Of a stretch of 46,623 bases of DNA, positions 1-46,623 are shown one piece after another. Position 1 is the first letter of the stretch. Each line of letters begins with the position of its first letter. Position numbers and translations under genes: made by a program. Source of the DNA: a virus; the IMG/VR virus record IMGVR_UViG_3300020034_000028, positions 1 through 46,623 of that record. One strand, written 5' to 3'. The notes beneath the pieces were generated by a model. The model made no database searches. It was not told the origin of the DNA and was given only the letters and a program-made list of their open reading frames with translations.

Positions 1-2
1 TG

Positions 3-2081
3 ATCCACCCTCCGTCTTTGGGATACGTCAAGGACTCCGACGCTGAGATAGCAGACTGGCCCGCATGGCTTCTTGGCCTGGTGTTGAAACACCTTGAGGA
101 CGACAGGCCGCCGCCGCCACCGGTACCCAACGCCAGGGTCGAGATTTCCGAGAAACGAATGCATGGATACGTGTCGACGCTGCTCGATCGTGTGGCAACC
201 GCCCGCGACGGCGAGAAGCACGACACTCTGCGCAAAACAGCCCGGTTATTGGGTGGGATCCAAAGGGACGCCGGGTTTTCTGACGCGACCGCCATTCAAT
301 GGCTTGTCGATAAACTGCCGCGCTCCGTCGAGAATTGGGAAAATGCCCGCAAAACGGCGGCATATGGGCTGGCGGATGGGCGGCAGTACCCGTTTTCGCT
401 GCCGGATCGGCCTGGATACGCAGAGCGGAGCGGGGTGAACGGCCACGCGAACCATAAGCCAGAATCGGAAGATATCTATACGGACCCCATTCCGACGCCT
501 CGCCAGGAAGACCCGCGCCGCCCAACGATCCGCGTTGTGAGCGGGCTTCGACACCACGCCGCGGACGAAGCGCTGGTCGCGATGGCCAAAGCGGACGTGC
601 AGTTTTTTCAACGAGATAGATCGCTGGTCAGGGCCGCTTTGGCGAAAGCCAAGACATCGGATGGTACCGTGGTTGAGATCGCGGGTATCGTCCCGGTGAC
701 GGCCCCCATGCTCGGACGCGCCATGGGCACCGTGGCGGAATGGGAAAAGACGCTCAAGACGGGCGAGGTCGTGCGCATTGACCCCCCAAAGGAGGTGGTT
801 GAGCAAGTCGCCGCCATGTCTGGGGAGTGGCCATTCGCGCCGATAACCGGCGTGATCGGAACGCCAACACTACGGCCAGACGGAACGATCCTTTCTGTCC
901 CTGGGTATGACCAGCAGACCGGCCTCGTACTCGTTTCGCCTCCGCCCATGCCAAAGGTCCTAGATTTTCCAACGCGCCTCGACGCGGACCGCGCCATAGA
1001 AACGTTGCAATCTCTCCTGGTCGAATTCCCGTTCGCCGATGAAGCCAGTCGTTCCGTAGCGTTGTCCATGATCCTGACGACGGTATTACGCGGGGCCTTG
1101 CTGCCCGCCGTCCCCATGCACGTCGCCACCGCGCCGCAACCAGGCACGGGGAAAAGCTACCTCGCCGACATCGCTTCGGCCGTTGCGACCGGCGAGCGTT
1201 GCCCCGTGATCGCCATCGCGCCCAACCCGGAAGAGACCGAGAAACGATTGATCGGGGCCGCCCTGGCGGGGCAACAAATCATTGCGATCGATAACGTTTC
1301 GGAAATGCTCTCGGGAGATTTTCTTAATCAGGTGACGGAACGGCCGCTCCTACAGCTACGCCCACTCGGCACCAGCAATATCATTCGTATCGCCAATAGC
1401 TTCACCGTATTCGCCAACGGCAATAACCTGTCGGCGCCGGCCGATCTGGTGCGGCGGACCCTTGTTTGTCGGCTTGATGCGAACCTTGAGAATCCGGAAG
1501 AGCGGACATTCGAGAACAATCCGGTCAAGGCGGTCCTCGCCGACCGGGGAATTTATGTCGCCGCATGTCTCACAATAGGCCGTGCCTATATCACCGCGGG
1601 CAGCCCGAACAAATGCCGCGCTCTGGCCAGCTTCGAACCCTGGTCTGATCTGGTCCGATCCGCGCTGGTGTGGCTCGGAATGCCCGACCCGTGCAGTTCG
1701 ATGGAGATGGCCAGGGCCGAGGATCCGATCCGGGCCGCGCGTGCCGCTGTTTTCAGGGCGTGGGCTGCTGAGCTGGGCATCAATCCCAACGGTCTTACCG
1801 TGTCTCATCTTGTCGAAGAAACCGAGACTCGCGATGACCGTGGTTTTTTGCATCCAACGTTCCGCGAGGCGTGCCTAAGCGTTGCGGCCGAACGATCTGG
1901 CTCGACCGTATCACCAAGAAGACTCGGTAAGTGGTTGACATCATCCAATAATAATAAGGTCGGAGACCTCAAGCTGACCGTCAATCGCACGGACCCAAGT
2001 CGCCTTAGATGGGTTCTGGCGAAGGGTCCCGATGCGGGTATGGCGGGTATTGCGGGTTTGTTTCAGGAGGCTCCCCAGTGA
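3..2081 (+). CDS. Prim-Pol/helicase-type replication protein (5' truncated by window edge)
   Basis: This is the C-terminal part of a phage replication protein. The frame is open to the window edge; the first residues (IHPPSLGY...IADWPAWLL) look like the tail of a bifunctional primase-polymerase domain, so the true start lies upstream. A leading-strand helicase-like AAA+ module follows. Counting from the TTG at 18, the Walker A PGTGKS lies at about 375-380, the Walker B IIAIDN has its Asp at about 425, and a sensor-like FANGNN and arginine-rich ADLVRRT follow. Prim-Pol/helicase fusions prime and unwind phage DNA in the cytoplasm. It ends MAGIAGLFQEAPQ, where the DNA forms one arm of a long inverted repeat. 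Domain assignment is by motif only; the family call is fairly sure, the exact helicase superfamily less so. Confidence 0.83.
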   Translation: MHPPSLGYVKDSDAEIADWPAWLLGLVLKHLEDDRPPPPPVPNARVEISEKRMHGYVSTLLDRVATARDGEKHDTLRKTARLLGGIQRDAGFSDATAIQWLVDKLPRSVENWENARKTAAYGLADGRQYPFSLPDRPGYAERSGVNGHANHKPESEDIYTDPIPTPRQEDPRRPTIRVVSGLRHHAADEALVAMAKADVQFFQRDRSLVRAALAKAKTSDGTVVEIAGIVPVTAPMLGRAMGTVAEWEKTLKTGEVVRIDPPKEVVEQVAAMSGEWPFAPITGVIGTPTLRPDGTILSVPGYDQQTGLVLVSPPPMPKVLDFPTRLDADRAIETLQSLLVEFPFADEASRSVALSMILTTVLRGALLPAVPMHVATAPQPGTGKSYLADIASAVATGERCPVIAIAPNPEETEKRLIGAALAGQQIIAIDNVSEMLSGDFLNQVTERPLLQLRPLGTSNIIRIANSFTVFANGNNLSAPADLVRRTLVCRLDANLENPEERTFENNPVKAVLADRGIYVAACLTIGRAYITAGSPNKCRALASFEPWSDLVRSALVWLGMPDPCSSMEMARAEDPIRAARAAVFRAWAAELGINPNGLTVSHLVEETETRDDRGFLHPTFREACLSVAAERSGSTVSPRRLGKWLTSSNNNKVGDLKLTVNRTDPSRLRWVLAKGPDAGMAGIAGLFQEAPQ

Positions 2082-2177
2082 AAACATCACGCTTATTGAT
2101 ACCAGGTCTATGTAATGTTTCTATTGTCTATTTAATCACTAGTTTTTCACGTGCGTACCTGTTGAAACAAACCCGCA
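2051..2177. repeat. 15-bp inverted repeat with iterated GCGGGT, AT-rich centre
   Basis: TGCGGGTTTGTTTCA at 2051-2065 (inside the 3' end of the replication gene) is repeated exactly in reverse complement at 2163-2177. Left of it GCGGGT recurs at 2035, 2043 and 2052; on the right ACCCGC recurs at 2171 and 2189. The 97 bases between the arms are AT-rich, unlike their surroundings. The arrangement could be a replication origin with iterons, a binding array, or a transcript hairpin. The sequence shows the symmetry; the role is unknown. Confidence 0.75.
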
Positions 2178-2232
2178 GAACCAGCCAAACCCGCATTGAA
2201 CTGGACGCCTGCTGGCCGGCTGGAGGCAATCG

Positions 2233-2580
2233 ATGACCAAACGCGGCAACCCCTCCACCCTCTCCCCCAAGGTCAAGGCCGAACTCCACCGCCTGCGGAC
2301 CCAGACCGCGACTCCGGTCCCGGAGATCATCGCCGCGATCGGCCAGCGCTTTGGACTGAAGCTCACCCCGGACAGCATCGGCGGTCACGCGGACCGGAGA
2401 GGCTGGCGGCGGGACGCGATGCTGAAGTCCTCGAACCACAGGTCGGTGGTGGCGGATCGGGTGTTCACGCAACGCTGGACCCGCTGGGCGGATGGTGGGA
2501 GGCCCGCGGATAATCCCGTGCGGCTGGTGGAGCCGGGGACGTTTCCGGCGAGCGGGTTCAGGATTGGAGCGCGACAATGA
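2233..2580 (+). CDS. Small HTH-like phage protein
   Basis: A basic protein of 115 residues. The N-terminal half (residues 8-55: SPKVKAELHRLRT, PVPEIIAAIGQRFG, LTPDSIGGHADRRGW) reads as a helix-turn-helix with a pattern seen in small DNA-binding and terminase-small-like phage proteins. The C-terminal half is rich in Arg, Trp and Pro and unrecognised. It follows the AT-rich inverted-repeat region, so it is the first gene after a possible promoter or origin, and it overlaps the next gene by ATGA at 2577. It probably binds DNA; the specific role is not known. Confidence 0.6.
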   Translation: MTKRGNPSTLSPKVKAELHRLRTQTATPVPEIIAAIGQRFGLKLTPDSIGGHADRRGWRRDAMLKSSNHRSVVADRVFTQRWTRWADGGRPADNPVRLVEPGTFPASGFRIGARQ

Positions 2581-2855
2581 CCCGAATACCGGCCGAATGC
2601 TTCCACCCCTCCGAGTACATTCAGGACGAACTCGATGCGCGCGGTTGGACGCTTGACGATCTGGCGACGCGGATGGGCGGCGACCGTGCCCTCAATCGCC
2701 TAAGCCTGAGCCTGTACTTCACGGTCGGGCCGGGTGAGCCTGACCTACTGCTTGGGGACTGTATCGATCTACAGCGGGCTTTCGGTGTTTCAGCGCAGTT
2801 TTTTCGCAACCTGGAGAAGTCCTGGCGCGATTGGAAGAAAGGCGGTGAAGCATGA
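2577..2855 (+). CDS. HigA-like XRE-family regulator/antitoxin
   Basis: Ninety-two residues beginning FHPSEYIQDELDARGWTLDDLATRMGG, the typical opening of HigA-type XRE proteins, then a recognition-helix region (LSLSLYFTVG) and the LQRAFGVSAQFFRNLEKSWRDWKK ending common to that family. HigA proteins repress their own promoters and neutralise HigB toxins. Here no toxin-like gene flanks it: the upstream neighbour is HTH-like and the downstream one is an unrelated 82-residue protein. It is more likely a solitary phage regulator than half of a toxin-antitoxin pair. Starts in an ATGA overlap with the preceding gene. Confidence 0.72.
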   Translation: MTRIPAECFHPSEYIQDELDARGWTLDDLATRMGGDRALNRLSLSLYFTVGPGEPDLLLGDCIDLQRAFGVSAQFFRNLEKSWRDWKKGGEA

Positions 2856-3100
2856 CCGATCTCCTCTGGTGCATGCACATCCCCGGCCCTGACGAGATTT
2901 TCGCGATGCACGACCATGCGACAGCAACCCGCTACGCCGACGAGCACAACGCGTGGCTCGATCGCCTCTTACTGACCCGCCCGCCCAGCGGCGACTGGCC
3001 GGAGCGGGCCTCAGTGGCGGCCGTCGTGATCGAGTGGCCGCACGACGCGTGGAGTCACGCTCGGGATTTGCTGGGCAATGTTTTCGCGGGGAAGCCATGA
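2852..3100 (+). CDS. Small phage protein of unknown function
   Basis: Eighty-two residues, beginning MTDLLWCMHIPGPDEIFAM, rich in His, Trp and Asp. It has no signal peptide or membrane segment, and I do not recognise its family. It is linked to its neighbours by ATGA overlaps at both ends (2852 and 3097), so it belongs to the early operon that starts near 2233. The PGPDEIFAMHDHATA stretch hints at a small soluble fold, but no catalytic motif can be named. Confidence 0.6.
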   Translation: MTDLLWCMHIPGPDEIFAMHDHATATRYADEHNAWLDRLLLTRPPSGDWPERASVAAVVIEWPHDAWSHARDLLGNVFAGKP

Positions 3101-3297
3101 GTGAAGATGACATCGAGATAACGGTCAAAGAGCCGAGCGGTCACGGTTGTATGATGATTATCGGCATCGTCTCAGTCTCGATCGCGATCGGGCATATGTG
3201 GGGATCGGCGGTGGGATGGCTCGTCTTTGGTCTGATATGCATAGGGATCGTGGCAACGGACTGCGCTTTCCGTACTTTCGCGGCGGCCCGCAAGTGA
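3097..3297 (+). CDS. Small membrane protein
   Basis: Sixty-six residues. An acidic N-terminus (MSEDDIEITVKE) precedes two hydrophobic segments, about residues 19-35 and 38-56, suggesting a hairpin in the inner membrane with both ends in the cytoplasm. The start at 3097 was chosen because it makes the usual ATGA overlap; a longer frame upstream would overlap the preceding gene fully. It sits within the early operon. Its role is unknown; small membrane proteins in this place are often host-modifying or exclusion factors, but nothing here proves that. Confidence 0.55.
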   Translation: MSEDDIEITVKEPSGHGCMMIIGIVSVSIAIGHMWGSAVGWLVFGLICIGIVATDCAFRTFAAARK

Positions 3298-3575
3298 ATC
3301 GCCCCGCCACCCTCCCCATCACCCCATCAACCGTCACGATCAACGGCTCCGTCCACTCGGGCCGCTCGATGATCTGGGCCGGGCTCCGGATGCTCGCTGG
3401 CGCCGGCTGGGCGCATCCCGATGGCCAGACGCTCTCGGTGCCATGGTGCCACTGGGACGACGATCCGGCCGACCTGGATAAGCGGATCTACCGGCTCCGC
3501 CCGCGCGATGAGCGGTACCGGTTCGAGAAGGCGCGGAACGGGATGTGGATTTTGACGCTGGAGCCGAAGCCATGA
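3294..3575 (+). CDS. Phage protein of unknown function
   Basis: Ninety-three residues from a GTG start that overlaps the upstream stop (GTGA). It contains the segment SGRSMIWAGLRMLAGAGW followed by an acidic region, DDDPADLDKRIYRLRPRDERYRFEK, and ends MWILTLEPKP. I do not recognise a family. The overlap start, similar codon use to neighbours and length typical of this operon support a real gene. No membrane segment or signal peptide is visible. Confidence 0.55.
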   Translation: MNRPATLPITPSTVTINGSVHSGRSMIWAGLRMLAGAGWAHPDGQTLSVPWCHWDDDPADLDKRIYRLRPRDERYRFEKARNGMWILTLEPKP

Positions 3576-3797
3576 CCGACCGCTACGACTTCGTTTTCAT
3601 CCAATGCGTCAACCCAACCACGCCGCACAGATGACGGCTGGGTGCCGTTCGCGGGCACGGATCACGGCGTGTGGGTGATGCGTCGCGTGGAGCCCGCCAG
3701 GGGCCGCCAGCCGGGAGCAGGCGTGCTGTCGACCAAGGAACTGGCGGCACGGGATCGCGAACTAGTCGACCGCGCGCGGGAGGCGTCCGAAGCATGA
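3572..3797 (+). pseudogene. Small early gene, apparently frameshifted
   Basis: The ATG at 3572 overlaps the upstream stop and begins MTDRYDFVFIQCVNP, but reaches a stop after only 20 codons (3632-3634). The +1 frame then carries a convincing continuation, DDGWVPFAGTDHGVWVMRRVEPARG and on to a stop at 3797 that overlaps the next start by ATGA. That second part has no ATG or GTG before 3642 and no ribosome site. The simplest reading is one gene of about 74 residues with a single-base indel between about 3610 and 3630, from decay or sequencing error. Function unknown. Confidence 0.5.
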
Positions 3798-4288
3798 CCT
3801 TGATCGCAGCAACAGATCGCTGGGACAGACATTTCCTGGACCGCTGCGTCCTCAACGCGAGGATGAGCAAAGACCCGCGGACTCAGGTCGGCGCGATCAT
3901 CGTGGGACCGGACCGAGAGCAGCGTGCCGACGGTTTCAACGGTTTTCCAAGGGGAATCGCCGACACGACCGAGCGCCTAAACGATCGCGACGTGAAGATG
4001 CGCCTGATCGTGCACGCGGAGCGGAACGCGATCTGCAACGCCGCCCGGATCGGGGTTTCGGTCCTGGGATGCACGCTCTACCTGGCCGCCACGGATGAGA
4101 GCGGAATGATATGGGGTGGTTGTGCGTGTACAGCTTGCACAATAGAGATTATACAAGCTGGCATCTGTGGTATTGTGTCATATACACCTAAAAATCAACC
4201 AAGCAGATGGCATGAAGATATAGCGTTCGCCCGATCTATCCTGGACGAGGCGGGATTATTTTATCGAGAGGTTTCGCATGCTTTGTAA
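3794..4288 (+). CDS. Deoxycytidylate (dCMP) deaminase
   Basis: A zinc-dependent deaminase of 164 residues that converts dCMP to dUMP for phage thymidylate supply. HAE is at 74-76 (zinc His and catalytic Glu), and the second zinc site is CTAC at 112-115, with Ala replacing the usual Pro before the first Cys. N-terminal WDRHFLDRCVLNARMSKDPRTQVGAII is typical. The start at 3794 is set by the ATGA overlap; the frame is open further upstream but antisense in character. From about residue 104 the codons switch abruptly from GC-ending to AT-ending, matching the following HNH gene, so the C-terminal 60 residues, including the Cys pair, look imported. The protein appears intact and functional. Confidence 0.85.
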   Translation: MTLIAATDRWDRHFLDRCVLNARMSKDPRTQVGAIIVGPDREQRADGFNGFPRGIADTTERLNDRDVKMRLIVHAERNAICNAARIGVSVLGCTLYLAATDESGMIWGGCACTACTIEIIQAGICGIVSYTPKNQPSRWHEDIAFARSILDEAGLFYREVSHAL

Positions 4289-4994
4289 CGCGGGAAGTAT
4301 GGTGTCATATGACACCGCCGATATGCGCATAAACGTAATACTGCCCGGCAACCCTATGACCGTCTCACAGGCTGAAGAGTTAGCTCAGTCTCTGCTGGTG
4401 GCGTCTGCGGCTGTAAGATCTTCGGTGGGAGTTATCATAAGTAAAAAGAAGTCAAAATCATCGGGTATGACCAGATATTTTACCGGCCGAGCCTGTGTGA
4501 ATGGCCATCTTACAGAGCGTATGGTGAGCAATGGAGCGTGTATCGGTTGTTTACGGCAGTTTAGATCGTCAACGCCAGAAGCGCGCATAAAAGAAAGAAG
4601 GCGTATATCGACGTTGCGGAAGGCCACGCCGGAGAAGCGATCGAAACGAAACAAAAAAGAGCGCCTCAGAGAGAGTCAAAGAATAGGAAGAGCGCTACGG
4701 AACCGGTTGGGTCTGGCCGTTAATGGTGGCGCTCGCGCTGGGTCTGCGGTGCGCGATCTGGGTTGTACCATTGAGGAATTCAAAACCTACATATCGTTGA
4801 AATTTCAACCCGGTATGTCCTGGGAGAATCATGGAATACGGGGGTGGCATTTCGATCACATCAGGCCGCTTGCGGTATTTGATCTATCTGACAGAGCGCA
4901 ATTCCTGGCGGCTAGTCACTTCACTAATTATCAACCTCTGTGGGCAGACGACAACCACAAGAAAAGCAACCGAATAATTCCCATCGATGTAATC
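4105..4994 (+). mobile_element. Inferred homing-endonuclease cassette with recoded deaminase 3' end
   Basis: Codon use and base composition change at about 4105, inside the deaminase gene, and change back near 4995. The stretch contains the last 60 codons of the deaminase and the HNH gene. After it, 63 bases encode DLAFARSVLSEAGVTYREVS, a second version of the deaminase C-terminus (DIAFARSILDEAGLFYREVS at 142-161 of the intact protein). I infer that an HNH homing element inserted at the conserved zinc-site region, brought its own diverged copy of the gene end, and left the original end stranded downstream. The borders are estimates. Confidence 0.55.
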
Positions 4995-5057
4995 GATCTG
5001 GCATTCGCGCGATCAGTCTTGAGTGAGGCTGGGGTGACTTATCGGGAGGTTTCATGA
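4278..5057 (+). CDS. HNH homing endonuclease fused to a deaminase C-terminal remnant
   Basis: The frame gives 259 residues. The core is a zinc-finger-like knuckle (C73, H77, C88, C91 in RACVNGHLTERM...ACIGC), a basic linker, then an HNH fold: WHFDHIRPL with D193 and H194, FTNYQPLW with N217, and DNHKKSN at 225-231. Residues 240-259 repeat the end of the dCMP deaminase. Residues 16-50 (MRINVILPGNPMTVSQAEELAQSLL) look like a separate small phage protein; translation might really start at 4323, 4356 or at the ATG of MTRYFTG. The first ATG overlaps the deaminase stop by 11 bases. Such enzymes nick or cut intron-less or element-less alleles to spread. AT-rich relative to neighbours. Confidence 0.8.
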   Translation: MLCNAGSMVSYDTADMRINVILPGNPMTVSQAEELAQSLLVASAAVRSSVGVIISKKKSKSSGMTRYFTGRACVNGHLTERMVSNGACIGCLRQFRSSTPEARIKERRRISTLRKATPEKRSKRNKKERLRESQRIGRALRNRLGLAVNGGARAGSAVRDLGCTIEEFKTYISLKFQPGMSWENHGIRGWHFDHIRPLAVFDLSDRAQFLAASHFTNYQPLWADDNHKKSNRIIPIDVIDLAFARSVLSEAGVTYREVS

Positions 5058-5344
5058 CCTCGCGCCAATGGAACCACCAACTCCTGCGCCACCTGTGCGA
5101 CCACATGGGACCGCGGGCCATGCTGGAGGTCATCGCCGCCGCCTGCGACACCACCGTCACGGCCAATCCAAAGACCCCGCTCGGCACCATCGCCTCGATC
5201 AACGGCAACATGATCCGCGTGGCTATCGCCGGGATGCTGGATGTGCCGGGGGTGGCCAGGACGGGCGTGGATGCCCCGCCGGGTGGTTTGGTGCCCGGGG
5301 AGAGTGGGGACGGCGCTGGCGGGGCTGTGGGGGTTGGGACGTGA
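5054..5344 (+). CDS. Small phage protein of unknown function
   Basis: Ninety-six residues, starting in an ATGA overlap with the HNH gene. Residues 1-65 (MTSRQWNHQLLRHLCDHMG...IASINGNMIRVAIAGML) suggest a compact helical domain; the tail is Gly, Ala and Pro rich. I recognise no family. GC-rich codon use returns here, unlike the preceding cassette, so it belongs to the resident early operon and probably followed the dCMP deaminase directly before the insertion. Confidence 0.55.
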   Translation: MTSRQWNHQLLRHLCDHMGPRAMLEVIAAACDTTVTANPKTPLGTIASINGNMIRVAIAGMLDVPGVARTGVDAPPGGLVPGESGDGAGGAVGVGT

Positions 5345-5553
5345 CCATCGCCGGCCACGACTTCCCCAACCACGGCCCATGCACCTGCGGCATTCGCTGG
5401 CTGGACATCCGCAACACCCGCCAGACAGAGGTGCAACAGCCGAACATAGCGCACACCGGCAACCTGACCGCGCACGAATACGAGCAGATCGAGGTGGCCC
5501 GGGGCGCTGAGGATGCGCGGATCGAGGCGGCGATGATGGAGGTGGGACGGTGA
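5341..5553 (+). CDS. Small phage protein with Cys/His cluster
   Basis: Seventy residues from a GTG start overlapping the preceding stop (GTGA). The N-terminus has HDFPNHGPCTCGIRW, which could bind a metal, followed by an acidic amphipathic stretch ending EVARGAEDARIEAAMMEVGR. The start was chosen by overlap; a longer frame upstream is antisense to nothing but duplicates the preceding gene's DNA. Family not recognised. It shares the operon structure of the early region. Confidence 0.5.
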   Translation: MTIAGHDFPNHGPCTCGIRWLDIRNTRQTEVQQPNIAHTGNLTAHEYEQIEVARGAEDARIEAAMMEVGR

Positions 5554-5581
5554 TGCGCATCGCCCAACAGGACCGCGCCGC

Positions 5582-5761
5582 ATGACCCGCGTTCTCGTGA
5601 CCGGCGACTGGATCCCGATCGACGTCATGATCGCCTATCGCTGGGAATGCGCCGCCTCCCGCCGCATGCAGCGCACTCCAGAGGACATCGAGGCGCGAGA
5701 CCGGGCGCTGGTCCGGTGCCGGGTCAGGTGTTTGCTGGCGCGGTTGAGGATGCGGTTGTGA
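5582..5761 (+). CDS. Short phage protein, last gene of the early operon
   Basis: Fifty-nine residues beginning MTRVLVTGDWIPIDVMIAYRW and ending in a strongly basic stretch (RALVRCRVRCLLARLRMRL). It starts after a 10-codon reading frame (5553-5585) with which it overlaps by ATGA, and its stop at 5759-5761 abuts the stop of the convergent leftward operon at 5762, leaving no intergenic space. Function unknown; coding status rests on the overlap pattern and codon use. Confidence 0.42.
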   Translation: MTRVLVTGDWIPIDVMIAYRWECAASRRMQRTPEDIEARDRALVRCRVRCLLARLRMRL

Positions 5762-5992
5762 TCACTCCGCCGCCAACCTACGCCGCCCCGCCGTCGTGTT
5801 CACGTACGGGATCGGGACCCGCTTCATCACCCGGACCAATGTCTCGACGTAATCCAGCGCATCGGGTGGGGCACCTGTTCGCCGCCATTTCTCGCACAGC
5901 GCCTGGGAACACCGGAGTTCTGACGCCAATGCCGCGGCGGACCAGTGCAGCGTGGCCAGGGCGGCTCGGAAGCGGATGTTTTCTGGGCTCAC
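5762..5992 (-). CDS. Small helix-turn-helix regulator
   Basis: Seventy-six residues from a GTG start that overlaps the upstream gene's stop. The sequence FRAALATLHWSAAALASELRCSQALCEKWRRTGAPPDALDYVETL is a helix-turn-helix of the kind found in tiny phage repressors, with the turn near residues 21-27. It is the last gene of a leftward three-gene operon lying between two rightward operons, the position expected for a regulatory gene. It resembles the 65-residue HTH protein at 42162-42359 (shared LHW, WxRxG and AP patterns). DNA binding is likely; the target, perhaps the palindrome at 6557-6575, is inferred. Confidence 0.62.
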   Translation of the reverse strand: MSPENIRFRAALATLHWSAAALASELRCSQALCEKWRRTGAPPDALDYVETLVRVMKRVPIPYVNTTAGRRRLAAE

Positions 5993-6249
5993 GCGATCCC
6001 CAATCGAGCCGCGAGTTCGGTCTTGCGCGGATCGCACCTGTCACCCCCGAGCCGATAGGGCGGATCAGACAGCGAGTCCTCGCGTGTCAGCAGAGCGCGC
6101 CCGAGATGGTTGGTCTCCTCGGAGCTTTCGGATTCAGTGATCGCGGTCAGCAGCGCGATTGGTGTTTCGTCCTCGCTGTGGTTTTGAAGGGCGCTGGCGG
6201 CGTACGCGTGGACCAGGCCGGCGGTGATCGATGCTGGTGTGATGGCCAT
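5989..6249 (-). CDS. Phage protein of unknown function, middle gene of leftward operon
   Basis: Eighty-six residues, beginning MAITPASITAGLVHAYAASALQNH. The N-terminal half could form two helices; the middle is rich in Ser, Glu and Thr. GGAG lies 9 bases before the ATG. It overlaps the HTH gene by four bases, so the two are translationally linked. No family recognised. The pairing with a regulator suggests a role in the same switch, but nothing in the sequence shows it. Confidence 0.55.
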   Translation of the reverse strand: MAITPASITAGLVHAYAASALQNHSEDETPIALLTAITESESSEETNHLGRALLTREDSLSDPPYRLGGDRCDPRKTELAARLGIA

Positions 6250-6264
6250 GAGTCAGGTCTCCGA

Positions 6265-6528
6265 TCAATTGCAGAAAATGCGGCCATTCCGGTCGTAACG
6301 ATATTGGTCGCGACCAGTGAACATCGGCCCGGTCGCCGGAGCGGCGAAGACGATCTCGGCCGGGATGCTTTTGCTGTCCATCTTGTATTCGGCGCCGTCG
6401 GCCAGGCGCACCGTAACCACCACCTTAGCGCTCTTACCTTTCGGATCAGCCTGGGCAACCACGGTAGCCGTTTGCTTCGCGCCCTTCATGCCGTGGTGGG
6501 TGAAAGTCCGTCCGATGTAGTTTGTCAT
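6265..6528 (-). CDS. Phage protein, first gene of the leftward regulatory operon
   Basis: Eighty-seven residues from the ATG of MTNYIGRTFTHHGMKG, with AAGGGG about 8 bases upstream. A longer upstream reading (to 6651) was rejected because it would run through the promoter and into the divergent gene. The protein has alternating hydrophobic residues (TATVVAQADPKGKSAKVVVTVRLADGAEY), suggesting a small beta-barrel, and ends RYDRNGRIFCN. Unrecognised family. It lies about 30 bases downstream of a well-formed promoter at 6555-6584. Confidence 0.6.
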   Translation of the reverse strand: MTNYIGRTFTHHGMKGAKQTATVVAQADPKGKSAKVVVTVRLADGAEYKMDSKSIPAEIVFAAPATGPMFTGRDQYRYDRNGRIFCN

Positions 6529-6554
6529 CCGCGTATCCCCTTGCTGATAACGAA

Positions 6555-6584
6555 AACATACGAGGTGTTCGTATGAACAGTCAA
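6555..6584 (-). promoter_or_regulatory. Leftward promoter with palindromic operator
   Basis: On the minus strand, TTGACT (6584-6579) and TATGTT (6560-6555) form -35 and -10 boxes separated by 18 bases. Inside lies the inverted repeat CATACGA-GGTGT-TCGTATG at 6557-6575, covering the spacer and the start of the -10 box. A protein bound there would block RNA polymerase. The promoter would drive the three leftward genes 6528-5762. The gene at 6599 starts rightward just beyond it, so the site may also affect the divergent operon. Confidence 0.6.
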
Positions 6585-6598
6585 GCAGGAAATCACCC

Positions 6599-6787
6599 AT
6601 GACCGCAATTATCTCCCCCGGCTCCCGCGTCCGCCCCACCGCGAGCGCCACCGCCCGTCACCCGGACCTCGCCGGCCGCACCGGGACGGTCGATGCGGTC
6701 GCGGACGGGGTGGCTCGGGTGATCTGGGCGGGCGGGGTCGGGATATCGCGGTTGAGGGTGGAATTTCTGGAGAGATCGGCTGAATGA
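6599..6787 (+). CDS. Small SH3/KOW-like protein
   Basis: Sixty-two residues: MTAIISPGSRVRPTASAT, then PDLAGRTGTVDAVADGVARVIWAGG. The pattern G-x-V-x-x-x...GR-x-G-x-V...A-x-V-x-W is that of small SH3-like or KOW barrels. It has a purine-rich ribosome site (AGCAGGAA) ahead of ATG 6599 and an ATGA overlap with the next gene. It opens the second rightward operon and faces the leftward promoter. Role unknown. Confidence 0.55.
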   Translation: MTAIISPGSRVRPTASATARHPDLAGRTGTVDAVADGVARVIWAGGVGISRLRVEFLERSAE

Positions 6788-7638
6788 GCACCCGCGCCCG
6801 CGACAAAGAACTTGCCCGCCTCCATCAACAGCGCAAACGCGCCCGTGATGTGGAGCGCCGTCGGCGTGAAGCCGAGGCCGAAGCAGTCCGGATTGAGGTC
6901 GAAGCAGCGCGCCGGGAGCGGCTGGACGAACAGCTAGCGCCTGGTGTTCTGCGGGCTGAAATCTGGAGCGCGCCAATTACGCTCCCCGATAAGGTCGTCC
7001 CAGACGGATTGGGCGGATATCGCATGCAGAGGGGTCAGTCCAGGCCAGCGCGGATGATTACCGGCCCCCGCGTCGAGATCATTGATGGCCGCCCCGTTCG
7101 CATGTCAGCGCTCGGGGTCGATAGTGACCCAATCGCCAAGCTGGCCCGTGACTCAAAGATCGTTACCGAGCGACATCTGGCCGCGTTTCGCCGCCTGCAA
7201 CAAGATTGGGCCGACGTCGGCGCCGGACCGAATGTCGGCGCGATTGACTACCTGCGCGCGGGCGGCGGTTGCGGCGACCAACTGATTATCGGCAAGGATG
7301 GTCCGATGCTCGCGCAGATTGACGCGCGAGATCGCCTGGAACGCGCGGTGGCTTTCCTGGGTGCGTTTTGGCCAGTGGTCCGCCGGGTTGTTTTGGATTG
7401 CGTGCCACTGTCCGTTTGGCTGACTGAGGAAAACCTACGACGCGACGCCAAGGGACATGGCCCAATGGCGACGGCGAATGTGTTGGCGTGGATCGGCGCG
7501 GCCGGCGCCCGGTTGGCGGACTTCTATCAGCCACCGAAACCGTCCGGTGAGCGACGCACGACATTGCTGACGTTTGCACCGGCGCGGGAGACGTATGATA
7601 TGAGTGTTGATGTAGGAGAGTGTGATGACAGAACTTAA
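6784..7638 (+). CDS. DUF6456-like phage protein
   Basis: The 284-residue protein opens with a charged coiled coil (residues 1-50, Arg and Glu rich), then a central linker with IDGRPVRMSALGVDSDPI. The C-terminal domain (about 110-265) contains ERHLAAFRRLQQDWADVG, DARDRLERAVAFLGAFW, VVLDCVPLSVW and a final RLADFYQPP. That pattern resembles the DUF6456 family, found mostly in alphaproteobacteria and often next to regulators. A DNA-associated role is plausible but unproven. It begins in an ATGA overlap with the preceding gene. Confidence 0.6.
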   Translation: MSTRARDKELARLHQQRKRARDVERRRREAEAEAVRIEVEAARRERLDEQLAPGVLRAEIWSAPITLPDKVVPDGLGGYRMQRGQSRPARMITGPRVEIIDGRPVRMSALGVDSDPIAKLARDSKIVTERHLAAFRRLQQDWADVGAGPNVGAIDYLRAGGGCGDQLIIGKDGPMLAQIDARDRLERAVAFLGAFWPVVRRVVLDCVPLSVWLTEENLRRDAKGHGPMATANVLAWIGAAGARLADFYQPPKPSGERRTTLLTFAPARETYDMSVDVGECDDRT

Positions 7639-8167
7639 AACCGAGATAACCTACGGGATAGGGTCGTCCGCCCCGATAGTCTTTCGGACCAATGAGCGCG
7701 TGACTTCCGATCGACGTGAGATGAAGGCCATACCCGAGCACTGTAAAATTGTGATCGACCCGACAAAGGCAATCTACGACTTCCGAGCGACCCTTGATCA
7801 ACTTGATATGATCGAACTCGTCCCGCACGGCGAACTGGTGGCGTTGAAGGAACGGGACGAAGCGCGGGTTGAGCGCGATCAACTCCGTGCCGCGATCAAA
7901 AACAGTGCAGTCGAGCACGATCAAGAGCGGGCCGCGCTTCGCGATGAATATGACTTACTGTTGCGCAAGTACAATACCCTGGCAGACGGATGTCTCGCGC
8001 TAGATACTAAGGTGACCGCGCTCATCGTCGAAAACGCCCGCCTGCACGGCCTCCTGGCCCAACGCCCCGTCGCGTTCACCGATCCGGACCAGAAGCCCGA
8101 GCACAACCCGTTTCGCGACCACGCGGATGATCCGAGGCGGATCGGGTCGATGCGGGGGTTGGCGTGA
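7625..8167 (+). CDS. Coiled-coil phage protein
   Basis: A protein of 180 residues. The ATG at 7625 has AGGAG six bases upstream and overlaps the preceding gene by 14 bases; a GTG at 7622 is an alternative. Residues 75-145 (ALKERDEARVERDQLRAAIKN...LRDEYDLLLRKYNTLADG) form a long coiled coil, followed by KVTALIVENARLHGLLAQRP. The last 30 residues are polar and probably disordered. The KERDEARVERDQL type of sequence is common in small phage proteins before the terminase; its function is not known. Confidence 0.6.
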   Translation: MTELKTEITYGIGSSAPIVFRTNERVTSDRREMKAIPEHCKIVIDPTKAIYDFRATLDQLDMIELVPHGELVALKERDEARVERDQLRAAIKNSAVEHDQERAALRDEYDLLLRKYNTLADGCLALDTKVTALIVENARLHGLLAQRPVAFTDPDQKPEHNPFRDHADDPRRIGSMRGLA

Positions 8168-8219
8168 CCGGTCGGTCATACGCCCCTCCTCAAGGTGCCC
8201 AGTTTCGTATGGAGATCAC

Positions 8220-8450
8220 ATGGCCTGGAATTACGAGTGCGGCAGGAATCGATCCAGCGGGTGCCGCCGCGAAGATCACGCATGCTTCGATGCTGGTCGT
8301 TGTATGTGGGACCCCGACGCTGCCGCGCCGGAAGATTTTTACACGAACCGGTGGCCTGTTGCTCACGCTGCCCCGCCTTGCCCAGGCGTCACGCATCGCC
8401 CCCGCCGAGCCGCCGGTGATGATCGTCGGGGAATCGTAACTCCATCGTGA
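8220..8450 (+). CDS. Cys-rich small protein, possibly coding
   Basis: Seventy-six residues starting MAWNYECGRNRSSGCRREDHACFDAG; five Cys within the first 35 residues suggest a small metal-binding fold. GGAG sits five bases before the ATG. A competing frame, 8164-8439, begins with a GTGA overlap but gives a protein without distinguishing features, and the two cannot both be major products. The Cys-rich frame is favoured for its ribosome site and composition. Function unknown. Confidence 0.42.
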   Translation: MAWNYECGRNRSSGCRREDHACFDAGRCMWDPDAAAPEDFYTNRWPVAHAAPPCPGVTHRPRRAAGDDRRGIVTPS

Positions 8451-8557
8451 TTTTGTGCTGGACAATGCCTGACATCCACCTCTACGAATTCGTTTAGCCT
8501 CACGAAGTCGTGCCTGGAGGCTGCGCAACCCCCATAAATCGCGGCAATTCCAACGTT

Positions 8558-8573
8558 TGGCACGATCGTGCCA
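8558..8573. promoter_or_regulatory. Perfect 16-bp palindrome upstream of HNH/terminase
   Basis: TGGCACGATCGTGCCA is a perfect palindrome in the 137-base gap (8451-8587) before the HNH gene. The same gap holds a second dyad, AGCCT...AGGCT (about 8497-8523), enclosing CACGA-AG-TCGTG. This is the only sizeable noncoding gap between the early and packaging genes, so the palindrome may be an operator for the late operon or part of a cos region. Which one cannot be decided from sequence. Confidence 0.5.
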
Positions 8574-8587
8574 GCCAAGGGAATCGG

Positions 8588-8923
8588 ATGGCAGGCAAGT
8601 TGCGGGCCCATGCGCCACGCATCGCGACGCGGGACACGCGGGCGGTTCCGCCTCCCGGCAAGGTCGCCGATCCGTTTTACTCATCCCCTGAATGGCGCGC
8701 CCTCTTGGCTCGGATCATCGCGATTCGCGGCCGGCATTGCCAGGATCTGCATCATGATCCGAGTAAGCCTCGATCCGGTGTCCGGATCTATGGCGACCAC
8801 ATAGTCGAGCTCCGCGACGGTGGCGCGCCGCTGGATGAGCGGAATGTGACGTTGAAATGCGGCGCATGTCATACCCGCAAGACGCTATCCGAACGTGCGA
8901 GGCGCATGGCGGTGCGGTTCTGA
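8588..8923 (+). CDS. HNH endonuclease of the packaging module
   Basis: This 111-residue protein starts MAGKLRAHAPRIATR. The HNH core lies at about 45-105: RGRHCQ, YGDHIVELRDGG with D70 and H71, LDERNVTLKCGACH with N86, and C91, C94 and H95. The length and the place directly before the terminase genes match the HNH proteins that work with the large terminase in cos-type HK97-like phages, where they help cut concatemers. The start at 8588 follows AAGGGA and excludes an N-terminal extension through the palindromic region. Unlike the HNH at 4278 it has resident codon use. Confidence 0.82.
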   Translation: MAGKLRAHAPRIATRDTRAVPPPGKVADPFYSSPEWRALLARIIAIRGRHCQDLHHDPSKPRSGVRIYGDHIVELRDGGAPLDERNVTLKCGACHTRKTLSERARRMAVRF

Positions 8924-9027
8924 TGACCCCCAGGGGCGTCTCAATCTCTGGACGAGGCAGGGCCCGCAACCGCTCCGGTGGCACGCGCAGATTTTTTTCG
9001 GGTTGAATTTGGCCGGTGGGGTTGTTA

Positions 9028-9621
9028 ATGCCGCTTACCGACATGCAGGTTCGGTTCATCGAAGCCTATCTCATTGATCCTAATGCTACAAAGGCCGCAA
9101 TAGCTGCTGGCTACAGCCCCGCTACGGCCGGCCCCCAAGGATCTCGTCTGTTAACTCATGTTGAGGTCAGGGCTGAGCTTGAAAGACGTCGAATTCTCAT
9201 GCAAGTGCGCACTGGGATCACGCCAGAAATGGTGATCGCGGAGCTTGCGAAGATCGGTTTTAGTGACATCCGCCAGGTGGTTCGGTGGCGGTCAATCACA
9301 ACGGTCGATGAGGACGCCGAGCCGGGTGAAATGCTTACGTCGGCCAATGAAATCACAATCATCGACAGCGACGGCCTGGATGAGAAGACGGCAGGCGCGA
9401 TCGCCGAAGTGTCACAAACGAAGGACGGAACGCTGAAGGTCAAGCTCTACGATAAGCCAACGGCTCTCGTCAGAATCGGCCAGCATCTTGGTATGTTTCG
9501 CCCTGTGGCGCACCCGGGCGCACCCGGGAAAAAAGAACAGGCCCAAGCTGACGCCGAGACGGCCGGAACCGGAACGGGCTGGGGCGACGACCTGGACACC
9601 GCGCCCACCCGCGTGAACTGA
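9028..9621 (+). CDS. terS: Terminase small subunit
   Basis: The N-terminal DNA-binding segment of this 197-residue protein, LTDMQVRFIEAYLIDPNATKAAIAAGYSPATA, is the hallmark of the Terminase_2 small-subunit family, with its helix-turn-helix in residues 1-40. A helical oligomerisation region follows and the C-terminus is acidic and disordered (ADAETAGTGTGWGDDLD). It recognises phage DNA and delivers it to the large subunit. ATG 9028 is preferred over GTG 9016 because GGTGGGG is suitably spaced. Its stop overlaps the large subunit start by one base. Confidence 0.85.
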   Translation: MPLTDMQVRFIEAYLIDPNATKAAIAAGYSPATAGPQGSRLLTHVEVRAELERRRILMQVRTGITPEMVIAELAKIGFSDIRQVVRWRSITTVDEDAEPGEMLTSANEITIIDSDGLDEKTAGAIAEVSQTKDGTLKVKLYDKPTALVRIGQHLGMFRPVAHPGAPGKKEQAQADAETAGTGTGWGDDLDTAPTRVN

Positions 9622-11300
9622 TGCTCGCCTGGGATACGTCCTGTACCGACTGGGAATCGCGCATTCTGTCCGGCCGATCGTTGGTGCCGGACCTCCCGCT
9701 TTTCACCGGAGAGGCCGCCCGGGCGCTGCGGATATTCAAACGCCTTCGGGTGCCGGACGTAAAAGATACACCTACCTTGGCCGACGCCTGCGGCCCCTGG
9801 TACTTCGCGATCGTCGAGGCAATCTTCGGGTCATACGATCCGACAACCGATCATCGGATGATCCAGGAGTATTTCGAACTCATCCCAAAGGGGAACGCAA
9901 AATCGAGTTACGGCGGCGCCGTCATGGTTACAGCATTGATCGTCAACCGCCGTCCCGAAGCCGAATTCCTGATGATCGCGCCGACGAAGGAAATCGCCGA
10001 CATCGCGTTCAAACAGGCTTCGGGCACGATCAAAATCGATCCGGAACTGACAAAGCTATTCCACCCTCAACGGCATCTCCGCCTGATCACACACCGCAAA
10101 ACCGGCGCGACGCTCCAAATCAAGGCAGCCGACACCGACGTCATCACCGGGTCCAAGGCGGTCGGCACGATGATCGACGAGACGCACGTCTTCGCCAAAA
10201 AGCCAAGTGCCGCGGATATCTTCGTCGAACTACGCGGCGCGCTGGCCAAGCGTCCGGACGGGTTCTTGTTTCAGACCACGACACAATCCAAAGCGCCGCC
10301 CGCTGGGGTGTTTCGGTCCGAACTGACGACGGCTCGTGCGGTGCGGGACGGCAGGATAAGGCTGCCGCTCCTGCCTGTGCTCTATGAATTGCCGGCCCAG
10401 GTTGTTGAAAACGACGGGTGGAAAGAGCGAAAATACTGGCCTTTGGTCAACCCAAACCTTGGCCGGTCAGTAAACGAAACCTTCCTGGTAGACGAATTAC
10501 GAAAGGCTGAAGACCAGGGCCTCACTCAGCTTGTGCTTCTGGCCTCACAGCACTTCAACGTCGAGATTGGTCTCGGCCTGTCAACGGATCGCTGGCCCGG
10601 CGCCGAATTCTGGTCACGCCGCGCCGACCCAACCATGACCCGCGAATCTATCGTCGCCCGGTCTGAGGTTGTCGTGATCGGGATCGATGGCGGCGGCCTG
10701 GATGATCTGTTCGGCCTGGCGCTACTGGGTCGGGACCGGATCACGAAGGACTGGCTACTCTGGTCTCACGGCTGGTGCCATCGCGGCGTCCTGGAACGCC
10801 GCAAATCGATCGCGTCTCGATTACAGGACTTCGCCGACGCGGGCGAGTTGACGATCGTGGATGATTCGCTTGATGATATTTCGGCCATTGTCGCGATCGT
10901 CGAGGAAGTCAAAGACGCGGGCCTTCTCGCCGGCGTGGCGGTCGATCCCGCCGGCCTGGGCGAGTTCGTCGACGCCATGGATGCGATCGACGTGACCCAG
11001 GAGAACAAGCTTCTCATCGGCGTTGGTCAGGGCTACCGCATGATGAATGCGATCAAGACCGCCGAGCGGCGCCTGGCGAATGGCACGCTTTTGCACGGCG
11101 GATCCGGCCTCATGGCCTGGTGCGTCGGTAACTTGAAGATCGAGCCAACCGCGACCGCGATCCGCGCGACGAAACAGAGCGCCGGTGACGCGAAGATTGA
11201 CCCGGTCATGGCGGCGTTTGATGCGATTGACGTCATGACGACGAATCCAGAAGCGAATGGCGGCTCCTACCTGGAAACCGAAGGCCTGATGGTGCTCTGA
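9621..11300 (+). CDS. terL: Terminase large subunit
   Basis: At 559 residues it has the usual length for the HK97-type (Terminase_1) family. It is the packaging motor and nuclease. Walker A is PKGNAKSS at 89-96, Walker B is TMIDETH with D186 and E187, and the RNase H-like nuclease domain begins at VVVIGIDGGGLDD with D356 as the first metal ligand; further acidic residues follow (DDSLDDIS, VAVDPAG). It assembles with the portal during head filling. Upstream are the HNH protein and small subunit; downstream a small membrane protein then the portal. Confidence 0.93.
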   Translation: MLAWDTSCTDWESRILSGRSLVPDLPLFTGEAARALRIFKRLRVPDVKDTPTLADACGPWYFAIVEAIFGSYDPTTDHRMIQEYFELIPKGNAKSSYGGAVMVTALIVNRRPEAEFLMIAPTKEIADIAFKQASGTIKIDPELTKLFHPQRHLRLITHRKTGATLQIKAADTDVITGSKAVGTMIDETHVFAKKPSAADIFVELRGALAKRPDGFLFQTTTQSKAPPAGVFRSELTTARAVRDGRIRLPLLPVLYELPAQVVENDGWKERKYWPLVNPNLGRSVNETFLVDELRKAEDQGLTQLVLLASQHFNVEIGLGLSTDRWPGAEFWSRRADPTMTRESIVARSEVVVIGIDGGGLDDLFGLALLGRDRITKDWLLWSHGWCHRGVLERRKSIASRLQDFADAGELTIVDDSLDDISAIVAIVEEVKDAGLLAGVAVDPAGLGEFVDAMDAIDVTQENKLLIGVGQGYRMMNAIKTAERRLANGTLLHGGSGLMAWCVGNLKIEPTATAIRATKQSAGDAKIDPVMAAFDAIDVMTTNPEANGGSYLETEGLMVL

Positions 11301-11501
11301 ATGTTCAAGCAAGTCGCCGTCGGCCTCAGGCGCGCCACGACCGCGACCGCGCAAGCCATTCCTGGTCTGTTGCGCGAATGCGCCGGGCTCGCGGCGGTGG
11401 GTGCGATCTCATATGGCGCATGGCTCATGTATCCGCCCGCCGGTTTTCTCGTCGGCGGCGCGCTCGTGTTGGCCGGCGTGTTGCTGGTCCCGCGCGGCTG
11501 A
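11301..11501 (+). CDS. Small membrane protein between terminase and portal
   Basis: Sixty-six residues. A basic amphipathic N-terminus (MFKQVAVGLRRATTATAQA) precedes hydrophobic stretches at about 26-42 and 45-62. It begins immediately after the terminase stop and its own stop overlaps the portal start. Small proteins with membrane segments occur here in several HK97-like phages, but their role is not established. Confidence 0.6.
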   Translation: MFKQVAVGLRRATTATAQAIPGLLRECAGLAAVGAISYGAWLMYPPAGFLVGGALVLAGVLLVPRG

Positions 11502-12775
11502 TGGGTATTTTCGGGTCGCTGGCTGGCCGCATCGAGGCCAAGGCGGACATTACCTACGGAGGCCTTGAAATTTGGCGGAGTCTGTTCGGCGGCGGTCCGG
11601 CGAACTCTGGCGTTTCGGTCAACGTCCAGACCGCTTTGCAGGTAACGACGGTTCTTGGTTGCGTCCGCCGAATCGCCGAAGCGCTGATGGTCCCGTGCAA
11701 ATTCTACGTCAAGGATCCCGCCACAAACATTCGGCGTGAGGCTCGGGACCACCGCCTGTTCGATCTGATGGCCGATGAACCGAACAGCATCCAGAGTGGG
11801 CTCGAGTACCGTGAAACTCTGGCGATGCACCTGGCGCTGACGTTCAACCACTACTCGTACATCAGTCGGGTTGGTGGCGAGATCGACGAACTGATCCCAA
11901 TCGAGCCTGGGCGGGTCACACCAAAACTGGGCGCGGATTATCGGATGAGTTATCGGGTCCGGTTGTTGAACAACACTTACGAAGACTTCGGATCGGACGA
12001 AATCTGGCACATTCGCGGACCGTCATGGGACGGCGCGATTGGAATGGATGCGATCCGGCTCTTGCGAGAATCAGTCGGCCTCGCCATCGCCACGGAAGAA
12101 ACCCACGCGCGGCTTCACAGCAACGGCGCGCAACCGGGCGGCATCCTCACCACCGGCGGCACAAAGCTGGATAAGCCGGCCAAGGACCGTCTCAAGGAAA
12201 CCTGGGCGGAAAGTTACGGCGGCGTCGCCAACAAATTCCGTACGCTGGTGCTCGACGGCGATCTGAAATGGCAATCTCTGTCACCGACGGGAGTTGACCT
12301 TCAGCACATCCAATTGCGTCAGCTTCAGGTCGAACAAATCTGCACCGGCTTCGGCGTGATGCCAATCATGATCGGCTATTCCGGAGACAAGGCCCCAACC
12401 TTCGCCTCGGCAGAACAAATGTTCCTCGCGCATCTCGTGCACACCGTTCGCCCCTGGCAGGGGCGGGTCGCGAATTCCGCGAAGCGTTGGCTGTTGACCA
12501 GGGAAGAGCGCCGGGCCGGGTACTATCTTCGCTTTGTTGATGCCGACTTCCTCTCGCCAGACATGAAATCGAAGGCGGAATACAACAAGATTGCTCTTGG
12601 CGGTGGTGGCAACCCAGGCTGGCGCACGCCGGACGAAGTTCGCGGAGATGATGAGGATGGCACAATGCCGGGCGGCAATCGACTGTATGTGCCGGTGAAT
12701 ATAACCCCGATCGGTGACGACGGTTTCCCGCGCCCAGTGGCCCACACACCCGCGCGAGGCGGAGGAGCGCCGTGA
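11501..12775 (+). CDS. Portal protein, HK97 family
   Basis: Residue count is 424. Characteristic stretches include VSVNVQTALQVTTVLGCVRRIAEALMVPCKFYV near the N-terminus, HRLFDLMADEPN, a crown-proximal DEIWHIRG and GAQPGGILTTGG, and PIMIGYSGDKAPTFASAEQM toward the C-terminus. The portal forms the dodecameric DNA channel at one head vertex and docks the terminase and connector. The ATG at 11501 overlaps the preceding stop by one base and gives the expected length; an open frame further upstream is antisense to nothing but lies in another gene. Confidence 0.92.
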   Translation: MGIFGSLAGRIEAKADITYGGLEIWRSLFGGGPANSGVSVNVQTALQVTTVLGCVRRIAEALMVPCKFYVKDPATNIRREARDHRLFDLMADEPNSIQSGLEYRETLAMHLALTFNHYSYISRVGGEIDELIPIEPGRVTPKLGADYRMSYRVRLLNNTYEDFGSDEIWHIRGPSWDGAIGMDAIRLLRESVGLAIATEETHARLHSNGAQPGGILTTGGTKLDKPAKDRLKETWAESYGGVANKFRTLVLDGDLKWQSLSPTGVDLQHIQLRQLQVEQICTGFGVMPIMIGYSGDKAPTFASAEQMFLAHLVHTVRPWQGRVANSAKRWLLTREERRAGYYLRFVDADFLSPDMKSKAEYNKIALGGGGNPGWRTPDEVRGDDEDGTMPGGNRLYVPVNITPIGDDGFPRPVAHTPARGGGAP

Positions 12776-13461
12776 TGGATCGTGTCAAACTTGACTTCGA
12801 ATTTAAGTTCGCCGGCGACGCGAAGGACGGAACCTTCGCGGGCTACGGCGCCGTGTTTGGCAACAAGGATTCGTATGGCGACGTGATCGAACGCGGCGCG
12901 ATGAAAGACACGTTGCGGGAATGGGAAGCAAAAGGAAAATGGCCGCCCATGCTCTTGCAGCACGGCGGCTTCATGGGCGGCGCGAGTGATATGCTGCCGG
13001 TCGGCAAGTGGACCTCGATGGAAGAAAACACCAAGGGGCTGAAGGTTGAGGGCACGCTTTTTGCCCTTGCAACTGAGCGCGGCCAGTACATCTACGAGGG
13101 CCTGAAAGCCGGCGAACTCGACGGCCTGTCGATCGGCTACCGCGTGAAGGCTGAAGGCTCGGTCTACGGCACGAAACCGAACGAACCGCGCCGTACAATC
13201 AAGGCGCTCGATTTGGTGGAGTTGTCGATTGTCACATTCCCGGCAAATGACAAGGCCCGAATCGGCGGCGTGAAGGCCGCTGACATCAAGACAATTCGTG
13301 AATTCGAAGACTTCCTGCGGGATGCGGGTGGGTTTTCGCACGCTGCCGCGAAGGCGATTGCCGCTCGCGGATACAAGTCGTCGGAGCCTCGGGATGAGGA
13401 CGGCGCGATGGACCTGCTGCGAACGCTGCGCGCGGCGCGCGCGGGTCTGCCCGCACTCTAA
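12775..13461 (+). CDS. Prohead protease, HK97 family
   Basis: At 228 residues it is typical for the family. The fold opens with GTFAGYGAVFGNKDSYGDVIERGAM; the catalytic His is H63 (LLQHGG) and the Ser is S119 (DGLSIGYR), followed by VELSIVTFPANDKA. It cleaves the capsid delta domain and itself during head maturation. ATG 12775 is preferred to GTG 12772 because GGAGGAG lies seven bases upstream. The C-terminal 50 residues, including FLRDAGGFSHAAAKAIAARG, are the usual self-cleaved tail. Confidence 0.92.
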   Translation: MDRVKLDFEFKFAGDAKDGTFAGYGAVFGNKDSYGDVIERGAMKDTLREWEAKGKWPPMLLQHGGFMGGASDMLPVGKWTSMEENTKGLKVEGTLFALATERGQYIYEGLKAGELDGLSIGYRVKAEGSVYGTKPNEPRRTIKALDLVELSIVTFPANDKARIGGVKAADIKTIREFEDFLRDAGGFSHAAAKAIAARGYKSSEPRDEDGAMDLLRTLRAARAGLPAL

Positions 13462-13477
13462 TCCTGAAAGTAACAAA

Positions 13478-14860
13478 ATGCCTGAACTCAGTGACGTTCT
13501 GGATGATGTCCAGAAGGAAGTGAAGTCGTTTGGCGATAACGTCAAGGGACTCAAAGAATCCATGGAGCGCGACCTCAGGTCGGTCCGCGACCTGGCCGAG
13601 AAGGCTGGCAAGGATGCCGCCGAAGGCACGCAAGCCAAGGCCGACATCAAGGCCTTGACCGAGGGCATCGCGGCAAAGCACGAGGCGATCGAGAAGACCG
13701 TCAAGGACATCGCGGAGGCGGCGCAAAAGGCCGTTAATGCGAGACTCGATGAGATCGAACGCAAGGCCAATCGCGCCCGCCTGCTCGGGGGAACGTCCCT
13801 GAGTGACCCGGACGTGGAAATCAAAAAGATGCGCGCGTTCCACCGAACCGCACTGGCGGCGCGCGGCGAGTTCAAGGTCAACACCGACGTTTCGGATGAC
13901 CGGATCGACGTTGAAAGCATCAAGGCGTACGGCGGTCAGTACCCGCTCTACCTTCGCCGCGACATCGGATCGCAGGGCGCCGAACAGAAAGCCATGAGCG
14001 TCGGTTCCGACCCGGACGGCGGATATTTCGTCACGCCGGCAATGTCGCCGCGGATCCTGTCGATCGTCTACGAGTCCTCGCCGATGCGGCAGGTCGCCAA
14101 CGTGGAAACGATCTCCACCGACGCGATCGAATACCCCATTGATGATGGCGAGGCCGGCGCGGGATGGGTTGGCGAGCAGGAGGCCCGGCCCGAGACGACA
14201 ACGCCACAGGCCGGCATCCAGCGCATCCCGGTGTACGAGATGTATGCGATGCCAAAGGCGACGCAGAAACTGCTGGAAGACGCCTCGATCGACATCGAGG
14301 CGTGGCTCGCGGGCAAGATTGGCCAACGCTTCGGTCGGCTTGAGGCGACTGCCTTTGTCGCGGGCGATGGCATCAAAAAGCCCCGCGGCTTCACGACTTA
14401 CGCCACCGGCACGACGCGCGGCACGGTTGAGCAGATCATAAGTGGCAACGCGACCGCGTTGACCATGGATGGATTGGTCAATCTCACGATGGCCCTGAAA
14501 GAGCCGTATGTGAACGGCGCGAGCTTCCTGATGCGTCGCGCGAGTGTCGGCGCCGTGATGCTGTTCAAGGACGGCAACGGCCAGTACATCTGGCGTCTGG
14601 ACAACCAACTCGGTCGCCCAAGCGTCCTGTTGGGCCATCCGGTCTATCAGGCGGCGGACATGGCCGCGATCGGCGCCGGCTCCCTCTCTGTCGCGTTCGG
14701 CAACTTCCGCGAAGGGTACACCATCGTCGATCGCCTGGGCATCTCGACCTTGCGCGATCCTTTCACCGCCAAGCCGTTTGTTCTGTTCTACACTCGTAAG
14801 CGTGTAGGCGGAGACGTGACCAATTTTGAAGCGATCAAGCTACAGGTCACCAGCGCGTAA
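13478..14860 (+). CDS. Major capsid protein, HK97 fold
   Basis: A precursor of 460 residues. Residues 1-110 are a charged coiled-coil delta domain that acts as scaffold and is removed by the protease. The mature part contains KAMSVGSDPDGGYFVTPAM, SPMRQVANVETISTDAIEYPIDDG, a long spine-helix region and the C-terminal REGYTIVDRLGISTLRDPFT, all characteristic of HK97-like phage capsid proteins. The start at 13478, soon after the protease stop, gives a continuous delta domain. It is expected to be the most abundant virion protein. Confidence 0.94.
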   Translation: MPELSDVLDDVQKEVKSFGDNVKGLKESMERDLRSVRDLAEKAGKDAAEGTQAKADIKALTEGIAAKHEAIEKTVKDIAEAAQKAVNARLDEIERKANRARLLGGTSLSDPDVEIKKMRAFHRTALAARGEFKVNTDVSDDRIDVESIKAYGGQYPLYLRRDIGSQGAEQKAMSVGSDPDGGYFVTPAMSPRILSIVYESSPMRQVANVETISTDAIEYPIDDGEAGAGWVGEQEARPETTTPQAGIQRIPVYEMYAMPKATQKLLEDASIDIEAWLAGKIGQRFGRLEATAFVAGDGIKKPRGFTTYATGTTRGTVEQIISGNATALTMDGLVNLTMALKEPYVNGASFLMRRASVGAVMLFKDGNGQYIWRLDNQLGRPSVLLGHPVYQAADMAAIGAGSLSVAFGNFREGYTIVDRLGISTLRDPFTAKPFVLFYTRKRVGGDVTNFEAIKLQVTSA

Positions 14861-14906
14861 CGCTTGTCCAATCGCCACCGAAATTCAAATCCAGGAGCAC
14901 ACGCAA

Positions 14907-15332
14907 ATGCGTGACCTTATGAACAACATCAACGTGAAGCGGGGCATCTCGCCAGCGGTTGTCACAAATGCCAATACCGCCTTCGTGTCACAGATCCTTG
15001 ACACCCGGGGCTTGAGGAGCGCGACCTTCGTGCTGCTCACCGGGTCTCTGTCCGATGTCAACGCCACCTTCACAGTCCTGGCGGAGGAGGGTGACACCTC
15101 CGCCCTGTCCGACAACACAGCCATCGCGGACGCCAACCTGCTCGGCACGGAACTGCTCGCGACGCCATTGTTCTCCGATGACAATAAGTGTTTCAAGCTC
15201 GGGTTCATCGACACGAAGAGATACATCCGCGTGACCGTGACGCCGGCCGCGAACGACTCCGGCGACGTCTACCTTGCCGGCGCATGGCTGACTCAACCCG
15301 ACATCTTGCCCGCGGCAAATCCGCCGAACTGA
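14907..15332 (+). CDS. Conserved capsid-linked phage protein
   Basis: The product, 141 residues long, opens with MRDLMNNINVKRGISPAVVTNANTAFVSQ. It continues with a beta-rich pattern (SATFVLLTGSLSDVNATFTVLAEEGD, KRYIRVTVTPAANDSGDVYLAGAWL). This family recurs just after the major capsid gene in many siphophages and is probably a virion component such as a decoration or vertex protein; that role is inferred from position. AGGAG lies ten bases before the ATG at 14907, which excludes an upstream extension. Confidence 0.68.
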   Translation: MRDLMNNINVKRGISPAVVTNANTAFVSQILDTRGLRSATFVLLTGSLSDVNATFTVLAEEGDTSALSDNTAIADANLLGTELLATPLFSDDNKCFKLGFIDTKRYIRVTVTPAANDSGDVYLAGAWLTQPDILPAANPPN

Positions 15333-15352
15333 TCTTTGATTACTTGAACCGT

Positions 15353-15394
15353 TCCCATACGGGATAGGCGGCGCGCGCTCCGGCGCGGCCCGCC
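15353..15394 (+). promoter_or_regulatory. Intergenic GC-rich hairpins before a structural gene
   Basis: TCCC-ATAC-GGGA (15353-15364) is followed by a larger stem, GGCGGCGCGC with GCGCG...CCGCC (15367-15394), with a two-base bulge. No U-run follows, so a classical terminator is unlikely; a processing, stability or attenuation role is possible. It is one of several similar hairpins in the late operon. Confidence 0.45.
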
Positions 15395-15416
15395 GTAACC
15401 AACGGAAGGAAGTGCC

Positions 15417-15875
15417 ATGCCCGGCTATCAGCCTAAAGTGTACCGGAAACAGGGTGGCGACGAACTCGTCGTCGCCAGCGGAGGCGCCATCACCGTCGAG
15501 GCGGGTGGGGCGATCAATTTTCCAAGCGGTTCGGCGAACGATACGGTCCTCACGCTCGATATCGCCGACGGTTCGGCCGAGGCGGTTTACTATCTGTTGT
15601 CGCCACACGCCGGAACAATCTCCAAAATCTGGACTGTTACGGATGCGGCGGTTGCCACCGCCGACATCACCATCACGGCCGCGATCGGCGCGACTGGCGT
15701 CACCAACGGCGTTGTCACCATCGCCACGGCAGCCTCAGCGGCGGGAGACGTCGATAGCGCGACACCCACCGCCGCGAATGTGCTGACGGCCGGCCAGGCA
15801 GTCAATTTCACGGTTACTGGCGGCGGTGCCGGCGGCACACCCAGGGTCCACCTGGCGATGGTAGTGACCCGGTGA
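15417..15875 (+). CDS. Virion accessory protein, decoration or head-fibre type
   Basis: The N-terminus of this 152-residue protein, MPGYQPKVYRKQGGDELVVASGGAITVEAGG, is a widespread phage motif found in proteins encoded beside the capsid gene; the remainder is a repetitive, Ala, Thr and Val-rich beta structure (AATVTDAAVATADITITAAIG-like). A strong ribosome site (GGAAGGAAG) suggests high expression. Such proteins are thought to coat the head surface. The role is inferred from family and location. Confidence 0.62.
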   Translation: MPGYQPKVYRKQGGDELVVASGGAITVEAGGAINFPSGSANDTVLTLDIADGSAEAVYYLLSPHAGTISKIWTVTDAAVATADITITAAIGATGVTNGVVTIATAASAAGDVDSATPTAANVLTAGQAVNFTVTGGGAGGTPRVHLAMVVTR

Positions 15876-16252
15876 GCTACGCTCGCCGCATCGCCGTCAC
15901 CGTGACAACGATCGCAGATGGTTCGGCGACAGCGTATTCCGAGCCGATCGATTACGGGCTCATCTCACAGATTCGTTATGCGAAGGCGTCCAGCGGCAAT
16001 TTTGACGACGGTGTGGACTTCACGATTACGTTGGAAACGACTGGCGAGACCGTCTGGACGGAGTCGGACGTCAATGTCAGCGCGACGCGCGCGCCCCGGC
16101 AGGCGACGCACAGCACAGCCGGCGTGGCTTCACTCTATGCCGCGACCTTCGCCGTGACGGACAAAATCGTGATCGTTCAGGACCGGATCAAGATCGTGAT
16201 CGCGTCCGGCGGTAGTGTGAGGACCGGCACGTTCTATTTTTTGCTGACGTAA
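15872..16252 (+). CDS. Virion accessory protein of unknown function
   Basis: This protein runs to 126 residues. It starts at a GTG overlapping the preceding stop (GTGA). The sequence is beta-rich and polar (RRIAVTVTTIADGSATAYSEPIDYGLISQIRY, VDFTITLETTGETVWTE), like other small phage structural proteins that bind the head or connector. No specific family is recognised. Its tight link to the preceding decoration-like gene suggests a joint function. Confidence 0.6.
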   Translation: MSYARRIAVTVTTIADGSATAYSEPIDYGLISQIRYAKASSGNFDDGVDFTITLETTGETVWTESDVNVSATRAPRQATHSTAGVASLYAATFAVTDKIVIVQDRIKIVIASGGSVRTGTFYFLLT

Positions 16253-16254
16253 CC

Positions 16255-16518
16255 ATGCCACCCATCACGCCCCGCACCTCGTTCCGCCCCGAGGTGGTGA
16301 CGCATATCCGCTTCCTGCCCGGATGCCGCGCCTGCGGTTCGCGCCACCCCCTGGCGATCGATACCGCGGCCGATCCGTCGCGCTGTCTGGCGTGCCGTTC
16401 GGCCATGCCGCCACTCGACGATGGCGAGACGGTGCCGGCCGTCCTGACGGGTGCCAGCGCGGCCATGGGTCGCGTGTTGATGGCGATCGGGCGATGGTTT
16501 GCCCGTCTGAGCAGATAA
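16255..16518 (+). CDS. Zinc-ribbon-like small protein
   Basis: Eighty-seven residues. CRACGS at 24-29 and CLAC at 44-47 could form a four-Cys zinc site. The C-terminal third (TGASAAMGRVLMAIGRWFARLSR) is a basic amphipathic helix. It lies between genes for virion proteins, which is an unusual place for a zinc ribbon. I cannot assign a role; a nucleic-acid or chaperone function in assembly is possible. Confidence 0.55.
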   Translation: MPPITPRTSFRPEVVTHIRFLPGCRACGSRHPLAIDTAADPSRCLACRSAMPPLDDGETVPAVLTGASAAMGRVLMAIGRWFARLSR

Positions 16519-16528
16519 GGAAATCCGC

Positions 16529-16771
16529 ATGGTCACCCTGAAATACACGGTCCACTCGGCCGCGATCGAGGAAACGTCAATCACCATCGACTCGCCCGGC
16601 CACTTTTCGCACGGGATGACCGTGAAGGCGGACCGCCTGGTGCTTGAGCTGACCGGATACGACACCGACCACGGCCACACGTTCCGCCTGCCGGTCGTGT
16701 CGGCTGAAGAACTGGCCGCGCAACGGGAGAAGTATCAGCCCGGCGTCGAAGTCTCTGTTACTCTGGGTTGA
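16529..16771 (+). CDS. Small virion-region protein, paralogue of the 20774 gene
   Basis: Eighty residues. It aligns along its length with the first 80 residues of the protein at 20774: both share LKYxVxSA near the N-terminus, a central RLVLxL, HGxxxxLP, LAAQ and a closing GxEVxVTL. The pair probably arose by duplication. Being placed before and after the connector genes suggests related roles at different steps of head or tail building. GAAA-rich leader and short spacing from the previous gene support the start. Confidence 0.6.
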   Translation: MVTLKYTVHSAAIEETSITIDSPGHFSHGMTVKADRLVLELTGYDTDHGHTFRLPVVSAEELAAQREKYQPGVEVSVTLG

Positions 16772-16781
16772 GGATCAACGC

Positions 16782-17237
16782 ATGACTGCCATCGCTCTGC
16801 CGGGCCTCGACATCTGGGCCGGACCCCGCCGTGCCGCCGCATGGCTGGCCACGGTATTCACAAACGCCGGCGCGGCGATCATCAGCAATCGCATCATCCA
16901 GGCCGGAACCGCCGCGAAGAACGTCGGCTGGGGAACCGGAGCGACCGCCGCCGCCGTGACAGACGCAGCGCTGGGGACTGAGGTCGCGCCAACGACATCG
17001 GGCGGTCGCACGGTCGGCACCGAAAGCCGCGTCACGATCACCAACACCAACGATACGAATCAGGTCGTTGGAACCGTCACGGCGACACTGGCCGGCCCAA
17101 CGGCGATCACGGAAGCGGGCCTTTTCGACGCGGTGACGGCGGGGAACATGCTGATCCGGTCTGTGTTCTCAGCAGTCAACGTGGTCGTCAGCGATTCGAT
17201 CGTCTTTACCTTCCAGCTTAAATCCGTTCCGAATTAA
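16782..17237 (+). CDS. Structural protein of unknown function
   Basis: A 151-residue protein with the segment VGWGTGATAAAVTDAALGTEVAPTT, then TNQVVGTVTATLAGPTAITEAGLFDAVTAGNMLIRSVFSAVNVVVSDSIVFTFQL. That later pattern (ITEAGLF...MLIRSVF) recurs in phage proteins related to tail or fibre attachment and in conserved hypothetical phage proteins. Beta-rich and without membrane segments. Virion role inferred from location. Confidence 0.6.
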   Translation: MTAIALPGLDIWAGPRRAAAWLATVFTNAGAAIISNRIIQAGTAAKNVGWGTGATAAAVTDAALGTEVAPTTSGGRTVGTESRVTITNTNDTNQVVGTVTATLAGPTAITEAGLFDAVTAGNMLIRSVFSAVNVVVSDSIVFTFQLKSVPN

Positions 17238-17250
17238 ATAGGGTGCCGCC

Positions 17251-17667
17251 ATGCCCTGGACCGCGGCCCTAAACAGCTTCCGTAACGACCGAAGCAATGG
17301 GAATGTCGTTGCGAGCGTGACGTACAGCAATGGCGCGGAAACTATTACCCAGGAAGTTAGCGGCAATGACCTGACCGCCGATAATCTCGCGGCATTTACT
17401 CAGCGGCGCGTCGCCCTCTACGAAACGCAGGACGCCTCTCTCGCGTCGTTGGTCGCGCATGGGATCGGCCTTATTTCCATCAAACCACGATCGCCGGAAG
17501 AAATCGCGGCTGACGAATTCTTCGCGCTTCAGGCCGACTTAAACGCTCTTCTTTTGCAATTGGAAAGGGGCTTTATCAAAGAGGATGACGCATCTTTGGC
17601 GACCGCGCGAGATGCGGTGAAGCAGGCGTTCTTGCCGGAATACGCGAAAGACCCTCGGTTCCGCTAA
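17251..17667 (+). CDS. Structural-region protein of unknown function
   Basis: A 138-residue protein. The N-terminal half is polar and beta-like (NSFRNDRSNGNVVASVTYSNGAETITQEVSG), the C-terminal half helical (EEIAADEFFALQADLNALLLQLERGFIKEDD). The helical part resembles small tail-fibre assembly or attachment proteins only vaguely. Its stop is followed immediately by the GTG of the next gene, so the two are probably coupled. Confidence 0.55.
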   Translation: MPWTAALNSFRNDRSNGNVVASVTYSNGAETITQEVSGNDLTADNLAAFTQRRVALYETQDASLASLVAHGIGLISIKPRSPEEIAADEFFALQADLNALLLQLERGFIKEDDASLATARDAVKQAFLPEYAKDPRFR

Positions 17668-18999
17668 GTGACGATCGCGCTTGTAACTCACACTCAACTC
17701 GCGGGGCCGTCCGGAGGCGGCACGACCTCGGCCATCAACACAACGGGCGCCTCGCTACTCGTGCTGACGGTCTCGGAATATGCCGCCGGCCCTCTTTCCT
17801 TGCCAACTGACAGCAAGGGAAATACCTGGACCGGCCTCACGACCAGGACCGCAGGCTCAACTTACGGGCGAATTTTCTACGCGGTAAATCCGACGGTCGG
17901 CACTGGACACACATTCACGCTGAGCGGCGCGAATTCCTTTTGTGTCGTTGATGTTCTGGCGTTCAGTGGGGTCGACACAAGTTCGCCCTTTGATGTCCAG
18001 AACGGCGCATCATCTTTAAGCGGCGCCGCCACCCAGGCGCCCGGTTCAGTCACTCCATCGGCCAACAACAGTGTCGTCATCACCGGTATCGCGGCAGAAA
18101 GCCCCGGCACCACCGCGACGGTCGATTTAAGTTTCACGATCACGGACCAATCCGGCCAGGTCAACGGTGTAAATTTCGCTGGCGCCGCGGCGTATCTCAT
18201 CCAGACCACGGCTGGGGCGGTAAATCCGACATGGACGTACAGCTCAGGCACGGTTTCAACCGCCGCGACAATCGCGGTGTTCAAGGCGGCGAGCGGCGGC
18301 ACCACTTATAACCAAACCTGCCTCGCGACCAACACGCCGCCCGCGTTTCTGACCAGGCAGACAGCGAAGACGCTCCTGGTCACAAATACGCCACCCGGAG
18401 CGCTGGCCCGCTCAACCGGAAAACCCAGCACCCGCACCAACACCACGGCCCCAACCTTGGTTCGAAGCATTACGAAGACGGGCCTTGCTTCGAACGTGGG
18501 CGTTGCCCTGTTGACCAGCGGCCAGGCGTTCCTTCGCACGTTGACCGGCACAAACACGCCGGCCGCCGGCTCATCTCGATCGACCGGTAAGCCGATCGCA
18601 GCGACAAACACCGCGGCGGCGACATTGGTCAGAGCGACAGCAAAGATCGCGACGGTGGGTAATTCCGCCAGCGCCGGACTCCGTCGAGCCTTCGCGCGGA
18701 TCATCAGCGGGACCAATACCGCCGCTTCAGCCTTGATCCGATCAACCACGAAAACCGCCGGTGCGAGCAATACCCCGGGCAGGTTGGTCACCTCCACTCA
18801 GGCCAAAGTCCTGGTCGCCACCAACGCATGCGCGGCTTCGGTCCGGCGATCTGTCGGCAGGATCCTGAACGCCCTGAACGCGGCTGTGGCGCTGATGACG
18901 AAAACCGGGACCGGACGGCGAGGCGCGATCCCCCGAGCCGCCACCGGCCACGCAATCCCCCGAGCCCCCGTCACACCCGCCACCCCGAGGCCCCTGTGA
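17668..18999 (+). CDS. Virion protein with eleven 18-residue repeats
   Basis: The protein has 443 residues, starting at the GTG directly after the preceding stop. Residues 1-215 form a Ser, Thr and Gly-rich beta domain (LSLPTDSKGNTWTGL, VVDVLAFSGVDTSSPFDVQNG) seen in phage surface proteins. Residues 221-415 are tandem repeats of 18 residues beginning TN or SN and containing L-x-R-x-x-x-K (for example TNTAASALIRSTTKTAGA); one copy has 20. The tail is Pro and Arg-rich. The repeats could build a rod or beta-solenoid. A surface fibre or decoration role is inferred; no enzymatic motif is seen. Confidence 0.65.
   Translation: MTIALVTHTQLAGPSGGGTTSAINTTGASLLVLTVSEYAAGPLSLPTDSKGNTWTGLTTRTAGSTYGRIFYAVNPTVGTGHTFTLSGANSFCVVDVLAFSGVDTSSPFDVQNGASSLSGAATQAPGSVTPSANNSVVITGIAAESPGTTATVDLSFTITDQSGQVNGVNFAGAAAYLIQTTAGAVNPTWTYSSGTVSTAATIAVFKAASGGTTYNQTCLATNTPPAFLTRQTAKTLLVTNTPPGALARSTGKPSTRTNTTAPTLVRSITKTGLASNVGVALLTSGQAFLRTLTGTNTPAAGSSRSTGKPIAATNTAAATLVRATAKIATVGNSASAGLRRAFARIISGTNTAASALIRSTTKTAGASNTPGRLVTSTQAKVLVATNACAASVRRSVGRILNALNAAVALMTKTGTGRRGAIPRAATGHAIPRAPVTPATPRPL
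18328..18909 (+). repeat. Tandem 54-bp repeats encoding 18-residue units
   Basis: Ten units plus a partial one, each 54 bases except the fourth (60). DNA identity between units is low while the protein pattern (T/S-N-T, then L/V-x-R, then K) is kept, so the array is old and selected at protein level rather than a recent slippage product. Confidence 0.75.
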
Positions 19000-19628
19000 C
19001 CCCATCCATCCTCACCGTCACCGTCCCGGCCGCGACGCACGACCTGACCACGATCGAGACTATCAAGGACGAGCTCGACATCACCGGGACCGCATCGGAC
19101 GAACGGCTATATCGCTGGATCAGTGAGGCAAGCGGGTTCATCGAAAATTACTGCGGCCGGGTGTTCGCCGCGGAAACGCTGTCCGAGATGTGGCGTGGCC
19201 TCAGCCGGCACTATGCGAATGCCGGCGGGCGGATGCCTCTGATCCTGACCCGCCGCCCGGTTTTCGCCATCACCAGCGTGACGGTCGATGGCACCGCGCT
19301 GACCGCTGATCAATACGAGATGGACCCGGCCACCGGCATGCTCTGGCGCCTGTCCAGCGACTGCCGAATTCACTGGTGCGCGGCCAAGATCACCGTCGTC
19401 TACACCGCCGGCTATCCTTTGTTGGGCGGCCTGCCCTATGGCATCGAAACCGCCTGCATCGAAACGATCAAGCACCGCCTCGCCGCCAGGAATCGCGACC
19501 CGAACCTAAAGATGCAGGAAATCCCGGGCGAGTTGGTGCAGCAGTGGTGGGTCGCCGGGGCGAATGAGGAAGGTGTGCCGGCGGAGATACGGGCGATGTT
19601 GGATCCGCATCGGGAGATAAGCGTTTGA
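18996..19628 (+). CDS. Head-tail connector, gp6-like
   Basis: A connector of 210 residues from a GTG overlapping the preceding stop. LTTIETIKDELDITGTASDERLYRWISEASGFIENYCGR is the typical opening of gp6-like connector proteins, which form a ring under the portal. The middle is beta-rich with VYTAGYPLLGGLPYGIETACIETIKHRLAARNRDPNLK, also typical. Followed by other neck genes in the expected order. Confidence 0.8.
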   Translation: MTPSILTVTVPAATHDLTTIETIKDELDITGTASDERLYRWISEASGFIENYCGRVFAAETLSEMWRGLSRHYANAGGRMPLILTRRPVFAITSVTVDGTALTADQYEMDPATGMLWRLSSDCRIHWCAAKITVVYTAGYPLLGGLPYGIETACIETIKHRLAARNRDPNLKMQEIPGELVQQWWVAGANEEGVPAEIRAMLDPHREISV

Positions 19629-19750
19629 GCGACGTTTGGTGGCGAATATCGGTCTGTCTTTTGTGGGCCTCGTCACTGGCGGTCGGGCTTAGCATGGCGA
19701 ACATCTTGGCGACTGCGATCATGATCGCCGCGACCAGGTGCATGCCATGA
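19625..19750 (+). CDS. 41-residue membrane peptide between connector genes
   Basis: A short frame from the TTG at 19625 (TTGA overlap with the connector stop) to a stop at 19750 that overlaps the next start. After SDVWWRISVC the sequence is one long hydrophobic segment (about residues 10-38). The two-sided overlaps argue that ribosomes pass through it. A membrane peptide within the neck genes is odd; it may exist chiefly to couple translation. Confidence 0.42.
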   Translation: MSDVWWRISVCLLWASSLAVGLSMANILATAIMIAATRCMP

Positions 19751-20091
19751 CCGGCACCGCCGAAGCCGCCGCCATCGCCGCGATGCGACGCCAACGCGGC
19801 AGTGCGGTCACGCTGCGGCGGTTGGTGAGTGGCGGGTCGCCGGTGGATGTGACGGTCTATGCCGTCGTCAAGGAATACCTGCCGCAGGAAATCGCCAACG
19901 GGATCATCCAGGGCGACCGGCACGCGGCGATCAGCGACGATGCGATTGCTGCCGTTGGGTGGCCAGGACCACCCAAGAATGGCGATCTGGTCATCATCGA
20001 CACTCGACCATTCCGGATTTTCGCGGTCAGCACGATCAAGATGGGTGAGGCGGTGTTGAGCCACAGGATGCAGATCAGGGGCGGCTCGTGA
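19747..20091 (+). CDS. Head closure/head-tail joining protein
   Basis: At 114 residues it matches the size of head-closure proteins. It contains RRQRGSAVTLRRLV near the start, then VYAVVKEYLPQEIANGIIQGDRHAAISD and KNGDLVIIDTRPFRIFAVSTIKMGEAVLSHRMQIRG, the pattern of phage head-tail joining proteins. The ATG overlaps the membrane peptide stop, and a GTG three codons upstream is an alternative. It lies between the gp6-like and gp10-like genes, the expected place. Confidence 0.68.
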   Translation: MTGTAEAAAIAAMRRQRGSAVTLRRLVSGGSPVDVTVYAVVKEYLPQEIANGIIQGDRHAAISDDAIAAVGWPGPPKNGDLVIIDTRPFRIFAVSTIKMGEAVLSHRMQIRGGS

Positions 20092-20753
20092 CGGCCAACC
20101 CGTTCACCGCCTCCCGTATAACCGCCCTGACCGAACGCGTCCGCGCTGTCACACGCGAGCAGATCATTGACCTGACCGTCTCGCGCACCATCAAAAATCA
20201 AGCCGCGATCCAGACCGCGTTCGGTCACGAAGCCCCGATCGAGCGCTTTGTTGACGGCCAGCAAAACAAGCCGTTGAACCAGGTCAATCCGTCCGGGTTC
20301 ACGCTCACACGGTTCGAGCTGCTCACCAACGTCGTCGACGAGGCGATCAAATCTCTGATCCTGGCGTCTCCCGTGGGGCCCGCGCGGGGCGGGCACTATC
20401 GGGACGATCACTGGCTCTACGTCAACGGGGTCCGCCGGGACGCGGCTGAGGGTGGGGCGGTGGCGATTGGGCCTGGGGACACGATCGTGATTTTCAACGC
20501 GCGCCCGTACGCCAGGAAGATCGAAGGCGGTGCCCGCGAACGGTTCCGCGGCCGCATGACCAACCGCCGCCCCGGCCTGTCCGTGCAGGCCCCCAACGGC
20601 ATCTACGAAATCACCGCACGTGATCTTCAACGTCGGTTCGGCAACGTGGCCACGATTCGGTTCGCGTATCGCGGCCTGGTCGGTGCGCCACCGCCAGCCG
20701 GCCGCGCTCGCCAGGACCGCTATCCCGCGCTCGAAATCACCGCCCGCGCGTAA
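20088..20753 (+). CDS. Neck/tail-joining protein
   Basis: The GTG at 20088 (overlap with the preceding stop) opens 221 codons. The segment FVDGQQNKPLNQVNPSGFTLTRFELLTNVVDEAIKSLI and the later YVNGVRRDAAEGG, FNARPYARKIEGG and QAPNGIYEITARDLQRRFGNVA resemble the larger neck proteins of alphaproteobacterial siphophages that take the place of HK97 gp10. Function in head-tail joining is inferred from order and from these motifs. Confidence 0.62.
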   Translation: MTANPFTASRITALTERVRAVTREQIIDLTVSRTIKNQAAIQTAFGHEAPIERFVDGQQNKPLNQVNPSGFTLTRFELLTNVVDEAIKSLILASPVGPARGGHYRDDHWLYVNGVRRDAAEGGAVAIGPGDTIVIFNARPYARKIEGGARERFRGRMTNRRPGLSVQAPNGIYEITARDLQRRFGNVATIRFAYRGLVGAPPPAGRARQDRYPALEITARA

Positions 20754-20773
20754 TCCACCAACAGGAGTCCATC

Positions 20774-21226
20774 ATGGCTATCACCCTGAAATACCGGGTC
20801 GCGTCTGCGCGCACCGAGCCCTGCACCGTGGATGCGACGCTGGACGGCAAGACGGTCACCGCGACGGTCGAGCGCCTCGTGCTCGATCTGGTGTCGGAGG
20901 ATGGTGCTCATGGCTACAAGCAGCCGCTTCCGGCGGTGGATACGGCCGGGCTTGCCGCGCAGGTGGAGGCTTTCAACGTCGGCACTGAGGTGGCGGTGAC
21001 GATCGATGCGGCGACTCTGGCCGGGGCGCGAAATCTCGACGACTCACCGGTGGAACGGGATGCGGATGGAATGATCCGCGGCACACCTCTCAATTTGACG
21101 GACGAGCAGCGCGCGAAGTTGCCGCCGCTGGCCGAAGGAAACGAAGGTCGCCTCATGGAGCATCCGGGGACTGGCGAGGCGATGACCGAAGTTCAGCCTA
21201 ACCCTGACGGCACCCTGACCCTCTAA
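20774..21226 (+). CDS. Tail-region protein, long paralogue of the 16529 gene
   Basis: A 150-residue protein; CAGGAG precedes the ATG. Residues 1-80 match the 80-residue protein at 16529 (LKYRVASA, RLVLDL, HGYKQPLP, LAAQ, GTEVAVTI). The extra 70 residues are polar (ARNLDDSPVERDADGMIRGTPLNLTDEQRAKLPPLAEGN). It may be a minor virion or assembly protein. A duplication with later C-terminal extension, or deletion in the other copy, is the simplest history. Confidence 0.6.
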   Translation: MAITLKYRVASARTEPCTVDATLDGKTVTATVERLVLDLVSEDGAHGYKQPLPAVDTAGLAAQVEAFNVGTEVAVTIDAATLAGARNLDDSPVERDADGMIRGTPLNLTDEQRAKLPPLAEGNEGRLMEHPGTGEAMTEVQPNPDGTLTL

Positions 21227-21231
21227 ATCCA

Positions 21232-21663
21232 ATGCTCGCCCCCGCCGCGACCGCCATCCGAGCCTACATCGAGGCCAACTACACCGCGCTGCCGATCCGC
21301 TGGCAAAACGAAGGCTGGGGAGACGCAAACCCACAGAACGCGGGTGGCCCGTTCATCGAGATCGAGGTTATCGGCGGTCGCAACGCGATCCGCTCATTCA
21401 GCAGCCCCGGTAATCGCCTGTTCATCCACCCAGGACTGATCCGCTTCTACATCTTCGCGCCGTGGAATTCGGGAATGACCGACGCGATGGCGACGGCCGA
21501 TACGCTGGCCGCGTTTATGGAACGCAAGGAATTCGGGCAGGCAACAGGCCAGACGATCCGAACGCTGGACTTCTCTTGTTACGATGATGTGGCGAGTGAG
21601 GAGTCAGGGAACTATACCGTGGTTCTCGCGAGCGTGAACTTTGAGTTTTACTACACAAACTAA
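21232..21663 (+). CDS. Tail terminator/completion protein
   Basis: This 143-residue product contains IRAYIEANYTALPIRWQNEGWGDANPQNAGGPFIEIEVIGG, then RLFIHPGLIRFYIFAPWNSGMTDAMATADTLAAFMERKEFG. Those features, including the IRFYIF and ADTLAAFM stretches, fit the tail terminator family, which caps the tail tube and joins it to the neck. The place just before the tail tube gene agrees. Confidence 0.7.
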   Translation: MLAPAATAIRAYIEANYTALPIRWQNEGWGDANPQNAGGPFIEIEVIGGRNAIRSFSSPGNRLFIHPGLIRFYIFAPWNSGMTDAMATADTLAAFMERKEFGQATGQTIRTLDFSCYDDVASEESGNYTVVLASVNFEFYYTN

Positions 21664-21675
21664 GTAAACAACCAC

Positions 21676-21691
21676 CACGGCCTAGACCGTG
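21676..21691 (+). promoter_or_regulatory. Short hairpin before the tail tube gene
   Basis: CACGG-CCTAGA-CCGTG lies in the 41-base gap ahead of the tail tube gene, just upstream of its strong ribosome site GAAGGAG. It resembles other intergenic hairpins of the late operon and may stabilise the downstream message. Confidence 0.4.
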
Positions 21692-21704
21692 AAGGAGTAA
21701 TACT

Positions 21705-22949
21705 ATGTATTCTTCGCAGTCAGCCGTTACGGTCGCATACAAAGTCCAGTCCGGCCTCGGCACCCAGGCAACCGGCTCCGGCGGCACCGTGCTGCGGCTT
21801 GCTGGCGGCACCGGTGGCCGCCTGACCAAAGCCGCGACCGAGTCCAACGAAGTCCGTAGCGACGGCATGCGCGTTCGCGGGCGTCACGGGACGCAGAAGA
21901 CGACCGGCCAGTGGGCGAGTGAAGTCTCGATCGGCTCGCATGAGGCGATCATGGAAGCCGTCATGCGCGACACCTGGTCGGCGGCCGATTTGGCGATCAC
22001 TGAGGCCTCGGTCCTGGGTGGATCGGCGGCGGCGACGTCGATCACCACCACCGCCAGCACGATCGTCGCGGCTGCCGGCTCGTGGATCACGCAGGGGTTG
22101 CGGGTCAACGATGTGATCCGGCTCACCGGGCACGTAACGGCTGCGAACAACGGCAAAAACCTCCGCATCACGGCCCTGACCGCCCTCGTGATTACCGTGG
22201 CGGAAACGTTGGTGCTGAACGCGACCCCAGACACCGCGTTCACGGTCACCCGCCCTGGCAAGAAGCTCATCCAGTCCGGAACCCTCGTGAAGCGGTACTT
22301 CACGATCGACGAGTACGAGTCCGACATCGACCTGTCCGAGGTTATGACCGATTTCGTCTTCGGCTCGCTCCGTTTCGGCATGCAGACCAACGGCCTGTTT
22401 ACCGCTGATCCTGGCGGTATCGGGACCGGGCAGTTCTCGGCCCAGGCGACCGGCACATCTCCGCTTTTGACATCGCCAACGCTTTCCACTGGCGTGCCGC
22501 TGTCCGTGGTGGATGCCACAATCCGGATCAACGGCGTGGATGTGGTCGACCTGACCAGCCTGGATATCACGCTGGACATCACGCCGATGGCGCCCGATGT
22601 GTTCGGGTCCGGCGCGATTAAGTACTCGCCCGATGTGTTCACCGGGCAGATGGGGATTTCGATCAACTTCGGATGTCTCCGCAAAGACCTGCAGTTCATG
22701 AGCGACTTCGTTGCCGAGACACAATATTCAATCCATGGAATGGCGGTTGAAAACGAGTCCGAGCCGAAGGATTTTGTCGCGTTCAGCATCCCGAATATCA
22801 CGCTCGGTGGCGTGGATAAGTCAGCACCGAACAAGGCCGGCGGTCCAAGAACGCAGACTGTGACTGTGCCTACGGCACTTGTTGGGATCGATAATCGTGG
22901 AAGCGGTTACGACGCCACAATGTTTAAGTTGCAATCGACCGCGCCGTAA
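21705..22949 (+). CDS. Major tail (tube) protein
   Basis: The 414-residue protein opens with MYSSQSAVTVAYKVQSGLGTQATG and continues with VRSDGMRVRGRHGTQKTTGQWASEVS, then beta-rich domains, one with Ig-like character (residues about 100-190). The pattern fits the long tail-tube proteins of this phage group. Strong ribosome site GAAGGAG and a flanking hairpin suggest high expression, as expected for the tube. The large size implies a decorated tube. Confidence 0.8.
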   Translation: MYSSQSAVTVAYKVQSGLGTQATGSGGTVLRLAGGTGGRLTKAATESNEVRSDGMRVRGRHGTQKTTGQWASEVSIGSHEAIMEAVMRDTWSAADLAITEASVLGGSAAATSITTTASTIVAAAGSWITQGLRVNDVIRLTGHVTAANNGKNLRITALTALVITVAETLVLNATPDTAFTVTRPGKKLIQSGTLVKRYFTIDEYESDIDLSEVMTDFVFGSLRFGMQTNGLFTADPGGIGTGQFSAQATGTSPLLTSPTLSTGVPLSVVDATIRINGVDVVDLTSLDITLDITPMAPDVFGSGAIKYSPDVFTGQMGISINFGCLRKDLQFMSDFVAETQYSIHGMAVENESEPKDFVAFSIPNITLGGVDKSAPNKAGGPRTQTVTVPTALVGIDNRGSGYDATMFKLQSTAP

Positions 22950-22990
22950 TCGTAACGAAATCCCCCGACAGGGTAGCTGATCAGCGAACC

Positions 22991-23017
22991 GGGTCCCGCA
23001 TGTCGGGTGCGGGACCC
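22991..23017 (+). promoter_or_regulatory. 9-bp perfect hairpin between tail tube and chaperone genes
   Basis: GGGTCCCGC and GCGGGACCC flank a 9-base loop. No T-run follows. It separates a gene expected to be made in very large amounts from chaperone genes needed in small amounts, so it may lower read-through or protect the upstream message. Close in sequence to the hairpin at 31414-31437. Confidence 0.6.
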
Positions 23018-23043
23018 ACAAACCTCCCCCGACAGGAGACCCC

Positions 23044-23487
23044 ATGCCCCCCGACGCTTTCGACATCGACGAACTCCGATCCACCGACACCGACGAACTC
23101 GCCATCGTCCACCCCGCCACCGGCAAACCGACACCCTGGGTTTGGACCCTCGCCGGTCCGGGCCACCCAACAACGATCGAGCAGGCCAACCGCGCCGCCC
23201 GGCAATCGCTGCACACCGCGAAGCTGAAAGAGCAGGCCGCGGTCAATCGCAAAAAATGGATCGAGCCAGAGCGTGATCCCGACGAAGTGCGAGAGGAAAA
23301 CGCCCGGTCATTCGCGGCGCGCGTCCTGGGCTGGACGCCGGCTCGGATCAATCAGGCGGATTACCCGTTTTCGGTTGAAAACGTCACGAAGCTGTTGCTC
23401 GATCCCGCCTACGGCCGGGTGTACGTCCAGCTTCTCGAATACTTCGGCGCCGACGATTCTTTTATGGCGCGCTCCGAGAAGCCCTGA
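23044..23487 (+). CDS. Tail assembly chaperone (G-type product)
   Basis: The 147-residue product begins MPPDAFDIDELRSTDTDELAI and includes TPWVWTLAGPGHPTTIEQANR, PDEVREENARSFAARVLGW and VTKLLLDPAYGRVYVQLLEYFGADDSFM. The order tail tube, chaperone, overlapping downstream frame, tape measure is that of G/GT tail chaperones, which bind the tape measure during assembly. The gene ends shortly after a TTT codon where a -1 slip would enter the next frame. Confidence 0.75.
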   Translation: MPPDAFDIDELRSTDTDELAIVHPATGKPTPWVWTLAGPGHPTTIEQANRAARQSLHTAKLKEQAAVNRKKWIEPERDPDEVREENARSFAARVLGWTPARINQADYPFSVENVTKLLLDPAYGRVYVQLLEYFGADDSFMARSEKP

Positions 23488-23852
23488 TCGAATTCGCGGA
23501 GCATGAATTCAACCTCGGGTTGCGCGAGGACAACGGCGCCACGGCCCGCGAAACACTGGAAGGCCTGGCCAGCCGCACGAAGGATCCGATCAAGCGCGCC
23601 GGCTACGAGGCGGAACTGGTTGGGCCTCCGCTTCCTCTGCCGCTCGCGTATCTTTGGCGGACCTTCCTTCGCATCCGCCGGCGCAAGGGGTCGAATGGCT
23701 TTTCCGCCAACCCGATCGAGTGGCCGGATATCGACGCGTTCGTGCGGAACTCGCGGCTCAACCTGGCGCCGTGGGAAATCGAGGTTGTTGAGGCGTTGGA
23801 CGATCTTTGGCTGACGGTGAATTCGGGGGCGGCGAAGAAGGCCGAGGACTAA
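23463..23852 (+). CDS. Tail assembly chaperone T domain, probably made by -1 frameshift
   Basis: In the -1 frame relative to the chaperone, reading YGALREALIEFAEHEFNLGLREDN and on for about 129 codons. There is no ATG or GTG start in a useful place; the first possible starts are CTG 23484 and TTG 23520. The zero-frame codons TCT TTT ATG at 23458-23466 allow tRNA-Phe on TTT to slip back one base onto an identical TTT, which would give a fusion of about 269 residues. It lacks a full XXXYYYZ heptamer, so the exact slip point is uncertain. The family context supports a GT protein strongly. Confidence 0.62.
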   Translation, partial: YGALREALIEFAEHEFNLGLREDNGATARETLEGLASRTKDPIKRAGYEAELVGPPLPLPLAYLWRTFLRIRRRKGSNGFSANPIEWPDIDAFVRNSRLNLAPWEIEVVEALDDLWLTVNSGAAKKAED

Positions 23853-24106
23853 CCCTTGTTCAGCGTACAGATCGTCGTCGACCCGGAGTGAATAACGGCC
23901 TTCCGCATATCGCAGGTGGCCGCGATCAACGCGGTGTAATCGGACGGCCAGATCACGGGCGATCCTGGCGCGCAGTCTTTTCGCACGGCGGCCAGGGCTT
24001 CCGCGTATTTGGCGCCGGTCGCGACCTTGAAAAACCCAACGTCGCATTGCGCCGCGCCTGCCTGGGTTGAGAGCAACAACGTCGCCAACACCGCCAACCG
24101 TTTCAT
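23849..24106 (-). CDS. Antisense small secreted protein
   Basis: Eighty-five residues on the opposite strand to the tail operon. The start MKRLAVLATLLLSTQAGAAQ is a clear Sec signal peptide with a cleavage site after AGA; the mature part of about 67 residues has four Cys and could hold two disulphides in the periplasm. GGAG precedes the ATG. Its stop overlaps the chaperone stop by four bases. A leftward gene inside a rightward late operon is typical of a moron expressed from the lysogen; function unknown. Confidence 0.6.
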   Translation of the reverse strand: MKRLAVLATLLLSTQAGAAQCDVGFFKVATGAKYAEALAAVRKDCAPGSPVIWPSDYTALIAATCDMRKAVIHSGSTTICTLNKG

Positions 24107-24185
24107 TTTCCGCTCCCATTCGCGGCGCGCAACAGCCTCTCATTCTCCCCAAAAGTCAACGGAATTCGCCAGGAGGCTCGTGAGT

Positions 24186-24230
24186 ATGATTGACGTTGGG
24201 CTGATCTGGACTGGCGGCCCGGGTGGCTGA
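24186..24230 (+). CDS. 14-residue leader peptide coupled to the tape measure
   Basis: AGGAGG at 24171-24176 is well spaced for the ATG at 24186, which opens a frame of only 14 codons (MIDVGLIWTGGPGG). Its stop at 24228-24230 lies just inside the tape measure gene, whose GTG at 24223 has no ribosome site of its own. Ribosomes finishing the peptide would restart on the GTG, giving translational coupling. Confidence 0.5.
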   Translation: MIDVGLIWTGGPGG

Positions 24231-27200
24231 CGAGCGAATTGTTACAGAACTGATCATTGACGGTCGGCAGGCTGAACAGGGCGTTGCTCAGTTCACGGCG
24301 GCGATGGGGCGGGCCGGTGCGGCGACGGATCAGGTTGTCTCCGGGCAGGTCCGGCTTGAGGAATCAACCGGCCGGGCAGCGCGCGCCTACAACAACGTCC
24401 TGAGCCAGCTCGATCCGGTGTTCTTTGCCACGCAGCGGTTGGGTAAAGAAACCGGCACTGTAGAACTCGCGATGCGCGGCCTTGAGCGCCAGATGATGGC
24501 GGGCGGCGTGTCGGTGGAGCAATTCACGGCGCGATCGGCATTACTCCAGGGTCGCCTTGGGGAAATCAAGGCGGCGACGGCGGGGCTCGCTTCCGGCGCG
24601 ATCTCAGTATCCGACGCGATGAGCGTCATGAGCACGCAGGCGGAACGCACCGCCGCCATGAACGCCACCCTGAGTCGGAGCATGCAGGAGATCACCATCC
24701 GCGCGGCCGCGGCGGCGGACTCCTATCGTGCCATGGCGACCGCCCAAACCGCCTTCAACGCCCGCTCCGGCGCACTGTCCAGCAATCTCCTGTACGGCGA
24801 CGAGTACGCAAAACGCGCCGCCGACATCCAGGCGTACGGCAACGAACTCGACCGTTTGCGCGCGAAATATAACCCGCTGTTCGCTGTGTCAAAGCAGTAC
24901 GAAACAGCCCTTCAGGAAATCGCCGCCGCCGAAAAAGTGGGTGCCATCTCCGCGATCGAGGCGGCTGCCGCACAGGATCGCTTGACCAGGGCGTTCGCGG
25001 ATCAGGCGGGGACGGCGAAGGCGCTGGCCGCCGCGAATGAGCAGCTTGCCGCCACGAAGCTGGCCGACGCTCTTCAGAACATTGAATTCCGTGCGATCGA
25101 TGCGACGAAAGCCATGCGGGACATGGCCACCGCACAGTCCGCGTTCAACGCGGGGAGTGGTGTCGGGAGTAATCCACTTTACGGAGATGACTACGCGAAA
25201 CGAGCGACGGACATTGAAGCTTATGGCAGCGAATTAGATCGCCTCAGGGCAAAATACAACCCGCTGTTCGCCGTTTCGAAGCAATACGAAACCGAACTGA
25301 ACGACATCGCCACCGCGCAAAAACTCGGGGCGATCAATGCGACTGAGGCGGCGGCGGCACAAGCGAGAGTCACCGCGCAATTCGCCGCGGCTAATACACC
25401 CCTGAACGCCGTGGCCGGCTCTAGTAAAGCCGCCAGCTTCGCCCTCCGCGACCTTGGCGTCCAGTCCATCGACGTGTTCCAGGGCATGGCCACCGGCGCC
25501 CCGATCATGACGACCTTGATCCAACAGGGCTCCCAGGTCGGCCAGGTCATGGCGGTCAGCGGGGTGAGCGTCTCCCAGATGGGCGGCGCGATCCGCGGCG
25601 CCCTTGGCAGCGCCCTCGGGTTCATCATCTCCCCCATGGGCCTACTCATCACCGGCGCCGTCGCGGCAACAGCGGCTGTCGTGGCGCTCGGCGCGGTCGC
25701 GGAATCCAACAGCCGACAACTCCTCGCGATGCAGACTGCACTCCGCGGCACGCGAGACGATTTCGCGGCGATGGGCGCCGAAGCAATCGCCGCGGGGAAG
25801 GCCGTCGCGGCATCGTCCATTTTCGGGCGGTCGGATGCGACAACGGCCGCCGGATCGATCGCGTCCTCGGCCAACTTCGCGGGCACGACGGCGCAATTGA
25901 CGCAATTGGTGAAGATCGCGGGTGACGCCTCGGTTATTCTCGGCGTGACGTTGCCGGAATCAGCAAAGACGCTTGCTCAGGCGTTCGATGATCCAGCCAG
26001 GATCGTTCAAGACTTCGCCGACAAGCATCTCTTCGGTTTCAATCAGGCGTTGGCAACCTCGATCGAGCTACAGGCGCGTGCCGGCGATAAGGCGGGCGCG
26101 ACCGGGCGCATCATCGAACAACTCTCCGCTCAGACAAAAGGCGCGGCGAAGGACGGCCTAACGCCTCTTCAGAAGGCGTTGAGCGACCTAACGAACGCCT
26201 TCACCTCGTCCGGCGAGGGAGGAAAGTCACTCGCCGAAAAGCTCGGGGCGCCGATCGTCAATATGGCGGCTGGGTTCGTCACCGCGATCGGGACGATGGT
26301 CACGAAGATCGGCGAACTGGCGAACTCGATCCCGCCGTGGATGGTGACGCTTATCTCGCGCGGGAATTCGCTGGCGCTGGATTTGAACCCCGTGAGCGGA
26401 TCGTTGCGGGCGCTGTCTGGGACGAATGGGACGTTAGGCGGCGGTGGGATGTCGTTCCCTCAGGCCTCCGGTTATGTCGGCGGGCTGCCAGCCGATCTCG
26501 ATCCCCAGGCCGCCCGTGCCATCTACGGCGGCGCCGCATCGTTGGGTTTATCGGAGCAGATCGCTGACCTCGCCGCCAACATGGCGAAGTTGGTCGAAAG
26601 CAACGGCCGGCAATTCGACTCCAGCGGTAACACGTTGCTTGGTCCGCAGACCAAGTATGGCCGTGCGATGGGCCTAATGCAGGTTATGCCGGACAGCCCG
26701 GACTCAACGTTTGCGACTGTCGGCGGTAAGCGGTACGATCTGAACGACCTGAGCCAAAACGCATTGGCGGGCGTCGCGCGGCTGGCGGAATACGTCAAGC
26801 AATTCGGGTCTCTTGAGGGCGGCGCGTGGGCATACAGCGCCGGTCCGCTGAATGTGCAGAAGGGCATCTTTCCAGACGAGACGGCGCGGAACTTCGCGAA
26901 GCTCGGGTTAACGTCCCCGAGTGGTGCGGGGTCGTCCGTCACGGTTGGGATGCCGGTCATTCAGGCGGACGGTGGGATATACGGACCCACGCTGGCGGGC
27001 GGTAATTATGGAGCAGCGAACGACCCCAACAGGCAAATTGACGACGCGCTAAAAAAGTCCGGCGGCCCGGTGTTCGACCGCGCCAACGCGAAGGCGGACA
27101 TCGATCAATACGCGTCCGCGCTGAAGAACCTCGCGGACCAGGGCGTGACGACCGGGGATAAAGTCAATCAGCTTCGGGACGCGCTAAATCTGGCGAACAA

Positions 27201-29760
27201 GGCGTACACCGAGGCTGTCGCGCCGATACAAGGCATTCTCAACGCGCTGAACATTCAAATCGACGCTGAAAATCGTGTGGCGACAGCTTGGAAAAGCGGC
27301 GCTGGCGCGGCGGCGGAGATGACCGCCAGAGTTCATGCCGAAGCGGAGGCTCGAAAGATCGGCGGCGAGGCGTTGGCCCAGAACGTCGCGGCAGTGCAGG
27401 CGCTCACTGACAAATACCGAGACAACGCGGCGGCCGTGGAGCGCGGCAGACTTGCCCAGGCCGGTTCCGTTACGAGCGACGAAACCAAAATCATTCGCAC
27501 GCAAATCGACACAATCGGAATGGAGTCGATCGCGCGTCAGGCTCTGATCCAGCATATGAAGAACGAACAGGATGTTGCCCGGCAATATCCGAACGTTTCC
27601 GAGGCTGAGCGTGCCGCCCGCGTCAATCAGCTTGATACCGTCAACCAAATGTCTCAGGCGCTTCAACGGCAACAGGCGGCGGTTGACGAACTTGGGAATG
27701 CGTTCTCTCAGGGCTTCGATACGATCGGCAATTCTATCACTCAGTCTTTGGTTTCAGGTCAGGGCGCTGCCGTAAATTGGGCGAACGTAATGACCAGCGC
27801 GGCGCAGCAGGTCTTGCAGGCGTTTTTGAAATTGGCGGTGATCAACCCGTTGCTGAATTCTTTGTTGTCCAGCACGACGCATCGGTCGACACTTGAAGAT
27901 CTTCTCGGCGGCGTGTCGGGCGGCGGGTCCGGTGGCGCGACCCTCACCGACGCGTCGGGCAACGTCATCGGAACGCTCAGCAGCGGTTCCAGTGCCGTCT
28001 CCAGCACATCCAGTCTGCTGGAAGCGTTTGGCTACAAAGGGTTGGGCGAGCAGTTCGGGTTGACCGGGCCCAACGGGATATTCAGCGGCGCCGGCAGTAG
28101 CATCGCCCAAACCCTCGCGACGCCAATTTATGGCAGTGCCGCGGCCTCCGCCGCAGCCGACACCGCCATTGCTGGCAGCACGGTCTACGGCCCAATCACA
28201 TCAGCCCAGTTCGCCGCGGCCGGCGGCGTCGCTCCCATCACCGCCGGCGCCGCACTCGGCGCCGCTGGTGGTGGGTTCGCCGTCGGCAGCCTGATCGGCA
28301 CGGGCGTTCAAAGCCTCGCCGGCAAGACTGGCCCAGGCCCCGAGATCGGCGCCGCGGTTGGCACAGGGGCCGGCATCGCGGCCTACGCGATCGGCACGGC
28401 GCTGGCACCAGAGACGTTCGGGCTGTCACTCCTTGCCGCGGCCCTGATCGGCGGCGCGATTGGCGGCGCCGGCGGCGGCCTGATCGGTCCGGGCCCGCAA
28501 AACAAATACTCCGGCACGGAAGTCGGACTGGACAGCGGGCGCCTGATCATCGGTCAGACCCGCGCGCAACTCGTCGATGGCAACGCCGAACGAGAAGCGA
28601 CCATCAATGACATCAATGCGATAAACTCATTCCTCGGCAACGCTGAGGTGAAGATCACATCGCTCGGCCAACTGGCTCAGGTCGGACAAAACACGCCGGG
28701 CGGTTACCAGGATCCGACCAAAGCCGCGAACCTGGCCACCGCTTTCCCGTCATTCCAGTTCGACCGGACCGACGATCCGGTGTTCACGAAATTCCTGGCC
28801 GGCAAATCCTTCCCCGACCTGACCACGCTCGCCACTCAGACCGCTGAATATTTGCAGCTGATCAAGAGCACGATCCCGGCGCTGACCGAGCAAGTCAAAA
28901 CGACCACCGAATATGCCAGGACGATGAGCGTCCTGAACAAGCAGTTCGACGACGCGATAGCGACGGCGCAAAAATACGGCGTCGCGACAGACGCGCTAAC
29001 CGCCGCACAGGCCGATGCGAACAAGAAGGCGCTCGAAGCCGTCAATAAACCCTTCAATGAGGCGTCCATCGGATTCGGCCTTCGCTTTGACCAGGCCGCC
29101 GCGCAGATCAATGGCGATCCGGCCCTGGCACTTTCGGTGCAGCTGCGCGCGTTCGACATTCAGGCTCAACAGCAACGCGATGCGTTCAAGGATCAACTCA
29201 TCACCGCGTACGGCGAAGCGATCGAGGGAACGGCGGGCTACAACGCGCGGATGCTCGATCTGGAGCGCGCGCTCGGCGAGGAGCGACTGGTGATCCAGAA
29301 GCAATACAACGATCAGATCGCCTCGGCCGCGACGCAAACGGTTCAATCGCTCTCGGCCTACGCGCTGAAACTCCAGTTCGGCGCCGCGTCTCCACTTTCG
29401 CCCCAGGCGCAACTCTCGCTGGCGCAATCTCAGTTCAACGCGGTCTCGGGCGCGGCGGCGGCTGGCAACTTCAACAGCATCGGGCAACTCCCCGGCTACG
29501 CCGACTCCCTGCTGACCGCCAGCCGCACGGTGAACGGCTCGGGCGCGGCCTATGCGGCGACGTTCCAACAGGTGTTGGATGCCCTGACCCGTGCGTCGCA
29601 GGCCACGCCGGACACGCTCACGGCGTCGGTGCTACAGATCGAGACGCGGACACAGACGCAGCGTCTGGAAGCCTCTTTGGCGGAACTCAAAACCGAATTG
29701 CAGGGCATCAGGCAGCAGATGCAACAGAACGGCGCCGCGCCGCTGAGGAACGCGGCGTGA
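24223..29760 (+). CDS. Tape measure protein with lytic transglycosylase domain
   Basis: A long 1845-residue protein. By the usual rule of about 0.15 nm per residue it implies a tail near 275 nm. The N-terminal 400 residues are helical and include a duplicated block with a 130-residue period. Hydrophobic Gly/Ala segments near 470-495 and 1330-1420 may enter the membrane. An SLT-type domain lies at about 765-880: catalytic E792 in VESNGRQFD, GLMQVMP at 817-823, and AYSAGP at 870-875. Tape measures fix tail length and help DNA pass the cell wall; the SLT domain would cut peptidoglycan. Starts at GTG 24223, coupled to a leader peptide. Confidence 0.93.
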   Translation: MADERIVTELIIDGRQAEQGVAQFTAAMGRAGAATDQVVSGQVRLEESTGRAARAYNNVLSQLDPVFFATQRLGKETGTVELAMRGLERQMMAGGVSVEQFTARSALLQGRLGEIKAATAGLASGAISVSDAMSVMSTQAERTAAMNATLSRSMQEITIRAAAAADSYRAMATAQTAFNARSGALSSNLLYGDEYAKRAADIQAYGNELDRLRAKYNPLFAVSKQYETALQEIAAAEKVGAISAIEAAAAQDRLTRAFADQAGTAKALAAANEQLAATKLADALQNIEFRAIDATKAMRDMATAQSAFNAGSGVGSNPLYGDDYAKRATDIEAYGSELDRLRAKYNPLFAVSKQYETELNDIATAQKLGAINATEAAAAQARVTAQFAAANTPLNAVAGSSKAASFALRDLGVQSIDVFQGMATGAPIMTTLIQQGSQVGQVMAVSGVSVSQMGGAIRGALGSALGFIISPMGLLITGAVAATAAVVALGAVAESNSRQLLAMQTALRGTRDDFAAMGAEAIAAGKAVAASSIFGRSDATTAAGSIASSANFAGTTAQLTQLVKIAGDASVILGVTLPESAKTLAQAFDDPARIVQDFADKHLFGFNQALATSIELQARAGDKAGATGRIIEQLSAQTKGAAKDGLTPLQKALSDLTNAFTSSGEGGKSLAEKLGAPIVNMAAGFVTAIGTMVTKIGELANSIPPWMVTLISRGNSLALDLNPVSGSLRALSGTNGTLGGGGMSFPQASGYVGGLPADLDPQAARAIYGGAASLGLSEQIADLAANMAKLVESNGRQFDSSGNTLLGPQTKYGRAMGLMQVMPDSPDSTFATVGGKRYDLNDLSQNALAGVARLAEYVKQFGSLEGGAWAYSAGPLNVQKGIFPDETARNFAKLGLTSPSGAGSSVTVGMPVIQADGGIYGPTLAGGNYGAANDPNRQIDDALKKSGGPVFDRANAKADIDQYASALKNLADQGVTTGDKVNQLRDALNLANKAYTEAVAPIQGILNALNIQIDAENRVATAWKSGAGAAAEMTARVHAEAEARKIGGEALAQNVAAVQALTDKYRDNAAAVERGRLAQAGSVTSDETKIIRTQIDTIGMESIARQALIQHMKNEQDVARQYPNVSEAERAARVNQLDTVNQMSQALQRQQAAVDELGNAFSQGFDTIGNSITQSLVSGQGAAVNWANVMTSAAQQVLQAFLKLAVINPLLNSLLSSTTHRSTLEDLLGGVSGGGSGGATLTDASGNVIGTLSSGSSAVSSTSSLLEAFGYKGLGEQFGLTGPNGIFSGAGSSIAQTLATPIYGSAAASAAADTAIAGSTVYGPITSAQFAAAGGVAPITAGAALGAAGGGFAVGSLIGTGVQSLAGKTGPGPEIGAAVGTGAGIAAYAIGTALAPETFGLSLLAAALIGGAIGGAGGGLIGPGPQNKYSGTEVGLDSGRLIIGQTRAQLVDGNAEREATINDINAINSFLGNAEVKITSLGQLAQVGQNTPGGYQDPTKAANLATAFPSFQFDRTDDPVFTKFLAGKSFPDLTTLATQTAEYLQLIKSTIPALTEQVKTTTEYARTMSVLNKQFDDAIATAQKYGVATDALTAAQADANKKALEAVNKPFNEASIGFGLRFDQAAAQINGDPALALSVQLRAFDIQAQQQRDAFKDQLITAYGEAIEGTAGYNARMLDLERALGEERLVIQKQYNDQIASAATQTVQSLSAYALKLQFGAASPLSPQAQLSLAQSQFNAVSGAAAAGNFNSIGQLPGYADSLLTASRTVNGSGAAYAATFQQVLDALTRASQATPDTLTASVLQIETRTQTQRLEASLAELKTELQGIRQQMQQNGAAPLRNAA
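24730..25392 (+). repeat. Internal duplication in the tape measure gene
   Basis: Residues about 170-261 and 300-390 are two copies of one block. Shared features are MATAQxAFNA, LYGDxYAKRAxDIxAYG, ELDRLRAKYNPLFAVSKQYET and GAIxAxEAAAAQ. The offset is 390 bases with a one-codon indel. Conservation is much higher in the RAKYNPLFAVSKQYE stretch than outside it. In the known families this stretch is common in phage tape measures, so repeat number may set tail length. Confidence 0.8.
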
Positions 29761-29821
29761 TAAGCTTAATGCTATCGTCTCGGCGCGTTCGCAATCAGGC
29801 AGTCTCTCAAAAACCCGATCG

Positions 29822-29843
29822 CCGAGGTTGGTCGACGCCTCGG
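29822..29843. terminator. Possible bidirectional terminator between convergent genes
   Basis: CCGAGG and CCTCGG flank a 10-base loop in the gap between the rightward tape measure gene and the leftward lipoprotein gene. No clear T-run on either side, so termination ability is doubtful; the convergent setting is the main argument. Confidence 0.3.
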
Positions 29844-29848
29844 TGCGA

Positions 29849-30298
29849 CTACCGCCCCTCGCGACGCAGACGCCTTGCAGCAAGACAATCGTTCATGACG
29901 GATATCTTAAGTGCCAGACTACCAAAGGAAGCATTTCCACGCGAGCGACACTCAGCTATTTCGGATGGTCGATTAACTCTAAGTAGGCGGGCGGCCTCTT
30001 GCCGCTCGTATAAAGCCGCCGCGCGCATTACTTGTTGGTGCTCTTCTTCAACTCGCGCCGATTGTATTCGGGACTGTTCTCTCGCGAATTGACGCCCCTC
30101 AGGAGTTTCGTTTTCCCATCGGACCTGTGCGATCCCTCGGTTAATTTCGACTGTCTTGGCGACGTATTCTGGTGGTGTGCGGTTACAACTCGCCAAGGTG
30201 ATGAGGATGATTATTATATGGGCGGAAGCCATTCCTATTGTCATGACACGCTTCGTCCCTTTTGCGTTGGGGTTGTTCGAAATCTCTTCTTCAACCAT
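29849..30298 (-). CDS. Lipoprotein downstream of Mnt-like repressor
   Basis: A frame of 149 residues. KRVMTIGMASAHIIIILITLASC is a lipoprotein signal with the lipobox LASC at about 34-37; the mature protein is charged and helical (REQSRIQSARVEEEHQQVMRAA). Translation may start at ATG 30298, overlapping the repressor stop, or at ATG 30244; the longer form supplies the positive charges before the membrane segment. Lying downstream of an Mnt-like gene, it stands where P22 has sieA, so superinfection exclusion is an attractive but unproven role. An o-spanin is less likely given the position. Confidence 0.6.
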   Translation of the reverse strand: MVEEEISNNPNAKGTKRVMTIGMASAHIIIILITLASCNRTPPEYVAKTVEINRGIAQVRWENETPEGRQFAREQSRIQSARVEEEHQQVMRAAALYERQEAARLLRVNRPSEIAECRSRGNASFGSLALKISVMNDCLAARRLRREGR

Positions 30299-30542
30299 CT
30301 CCTATTAGTCGGCCTATTTCCTTTCGAACACGCGTCATCTCCGCTTCCATCTCCTTGATGCGCGTCTCAAGGCCCTCTGTGTCGGGTGACCCTTTGAATG
30401 ATCTCCGCAGGCGCATAAGGATCTCGGCATTCAATGATCGGCCGCTTTCCTTGGTCGCCTCTCGAAGCGCTTGCATCACGTCCAGGGGGAGGCGGACTCG
30501 CATCTGGTGGTCATCGTGATCCATGGCCCATCTATTGCTCAT
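30291..30542 (-). CDS. Mnt-like ribbon-helix-helix repressor
   Basis: The product, 83 residues, is almost the length of P22 Mnt. HQMRVRLPLDVMQALREATKESGRSLNAEILMRLRRSF fits the Arc/Mnt ribbon-helix-helix family: beta strand for base contacts (HQMRVRL), helix A, the G-R-S-x-N-x-E turn and helix B. The last 30 residues (EGLETRIKEMEAEMTRVRKEIG) form a coiled coil, as Mnt uses to make tetramers. It faces away from an Arc-like gene across a 66-base operator region. Expected to repress the antirepressor in the lysogen. Confidence 0.78.
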   Translation of the reverse strand: MSNRWAMDHDDHQMRVRLPLDVMQALREATKESGRSLNAEILMRLRRSFKGSPDTEGLETRIKEMEAEMTRVRKEIGRLIGDG

Positions 30543-30608
30543 TTTGGCCTTGCGTTAAACGGGCCAGCGTGGCCTAATGATGGGCCAACGCAGTCTAAGG
30601 AGGTCACA
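30543..30608. promoter_or_regulatory. Divergent operator region with four TGGCC half-sites
   Basis: Between two divergent ribbon-helix-helix genes. TGGCC occurs at 30545 (+), 30562-30566 (-), 30570 (+) and 30583-30587 (-). The central pair forms GGCCA-GCG-TGGCC (30562-30574), with the CCA-N3-TGG spacing of the P22 Mnt operator as I remember it. Clear -35 and -10 boxes are not obvious. AAGGAGGT at 30597-30604 is the ribosome site of the rightward gene. Confidence 0.6.
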
Positions 30609-30800
30609 ATGTCAGCCCGTGAAAACCCACACTTCAAGCTAAGGGTAACGCCTGAGCTGAAGGCGTGGATCGAGCGGCAGGCGAAAATGAATCATCGCTC
30701 CCTCACGGGAGAGATAGCCTATCACCTTGAGATGGTTCGCAAAAACGCCGAAGGGGAAGTCCGTCCCCAGGACGGCACGCCGGCGGCGGGACAGGTTTAG
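30609..30800 (+). CDS. Arc-like ribbon-helix-helix repressor
   Basis: Sixty-three residues starting MSARENPHFKLRVTPELKAWIERQAKMNHRSLTGEIAYHLEMV. The strand PHFKLRV, helix A and N-H-R-S-L-T-G-E-I turn match the Arc family; Arc itself is 53 residues. Excellent ribosome site AAGGAGGT. In P22, Arc limits the ant operon after infection; the same arrangement is seen here with an AntA-type gene downstream. Upstream in-frame extension was rejected because it would cover the operator and the divergent gene. Confidence 0.75.
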   Translation: MSARENPHFKLRVTPELKAWIERQAKMNHRSLTGEIAYHLEMVRKNAEGEVRPQDGTPAAGQV

Positions 30801-30827
30801 AAGCCTTACCGCCACCGGCTATCCGAA

Positions 30828-30847
30828 CCTCGCGCGGGAACGCGGGG
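30828..30847 (+). promoter_or_regulatory. Hairpin between Arc-like and Tat-protein genes
   Basis: CCTCGCG and CGCGGGG pair across a six-base loop (one G-U pair). No T-run. It belongs to the family of GC-rich intergenic hairpins with a CCCGCG/CGCGGG theme in this late region. Confidence 0.4.
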
Positions 30848-30874
30848 ATCACACCAATCTGTAGGAGCAGATCG

Positions 30875-31336
30875 ATGCAGCAGCATATAGGTCAAAGCGA
30901 CGCGCGCGCCAAGCGTAACCCGTCCCGGAGAACTCTGTTCGGCCTTCCTTTGGCGCTCGCCGGCCTTTCCGCGGCGCCACCGGCGGCGCTCGCCGCCCAT
31001 CCCGACGCGGAACTGATCGCAACGCTCCTCACTTTCGACGCGATGGAGCGACGCGTCCTCGCCACCTACGATGGGCCAGACGCCATTGAGGACGAAGACG
31101 AGCGCCAGGCTTTCGTCAGACCGATCGTCGCGGCGCAGAAGCTGCTGATGGACAAAATTTGCGCTCTACGGGCCACGACGATGGAAGGCCTCCTGACGCG
31201 GGTTCGCACCGTATTGTTCGAGGACCAGGACATCATGCCCGATTCAATCGCTTCCACGTACGTGAACGAACGGCTTCTGGGGTCGCTGCTCAGAGACTTG
31301 TCGGTGTTGGCCGGCGTCGCCGTTTCATCAACCTGA
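30875..31336 (+). CDS. Tat-exported protein of unknown function
   Basis: A 153-residue protein. The N-terminus NPSRRTLFGLPLALAGLSAAPPAALA is a twin-arginine signal, with SRRTLFG matching the S-R-R-x-F-like consensus and an ALA cleavage site near residue 40. The mature part is helical and acidic (LLTFDAMERRVLATYDGPDAIEDEDER). TAGGAG precedes ATG 30875. It lies between the Arc-like gene and the antirepressor and would be repressed with them. I recognise no function; a secreted folded protein in an immunity operon is unusual. Confidence 0.62.
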   Translation: MQQHIGQSDARAKRNPSRRTLFGLPLALAGLSAAPPAALAAHPDAELIATLLTFDAMERRVLATYDGPDAIEDEDERQAFVRPIVAAQKLLMDKICALRATTMEGLLTRVRTVLFEDQDIMPDSIASTYVNERLLGSLLRDLSVLAGVAVSST

Positions 31337-31413
31337 TACCGGCCGCTTCGGCGGTCTGTGTGCCGAGCGGCGGGGGGATTGCTTGCAGGCGTTGCCCCGC
31401 CGCCCGGAGTTTC

Positions 31414-31437
31414 GGTCCCGCGTTCGAGCGCGGGACC
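31414..31437 (+). promoter_or_regulatory. 9-bp perfect hairpin before the antirepressor gene
   Basis: GGTCCCGCG and CGCGGGACC flank the loop TTCGAG. The 131-base gap 31337-31467 is otherwise GC-rich and featureless, followed by the ribosome site AAGGAG. The stem is nearly the same as that at 22991-23017. No T-run; an attenuator or RNA stability element is more likely than a terminator. Confidence 0.6.
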
Positions 31438-31467
31438 TCGTCTCAACCCACAAGGAGTCTGTGAGTC

Positions 31468-32121
31468 ATGACTGAAGCCGAACATAAGCCGCTGATCCCG
31501 GTTTCTCAAATCCCGATCGGCGGCACGCCTGTTCAGGCGGTGGACGCCAGGGAACTGCACGGATTTCTTGGAGTGAAGAAGGACTTCACAAGCTGGATCA
31601 AGGCGCAAATCACCCGGGCAAGGCTGGTTGCTGACCGAGACTTTCTTGCGTTGCAACGCGAGGGACTTTTCACCCTAAAAGGTGAAAAGTCGACAATGGG
31701 GCGGCCGGTGACGGAATACTGGCTGACCCTTGATGCAGCCAAGCATACCTCGATGATGACGGGCACCGAGAAGGGCTTCGCGGTCCGCGAATACTTCATT
31801 GAATGCGAGCGTCGCGCCAACGGACGAACCTTACCGCCCAGCCCAGAGACCGAGATCCCGTGGAACGAACGCCCGATCGAGGATCGCCGCATCGAACTGG
31901 CGACGATCGCGATGTACCTTCGGACCGCCAATCCCGCCTCGGCCTGGTGGTACGCCAGGAATTACGCGCGGGTGCCGATCCCCCCGCGTCGGTTGCAACC
32001 GGCATGGTGGCAGTTGGACGCGGACCTGGGTGAACCCAAAGAAAACCCAGCGGTCGATATCAACGTGAACCTCAGTGGGTTCGCGAACGGACACGCCGTT
32101 GGCAACGGAAGCGCTCACTAA
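31468..32121 (+). CDS. AntA/AntB-type phage antirepressor
   Basis: In this 217-residue protein, residues 20-75 (TPVQAVDARELHGFLGVKKDFTSWIKAQI...RDFLAL) and 90-120 (VTEYWLTLDAAKHTSMMTGTEKGFAVREYFIECERR) make the AntA/AntB antirepressor domain. The C-terminal 90 residues are specific to this protein. Antirepressors bind and disable phage repressors, leading to induction. It is the last gene of the Arc-like operon and is followed by a strong terminator, so the module is transcriptionally separate from the tail fibre genes. Confidence 0.8.
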   Translation: MTEAEHKPLIPVSQIPIGGTPVQAVDARELHGFLGVKKDFTSWIKAQITRARLVADRDFLALQREGLFTLKGEKSTMGRPVTEYWLTLDAAKHTSMMTGTEKGFAVREYFIECERRANGRTLPPSPETEIPWNERPIEDRRIELATIAMYLRTANPASAWWYARNYARVPIPPRRLQPAWWQLDADLGEPKENPAVDINVNLSGFANGHAVGNGSAH

Positions 32122-32160
32122 CGGTCTTGCCCGGCGCTTGGGCGCGGGATAAACGACAAG

Positions 32161-32177
32161 TGAAGTCATTGACTTCA
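32161..32177. promoter_or_regulatory. Inverted repeat downstream of the antirepressor
   Basis: TGAAGTC-ATT-GACTTCA is a perfect 7-bp dyad in the 253-base gap 32122-32374. It includes TTGACT, but no -10 box sits at the right distance. It could be a repressor site for a tail-fibre promoter. The same gap holds the hairpin CCC(G)GCGC-TTGG-GCGCGGG at 32130-32148. Confidence 0.4.
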
Positions 32178-32293
32178 GACTAAGGCATGGCACGGCTGGG
32201 TTGATCTTGGCCGGGGTGGCGTCGATGGCGGGGTGGGGCTGCAAGCCCACGATTACCAATCGCAACCAGCACTCGATATCAGCACAGACGACG

Positions 32294-32324
32294 ACGGGCA
32301 CCTTCGGGTGCCCGTTTCGTTTCT
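32294..32324 (+). terminator. Rho-independent terminator after the antirepressor operon
   Basis: ACGGGCACC and GGTGCCCGT form a perfect 9-bp stem closed by a TTCG tetraloop, followed by a T-rich stretch (TTCGTTTCT). It is the best-formed terminator within the late region, placed 170 bases after the antirepressor stop and 50 bases before the tail fibre start. It would stop the module transcript; late transcription into the fibres presumably needs antitermination or a promoter nearby. Confidence 0.75.
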
Positions 32325-32374
32325 ACCCAATTTCAAATTTCAGCGACCAAATTTCGCCACTAAGCGAGGAACGC

Positions 32375-34669
32375 ATGACCACGATTGGCGGAAAGAAAAT
32401 CTCGGAACTGGCCTACCTTGGCGCCGGCTATTCCCCTGACGCCGACATGCTGGCCGTTGTGCACGCCGGCGACACATACAAACTGACATCGCACGACCTC
32501 GTTACATCTGTCCTCGGAACCGTCGTCACTGGTTACTCTCCGTCCGGAACGTTCAACGGCACATCCGGCGTCGCAACGAAAAACGACACGACCACATTCA
32601 CCCCAACCACGGGCGGCGTGGGCGGCACGGCGGGCCAATCCTACTACGTCACGACGGCCGGTTCGTTTTCTCTCGACGGCACGACGTCCTGGGCCATTGG
32701 CGATCTGCTGCTGAACGCGGGGAGCGCCTGGGTTCGGGTGCGGTTGTCCCTCTCGCTCGGCACGATGTCGGCGCAAAACTCGGTCAGTGTCTCGATCACG
32801 GGCGGTTCGATCGACAGCCTGACCACGATCGGATTGTCGGACGGATACACGCTGGCGCCGTACGACGCGGTCACGTTGGGTTACGTCCATGTCACGACGG
32901 ATGAGGATGGCAGCATATCGGCCGGCATCACGGATGACGGCACGCACGTTTTCGGCAAGGTCGATGTCCGGTCCGGGTCAGGCGCTTTTGACACCGTCGC
33001 CATCGCGGGTGGCACGGCGGTCCTTTCATCCATCACGGACGGCGGCGGGAACGTAACGACCGCTCAGGACCCTCGCGCCTCGTATCAGTATCTTCACTCC
33101 TGGGACGACGGCGCGGGCTACATCACCGCCGGCATTCTTGTCGATGGGACCTTTCATTTTTCTCGCGCGCGGATCGACAATATTGAAATCGACACCTTGG
33201 CGCTCACCAGTGTAACGGCCGACCTGGCGACGGTAACGACGGGAACATTCGGCGGAGCGACGTTCGAGCCTCTCGACACCCGCGTTCCAGACACGGCGTG
33301 GGCGGTAACCGATCCCGATGGAAATATCGCGCTTAGTATTAGCCTGTCGGGAATTCTGCGTGCCGCGCCATCAGCAAAAACGTTGGGCGCGTCTACGCTG
33401 CAACAGAACTTCGTTCGTCTGGGTCATATCCAGACCCGGCGGTTCAGCAACAATTACAATCTCGGTTCGACAAGCGGGCAGACGTGGGCCTCGGTTTGGG
33501 GGTTGGCGGCACCATTCGACGCGGTGCGCCTGGTCTATGCGACGAATGGAACCGGCGCATGCACCGTTAAAGGCAGCGTCGCAGCATCAGCTTCGCTCAA
33601 CAATGGCATAAATCCGCTGGATGAATCGGGCGGCGCGGTCACGGCGGTAGCGGTCACGTTCAACAACGGCGGGGTCGATCTTTCGCTCTGGGAACAATAC
33701 CACCGCATCCCGCAACCCGCCGCCGTTACCAGTCTCGCGCTCAATCCCGTTCCCGCCGGCGCCACGCTGTTCGCGACCATCAGCGACGGGCTCGGCTACG
33801 AGGAAGAAGTCAAAACTTATAGTGACTGGATTCCGCTCAGGTCCTTCACCCGCACCGATGGCGGCACGCTCCCGCTGCTGATGGTGCGCACCTACATGAC
33901 CGGCTCACCCCGGCCCGGCACCAGCGGCCCGAGCACCGGCTGGGAGACAGCCGCACGCGGGCGGATTCTGCGCTGCTTCGTCAACGCGGGTGACTGTGTC
34001 GCGACCCCGGCCAGCTTCACCAGCACAACGGTGCAGGGCGAATGCGTGCCGACCGAGGTGAGGTTCATGACCCGCGCGCGCGGCCTGACCATTGCCGTGG
34101 CGGGCGACAGTTGTTTGCAGGGTATAACGTCAAACGCGGGCGCCAATAACTTCGTGTTCCAGGCCGCGACCGCATTGTCCACCGCGACGCTGCCGATCGA
34201 GGTCCTGAACCTCGGGAAAACATCGATGTCATATCCGGGTTGGTTCTGGAACATCGAGGATTCCGTCACGGTCTCGAAACCGCAGATCGTCGTTATCCAG
34301 GGCGGCTCAAGAAATGGCGGGGGGTACGTGTCCGCCGCCGCGGCCGAGGCGGTATGGCAACACGTCATGGCTCTCATGGCGCGGGTGCGGGCCTACGGCG
34401 GCGTGCCGATCCTCATGACGCCATGGCCGGACAGCAGCGAGACCGCACCGACTGATCTCAATCGCCTCATTCTTGTTGCGAACTGTTTGCAGGCCGGACT
34501 CGGTGGAACGCCGGTCATAGACGCCAACGCGATGGTTGGTGTGGCCGGCACGCCGATGACGCTGAACGCGGCTTATTCCAGCGACGGCGTGCACCTGACC
34601 GATGCCGGCCACGCGTATCTCGCGACGGCGCTTACTCCGATCCTGCAACAAATCCTCGGCCTGATTTAG
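32375..34669 (+). CDS. Tail fibre with C-terminal SGNH/GDSL esterase domain
   Basis: This 764-residue fibre begins MTTIGGKKISELAYLGAGYSPDADMLAVVHAGDTYKLTSHDL, a common fibre or attachment motif. The middle is Thr, Gly and Ser-rich. The last 200 residues form an SGNH hydrolase: VAGDSCLQGI with S579 (block I), LNLGKTSM, GGSRNGGG in place of the usual GxND, and SDGVHLTDAGHAYLA with D737 and H740 (block V). Such domains remove acetyl groups from capsule, O-antigen or other glycans during adsorption. The start is set by AGCGAGGAA before ATG 32375. Confidence 0.82.
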   Translation: MTTIGGKKISELAYLGAGYSPDADMLAVVHAGDTYKLTSHDLVTSVLGTVVTGYSPSGTFNGTSGVATKNDTTTFTPTTGGVGGTAGQSYYVTTAGSFSLDGTTSWAIGDLLLNAGSAWVRVRLSLSLGTMSAQNSVSVSITGGSIDSLTTIGLSDGYTLAPYDAVTLGYVHVTTDEDGSISAGITDDGTHVFGKVDVRSGSGAFDTVAIAGGTAVLSSITDGGGNVTTAQDPRASYQYLHSWDDGAGYITAGILVDGTFHFSRARIDNIEIDTLALTSVTADLATVTTGTFGGATFEPLDTRVPDTAWAVTDPDGNIALSISLSGILRAAPSAKTLGASTLQQNFVRLGHIQTRRFSNNYNLGSTSGQTWASVWGLAAPFDAVRLVYATNGTGACTVKGSVAASASLNNGINPLDESGGAVTAVAVTFNNGGVDLSLWEQYHRIPQPAAVTSLALNPVPAGATLFATISDGLGYEEEVKTYSDWIPLRSFTRTDGGTLPLLMVRTYMTGSPRPGTSGPSTGWETAARGRILRCFVNAGDCVATPASFTSTTVQGECVPTEVRFMTRARGLTIAVAGDSCLQGITSNAGANNFVFQAATALSTATLPIEVLNLGKTSMSYPGWFWNIEDSVTVSKPQIVVIQGGSRNGGGYVSAAAAEAVWQHVMALMARVRAYGGVPILMTPWPDSSETAPTDLNRLILVANCLQAGLGGTPVIDANAMVGVAGTPMTLNAAYSSDGVHLTDAGHAYLATALTPILQQILGLI

Positions 34670-34678
34670 GAACCCCAT

Positions 34679-35386
34679 ATGACGACGCGAGAAGGACTGG
34701 TCGGCGGAAACTTCTCCGCCAACGCGATCGGTTTCATCCCCCCCACCATCGCGGGCCTGAAAATCTGGTCCCTGTTCGGAACCGCCGTCGGCGACAATGT
34801 CAACGTGGCGACAGGCGGGCCGACGTTTTCGAACATCGGCGCGGGGCCGAGCTACAGCGCGGGGTATGGACATTTCGTGGCTGCCACGACGGCTATTAAC
34901 AGTGGGCTCGCAGACACGACGGCGTTGCAACCGATCACGGTCATCGCGGCGATGCGGATTGCGAGCGGGACGGGATGCATGTGTGGCACGTTCACGGCGT
35001 CTGGTGGCAACAAGGGATTTCAGGTTCAGCTTTCCGCGGCACCGCAATTGCATGGTTACTCGCAAGGCGGTGGCGGCGTCGTTAATCTCACGCCGACAAG
35101 TCCGGTCACATCGTTCGCGCTTTACGCGATGACTTACGGCGCATCAGGGGTCGCGCCAAAGGCGTATGACCTGACCGCCGGAACGTCGGCCACGGGGTCG
35201 GCTGGGACCACCTATGTCCCGAACACCGGGGTCAATCTGTCGATCGGATCGGATCCTTCTGGGACAGCGGCGGCATGCGATCTCGCCTTCTTTGCCGCAT
35301 ACACGGCATTCCTCAGCGGCGCGCAACTAACCAGCCTTGTCCCCGCGATCAGATCCACGCTGGCCAACCGCGGCATCACGGTCTGA
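34679..35386 (+). CDS. Lectin-like tail protein
   Basis: The 235-residue product has the features IAGLKIWSLFGTAVGDNVNVATGGPTFSNIG and later PITVIAAMRIASGTG, FALYAMTYGASGVAPKAYDLTAG, ending in LTSLVPAIRSTLANRGITV. This resembles concanavalin A/LamG-like domains of phage receptor-binding proteins. Short distance to the esterase fibre suggests they act together at the tail tip. Assignment is by pattern only. Confidence 0.62.
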   Translation: MTTREGLVGGNFSANAIGFIPPTIAGLKIWSLFGTAVGDNVNVATGGPTFSNIGAGPSYSAGYGHFVAATTAINSGLADTTALQPITVIAAMRIASGTGCMCGTFTASGGNKGFQVQLSAAPQLHGYSQGGGGVVNLTPTSPVTSFALYAMTYGASGVAPKAYDLTAGTSATGSAGTTYVPNTGVNLSIGSDPSGTAAACDLAFFAAYTAFLSGAQLTSLVPAIRSTLANRGITV

Positions 35387-35389
35387 CCG

Positions 35390-37138
35390 ATGGACACGCT
35401 CGTTTCGCTGGATGACGAAGATGTCTCCAGACTCACGACGGAGATCGACGACACCCTCCTCCTCGACATCCTGTCCCGCCCAACCGCGCCCGCCCAACGC
35501 TTCGTCATTATCGAGATCGAAACATACAAGCCCGGCGCATCCACCATTTCGGTGGACGAAGGCTACGCGACGCATCCGAACGCCACGCTGGCGCAGCTTT
35601 CCGACGCGATCGAATCAACCGGTGCGATCCTGGCGTCTGACCTGGGGTACGTTTCCCTGTCGACTGATCCGGGCGGCCCGGTGCCGTACCAGCCGCTTCT
35701 CGCTCAGGCGCTCAAGATCGACAACAAGGTCTACCTCGAGGGGCCGCAGGCGGCGGTATCGGCGGCATGGGGCGCGCTCGTTCTGGCCAACCCGGACCGC
35801 CGGTATGACGGCATCGCGGCCTCGTGGAACAGCGATGGCCGGCCGGTGGCAATTCGAACAGGGGTGAAGGCCTGGGATCGCGAGCGACAGTATTACGTCG
35901 ATCCGCCCTACGCGAGCCTCACGCTGATGTTCGCCGGGTTGGCAAAGCCGTGGTTCCTGAGCGACACGTCGCTGACGATCCCGCTGCGCGACGCGACCTA
36001 TTGGCTTGAGCGGTTCTATCAGAATTCGTTCTACGGCGGCACGGGCGGCTATGACGGGGTCGCGGCCCTGACCGGCAAGCCAATCCCTCGCACACGCGGG
36101 GGCACGAACTCGTATCCGGTCCAGAACGTAACGCCGGTCCTGATCGATCCGACCAATCGCATCTACCAGTACAGCGACGGCGCCGGGACTGTGGTCAATT
36201 TGTTCGAGGGTGGCGCGGAAGTCATCACGTTCCAGGCTGACGTCGCCGACCTTTACAGCGGATCGACCACGGTCGGGATGTACCGAACCGACAACAGCCG
36301 GAGCTTGTTTCAACTCGGGTCGGTGCCAGTCCACGCGATCACCGCGAACGTCACGGGCGAATTCCCGGTGGCCGGCGCGATCACGATCGCCGCGGCGATC
36401 GCCCGGTACATGCTGACCGAAGACATGCTACTTCCCGCCGACAGCATCGACCTGACCTCGTTTTCCGATGCCGACGCGGCCTACCCCTACATCGCCGGGA
36501 TGTATTTCGACTCCAGCGCCTCGCCGACCGGGCTGGATGTCATGTCCGTCATCCTGGGCAGCTTCGGCGCGAAGTTGATCCCTCGACGGGACGGAACACT
36601 TGCCGCATTCGTGTTGCGCGCGCTGGCGCCGGGCGCGGTGCCCGTGATGACGTTGGATGCATCTGTCCTGGCCGGGCTGGTGCCGCGGGCGCTACCGGCC
36701 ACTTTGGACCCGCCCCCGTTCCGGTCTCGGCTGCAATACGCGCGGAATTGGACGGTGCAAACCTCCGACATCAACATCGCCACGGCCACGGCGGACCAGC
36801 AGGCTTTCATGGCCGGGTCCGGCAAGATCGCCGCATGGTTCAGCGGCGCCATCCTGACCGCGTTTAAGCGTCCCAATGACCGCGGCCCGATCGCTGGCGC
36901 GCTGCTGATCGAGGCGGACGCGCAAGCCGCCGTGGACGCCGATGGCGCGCTGTTCGGGGTCCGCCGCCGCCTCTACGACGCGCCCGTGCCGATCGAGACC
37001 GCGCTCGCCCTGGATATCGGCGATGTGGTCCGGCTCCGGTACGCGATGGACGATCTTGCCTCGGGCGGGCTCGGGCAGGTTGTCGGGTACCAGTTCGACT
37101 CGTCCGATCCGCAAACTGTGTTGCAGGTGCTGGTGTAA
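35390..37138 (+). CDS. Large distal tail/baseplate protein
   Basis: A protein of 582 residues, starting four bases after the preceding stop. It starts MDTLVSLDDEDVSRLTTEIDDTLLLDILS and contains beta-rich segments with WFLSDTSLTIPLRDATYWLERF, GGTGGYDGVAALTGKPIPRTRGG and IDPTNRIYQYSDGAG. The order after the tape measure and its size suggest a hub or distal tail protein comparable to those of gene-transfer-agent-like tails. No enzymatic motif is evident. Its TAA overlaps the ATG of the next gene. Confidence 0.6.
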   Translation: MDTLVSLDDEDVSRLTTEIDDTLLLDILSRPTAPAQRFVIIEIETYKPGASTISVDEGYATHPNATLAQLSDAIESTGAILASDLGYVSLSTDPGGPVPYQPLLAQALKIDNKVYLEGPQAAVSAAWGALVLANPDRRYDGIAASWNSDGRPVAIRTGVKAWDRERQYYVDPPYASLTLMFAGLAKPWFLSDTSLTIPLRDATYWLERFYQNSFYGGTGGYDGVAALTGKPIPRTRGGTNSYPVQNVTPVLIDPTNRIYQYSDGAGTVVNLFEGGAEVITFQADVADLYSGSTTVGMYRTDNSRSLFQLGSVPVHAITANVTGEFPVAGAITIAAAIARYMLTEDMLLPADSIDLTSFSDADAAYPYIAGMYFDSSASPTGLDVMSVILGSFGAKLIPRRDGTLAAFVLRALAPGAVPVMTLDASVLAGLVPRALPATLDPPPFRSRLQYARNWTVQTSDINIATATADQQAFMAGSGKIAAWFSGAILTAFKRPNDRGPIAGALLIEADAQAAVDADGALFGVRRRLYDAPVPIETALALDIGDVVRLRYAMDDLASGGLGQVVGYQFDSSDPQTVLQVLV

Positions 37139-37926
37139 TGGGTAACACCGCGGTGGCGTTCAACAACGTGATCAAATTCGCGACGATCACAGCCGGATCG
37201 GCGGAAGTAAACCTGCCCATCGAGAACTTGCAGAACGATCTTGGGGCGGCATCCGCTGCGTGGCAGACGATGGCCGGGGTGAGGGCGTCTGCGGCCGGCG
37301 CGTACTTCACCGTCACACCGATCGGTCCGCAGACGTGGAGATGCTTCTGTCTGTGCCGGACGAACCTCACGGCGGCGGCGGTTGTTACAGTCTCGCTCTA
37401 CAACAATCCATCGACACTGGTTTATACCGGAACCGCATCGGCAGTCGTGCCAGGGTATGGTCAGGCGATCCTCGATGCCGGGCAGGACTACGTCGCCGAT
37501 TATTGCGTGATCGAGATCGACGATCCGGGTAATCCGGGTGGATTTGTGAACGTTCCGTTGGCTTACGCGGGCCCGGCGTGGCTGCCGCGAGTTCCAATGG
37601 CCTGGGCCAGCACCTTCGGGCGCAACCGCAAGACGGACGATTTCCGCACCATTGGCGGGCAACGATATCCAACCCCGAGATGGTCGGCTCGGTCCAGACA
37701 GGTTGTTCTGGACTGGATTGAGGGGGATGAAATATGGGCCGAAGCCGGGGAACTGGATCGCATCTCAGGGTTGGGCGGCAACGCTCTCATCATTCCAAAC
37801 GTCCAGTCCGCGACAATATCCAATGAAGCAATATTCGGAATTATCGAGGTTGTGACCGCAATTTCTTATCAGGCCGGATACGCGGATTGCCACAGGTGGC
37901 AATTCGGGATTGAGGAACGCCTCTGA
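37138..37926 (+). CDS. Distal tail protein
   Basis: Length is 262 residues, from an ATG overlapping the preceding stop (TAATG). The N-terminal half is beta-rich (VSLYNNPSTLVYTGTASAVVPGYGQAILDAGQDYVADYCVIEIDDPGNP); the second has WLPRVPMAWASTFGRNRKTDDFRTIGGQRYPTPRW. It appears to pair with the 582-residue protein. A role in the tail tip is inferred from the neighbourhood; no family is certain. Confidence 0.58.
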   Translation: MGNTAVAFNNVIKFATITAGSAEVNLPIENLQNDLGAASAAWQTMAGVRASAAGAYFTVTPIGPQTWRCFCLCRTNLTAAAVVTVSLYNNPSTLVYTGTASAVVPGYGQAILDAGQDYVADYCVIEIDDPGNPGGFVNVPLAYAGPAWLPRVPMAWASTFGRNRKTDDFRTIGGQRYPTPRWSARSRQVVLDWIEGDEIWAEAGELDRISGLGGNALIIPNVQSATISNEAIFGIIEVVTAISYQAGYADCHRWQFGIEERL

Positions 37927-39029
37927 TGCTAAAAGATTTCGTTCTCGAACTGGCGAACAATCCCGGCACATCCGCGACCGTCAATCTCGCCGGCGTACCG
38001 GTTGGATCAAGCCGGGTGACGTTTGGCTCAGTGTTCTCGACCGGTGCCGCGGTCTTTTATGTGATGGACGATGGCACGCAATTCGAATTGGGAGAGGGTG
38101 TTTTCACCGCCGGATCGCCGGACACACTGACGCGGACCACGGTCAGGACGAACAGCGCGGGAACCACGGCGCGGCTGAACTTTACTGGGTCCGTGCACGT
38201 CTATAACGCGTTGCCGTCGCTTCGGACCATCTATTACGACGGGACCGGCGGCCTCGCGTCCAACCTGATCCTGAACAACTCGATCGCCGTCGCCGGAAAA
38301 GAAACTGGCGGGACGCAACGATCGTTGTTGTTTGTTGATGGTTCCAACGCGCTAACAATGCAGGCCGCTGGGTCTGGATGGCGCGTGACCAACGCGGCGT
38401 TTACCGACAACAACCTGTTGATGGACGACTCTGGCAATCTGGTCGTGCGCGGGGCTCTTGACGCTCCCTCTGTCACTGCCAGCGGAGCCATATCAGGAGC
38501 GGCTCTAACGGCGAGCGGTGCCGCGACGTTGTCAAGCACTCTCGGCGTGTCCGGCGCGGTCACGCTGTCAAGCACGCTGAGCGTGGCCGATGATTTGATC
38601 GCTCTCGATCTTTTCGTTTCGAACAATCAAATGAGAGCCAACACGGTAAACACAGCCGCCGCGATGATTGTCCTGAGCTATTTTAGTGGCGTGGTCGGGT
38701 CTATTTCAACTGATGGCACCGCGACCGCGTATAATACGACGTCGGACTATCGCCTCAAAGTCACATTCGGCTTGTCCGATGGCACGCTCATCCTGTCGAT
38801 CCCGATCTACGACGCGGAATTCAAGGCGTTGCCAGGCGTGCGCCGCCCCATGGCGCTCGCGCATGAGGTCGCTGAAGTGGCGCCATGGGCGGTTCGCGGC
38901 GAGAAAGATGTCGTCGACGGCGAAGGCGCGATCGTTCCGCAACAGGTTGATTACCCGTCGCTGATCCCGGCGATGATCGCCACGATTCAGAGGCTTGAGG
39001 CCCGCGTCGCCGCTCTCGAGGCCGCCTGA
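37926..39029 (+). CDS. Tail fibre with self-cleaving S74 chaperone domain
   Basis: A 367-residue fibre. Residues 1-100 (FVLELANNPGTSATVNLAG, GVFTAGSPDTLTRTTV) are a common attachment domain. The centre (185-235) has repeats such as SGAALTASGAATLSSTLGVSGAVTLSSTL that suit a triple-stranded fibre. The C-terminal 95 residues are an S74 intramolecular chaperone: TSDYRLK with S273 and K278 forms the cleavage dyad, and the end is a coiled coil (MIATIQRLEARVAALEAA). The chaperone trimerises the fibre and is then cut off before S273. Confidence 0.8.
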   Translation: MLKDFVLELANNPGTSATVNLAGVPVGSSRVTFGSVFSTGAAVFYVMDDGTQFELGEGVFTAGSPDTLTRTTVRTNSAGTTARLNFTGSVHVYNALPSLRTIYYDGTGGLASNLILNNSIAVAGKETGGTQRSLLFVDGSNALTMQAAGSGWRVTNAAFTDNNLLMDDSGNLVVRGALDAPSVTASGAISGAALTASGAATLSSTLGVSGAVTLSSTLSVADDLIALDLFVSNNQMRANTVNTAAAMIVLSYFSGVVGSISTDGTATAYNTTSDYRLKVTFGLSDGTLILSIPIYDAEFKALPGVRRPMALAHEVAEVAPWAVRGEKDVVDGEGAIVPQQVDYPSLIPAMIATIQRLEARVAALEAA

Positions 39030-39044
39030 CCGACCAACCCAGCA

Positions 39045-39118
39045 CCTCCGGCCGGTTGACGCCGACCGGAGGCACCCCGGCCCGCGCGAGCGGGACAGCA
39101 CCCCTGTCTGACCAGGGG
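39045..39118 (+). terminator. Cluster of three hairpins after the tail fibre
   Basis: Three stems in a row: CCTCCGG/CCGGAGG (39045-39072), CCCGC/GCGGG (39081-39094) and CCCCTG/CAGGGG (39101-39118). None has a T-run. They separate tail genes from the small membrane-protein genes and lie just before the ribosome site AAGGAG at about 39119-39124. They probably modulate read-through or mRNA decay. Confidence 0.5.
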
Positions 39119-39129
39119 CAAGGAGCACC

Positions 39130-39195
39130 ATGCCACAGCTTGTGAGATATGCCTGTGAACCAGATCACAATCGCCATCCCGGCCGGGACCAATAA
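39130..39195 (+). CDS. 21-residue leader peptide coupled to the next gene
   Basis: A 21-codon frame starting MPQLVRYACEPDHNR, with a strong ribosome site AAGGAG about six bases ahead. Its TAA overlaps the ATG of the following gene (TAATG at 39193-39197), which lacks a good ribosome site. This is the layout of a translational-coupling leader. A frameshift remnant of a longer N-terminus is an alternative. Confidence 0.48.
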   Translation: MPQLVRYACEPDHNRHPGRDQ

Positions 39196-39653
39196 TGCCG
39201 ACATTGCCAATTCGGTTCGATCGAAGCATCAGTCTTGGTCAGGTCGTCACGTCAGTATCGACCGCGATTATCATGCTCTGGGTTGTGTTTGGTCAGGTCG
39301 CCAAGATTGGGATCAACGAAGGCGCCGTCAAAACCACGGAAGATACGATCAAGACGTTGCGGGTCGACCTCACGGCCCAGGTCTCGGCGATGAAACTCGA
39401 GATGACCGCGCAACTGGCGGGTGTTCAGACCATTCAGGCCGAGCAATTCCGCGCGCTCCGGGCGGACATCGCGAACTTGCCGCGGTTGAACGTAACGATA
39501 GAGCAGCAGGATCGCCGGCTGGAGCAGATGGATTCTCGGGCCAACGCCATGGCTGGCCGGGTGGAGGCGATCGAGAAGGCGAGTATTCAGAATGCCGCCG
39601 ATATCGTCGGTGTGTTGCGCGAGATCGGACGGTTGCAGCGGGCGCCAAAATAA
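39195..39653 (+). CDS. Membrane-anchored coiled-coil protein, possible i-spanin
   Basis: The product has 152 residues. A single hydrophobic segment at about 14-33 (LGQVVTSVSTAIIMLWVVFGQV) is followed by an entirely helical, charged region (KTLRVDLTAQVSAMKLEMTAQL, IEQQDRRLEQMDSRANAMAGRVEAIEKA). An N-terminal anchor plus periplasmic coiled coil, directly before a lipoprotein gene, is the layout of two-component spanins that disrupt the outer membrane. Function is inferred from that layout. The ATG overlaps the leader stop. Confidence 0.58.
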   Translation: MPTLPIRFDRSISLGQVVTSVSTAIIMLWVVFGQVAKIGINEGAVKTTEDTIKTLRVDLTAQVSAMKLEMTAQLAGVQTIQAEQFRALRADIANLPRLNVTIEQQDRRLEQMDSRANAMAGRVEAIEKASIQNAADIVGVLREIGRLQRAPK

Positions 39654-39988
39654 TGCGGGTCCTGGCATTGGCCTTTCTCATGGCCCTGCCAGGATGCACG
39701 GCGGCTTCTCCGCAGGCGCCGGTTGCGCGTGTGCTGTCATTCAAAGCGACGGAATCGCGGTCCGCTTCACCGGCGCCCGTCATTGAGGATGCCGCCAAAG
39801 CCCAAAGCGACGCGACCGATTATTTCGCCACGAGGGATGATGCGACCGCGCAAGAGTTGTTCCGCGTCCTCGACCTGGGTTCGAAGATGCGGCGCGCGGT
39901 CGTGCGGCTACGGGCGCATCGGACGCCGGGCAATCTAGCGGCGGCACGGGCATCGGTCAGAGAGTTACGGGCGGCGATTAAGCGTTGA
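39653..39988 (+). CDS. Lipoprotein, possible o-spanin
   Basis: A 111-residue lipoprotein from an ATG overlapping the preceding stop (TAATG). MRVLALAFLMALPGC is a lipoprotein signal with Cys15 as the lipid site. The mature chain is helical, with a basic C-terminus (VRLRAHRTPGNLAAARASVRELRAAIKR). Paired with the anchored coiled-coil protein upstream it could form a spanin bridge, though o-spanins are usually shorter and proline-rich. Confidence in the lipoprotein is high, in the spanin role moderate. Confidence 0.6.
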   Translation: MRVLALAFLMALPGCTAASPQAPVARVLSFKATESRSASPAPVIEDAAKAQSDATDYFATRDDATAQELFRVLDLGSKMRRAVVRLRAHRTPGNLAAARASVRELRAAIKR

Positions 39989-40001
39989 AAAGGAGACTGA
40001 A

Positions 40002-40160
40002 ATGTACCTGATCCTGGTCGTGCTTGTCGTTCTGCTGCTCTTCGGCGGCGGTGGCTATTATGGCTACAATGCCGGTTGGGGCTCGCCACATTACCTCGGC
40101 GGCGGGTTGGGATTGGTCGTGCTTGTCTTGCTCGTCCTGCTGTTGATGAACCGCCTGTGA
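40002..40160 (+). CDS. DUF3309-like membrane peptide
   Basis: Fifty-two residues with two hydrophobic segments joined by a Gly, Tyr and Trp-rich loop (FGGGGYYGYNAGWGSPHYLGGG). That pattern is close to the DUF3309 family of tiny membrane proteins, common in alpha- and betaproteobacterial chromosomes. AAGGAG precedes the ATG at 40002. In a phage at this place a holin role is possible: small size and two membrane segments fit, but the family is not a known holin. Confidence 0.62.
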   Translation: MYLILVVLVVLLLFGGGGYYGYNAGWGSPHYLGGGLGLVVLVLLVLLLMNRL

Positions 40161-40522
40161 CCGAATGGACCATCATCACGCTGAAGGAACACTTTGAGGC
40201 GCTGCGTTTGGCTGATCAGATCGCGCTCAAATTGCAGGCCGAAAAATACGAGGATCGCTTGATCAAGTTGAACGGCGAGCACGCGACGCTGGCTCAAATG
40301 AAAGACACTTACGTTCCGCGCGAGGTCTACGATCGGGATATGGATCGCGCCAGAAGCGAGCGCGGCGTGGCGCAATCCGCTGTAGAAAACGCCCGAGTCC
40401 AGATGGACATCGCCGCGACCGCGAATCGCCGTTCGACCGTGATCGCCATCTCCGGCGTCGCTATCGCCTTGGTCGGCTGGGTTATCACGATCGCGTTGCG
40501 TTTCGCGCCAGGAAATCCATGA
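40157..40522 (+). CDS. Coiled-coil protein with C-terminal membrane anchor
   Basis: The GTG at 40157 overlaps the preceding stop and opens 121 codons. Residues 5-90 are charged helices (EHFEALRLADQIALKLQAEKYEDRLIKLNGEH, AVENARVQMDIAATANRR) and residues 95-115 a membrane span (STVIAISGVAIALVGWVITIAL). Similar proteins appear beside lysis genes in many phages and are often annotated as hypothetical. It may regulate or be part of the holin system. Confidence 0.58.
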   Translation: MTEWTIITLKEHFEALRLADQIALKLQAEKYEDRLIKLNGEHATLAQMKDTYVPREVYDRDMDRARSERGVAQSAVENARVQMDIAATANRRSTVIAISGVAIALVGWVITIALRFAPGNP

Positions 40523-40545
40523 GCACAACCCAAAGGACCCCACCC

Positions 40546-40851
40546 ATGAAACAAACCCTCCTCCTCGCCTGCCTGACCGCGCTCGCCGCCTGCTCTGGCG
40601 CCGATCAGGCCAGCGTCGAGCGCGCTGTTGTCCAGGGGCAACTTTTCTGCGCCAAAGCCCAGGCCTCCGGACCGCTCGTGGTCGCCCTGGCGGATGCGGC
40701 CGGCGTGCCGATCAGCGTCACCGGGCGGACCGCCAGCGCTGTTGCCGCGGCATGCGCGGCCATTGGAGCAATCCCGGTGAGCCCGCCAGCCGCGCCCTCT
40801 CAGGCGCCGATCGTGGCCGCACCGGTGGTGCTGGCGCCGGTCAAGGTCTGA
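40546..40851 (+). CDS. Small lipoprotein
   Basis: A 101-residue lipoprotein from MKQTLLLACLTALAACSG, a lipoprotein signal with lipobox LAAC. An ATG at 40519 overlapping the preceding stop would add nine polar residues before the signal; AAGGA ahead of 40546 favours the shorter form. The mature part is Ala and Val-rich with three Cys and a Pro-rich end (PVSPPAAPSQAPIVAAPVVLAP), a feature found in o-spanins. It is therefore a second o-spanin candidate. Confidence 0.58.
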   Translation: MKQTLLLACLTALAACSGADQASVERAVVQGQLFCAKAQASGPLVVALADAAGVPISVTGRTASAVAAACAAIGAIPVSPPAAPSQAPIVAAPVVLAPVKV

Positions 40852-40871
40852 CCAACCAAATTCCCGGAGCG

Positions 40872-41330
40872 ATGTTCGATCGTTTCCGCGAATGGCTCGC
40901 AACCAAAAGGATCAACCTCATGGCCGAGCACCACTTCCACCTGCACATCGAGGGGTTGGGCGACGTCGTCCGGCTCCTGACGCGCATCTCTTGTCAACTC
41001 GAAACAATGGAGACCAAAATGGCCACGATCGACGACCTGAACACCGCGACCGACGCAATGACCGGCGTCATGACTTCCAACGACGCCAGGGTGGCCGCGC
41101 TGGCGACCGCCGTCAGTGACGCGGCCGCCGCGAACGCGACTGCTGACGCCGCCATGCAGGCGGAAATCAAGCGGCTGAGCGATCTGCTCGCGGCCGGTGG
41201 CGATCCGGCGGCATTGCAGGTCGTGGTGGATAAGCTGACCGCGATGTCCGCTGAGGGCGTGACCCAGGGTCAGGCGATCGACGATGCGACGACCGCACTG
41301 GCGGCTGCGTTTCCGAACCCCGCGCCGTAA
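40872..41330 (+). CDS. Coiled-coil phage protein, last gene of late operon
   Basis: Its 152 residues begin MFDRFREWLATKRINLMAEHHFHLHIEGLGDV, then a long Ala-rich helical region (TAVSDAAAANATADAAMQAEIKRLSDLLAAGGDPAALQVVVDKLTAMSAEG). This resembles small trimeric phage proteins that often close a late operon. GGAG lies before ATG 40872; ATG 40920 is an alternative. A strong terminator follows 24 bases after the stop. Confidence 0.6.
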   Translation: MFDRFREWLATKRINLMAEHHFHLHIEGLGDVVRLLTRISCQLETMETKMATIDDLNTATDAMTGVMTSNDARVAALATAVSDAAAANATADAAMQAEIKRLSDLLAAGGDPAALQVVVDKLTAMSAEGVTQGQAIDDATTALAAAFPNPAP

Positions 41331-41354
41331 CTTTCGCCCAACCCTCACGATCGG

Positions 41355-41386
41355 CCGCCAGTCCTTCACCGGGCTGGCGGTCTTTT
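41355..41386 (+). terminator. Late operon terminator
   Basis: CCGCCAGTCC pairs with GGGCTGGCGG (10 bp with one G-U) around TTCACC, followed by TCTTTT. A typical rho-independent terminator just after the last late gene. Confidence 0.85.
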
Positions 41387-41527
41387 CGCGTTTGGAGAGT
41401 TCCGAAATATCCTTGACCCCACCACGAAATTCCCACACCATAAACCGTCGAAATGAACAGTGATCGGTAATCCCGTCACACGGAGCATGGCCATGTAACC
41501 GTTTCGGACTGCCAGTGCTGAAGGTTG

Positions 41528-41562
41528 AACCGCCCGGGGAGCGATCCTCTGGCGGTTTTCGT
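41528..41562 (+). terminator. Second terminator
   Basis: AACCGCC and GGCGGTT surround a 16-base loop and are followed by TTCGTTTG. It lies about 170 bases beyond the first terminator. The stretch between (41387-41527) has no plausible gene. Confidence 0.6.
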
Positions 41563-41615
41563 TTGTCTGGCGCAGTGGCGTGGGGTAGGGTGCGCGAGGT
41601 TGTGATCCGGACAAC

Positions 41616-41702
41616 AGCCGCGTAGCTCAGAGAGAGCGCCTGGTCGTCCCGTCGAGGGATAAGACTTGGAGGCGGTCGGTGAAACTCCGGCCCGCGGCGT
41701 CC
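41616..41702 (+). ncRNA. tRNA-like cloverleaf RNA with unusual anticodon arm
   Basis: GCCGCG (41617-41622) pairs with CGCGGC (41693-41698) as an acceptor-like stem. It is followed by TA and a D-arm GCTC-AGAGA-GAGC (41625-41637), and by a T-arm GGTCGG-TGAAACT-CCGGCC (41674-41692). In place of an anticodon arm are 36 bases forming one irregular hairpin: GCCT/AGGC, GTC/GAC and TCCC/GGGA. The D-loop lacks GG, the T-loop is not TTC-type, and no CCA follows. It is probably not a decoding tRNA; a decayed tRNA or a tRNA-mimic RNA are the options. Inverted repeats continue to about 41763. Confidence 0.45.
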
Positions 41703-41781
41703 CTCGCGGCAACCGCACCTGACGGGTTCGACAGGGACACTATCGGCTGGCGGCCGCAGCCGGCCGTCCCCACATCCCCGT

Positions 41782-42078
41782 CTATGCCTCCCCGCCGCCC
41801 AATCTCCGAAGCACCCCCGCGGTCAAAGTGGCGGCCGCGCTGGCGGTAGTTCCAGGGTTGGGTGACGGATACGCGGCGGGCGGTGCTGAAGGTGGATGTG
41901 GTGGAGTGGGAGGCGTTGGAACCCGGCGCGGCTCCAGATGCGTGTTGAATCCGCCCTCACACGACGGGATGGGCCTCATCTGCGATCCGCCAATTTCCTC
42001 ATCGGTTTTGTCACAGAGCCAACAACGACGTGGCTTTCTCCAGTCGAACAGGTGGTCGCGTGTCCTGGGCTTGCCCAC
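41782..42078 (-). CDS. Small Cys-containing protein, end of leftward operon
   Basis: Ninety-eight residues from a GTG with AGGAG seven bases upstream. The N-terminus GKPRTRDHLFDWRKPRRCWLCDKTDEEIGG is basic and has a CxxC; the rest is Pro-rich (RRVPTPPTPPHPPSAPPAAYPSPNPG), probably disordered. It is 83 bases downstream of the HTH gene. Coding is plausible, with the Pro-rich tail being the weaker part. Function unknown. Confidence 0.45.
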   Translation of the reverse strand: MGKPRTRDHLFDWRKPRRCWLCDKTDEEIGGSQMRPIPSCEGGFNTHLEPRRVPTPPTPPHPPSAPPAAYPSPNPGTTASAAATLTAGVLRRLGGGEA

Positions 42079-42161
42079 GGCTTTCTCCTAATTTCCCCCA
42101 TGCGCCCCTACCGCACCCTCGGCGAGATCGCCGCCGAACGCGCGATGCTGGACGTCGCGTA

Positions 42162-42359
42162 TCAGGTCCGCGATGGTGGTGGATCATCTGCCATTGCGGA
42201 TGCTCTTCGCTCCAGCCAGGCATCGATCTCGGCGGGGGCTTCGCTGCCATCTCGCAGCCAGCGGCGCACGGTGCCCTCGTCCCACCCGATCGCGACGGCG
42301 AATCCCCGCTGCGTCCAGTGCAACAGGGCCAGACACTCTCTTCGGCGCGTTGGGGTCAT
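42162..42359 (-). CDS. Small helix-turn-helix regulator
   Basis: Sixty-five residues: MTPTRRRECLALLHWTQRGFAVAIGWDEGTVRRWLRDGSEAPAEIDAWLERRA. A helix-turn-helix of the same type as the protein at 5762-5992, with the turn at IGWDEG and recognition helix EGTVRRWL. The ATG overlaps the upstream stop (ATGA). Its place in the second leftward operon suggests a regulator of lysogeny or early transcription; which operator it binds is unknown. Confidence 0.66.
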   Translation of the reverse strand: MTPTRRRECLALLHWTQRGFAVAIGWDEGTVRRWLRDGSEAPAEIDAWLERRASAMADDPPPSRT

Positions 42360-42790
42360 GGCGCTGATTGATCCTCCAAAAGCACCCACGCCACCGCCGT
42401 CTCCAGCCAGGGCAGCGCCATCTGCATCTCGCGGGTCAGCCTCAGGATGCCCGAGGCTATTGACACCGCCAGCCACGGCACCCCGCGCGGTCGGTGCAGC
42501 ACGGTCTGCCTTGGCGCGAGACTTTCCGCGATCTCCCAGAATTGCTCGCTGGCACGTTCGTCGACGCACAGCATGCAAAACACAATCTCATCACCAAGCA
42601 CGGATATCGTCCAGGTGTGACTGGTCGGGTGCGACGCCGTGATATCGACGCCCCACCCGTCCGGATGGCTGATGCCGTCAAGCAGATCGCGGACGATGAT
42701 CATCGTCTCCTCGTCCAGATCGTCGCACCGGGCGATCGATGTCGCGCCGGTCGTGATCGTGATAAATTCCATGGCTGCGATCGGTGTCAT
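42356..42790 (-). CDS. Phage protein of unknown function
   Basis: The protein comprises 144 residues, mixed alpha/beta, with MEFITITTGATSIARCDDLDEETMIIVRDLLDG near the start and LGDEIVFCMLCVDERASEQFWEIAESL in the middle. It overlaps both neighbours by ATGA, so all three are translationally linked. A start at the second Met (42772) is possible. Family not recognised. Confidence 0.58.
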   Translation of the reverse strand: MTPIAAMEFITITTGATSIARCDDLDEETMIIVRDLLDGISHPDGWGVDITASHPTSHTWTISVLGDEIVFCMLCVDERASEQFWEIAESLAPRQTVLHRPRGVPWLAVSIASGILRLTREMQMALPWLETAVAWVLLEDQSAP

Positions 42791-43557
42791 CTCGTCGCGG
42801 CCAACAGGCGATCAATCATGGCGCTGGCCTCCGGCAGGGTCAGGGAGGCTGGCAGCGCCGCGCCGATATCCGTGCCCGTCACGCGACGCAGATGCACGAT
42901 GTATGCCCTTTGCGCCCCTGTCGCACGGCGTTCCGCTCGCGGGGGGCGGGATGCAGCTCGCGGTTGCCTCGCCGTACGATTCACAACGGCCTCCCCGCCC
43001 AGGCGGAACTGCCAGCAGCGGCCCTTGTGCCAGGTCCAGATCGGCTCAGGCATGACAGGCGGAGCTCCATCTCGGCCGCCATCCGGGCGCAGCGTGGCGT
43101 CTTTGATCAGATGACTGTCCCGTCGGATCGCCGGCCCGTCCAGCATCGGACGCCACAGCCAGGTGACCAACCGGCCCGCGCCCGCCGCCGCGTGCAGGAA
43201 TGGCTCGATCCGCTGCGCCAGGTCCCAGTCACGATTGGCGCTGACGATACCGAGTTGAGCCCCGGACAGCGGCGGATGGAGCGTGACCTGGATATCCCAC
43301 GCCCCGTCCCGCCATGCCGCGGCCAGCGCGAGATCGTGCAGGTCCGGGATATGCTCGCCCTCAATTGGCGTAACGACCGCCGCCGAACTCTCGTATTCCC
43401 CGACCCGGATCGCGGGGTCCAGGCCGGTGCGTTCAACGCGTGTTTCGCCGGCCTCCACCGGATGGAGGCCGGCGAACCGCGTCGCGAGGCCCGCCGCGAG
43501 CGTGTCACGGCAAGCCAGGATCATGCGTGAGCCGACCGGGACCGCGAACTGGGCCAT
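42787..43557 (-). CDS. Phage protein with DUF3072-like C-terminus
   Basis: Full length is 256 residues; GGAGGG precedes the ATG. The first 150 residues are a soluble alpha/beta domain (MILACRDTLAAGLATRFAGLHPVEAGETRVERTG, HIPDLHDLALAAAWRDGAWDIQVTLHP). The C-terminal 45 residues, TGAQRAYIVHLRRVTGTDIGAALPASLTLPEASAMIDRLLA, resemble the short DUF3072-type helical domain that recurs at protein ends. Role unknown. Confidence 0.58.
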   Translation of the reverse strand: MAQFAVPVGSRMILACRDTLAAGLATRFAGLHPVEAGETRVERTGLDPAIRVGEYESSAAVVTPIEGEHIPDLHDLALAAAWRDGAWDIQVTLHPPLSGAQLGIVSANRDWDLAQRIEPFLHAAAGAGRLVTWLWRPMLDGPAIRRDSHLIKDATLRPDGGRDGAPPVMPEPIWTWHKGRCWQFRLGGEAVVNRTARQPRAASRPPRAERRATGAQRAYIVHLRRVTGTDIGAALPASLTLPEASAMIDRLLAATR

Positions 43558-43560
43558 GGC

Positions 43561-43845
43561 TCAGCCCTCCGCTCGGTAAGCGGCACTGGCGGCGCTGTGA
43601 GCCGGGAGAGCCAGATAGGCGACTTCCTCAGCCTTGGTAGCGCGTCGGATTTTGTAGGGGTAGCTCACCAGGTGCCGGCGATATTCGGGATCCCACACAC
43701 GGATGGAGGGGAGGATTTTGGTGACGACGCACGCGGCGACGTCCTCTCCCGCGACAGGGCTGCCGACATAGCGGATCATGCCTACTTCAACGGGCGCGTC
43801 GCTGTAGCGGGTGAAGTTGTTGGTGAACATGTTGGTGGGGGTCAT
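43561..43845 (-). CDS. First gene of the leftward operon, unknown function
   Basis: Ninety-four residues beginning MTPTNMFTNNFTRYSDAPVEVGMIRYVG. ATG 43845 was chosen because GAGG is nine bases ahead; ATG 43854 and a start at 43890 are alternatives, the last overlapping the promoter. The body contains AACVVTKILPSIRVWDPEYRRHLVSYPYKIRRATKAEE, a compact, basic, beta-like stretch. Being first after a strong regulated promoter it is probably abundant when the operon is on. Confidence 0.58.
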   Translation of the reverse strand: MTPTNMFTNNFTRYSDAPVEVGMIRYVGSPVAGEDVAACVVTKILPSIRVWDPEYRRHLVSYPYKIRRATKAEEVAYLALPAHSAASAAYRAEG

Positions 43846-43892
43846 CGGGATCATCCTCGGTTCGCCGGGGTCCGTTCCCTCGGCATGCACAC

Positions 43893-43921
43893 ATTATTCC
43901 GCAAAATGCGGAATGTGTCAA
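43893..43921 (-). promoter_or_regulatory. Strong leftward promoter with operator palindrome
   Basis: On the minus strand TTGACA (43921-43916), a 17-base spacer, and AATAAT (43898-43893): perfect -35 and spacing, five of six at -10. The spacer contains ATTCCGCA-AAA-TGCGGAAT (plus-strand 43896-43914), an 8-bp dyad that reaches into the -10 box. ACAC and GTGT flank it for a wider near-symmetry. It would drive genes 43845-41782 and be shut by a bound repressor. Confidence 0.75.
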
Positions 43922-43949
43922 TGACAAATACGTGGTGCGCGTAGACTTA

Positions 43950-43961
43950 TTTCGGCCGAAA
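43950..43961. promoter_or_regulatory. 12-bp perfect palindrome upstream of the leftward promoter
   Basis: TTTCGGCCGAAA lies about 30 bases upstream of the -35 box at 43921, in the 145-base gap before the nuclease gene end at 44067. It could be an activator or second repressor site. Nothing else stands out in the gap. Confidence 0.35.
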
Positions 43962-44066
43962 CTGGGCGAGCGGATCGCGGCGGATTGTCCGAGGGTGGTC
44001 GAGAGGCCGCCGTGGCACGATCGGTGTGGGGTGGGTTTCGTGGGGTTGCGGGGGTGAGGCCACGTA

Positions 44067-44612
44067 TCACCCGATGCCGCTGATCGCATCGACGCCAGGG
44101 TAGGTGTACGTTTTCAGCGTCCCATCGGCCAATTTTCGCCGGACGGTCCGGGTGTGCTTGTAAAGGGCGCGGGGGATGGGCTGCGGACCAAGGATGCCCG
44201 GCGATAGATTGGGCGTGCGCTCGCCATCCAATTTTTCCCAGGCATTCAGCGCGAGATCGGGGACCATTTCCCGGCTTACGAGGTGAATATCGCCATAGAT
44301 GACCGGCGACTCCTGGACGATCCCCGCCACCTCGCGGGAGGTCAGCACGAAGCATTTGGCCGTGTCCATCGACACCAGAACGTAATACTCGACGCGGTGT
44401 ATCTGAGATTTACGAACCTGCCACTTCATGACGTTCCGGCATGTCTTGACCTCTATGCTGATTTTCCGGTCGCCGACGGAGGCCCAAATATCCCCAAGCG
44501 GGGATCGCTCCAACGTGAGAGCGAACTCGATCTTTCTCCTGGCCAGATGAAAAATCACAAGGCCCATTCCACCCCGCTCCGTCAGGTGACGAACCTCGCG
44601 CCTTTCGGACAT
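44067..44612 (-). CDS. PD-(D/E)XK-like nuclease near the integrase
   Basis: From the ATG at 44612 the protein is 181 residues long, chosen because GAGG lies six bases ahead; longer starts reach 44660. The core LGDIWASVGDRKISIEVKTCRNVMKW has D41, E54 and K56 in the spacing of PD-(D/E)XK nucleases such as Holliday junction resolvases and restriction enzymes. Residues 160-171 (LADGTLKTYTYP) match the start of the adjacent integrase. It is downstream of the integrase on the same strand. A nuclease role is a motif-based inference; the substrate is unknown. Confidence 0.6.
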   Translation of the reverse strand: MSERREVRHLTERGGMGLVIFHLARRKIEFALTLERSPLGDIWASVGDRKISIEVKTCRNVMKWQVRKSQIHRVEYYVLVSMDTAKCFVLTSREVAGIVQESPVIYGDIHLVSREMVPDLALNAWEKLDGERTPNLSPGILGPQPIPRALYKHTRTVRRKLADGTLKTYTYPGVDAISGIG

Positions 44613-44738
44613 TACCAGCCTCATTTGTATTTTTTCGCAACCATACAACGGCATGGCCAATCAGAATCTTCGCATCGTAACCCATTGAAAAATAAAAAGA
44701 AAGCCTTTAGTGATGATCAAATCCATCATAGTCCTGGA
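44613..44738. other. AT-rich gap beside integrase, possible attP
   Basis: The 126 bases between the nuclease start and the integrase stop are AT-rich with an A-run (about 44688-44700) and the dyad TGATG-ATCAAATC-CATCA at about 44711-44728. attP sites commonly lie next to the integrase 3' end and contain such a dyad, but no duplicated core can be seen within the window, so this is only a candidate. Confidence 0.3.
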
Positions 44739-45725
44739 CTAAGACTTTCCCTGTTTTTTGTTAATTGTAAGCGGGACAATTCTCGGCAACAGGGAAATGG
44801 CCGTCGCGTTGAGCCGTTTCTGATCCGCCGACCGGGTGTAATGGGCCACCATGCCGAGGGTTTTCTGCCCGGTGCCGGACTGGATCTGATGCGTCGACGC
44901 GCCTTCGTCGGCCAGGGTCGCGGCGAACATTTTCCGGAGCCCGTGCACGTTTAGGCCGGGAGGCAATCCGATCCGCTGAAGCTCACGCGGCATGGCACCG
45001 GACAGGGATCGGAGGTTCCACGGTCTGCCATATTGATTGGCGAGAATCGTCAGGGTCCGGGCCTCGGCTTTCCATGCGTCCAATTCGAGGCGCAGTTCGG
45101 GGTGCGCCGTGATCACCAGGACGGCAGCCGTTTTTTGCTGCGTAAGGCTGATCGTATGCCCATCGTACGCGGCCCACGTCATGGCGCACAGATCTCCACG
45201 CCGCTGTCCGGTGTAGGCCCCCAGGACGACAACTCGCCGTAGGTGCTCAGGTAGGCCGGCGAGCGCGTGGGCCGCCTGCTCTGGCGTCCAGGCCGGTAGC
45301 GAACCGCCTGGACGTTTGGGTATCCGGTGCACCGGGGTCCGCTCGATCCATTCCCGATCCACGGCCCAGCCAAAGACAGCGCTGGCGGTGCGGATGAATC
45401 CGGTTGCGGCGCCGTTGCCTCGGTTGCGGGCAATCGCGTCCTGAACGTCAAGCAATTCGCGGCGAGTGACCCTTCCGACGATCGCGTTGCCCATGTCTTC
45501 CAGATCATTCAGGTAGACGCCATACGTGGCCCGGGTCGCTGGCGCCAAACTCTCCCAGGCCTGCGATCCCCGGTACGCATCGAGGAGCGCCTGAACGCTG
45601 TCGGCGGCATTTTTGGGTGGTCTCGGCTTGTAGGCTGGGTATCGGTATTCCCGAGTCGTTCCATCAGCCAGCGGCCTCTTGACGACGCGATCGGCCTTTT
45701 TCTTCGATTTTCTGGACCAGGCCAT
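44739..45725 (-). CDS. int: Tyrosine integrase
   Basis: A recombinase of 328 residues. An N-terminal arm motif (KRPLADGTTREYRYP at 16-30) precedes a core-binding helical domain (about 40-140) and the catalytic domain: R175 in TGQRRGD, K198, H261 and R264 in HGLRK, and the nucleophile Y296 in AHYTR. The position usually held by His or Trp is Q287 (GTGQKTL). It carries out site-specific integration and excision. GGAGG lies six bases before the ATG, within the overlapping excisionase gene, so expression of the two is coupled. Confidence 0.92.
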   Translation of the reverse strand: MAWSRKSKKKADRVVKRPLADGTTREYRYPAYKPRPPKNAADSVQALLDAYRGSQAWESLAPATRATYGVYLNDLEDMGNAIVGRVTRRELLDVQDAIARNRGNGAATGFIRTASAVFGWAVDREWIERTPVHRIPKRPGGSLPAWTPEQAAHALAGLPEHLRRVVVLGAYTGQRRGDLCAMTWAAYDGHTISLTQQKTAAVLVITAHPELRLELDAWKAEARTLTILANQYGRPWNLRSLSGAMPRELQRIGLPPGLNVHGLRKMFAATLADEGASTHQIQSGTGQKTLGMVAHYTRSADQKRLNATAISLLPRIVPLTINKKQGKS

Positions 45726-45921
45726 TGACCGCCTCCCGGGTGACGTCCAACGCTGTTTCGGGGTTCATCGCTCTGTCAAGCGTCTCCGAATTCCACCGCG
45801 GGGACCGTTCGCCGAGATGGTAGGATGGGCGCGGGAACTTGCCGGACCGCACGAGCGCCAGGAAACGGGCCTCAGACAGGTCCAGGTGCTCGGCTGACCG
45901 GCGGGCGTCACGCCAGGGCAT
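45664..45921 (-). CDS. Excisionase/AlpA-like winged-helix protein
   Basis: The start of this 85-residue protein, MPWRDARRSAEHLDLSEARFLALVRSGKFPRPSYHLGERSPRWNSETLDRAM, follows the pattern of AlpA/excisionase proteins: helix-turn-helix, then a wing with the RWNSETLD motif. It overlaps the integrase start by 62 bases and the radical SAM stop by 14. Excisionases bend attachment-site DNA to direct excision. ATG 45921 was chosen for the family's usual N-terminus; the frame is open further upstream. Confidence 0.7.
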   Translation of the reverse strand: MPWRDARRSAEHLDLSEARFLALVRSGKFPRPSYHLGERSPRWNSETLDRAMNPETALDVTREAVNGLVQKIEEKGRSRRQEAAG

Positions 45922-46623
45922 CCGAACCCCCAACCAGCGCCAACTCCTCACCGCGATCCAAAACCGTCTTTGTCGATGAGTTATAAGTTTCGAATGGTGT
46001 GTATTTCCAGAATCTCCCGTTGACCCAGCGTTGCACCGCGCGAAGCTTGCTTTCCGTCCAGTCGAAGCGCACGTGAGGCTTCTTTATCAGAGCGTTTAAT
46101 TTCATGAACGGTTGAGCGTATGGCTCCCCACCCCAATCTATGACCTCTTGAATTCTCTCCATGCACGCTTGGAATGGCTCATTCCCAATCATGGTGTAGA
46201 CCTGGATTTTACGTGCCGGGACCTGATAAAGTTTCAACATGGTGAATACCCGTTCAACGTGCTCGCGATCGGCGGCGTCATCATGTGCGAAGCGCCATGG
46301 CCCTCGATTGATGGGCCGCCATCTCTCAAAAACTTCAGCGTCAAACGTTCTTGGTTCAAATCCTGAGTTCGCATCCAGAAGAGGAACATCGAACCCCCGA
46401 TAGCGATCAATGATGTATTGTTGATAATCAGCGGGAAGTCCGGACAGATTATTGTCACAAAGAACCGGTCTCGGTGTAAAATCTGGCAGCATCGTGAAAT
46501 TTAACCCCTCCATTTTCGGCACGATGCAATGCCAACACCCGACCGGACAGCCACGACTTGCGAAAACCGCTTGCGGATTGTGGTGTGTGACGGCATCCGG
46601 GATATCGCCACAATCCGCAAGCG
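45908..46623 (-). CDS. Radical SAM protein (5' truncated by window edge)
   Basis: The frame is open to the right edge. Near the edge it reads VFASRGCPVGCWHC, giving the CxxxCxxC cluster that binds the 4Fe-4S of radical SAM enzymes. It continues with IVPKMEGLNF, VLCDNNLSGLP, and a long helical C-terminal region (VERVFTMLKLYQVPARKIQVYTMIGNEPFQACMERIQEVIDWGGEPYAQPFMKLN). At least 238 residues are present; the N-terminus is missing. It overlaps the excisionase gene by 14 bases. These enzymes make 5'-deoxyadenosyl radicals to modify nucleic acids, proteins or small molecules; the substrate is unknown. The apparent GTG start at 46522 would remove the Cys cluster and is not real. Confidence 0.8.
   Translation of the reverse strand, partial: LADCGDIPDAVTHHNPQAVFASRGCPVGCWHCIVPKMEGLNFTMLPDFTPRPVLCDNNLSGLPADYQQYIIDRYRGFDVPLLDANSGFEPRTFDAEVFERWRPINRGPWRFAHDDAADREHVERVFTMLKLYQVPARKIQVYTMIGNEPFQACMERIQEVIDWGGEPYAQPFMKLNALIKKPHVRFDWTESKLRAVQRWVNGRFWKYTPFETYNSSTKTVLDRGEELALVGGSDALA
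46568..46623. repeat. 16-bp perfect inverted repeat at the right edge, within the radical SAM gene
   Basis: CGCTTGCGGATTGTGG (46568-46583) is repeated in reverse complement at 46608-46623, with 24 bases between. Both arms lie inside coding sequence. The repeat reaches the last base of the window, so it may be longer. Meaning unknown. Confidence 0.7.

Follow-up and report, generated by a model that had tools for sequence, protein, structure and literature searches.

Does the cluster of small genes lodged among the tail genes of this phage represent an immunity module of the kind known as immI in phage P22, and how much of the P22 scheme does it carry? The window, by which we mean the whole stretch of DNA analysed here (an IMG/VR virus record of 46.6 kb), contains terminase, portal, capsid and tail genes together with a tyrosine integrase; the best relatives of its terminase are nearly all from Alphaproteobacteria, chiefly Hyphomicrobiales (26/28 loci, by record title). 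A temperate lifestyle is suggested, read solely from the integrase, the record itself being a linear virus contig. Between the tape measure and tail fibre genes lies a module of five genes and a terminator (29849-32324), over part of which (29900-30500) the G+C content drops, and we consider it likely that this region is an immI-like antirepressor cassette (an ‘ant moron’) that a temperate Alphaproteobacteria siphophage carries in its late operon. The layout of the genes, the families of their products, the operator-like repeats, the terminator and the recurrence of the arrangement in other phages can all be observed directly; all five reading frames are unbroken, with plausible starts, and every element named in an earlier, sequence-only reading was found, terminator included. 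Working along the locus in the late direction, the features are:

24223..29760, + strand: tape measure protein, 1845 aa; adjoins the module, upstream in the late direction.
29849..30298, - strand: putative lipoprotein, 149 aa, in which an LASC motif resembles a lipobox; the gene runs towards the tape measure gene (convergent) and is the weakest gene call.
30291..30542, - strand: mnt-side ribbon-helix-helix repressor, 83 aa, with reading head HQMRVR and a coiled-coil-like C-terminus (PF03869).
30543..30608, no strand assigned: putative operator/promoter region, the 66 bp between the repressor genes, marked by repeats.
30561-30580 and 30582-30601, no strand assigned: tandem 20-mer repeat, 15/20 identical, at 21-bp spacing (self-comparison).
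30564-30572, no strand assigned: CCAGCGTGG site, of the pattern CCA-N3-TGG, resembling the Mnt operator (sequence pattern).
30609..30800, + strand: arc-side ribbon-helix-helix repressor, 63 aa, with the Mnt-like head ARENPHFKLR (PF03869).
30875..31336, + strand: twin-arginine-signal protein, 153 aa, named from its signal; mature part predicted to be a helical bundle.
31337..31467, + strand: ant leader, highly structured, with three strong hairpins (folding).
31468..32121, + strand: AntA-family antirepressor, 217 aa (PF08346; phrog_5817).
32293..32316, + strand: closing intrinsic terminator, a stem-loop with a 10-bp stem and TTCG loop.
32375..34669, + strand: tail fibre-like gene with a C-terminal GDSL-like domain; the ORF is listed from a TTG at 32201, the ATG at 32375 being likelier.

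The module is, in other words, a late-operon insertion that lies between tape measure and fibre genes and carries its own terminator at its end. At its centre, profile search places both small repressors in the Arc/Mnt family, as had been proposed: against Pfam Arc (PF03869; curated cut-off 20.4 bits) the leftward 83-aa protein scores 35.1 bits and the rightward 63-aa protein 25.1 bits. The best natural relative of solved structure is P22 Arc for the leftward repressor (E 1e-4) and P22 Mnt for the rightward (E 0.07), and the DNA-reading heads look swapped in the same sense relative to P22; the leftward HQMRVR aligns with PQFNLR of Arc, and the rightward ARENPHFKLR with ARDDPHFNFR of Mnt. The earlier naming of the two genes as mnt and arc by size conflicts with these heads, although in length and position the leftward repressor can be classed as mnt-like. 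That it is Mnt sensu stricto was ruled out, a Pfam search finding no match in it to the Mnt C-terminal domain (Repressor_Mnt, PF11423), which in P22 Mnt gives 72.9 bits. The C-terminal TPAAG tail of the rightward repressor is, in alignment, like that of other arc-side proteins.

Within the 66-bp gap that separates the two genes, a tandem repeat as good as the one present (15/20 at 21-bp spacing) was equalled in 1/1000 dinucleotide shuffles, and the CCA-N3-TGG pattern turns up in 37/1000. The nonamer CCAGCGTGG is common elsewhere in the window and is therefore uninformative by itself; the operator palindrome is short, with 5-bp arms that were matched by 186/300 shuffles. The core of the P22 Mnt operator is CCACGGTGG, and a related prophage module (G746, see below) carries ACCACGGTGGT in three copies. 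Across viral contigs, a palindromic NCA-N3-TGN core is present in 33/42 Mnt-head modules against 4.6 expected, mostly as CCAC[CG]GTGG or ACACCGTGT, and in 25/63 modules with other mnt-side heads against 8.3 expected; counts that are partly non-independent, some of the loci being related.

The rightward arm ends in an antirepressor gene whose product matches a single Pfam family, AntA (PF08346; 71.5 bits against a cut-off of 27), and also the anti-repressor group phrog_5817 (104 bits); its coding score is good (24.6), as is that of the twin-arginine-signal gene (23.7). The AntA type is as the sequence-only reading had it, but the equation with P22 Ant did not survive, the latter belonging to a different family (P22_AR_N and P22_AR_C; PF10547 + PF10548). 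AntA is rare in Alphaproteobacteria (3/385 over the cut-off), and none was found among 26 terminase-related genomes. Membership of the antirepressor family of P1 and N15 was likewise rejected, AntA being absent from both records, as was a secondary immunity of their C4-controlled type; the N15 antirepressor is Bro-N, and an Rfam search of 28000-34000 assigned the ant leader to no family and found no C4-like RNA. The leader segment 31337-31480 folds at z -3.5, and such a structured leader could replace the sar control of P22.

Between the arc-side gene and ant, which adjoin in P22 and had been placed in direct succession here as well, stands the twin-arginine-signal gene. Its product may be exported and act at the envelope; the mature part was modelled with moderate confidence as a helical bundle (mean pLDDT 70), for which a fold search gave no match at E < 0.001. 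Such a protein had been described as something added to the P22 design; the gene is indeed present, but as a recurrent passenger rather than a lone addition, Tat-type ORFs being present, no more than 2.5 kb away on the side of the antirepressor, in 11/58 surveyed modules against 3/187 control windows from the same viral contigs (Fisher p 1.2e-5). This definition admits KRR starts and was adopted after a stricter one, tried first, was seen to miss them (5/58 vs 2/187, p 0.009). A profile of four other module Tat proteins ranks the window's protein first among the window ORFs, with E 4e-8 when the signal is included and about 1e-3 on mature parts only. A Tat-signal partner in an antirepressor gene cluster was not found described in the open-access literature. 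The leftward lipoprotein gene fared less well: the ORF is there, as reported, and an LASC motif is visible, but the gene was missed by a codon-based gene caller, failed a strict lipobox test and has no Pfam match. Lipoprotein-like ORFs occur on the mnt side of 2/56 modules against 1/283 controls (p 0.07), and the lipoprotein is unsupported as a fixed component.

How general is the arrangement? Two profile scans of viral contigs yielded 160 Arc-like loci. In 110 of these the Arc genes form a divergent pair, and an antirepressor lies within 2.5 kb of 58 of the 110 pairs. Expressed relative to the survey queries, which were mostly mnt-side proteins, the orientation is invariant; in 58/58 modules the antirepressor follows the shorter protein, the one paired with the query-like repressor, and in 58/58 the C-terminus of the protein on the opposite side is the longer of the two, as that of Mnt is compared with Arc. 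At 60% identity the antirepressors of these modules fall into 47 clusters and the mnt-side proteins into 45, and in two pairs of loci (L309/L318 and L283/L302) the mnt-side proteins are >60% identical while the antirepressor families are different. At least six antirepressor domain families serve interchangeably in such modules, and the survey data show the layout to be a travelling cassette, the antirepressor part of which is swapped between phages. A divergent pair accompanies AntA in L168, L197, L292 and L300, with AntA modules confirmed in the last three. L300 is like the window in that AntA and a divergent Mnt-head pair come directly after a gene of tape-measure size, a convergent gene intervening, and unlike it in that AntA is fused to an ANT (KilAC) domain and no Tat gene was seen. 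By annotation by eye, L258 shares the window's order (tape measure, lipoprotein, Arc pair, antirepressor), and L283, L309 and L318 hold the module among lambda-like tail-tip genes. The window's own Ant, leftward repressor, Tat protein and tail protein have almost no close relatives among the viral contigs.

Arc searches across Alphaproteobacteria, in which loci were inspected by hand and antirepressors classed with Pfam, found divergent Arc pairs in many prophages, including the following (the other member of the pair in G746 and G943 is outside the Arc family matches and was recognised by eye):

G001 (Methylorubrum salsuginis prophage): divergent pair with an ORF6N antirepressor.
G484, G746 and G800: divergent pair with a pRha+ANT antirepressor.
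G610: divergent pair with a pRha antirepressor.
G870 and G803: divergent pair with a KilA-N antirepressor.
G851: divergent pair with an AntA antirepressor.
G873 and G943: divergent pair with a P22_AR_N antirepressor.

Pairs that stand without an antirepressor (G606, G750, G774 and G818) are mostly beside integrases. In G001, G484 and G746 the module has the tail chaperone region on one side and the tape measure gene on the other, and in G851 it adjoins a tail fibre gene, downstream of virion-type genes. The Methylorubrum salsuginis prophage (G001:C33, L061) is like the window in combining a divergent Arc pair, an antirepressor and a Tat-signal protein in a tail operon, its arc-side protein being 38% identical to that of the window; it is unlike it in the ORF6N antirepressor, the position of the Tat gene after ant, and a module that precedes the tape measure gene. 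Synechococcus phage MinM1 (ON981384; module at 1017-2458) similarly joins an antirepressor to divergent Arc genes in its structural cluster, and has a tail protein 35% identical to the window's, but its antirepressor is of the P22_AR_N type, no Tat or lipoprotein gene was seen, and the module occupies another place in the cluster. The expected linkage of repressor pair and antirepressor is borne out in the Methylorubrum, G484 and G746 prophages, in MinM1 and in many viral contigs; a fixed position between ejection and adsorption genes is not, the module in relatives preceding the tape measure or major tail protein gene, or lying among tail-tip genes. The combination of divergent Arc pair and antirepressor spans Hyphomicrobiales prophages, MinM1, lambda-like siphophages and P22-like podophages, and the window module belongs among these exchangeable antirepressor cassettes, which form a widespread class.

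The immI-like reading draws on both Arc matches, AntA, the P22 topology, recurrence, the uniform polarity of the surveyed modules, the operator cores and the tandem repeat; against it stand the short palindrome, the exchange of reading heads relative to P22, a linear virus record whose lysogeny is read from the integrase, and the early genes, in which Pfam and PHROGs recognised no CI/Cro region and no CI-like repressor in the window. The last of these points would suit an accessory ‘moron’, in which the Arc pair is a switch that drives lysogenic-conversion genes (lipoprotein and Tat protein) and AntA is an ordinary DNA-binding regulator instead of acting against a CI protein; AntA, KilA-N and Bro-N are regarded as DNA-binding domains, envelope-directed genes flank the switch on both sides, and Tat-signal ORFs are enriched behind modules. 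Yet these ORFs occur in a minority of the modules, those of lipoprotein type are not significantly enriched, and the one feature that never varies is a protein of the antirepressor class on the arc side; we regard this explanation as unlikely.

A decayed immI remnant without present function might account for the weak coding signal of the lipoprotein gene, the shortness of the palindrome and the lower G+C content, and degraded ant morons are known among P22-like phages (PMC2629481); the intact frames and the good coding scores of ant and the Tat gene speak against decay, which we judge improbable. Least credible of all, in our estimation, is a chance meeting of unrelated Arc-type regulators (e.g. 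of a toxin-antitoxin system, or an excisionase) with an antirepressor gene. Arc-like ribbon-helix-helix domains are similar to antitoxins, and Hyphomicrobiales prophages do contain lone Arc-family genes, next to those for integrase and AlpA-like proteins, but an ordered and polarised module recurs in dozens of diverged phages with its operator cores conserved, and the number of antirepressor clusters argues against one recent transfer.

Returning to the immI-like reading, we infer each regulatory step, and the target of AntA, as follows. In a lysogen the leftward, mnt-side repressor would be expected to be the one made; bound to the shared operators it would sustain its own gene and shut the rightward promoter, leaving the arc-tat-ant transcript silent. 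When the phage enters a new cell, the rightward promoter would fire and three products would be made: AntA, the twin-arginine-signal protein and the arc-side repressor. The last of these would then damp both promoters; AntA would bind the main repressor of the phage and inactivate it, which would shift the balance between lysis and lysogeny. The terminator would insulate the module from the fibre gene.

A broader proposition, which we put forward tentatively as possible though by no means favoured, is that immI is a general mobile late-operon Mnt/Arc cassette, equipped with an antirepressor of whatever family fits the resident repressor and often with a Tat-exported helical protein, co-expressed with that antirepressor, that couples the switch to the envelope. 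If true, such a cassette travels from one late operon to another among siphophages and podophages with its operator core conserved, and a lysis-lysogeny switch is tied to an action at the envelope, e.g. excluding the next phage. The immI topology and operator core are now seen in Alphaproteobacteria siphophages, a cyanophage and lambda-like siphophages, and the Tat-signal protein of the antirepressor gene cluster is a recurring component newly named. The antirepressor families also offer a natural swap series that bears both on which part of an antirepressor recognises the repressor and on why modules settle in tail operons.

Most descriptions of P22 immI concern P22-like podophages, and functional work on it has been done in P22; in the open-access literature we found no siphophage immI with other antirepressors, and no account of the class of exchangeable cassettes outside P22-like phages. 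In a P22 lysogen Mnt silences arc and ant, upon infection Arc damps the operon and Ant inactivates the C2 repressor, and deletion of immI reduces the frequency of lysogeny (PMC11016777; PMC7549136); the locus sits in the late operon yet is largely unexpressed from it (PMC8022706) and, as the ‘ant moron’, is highly variable between phages (PMC2629481). The annotated P22 layout runs from a leftward mnt (83 aa) through operators to arc and ant, both rightward, a terminator and the tail gene, and the same Pfam tools, with P22 as yardstick, give PF03869 + PF11423 for Mnt, PF03869 for Arc and PF10547 + PF10548 for Ant. The anatomy of the window fits this Mnt/Arc/Ant scheme: both have a divergent Arc/Mnt-family pair with 83 aa on the mnt side and operators (putative in the window) between, an antirepressor downstream on the arc side, a terminator before a tail gene, insertion in the late operon, and a leftward gene beyond mnt (sieA in P22, the putative lipoprotein in the window). 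The window departs from P22 in having AntA in place of the P22_AR_N/C antirepressor, a Tat-signal gene between the arc side and ant, no PF11423 domain, and a setting behind the tape measure gene, in the tail operon of a siphophage. Judged as an ant moron, it possesses the two divergent Arc-family repressors with an antirepressor downstream of one, and shows no homology to P22 Ant (PF10547, PF10548), AntA being absent from the P22 record; with the Mnt C-terminal domain missing as well, we reject orthology with P22 immI. What holds of the bipartite immI design first proposed is its architecture, what does not is strict homology of the antirepressor and a fixed genomic position; the P22-like interpretation is correct for the architecture and probably for the mechanism too.

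The window has a short leftward gene just ahead of the tape measure gene:

23849-24106, minus strand: 85-aa gene whose product apparently carries a Sec signal, MKRLAVLATLLLSTQAGAAQC

It follows the tail chaperone region, at the site that the immI-like unit occupies in related prophages, and is a putative second moron. The neighbouring tape measure protein (gene 24223-29760) contains an internal duplication, MATAQTAFNARSGALSSNLLYGDEYAKRAADIQAYG / MATAQSAFNAGSGVGSNPLYGDDYAKRATDIEAYG.

In three viral contigs with lambda-like tail-tip regions (L283, L309 and L318), the Arc-pair unit is placed between NlpC/K-like and I/J-like genes, its antirepressor being of the Bro-N, KilA-N, Rha or P22_AR_N type. 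Elsewhere (L181:1372-2227) two Tat-signal proteins are encoded in tandem, the first resembling that of the window. In the G484 prophage a putative toxin-antitoxin pair, identified by eye, separates the Tat gene from the tape measure gene:

L101:12192-12862, minus strand: HigB/HigA-like gene pair

Integrase and AlpA-like genes often adjoin Arc-family genes in Hyphomicrobiales prophages (L110, L113-L116); here Arc repressors serve in a second, distinct way. Past the window's own integrase, at the contig edge, lies a further gene:

45908-46522, minus strand: radical-SAM phage protein, fragment

Synechococcus phage MinM1 likewise carries a Gp37/Gp68-family gene close to its integrase. A C-terminal tail, G..L.A..PAA..N.TAL.G, is common to the arc-side repressors (alignment A1); the window's arc-side protein retains TPAAG of it, and P22 Arc lacks it.
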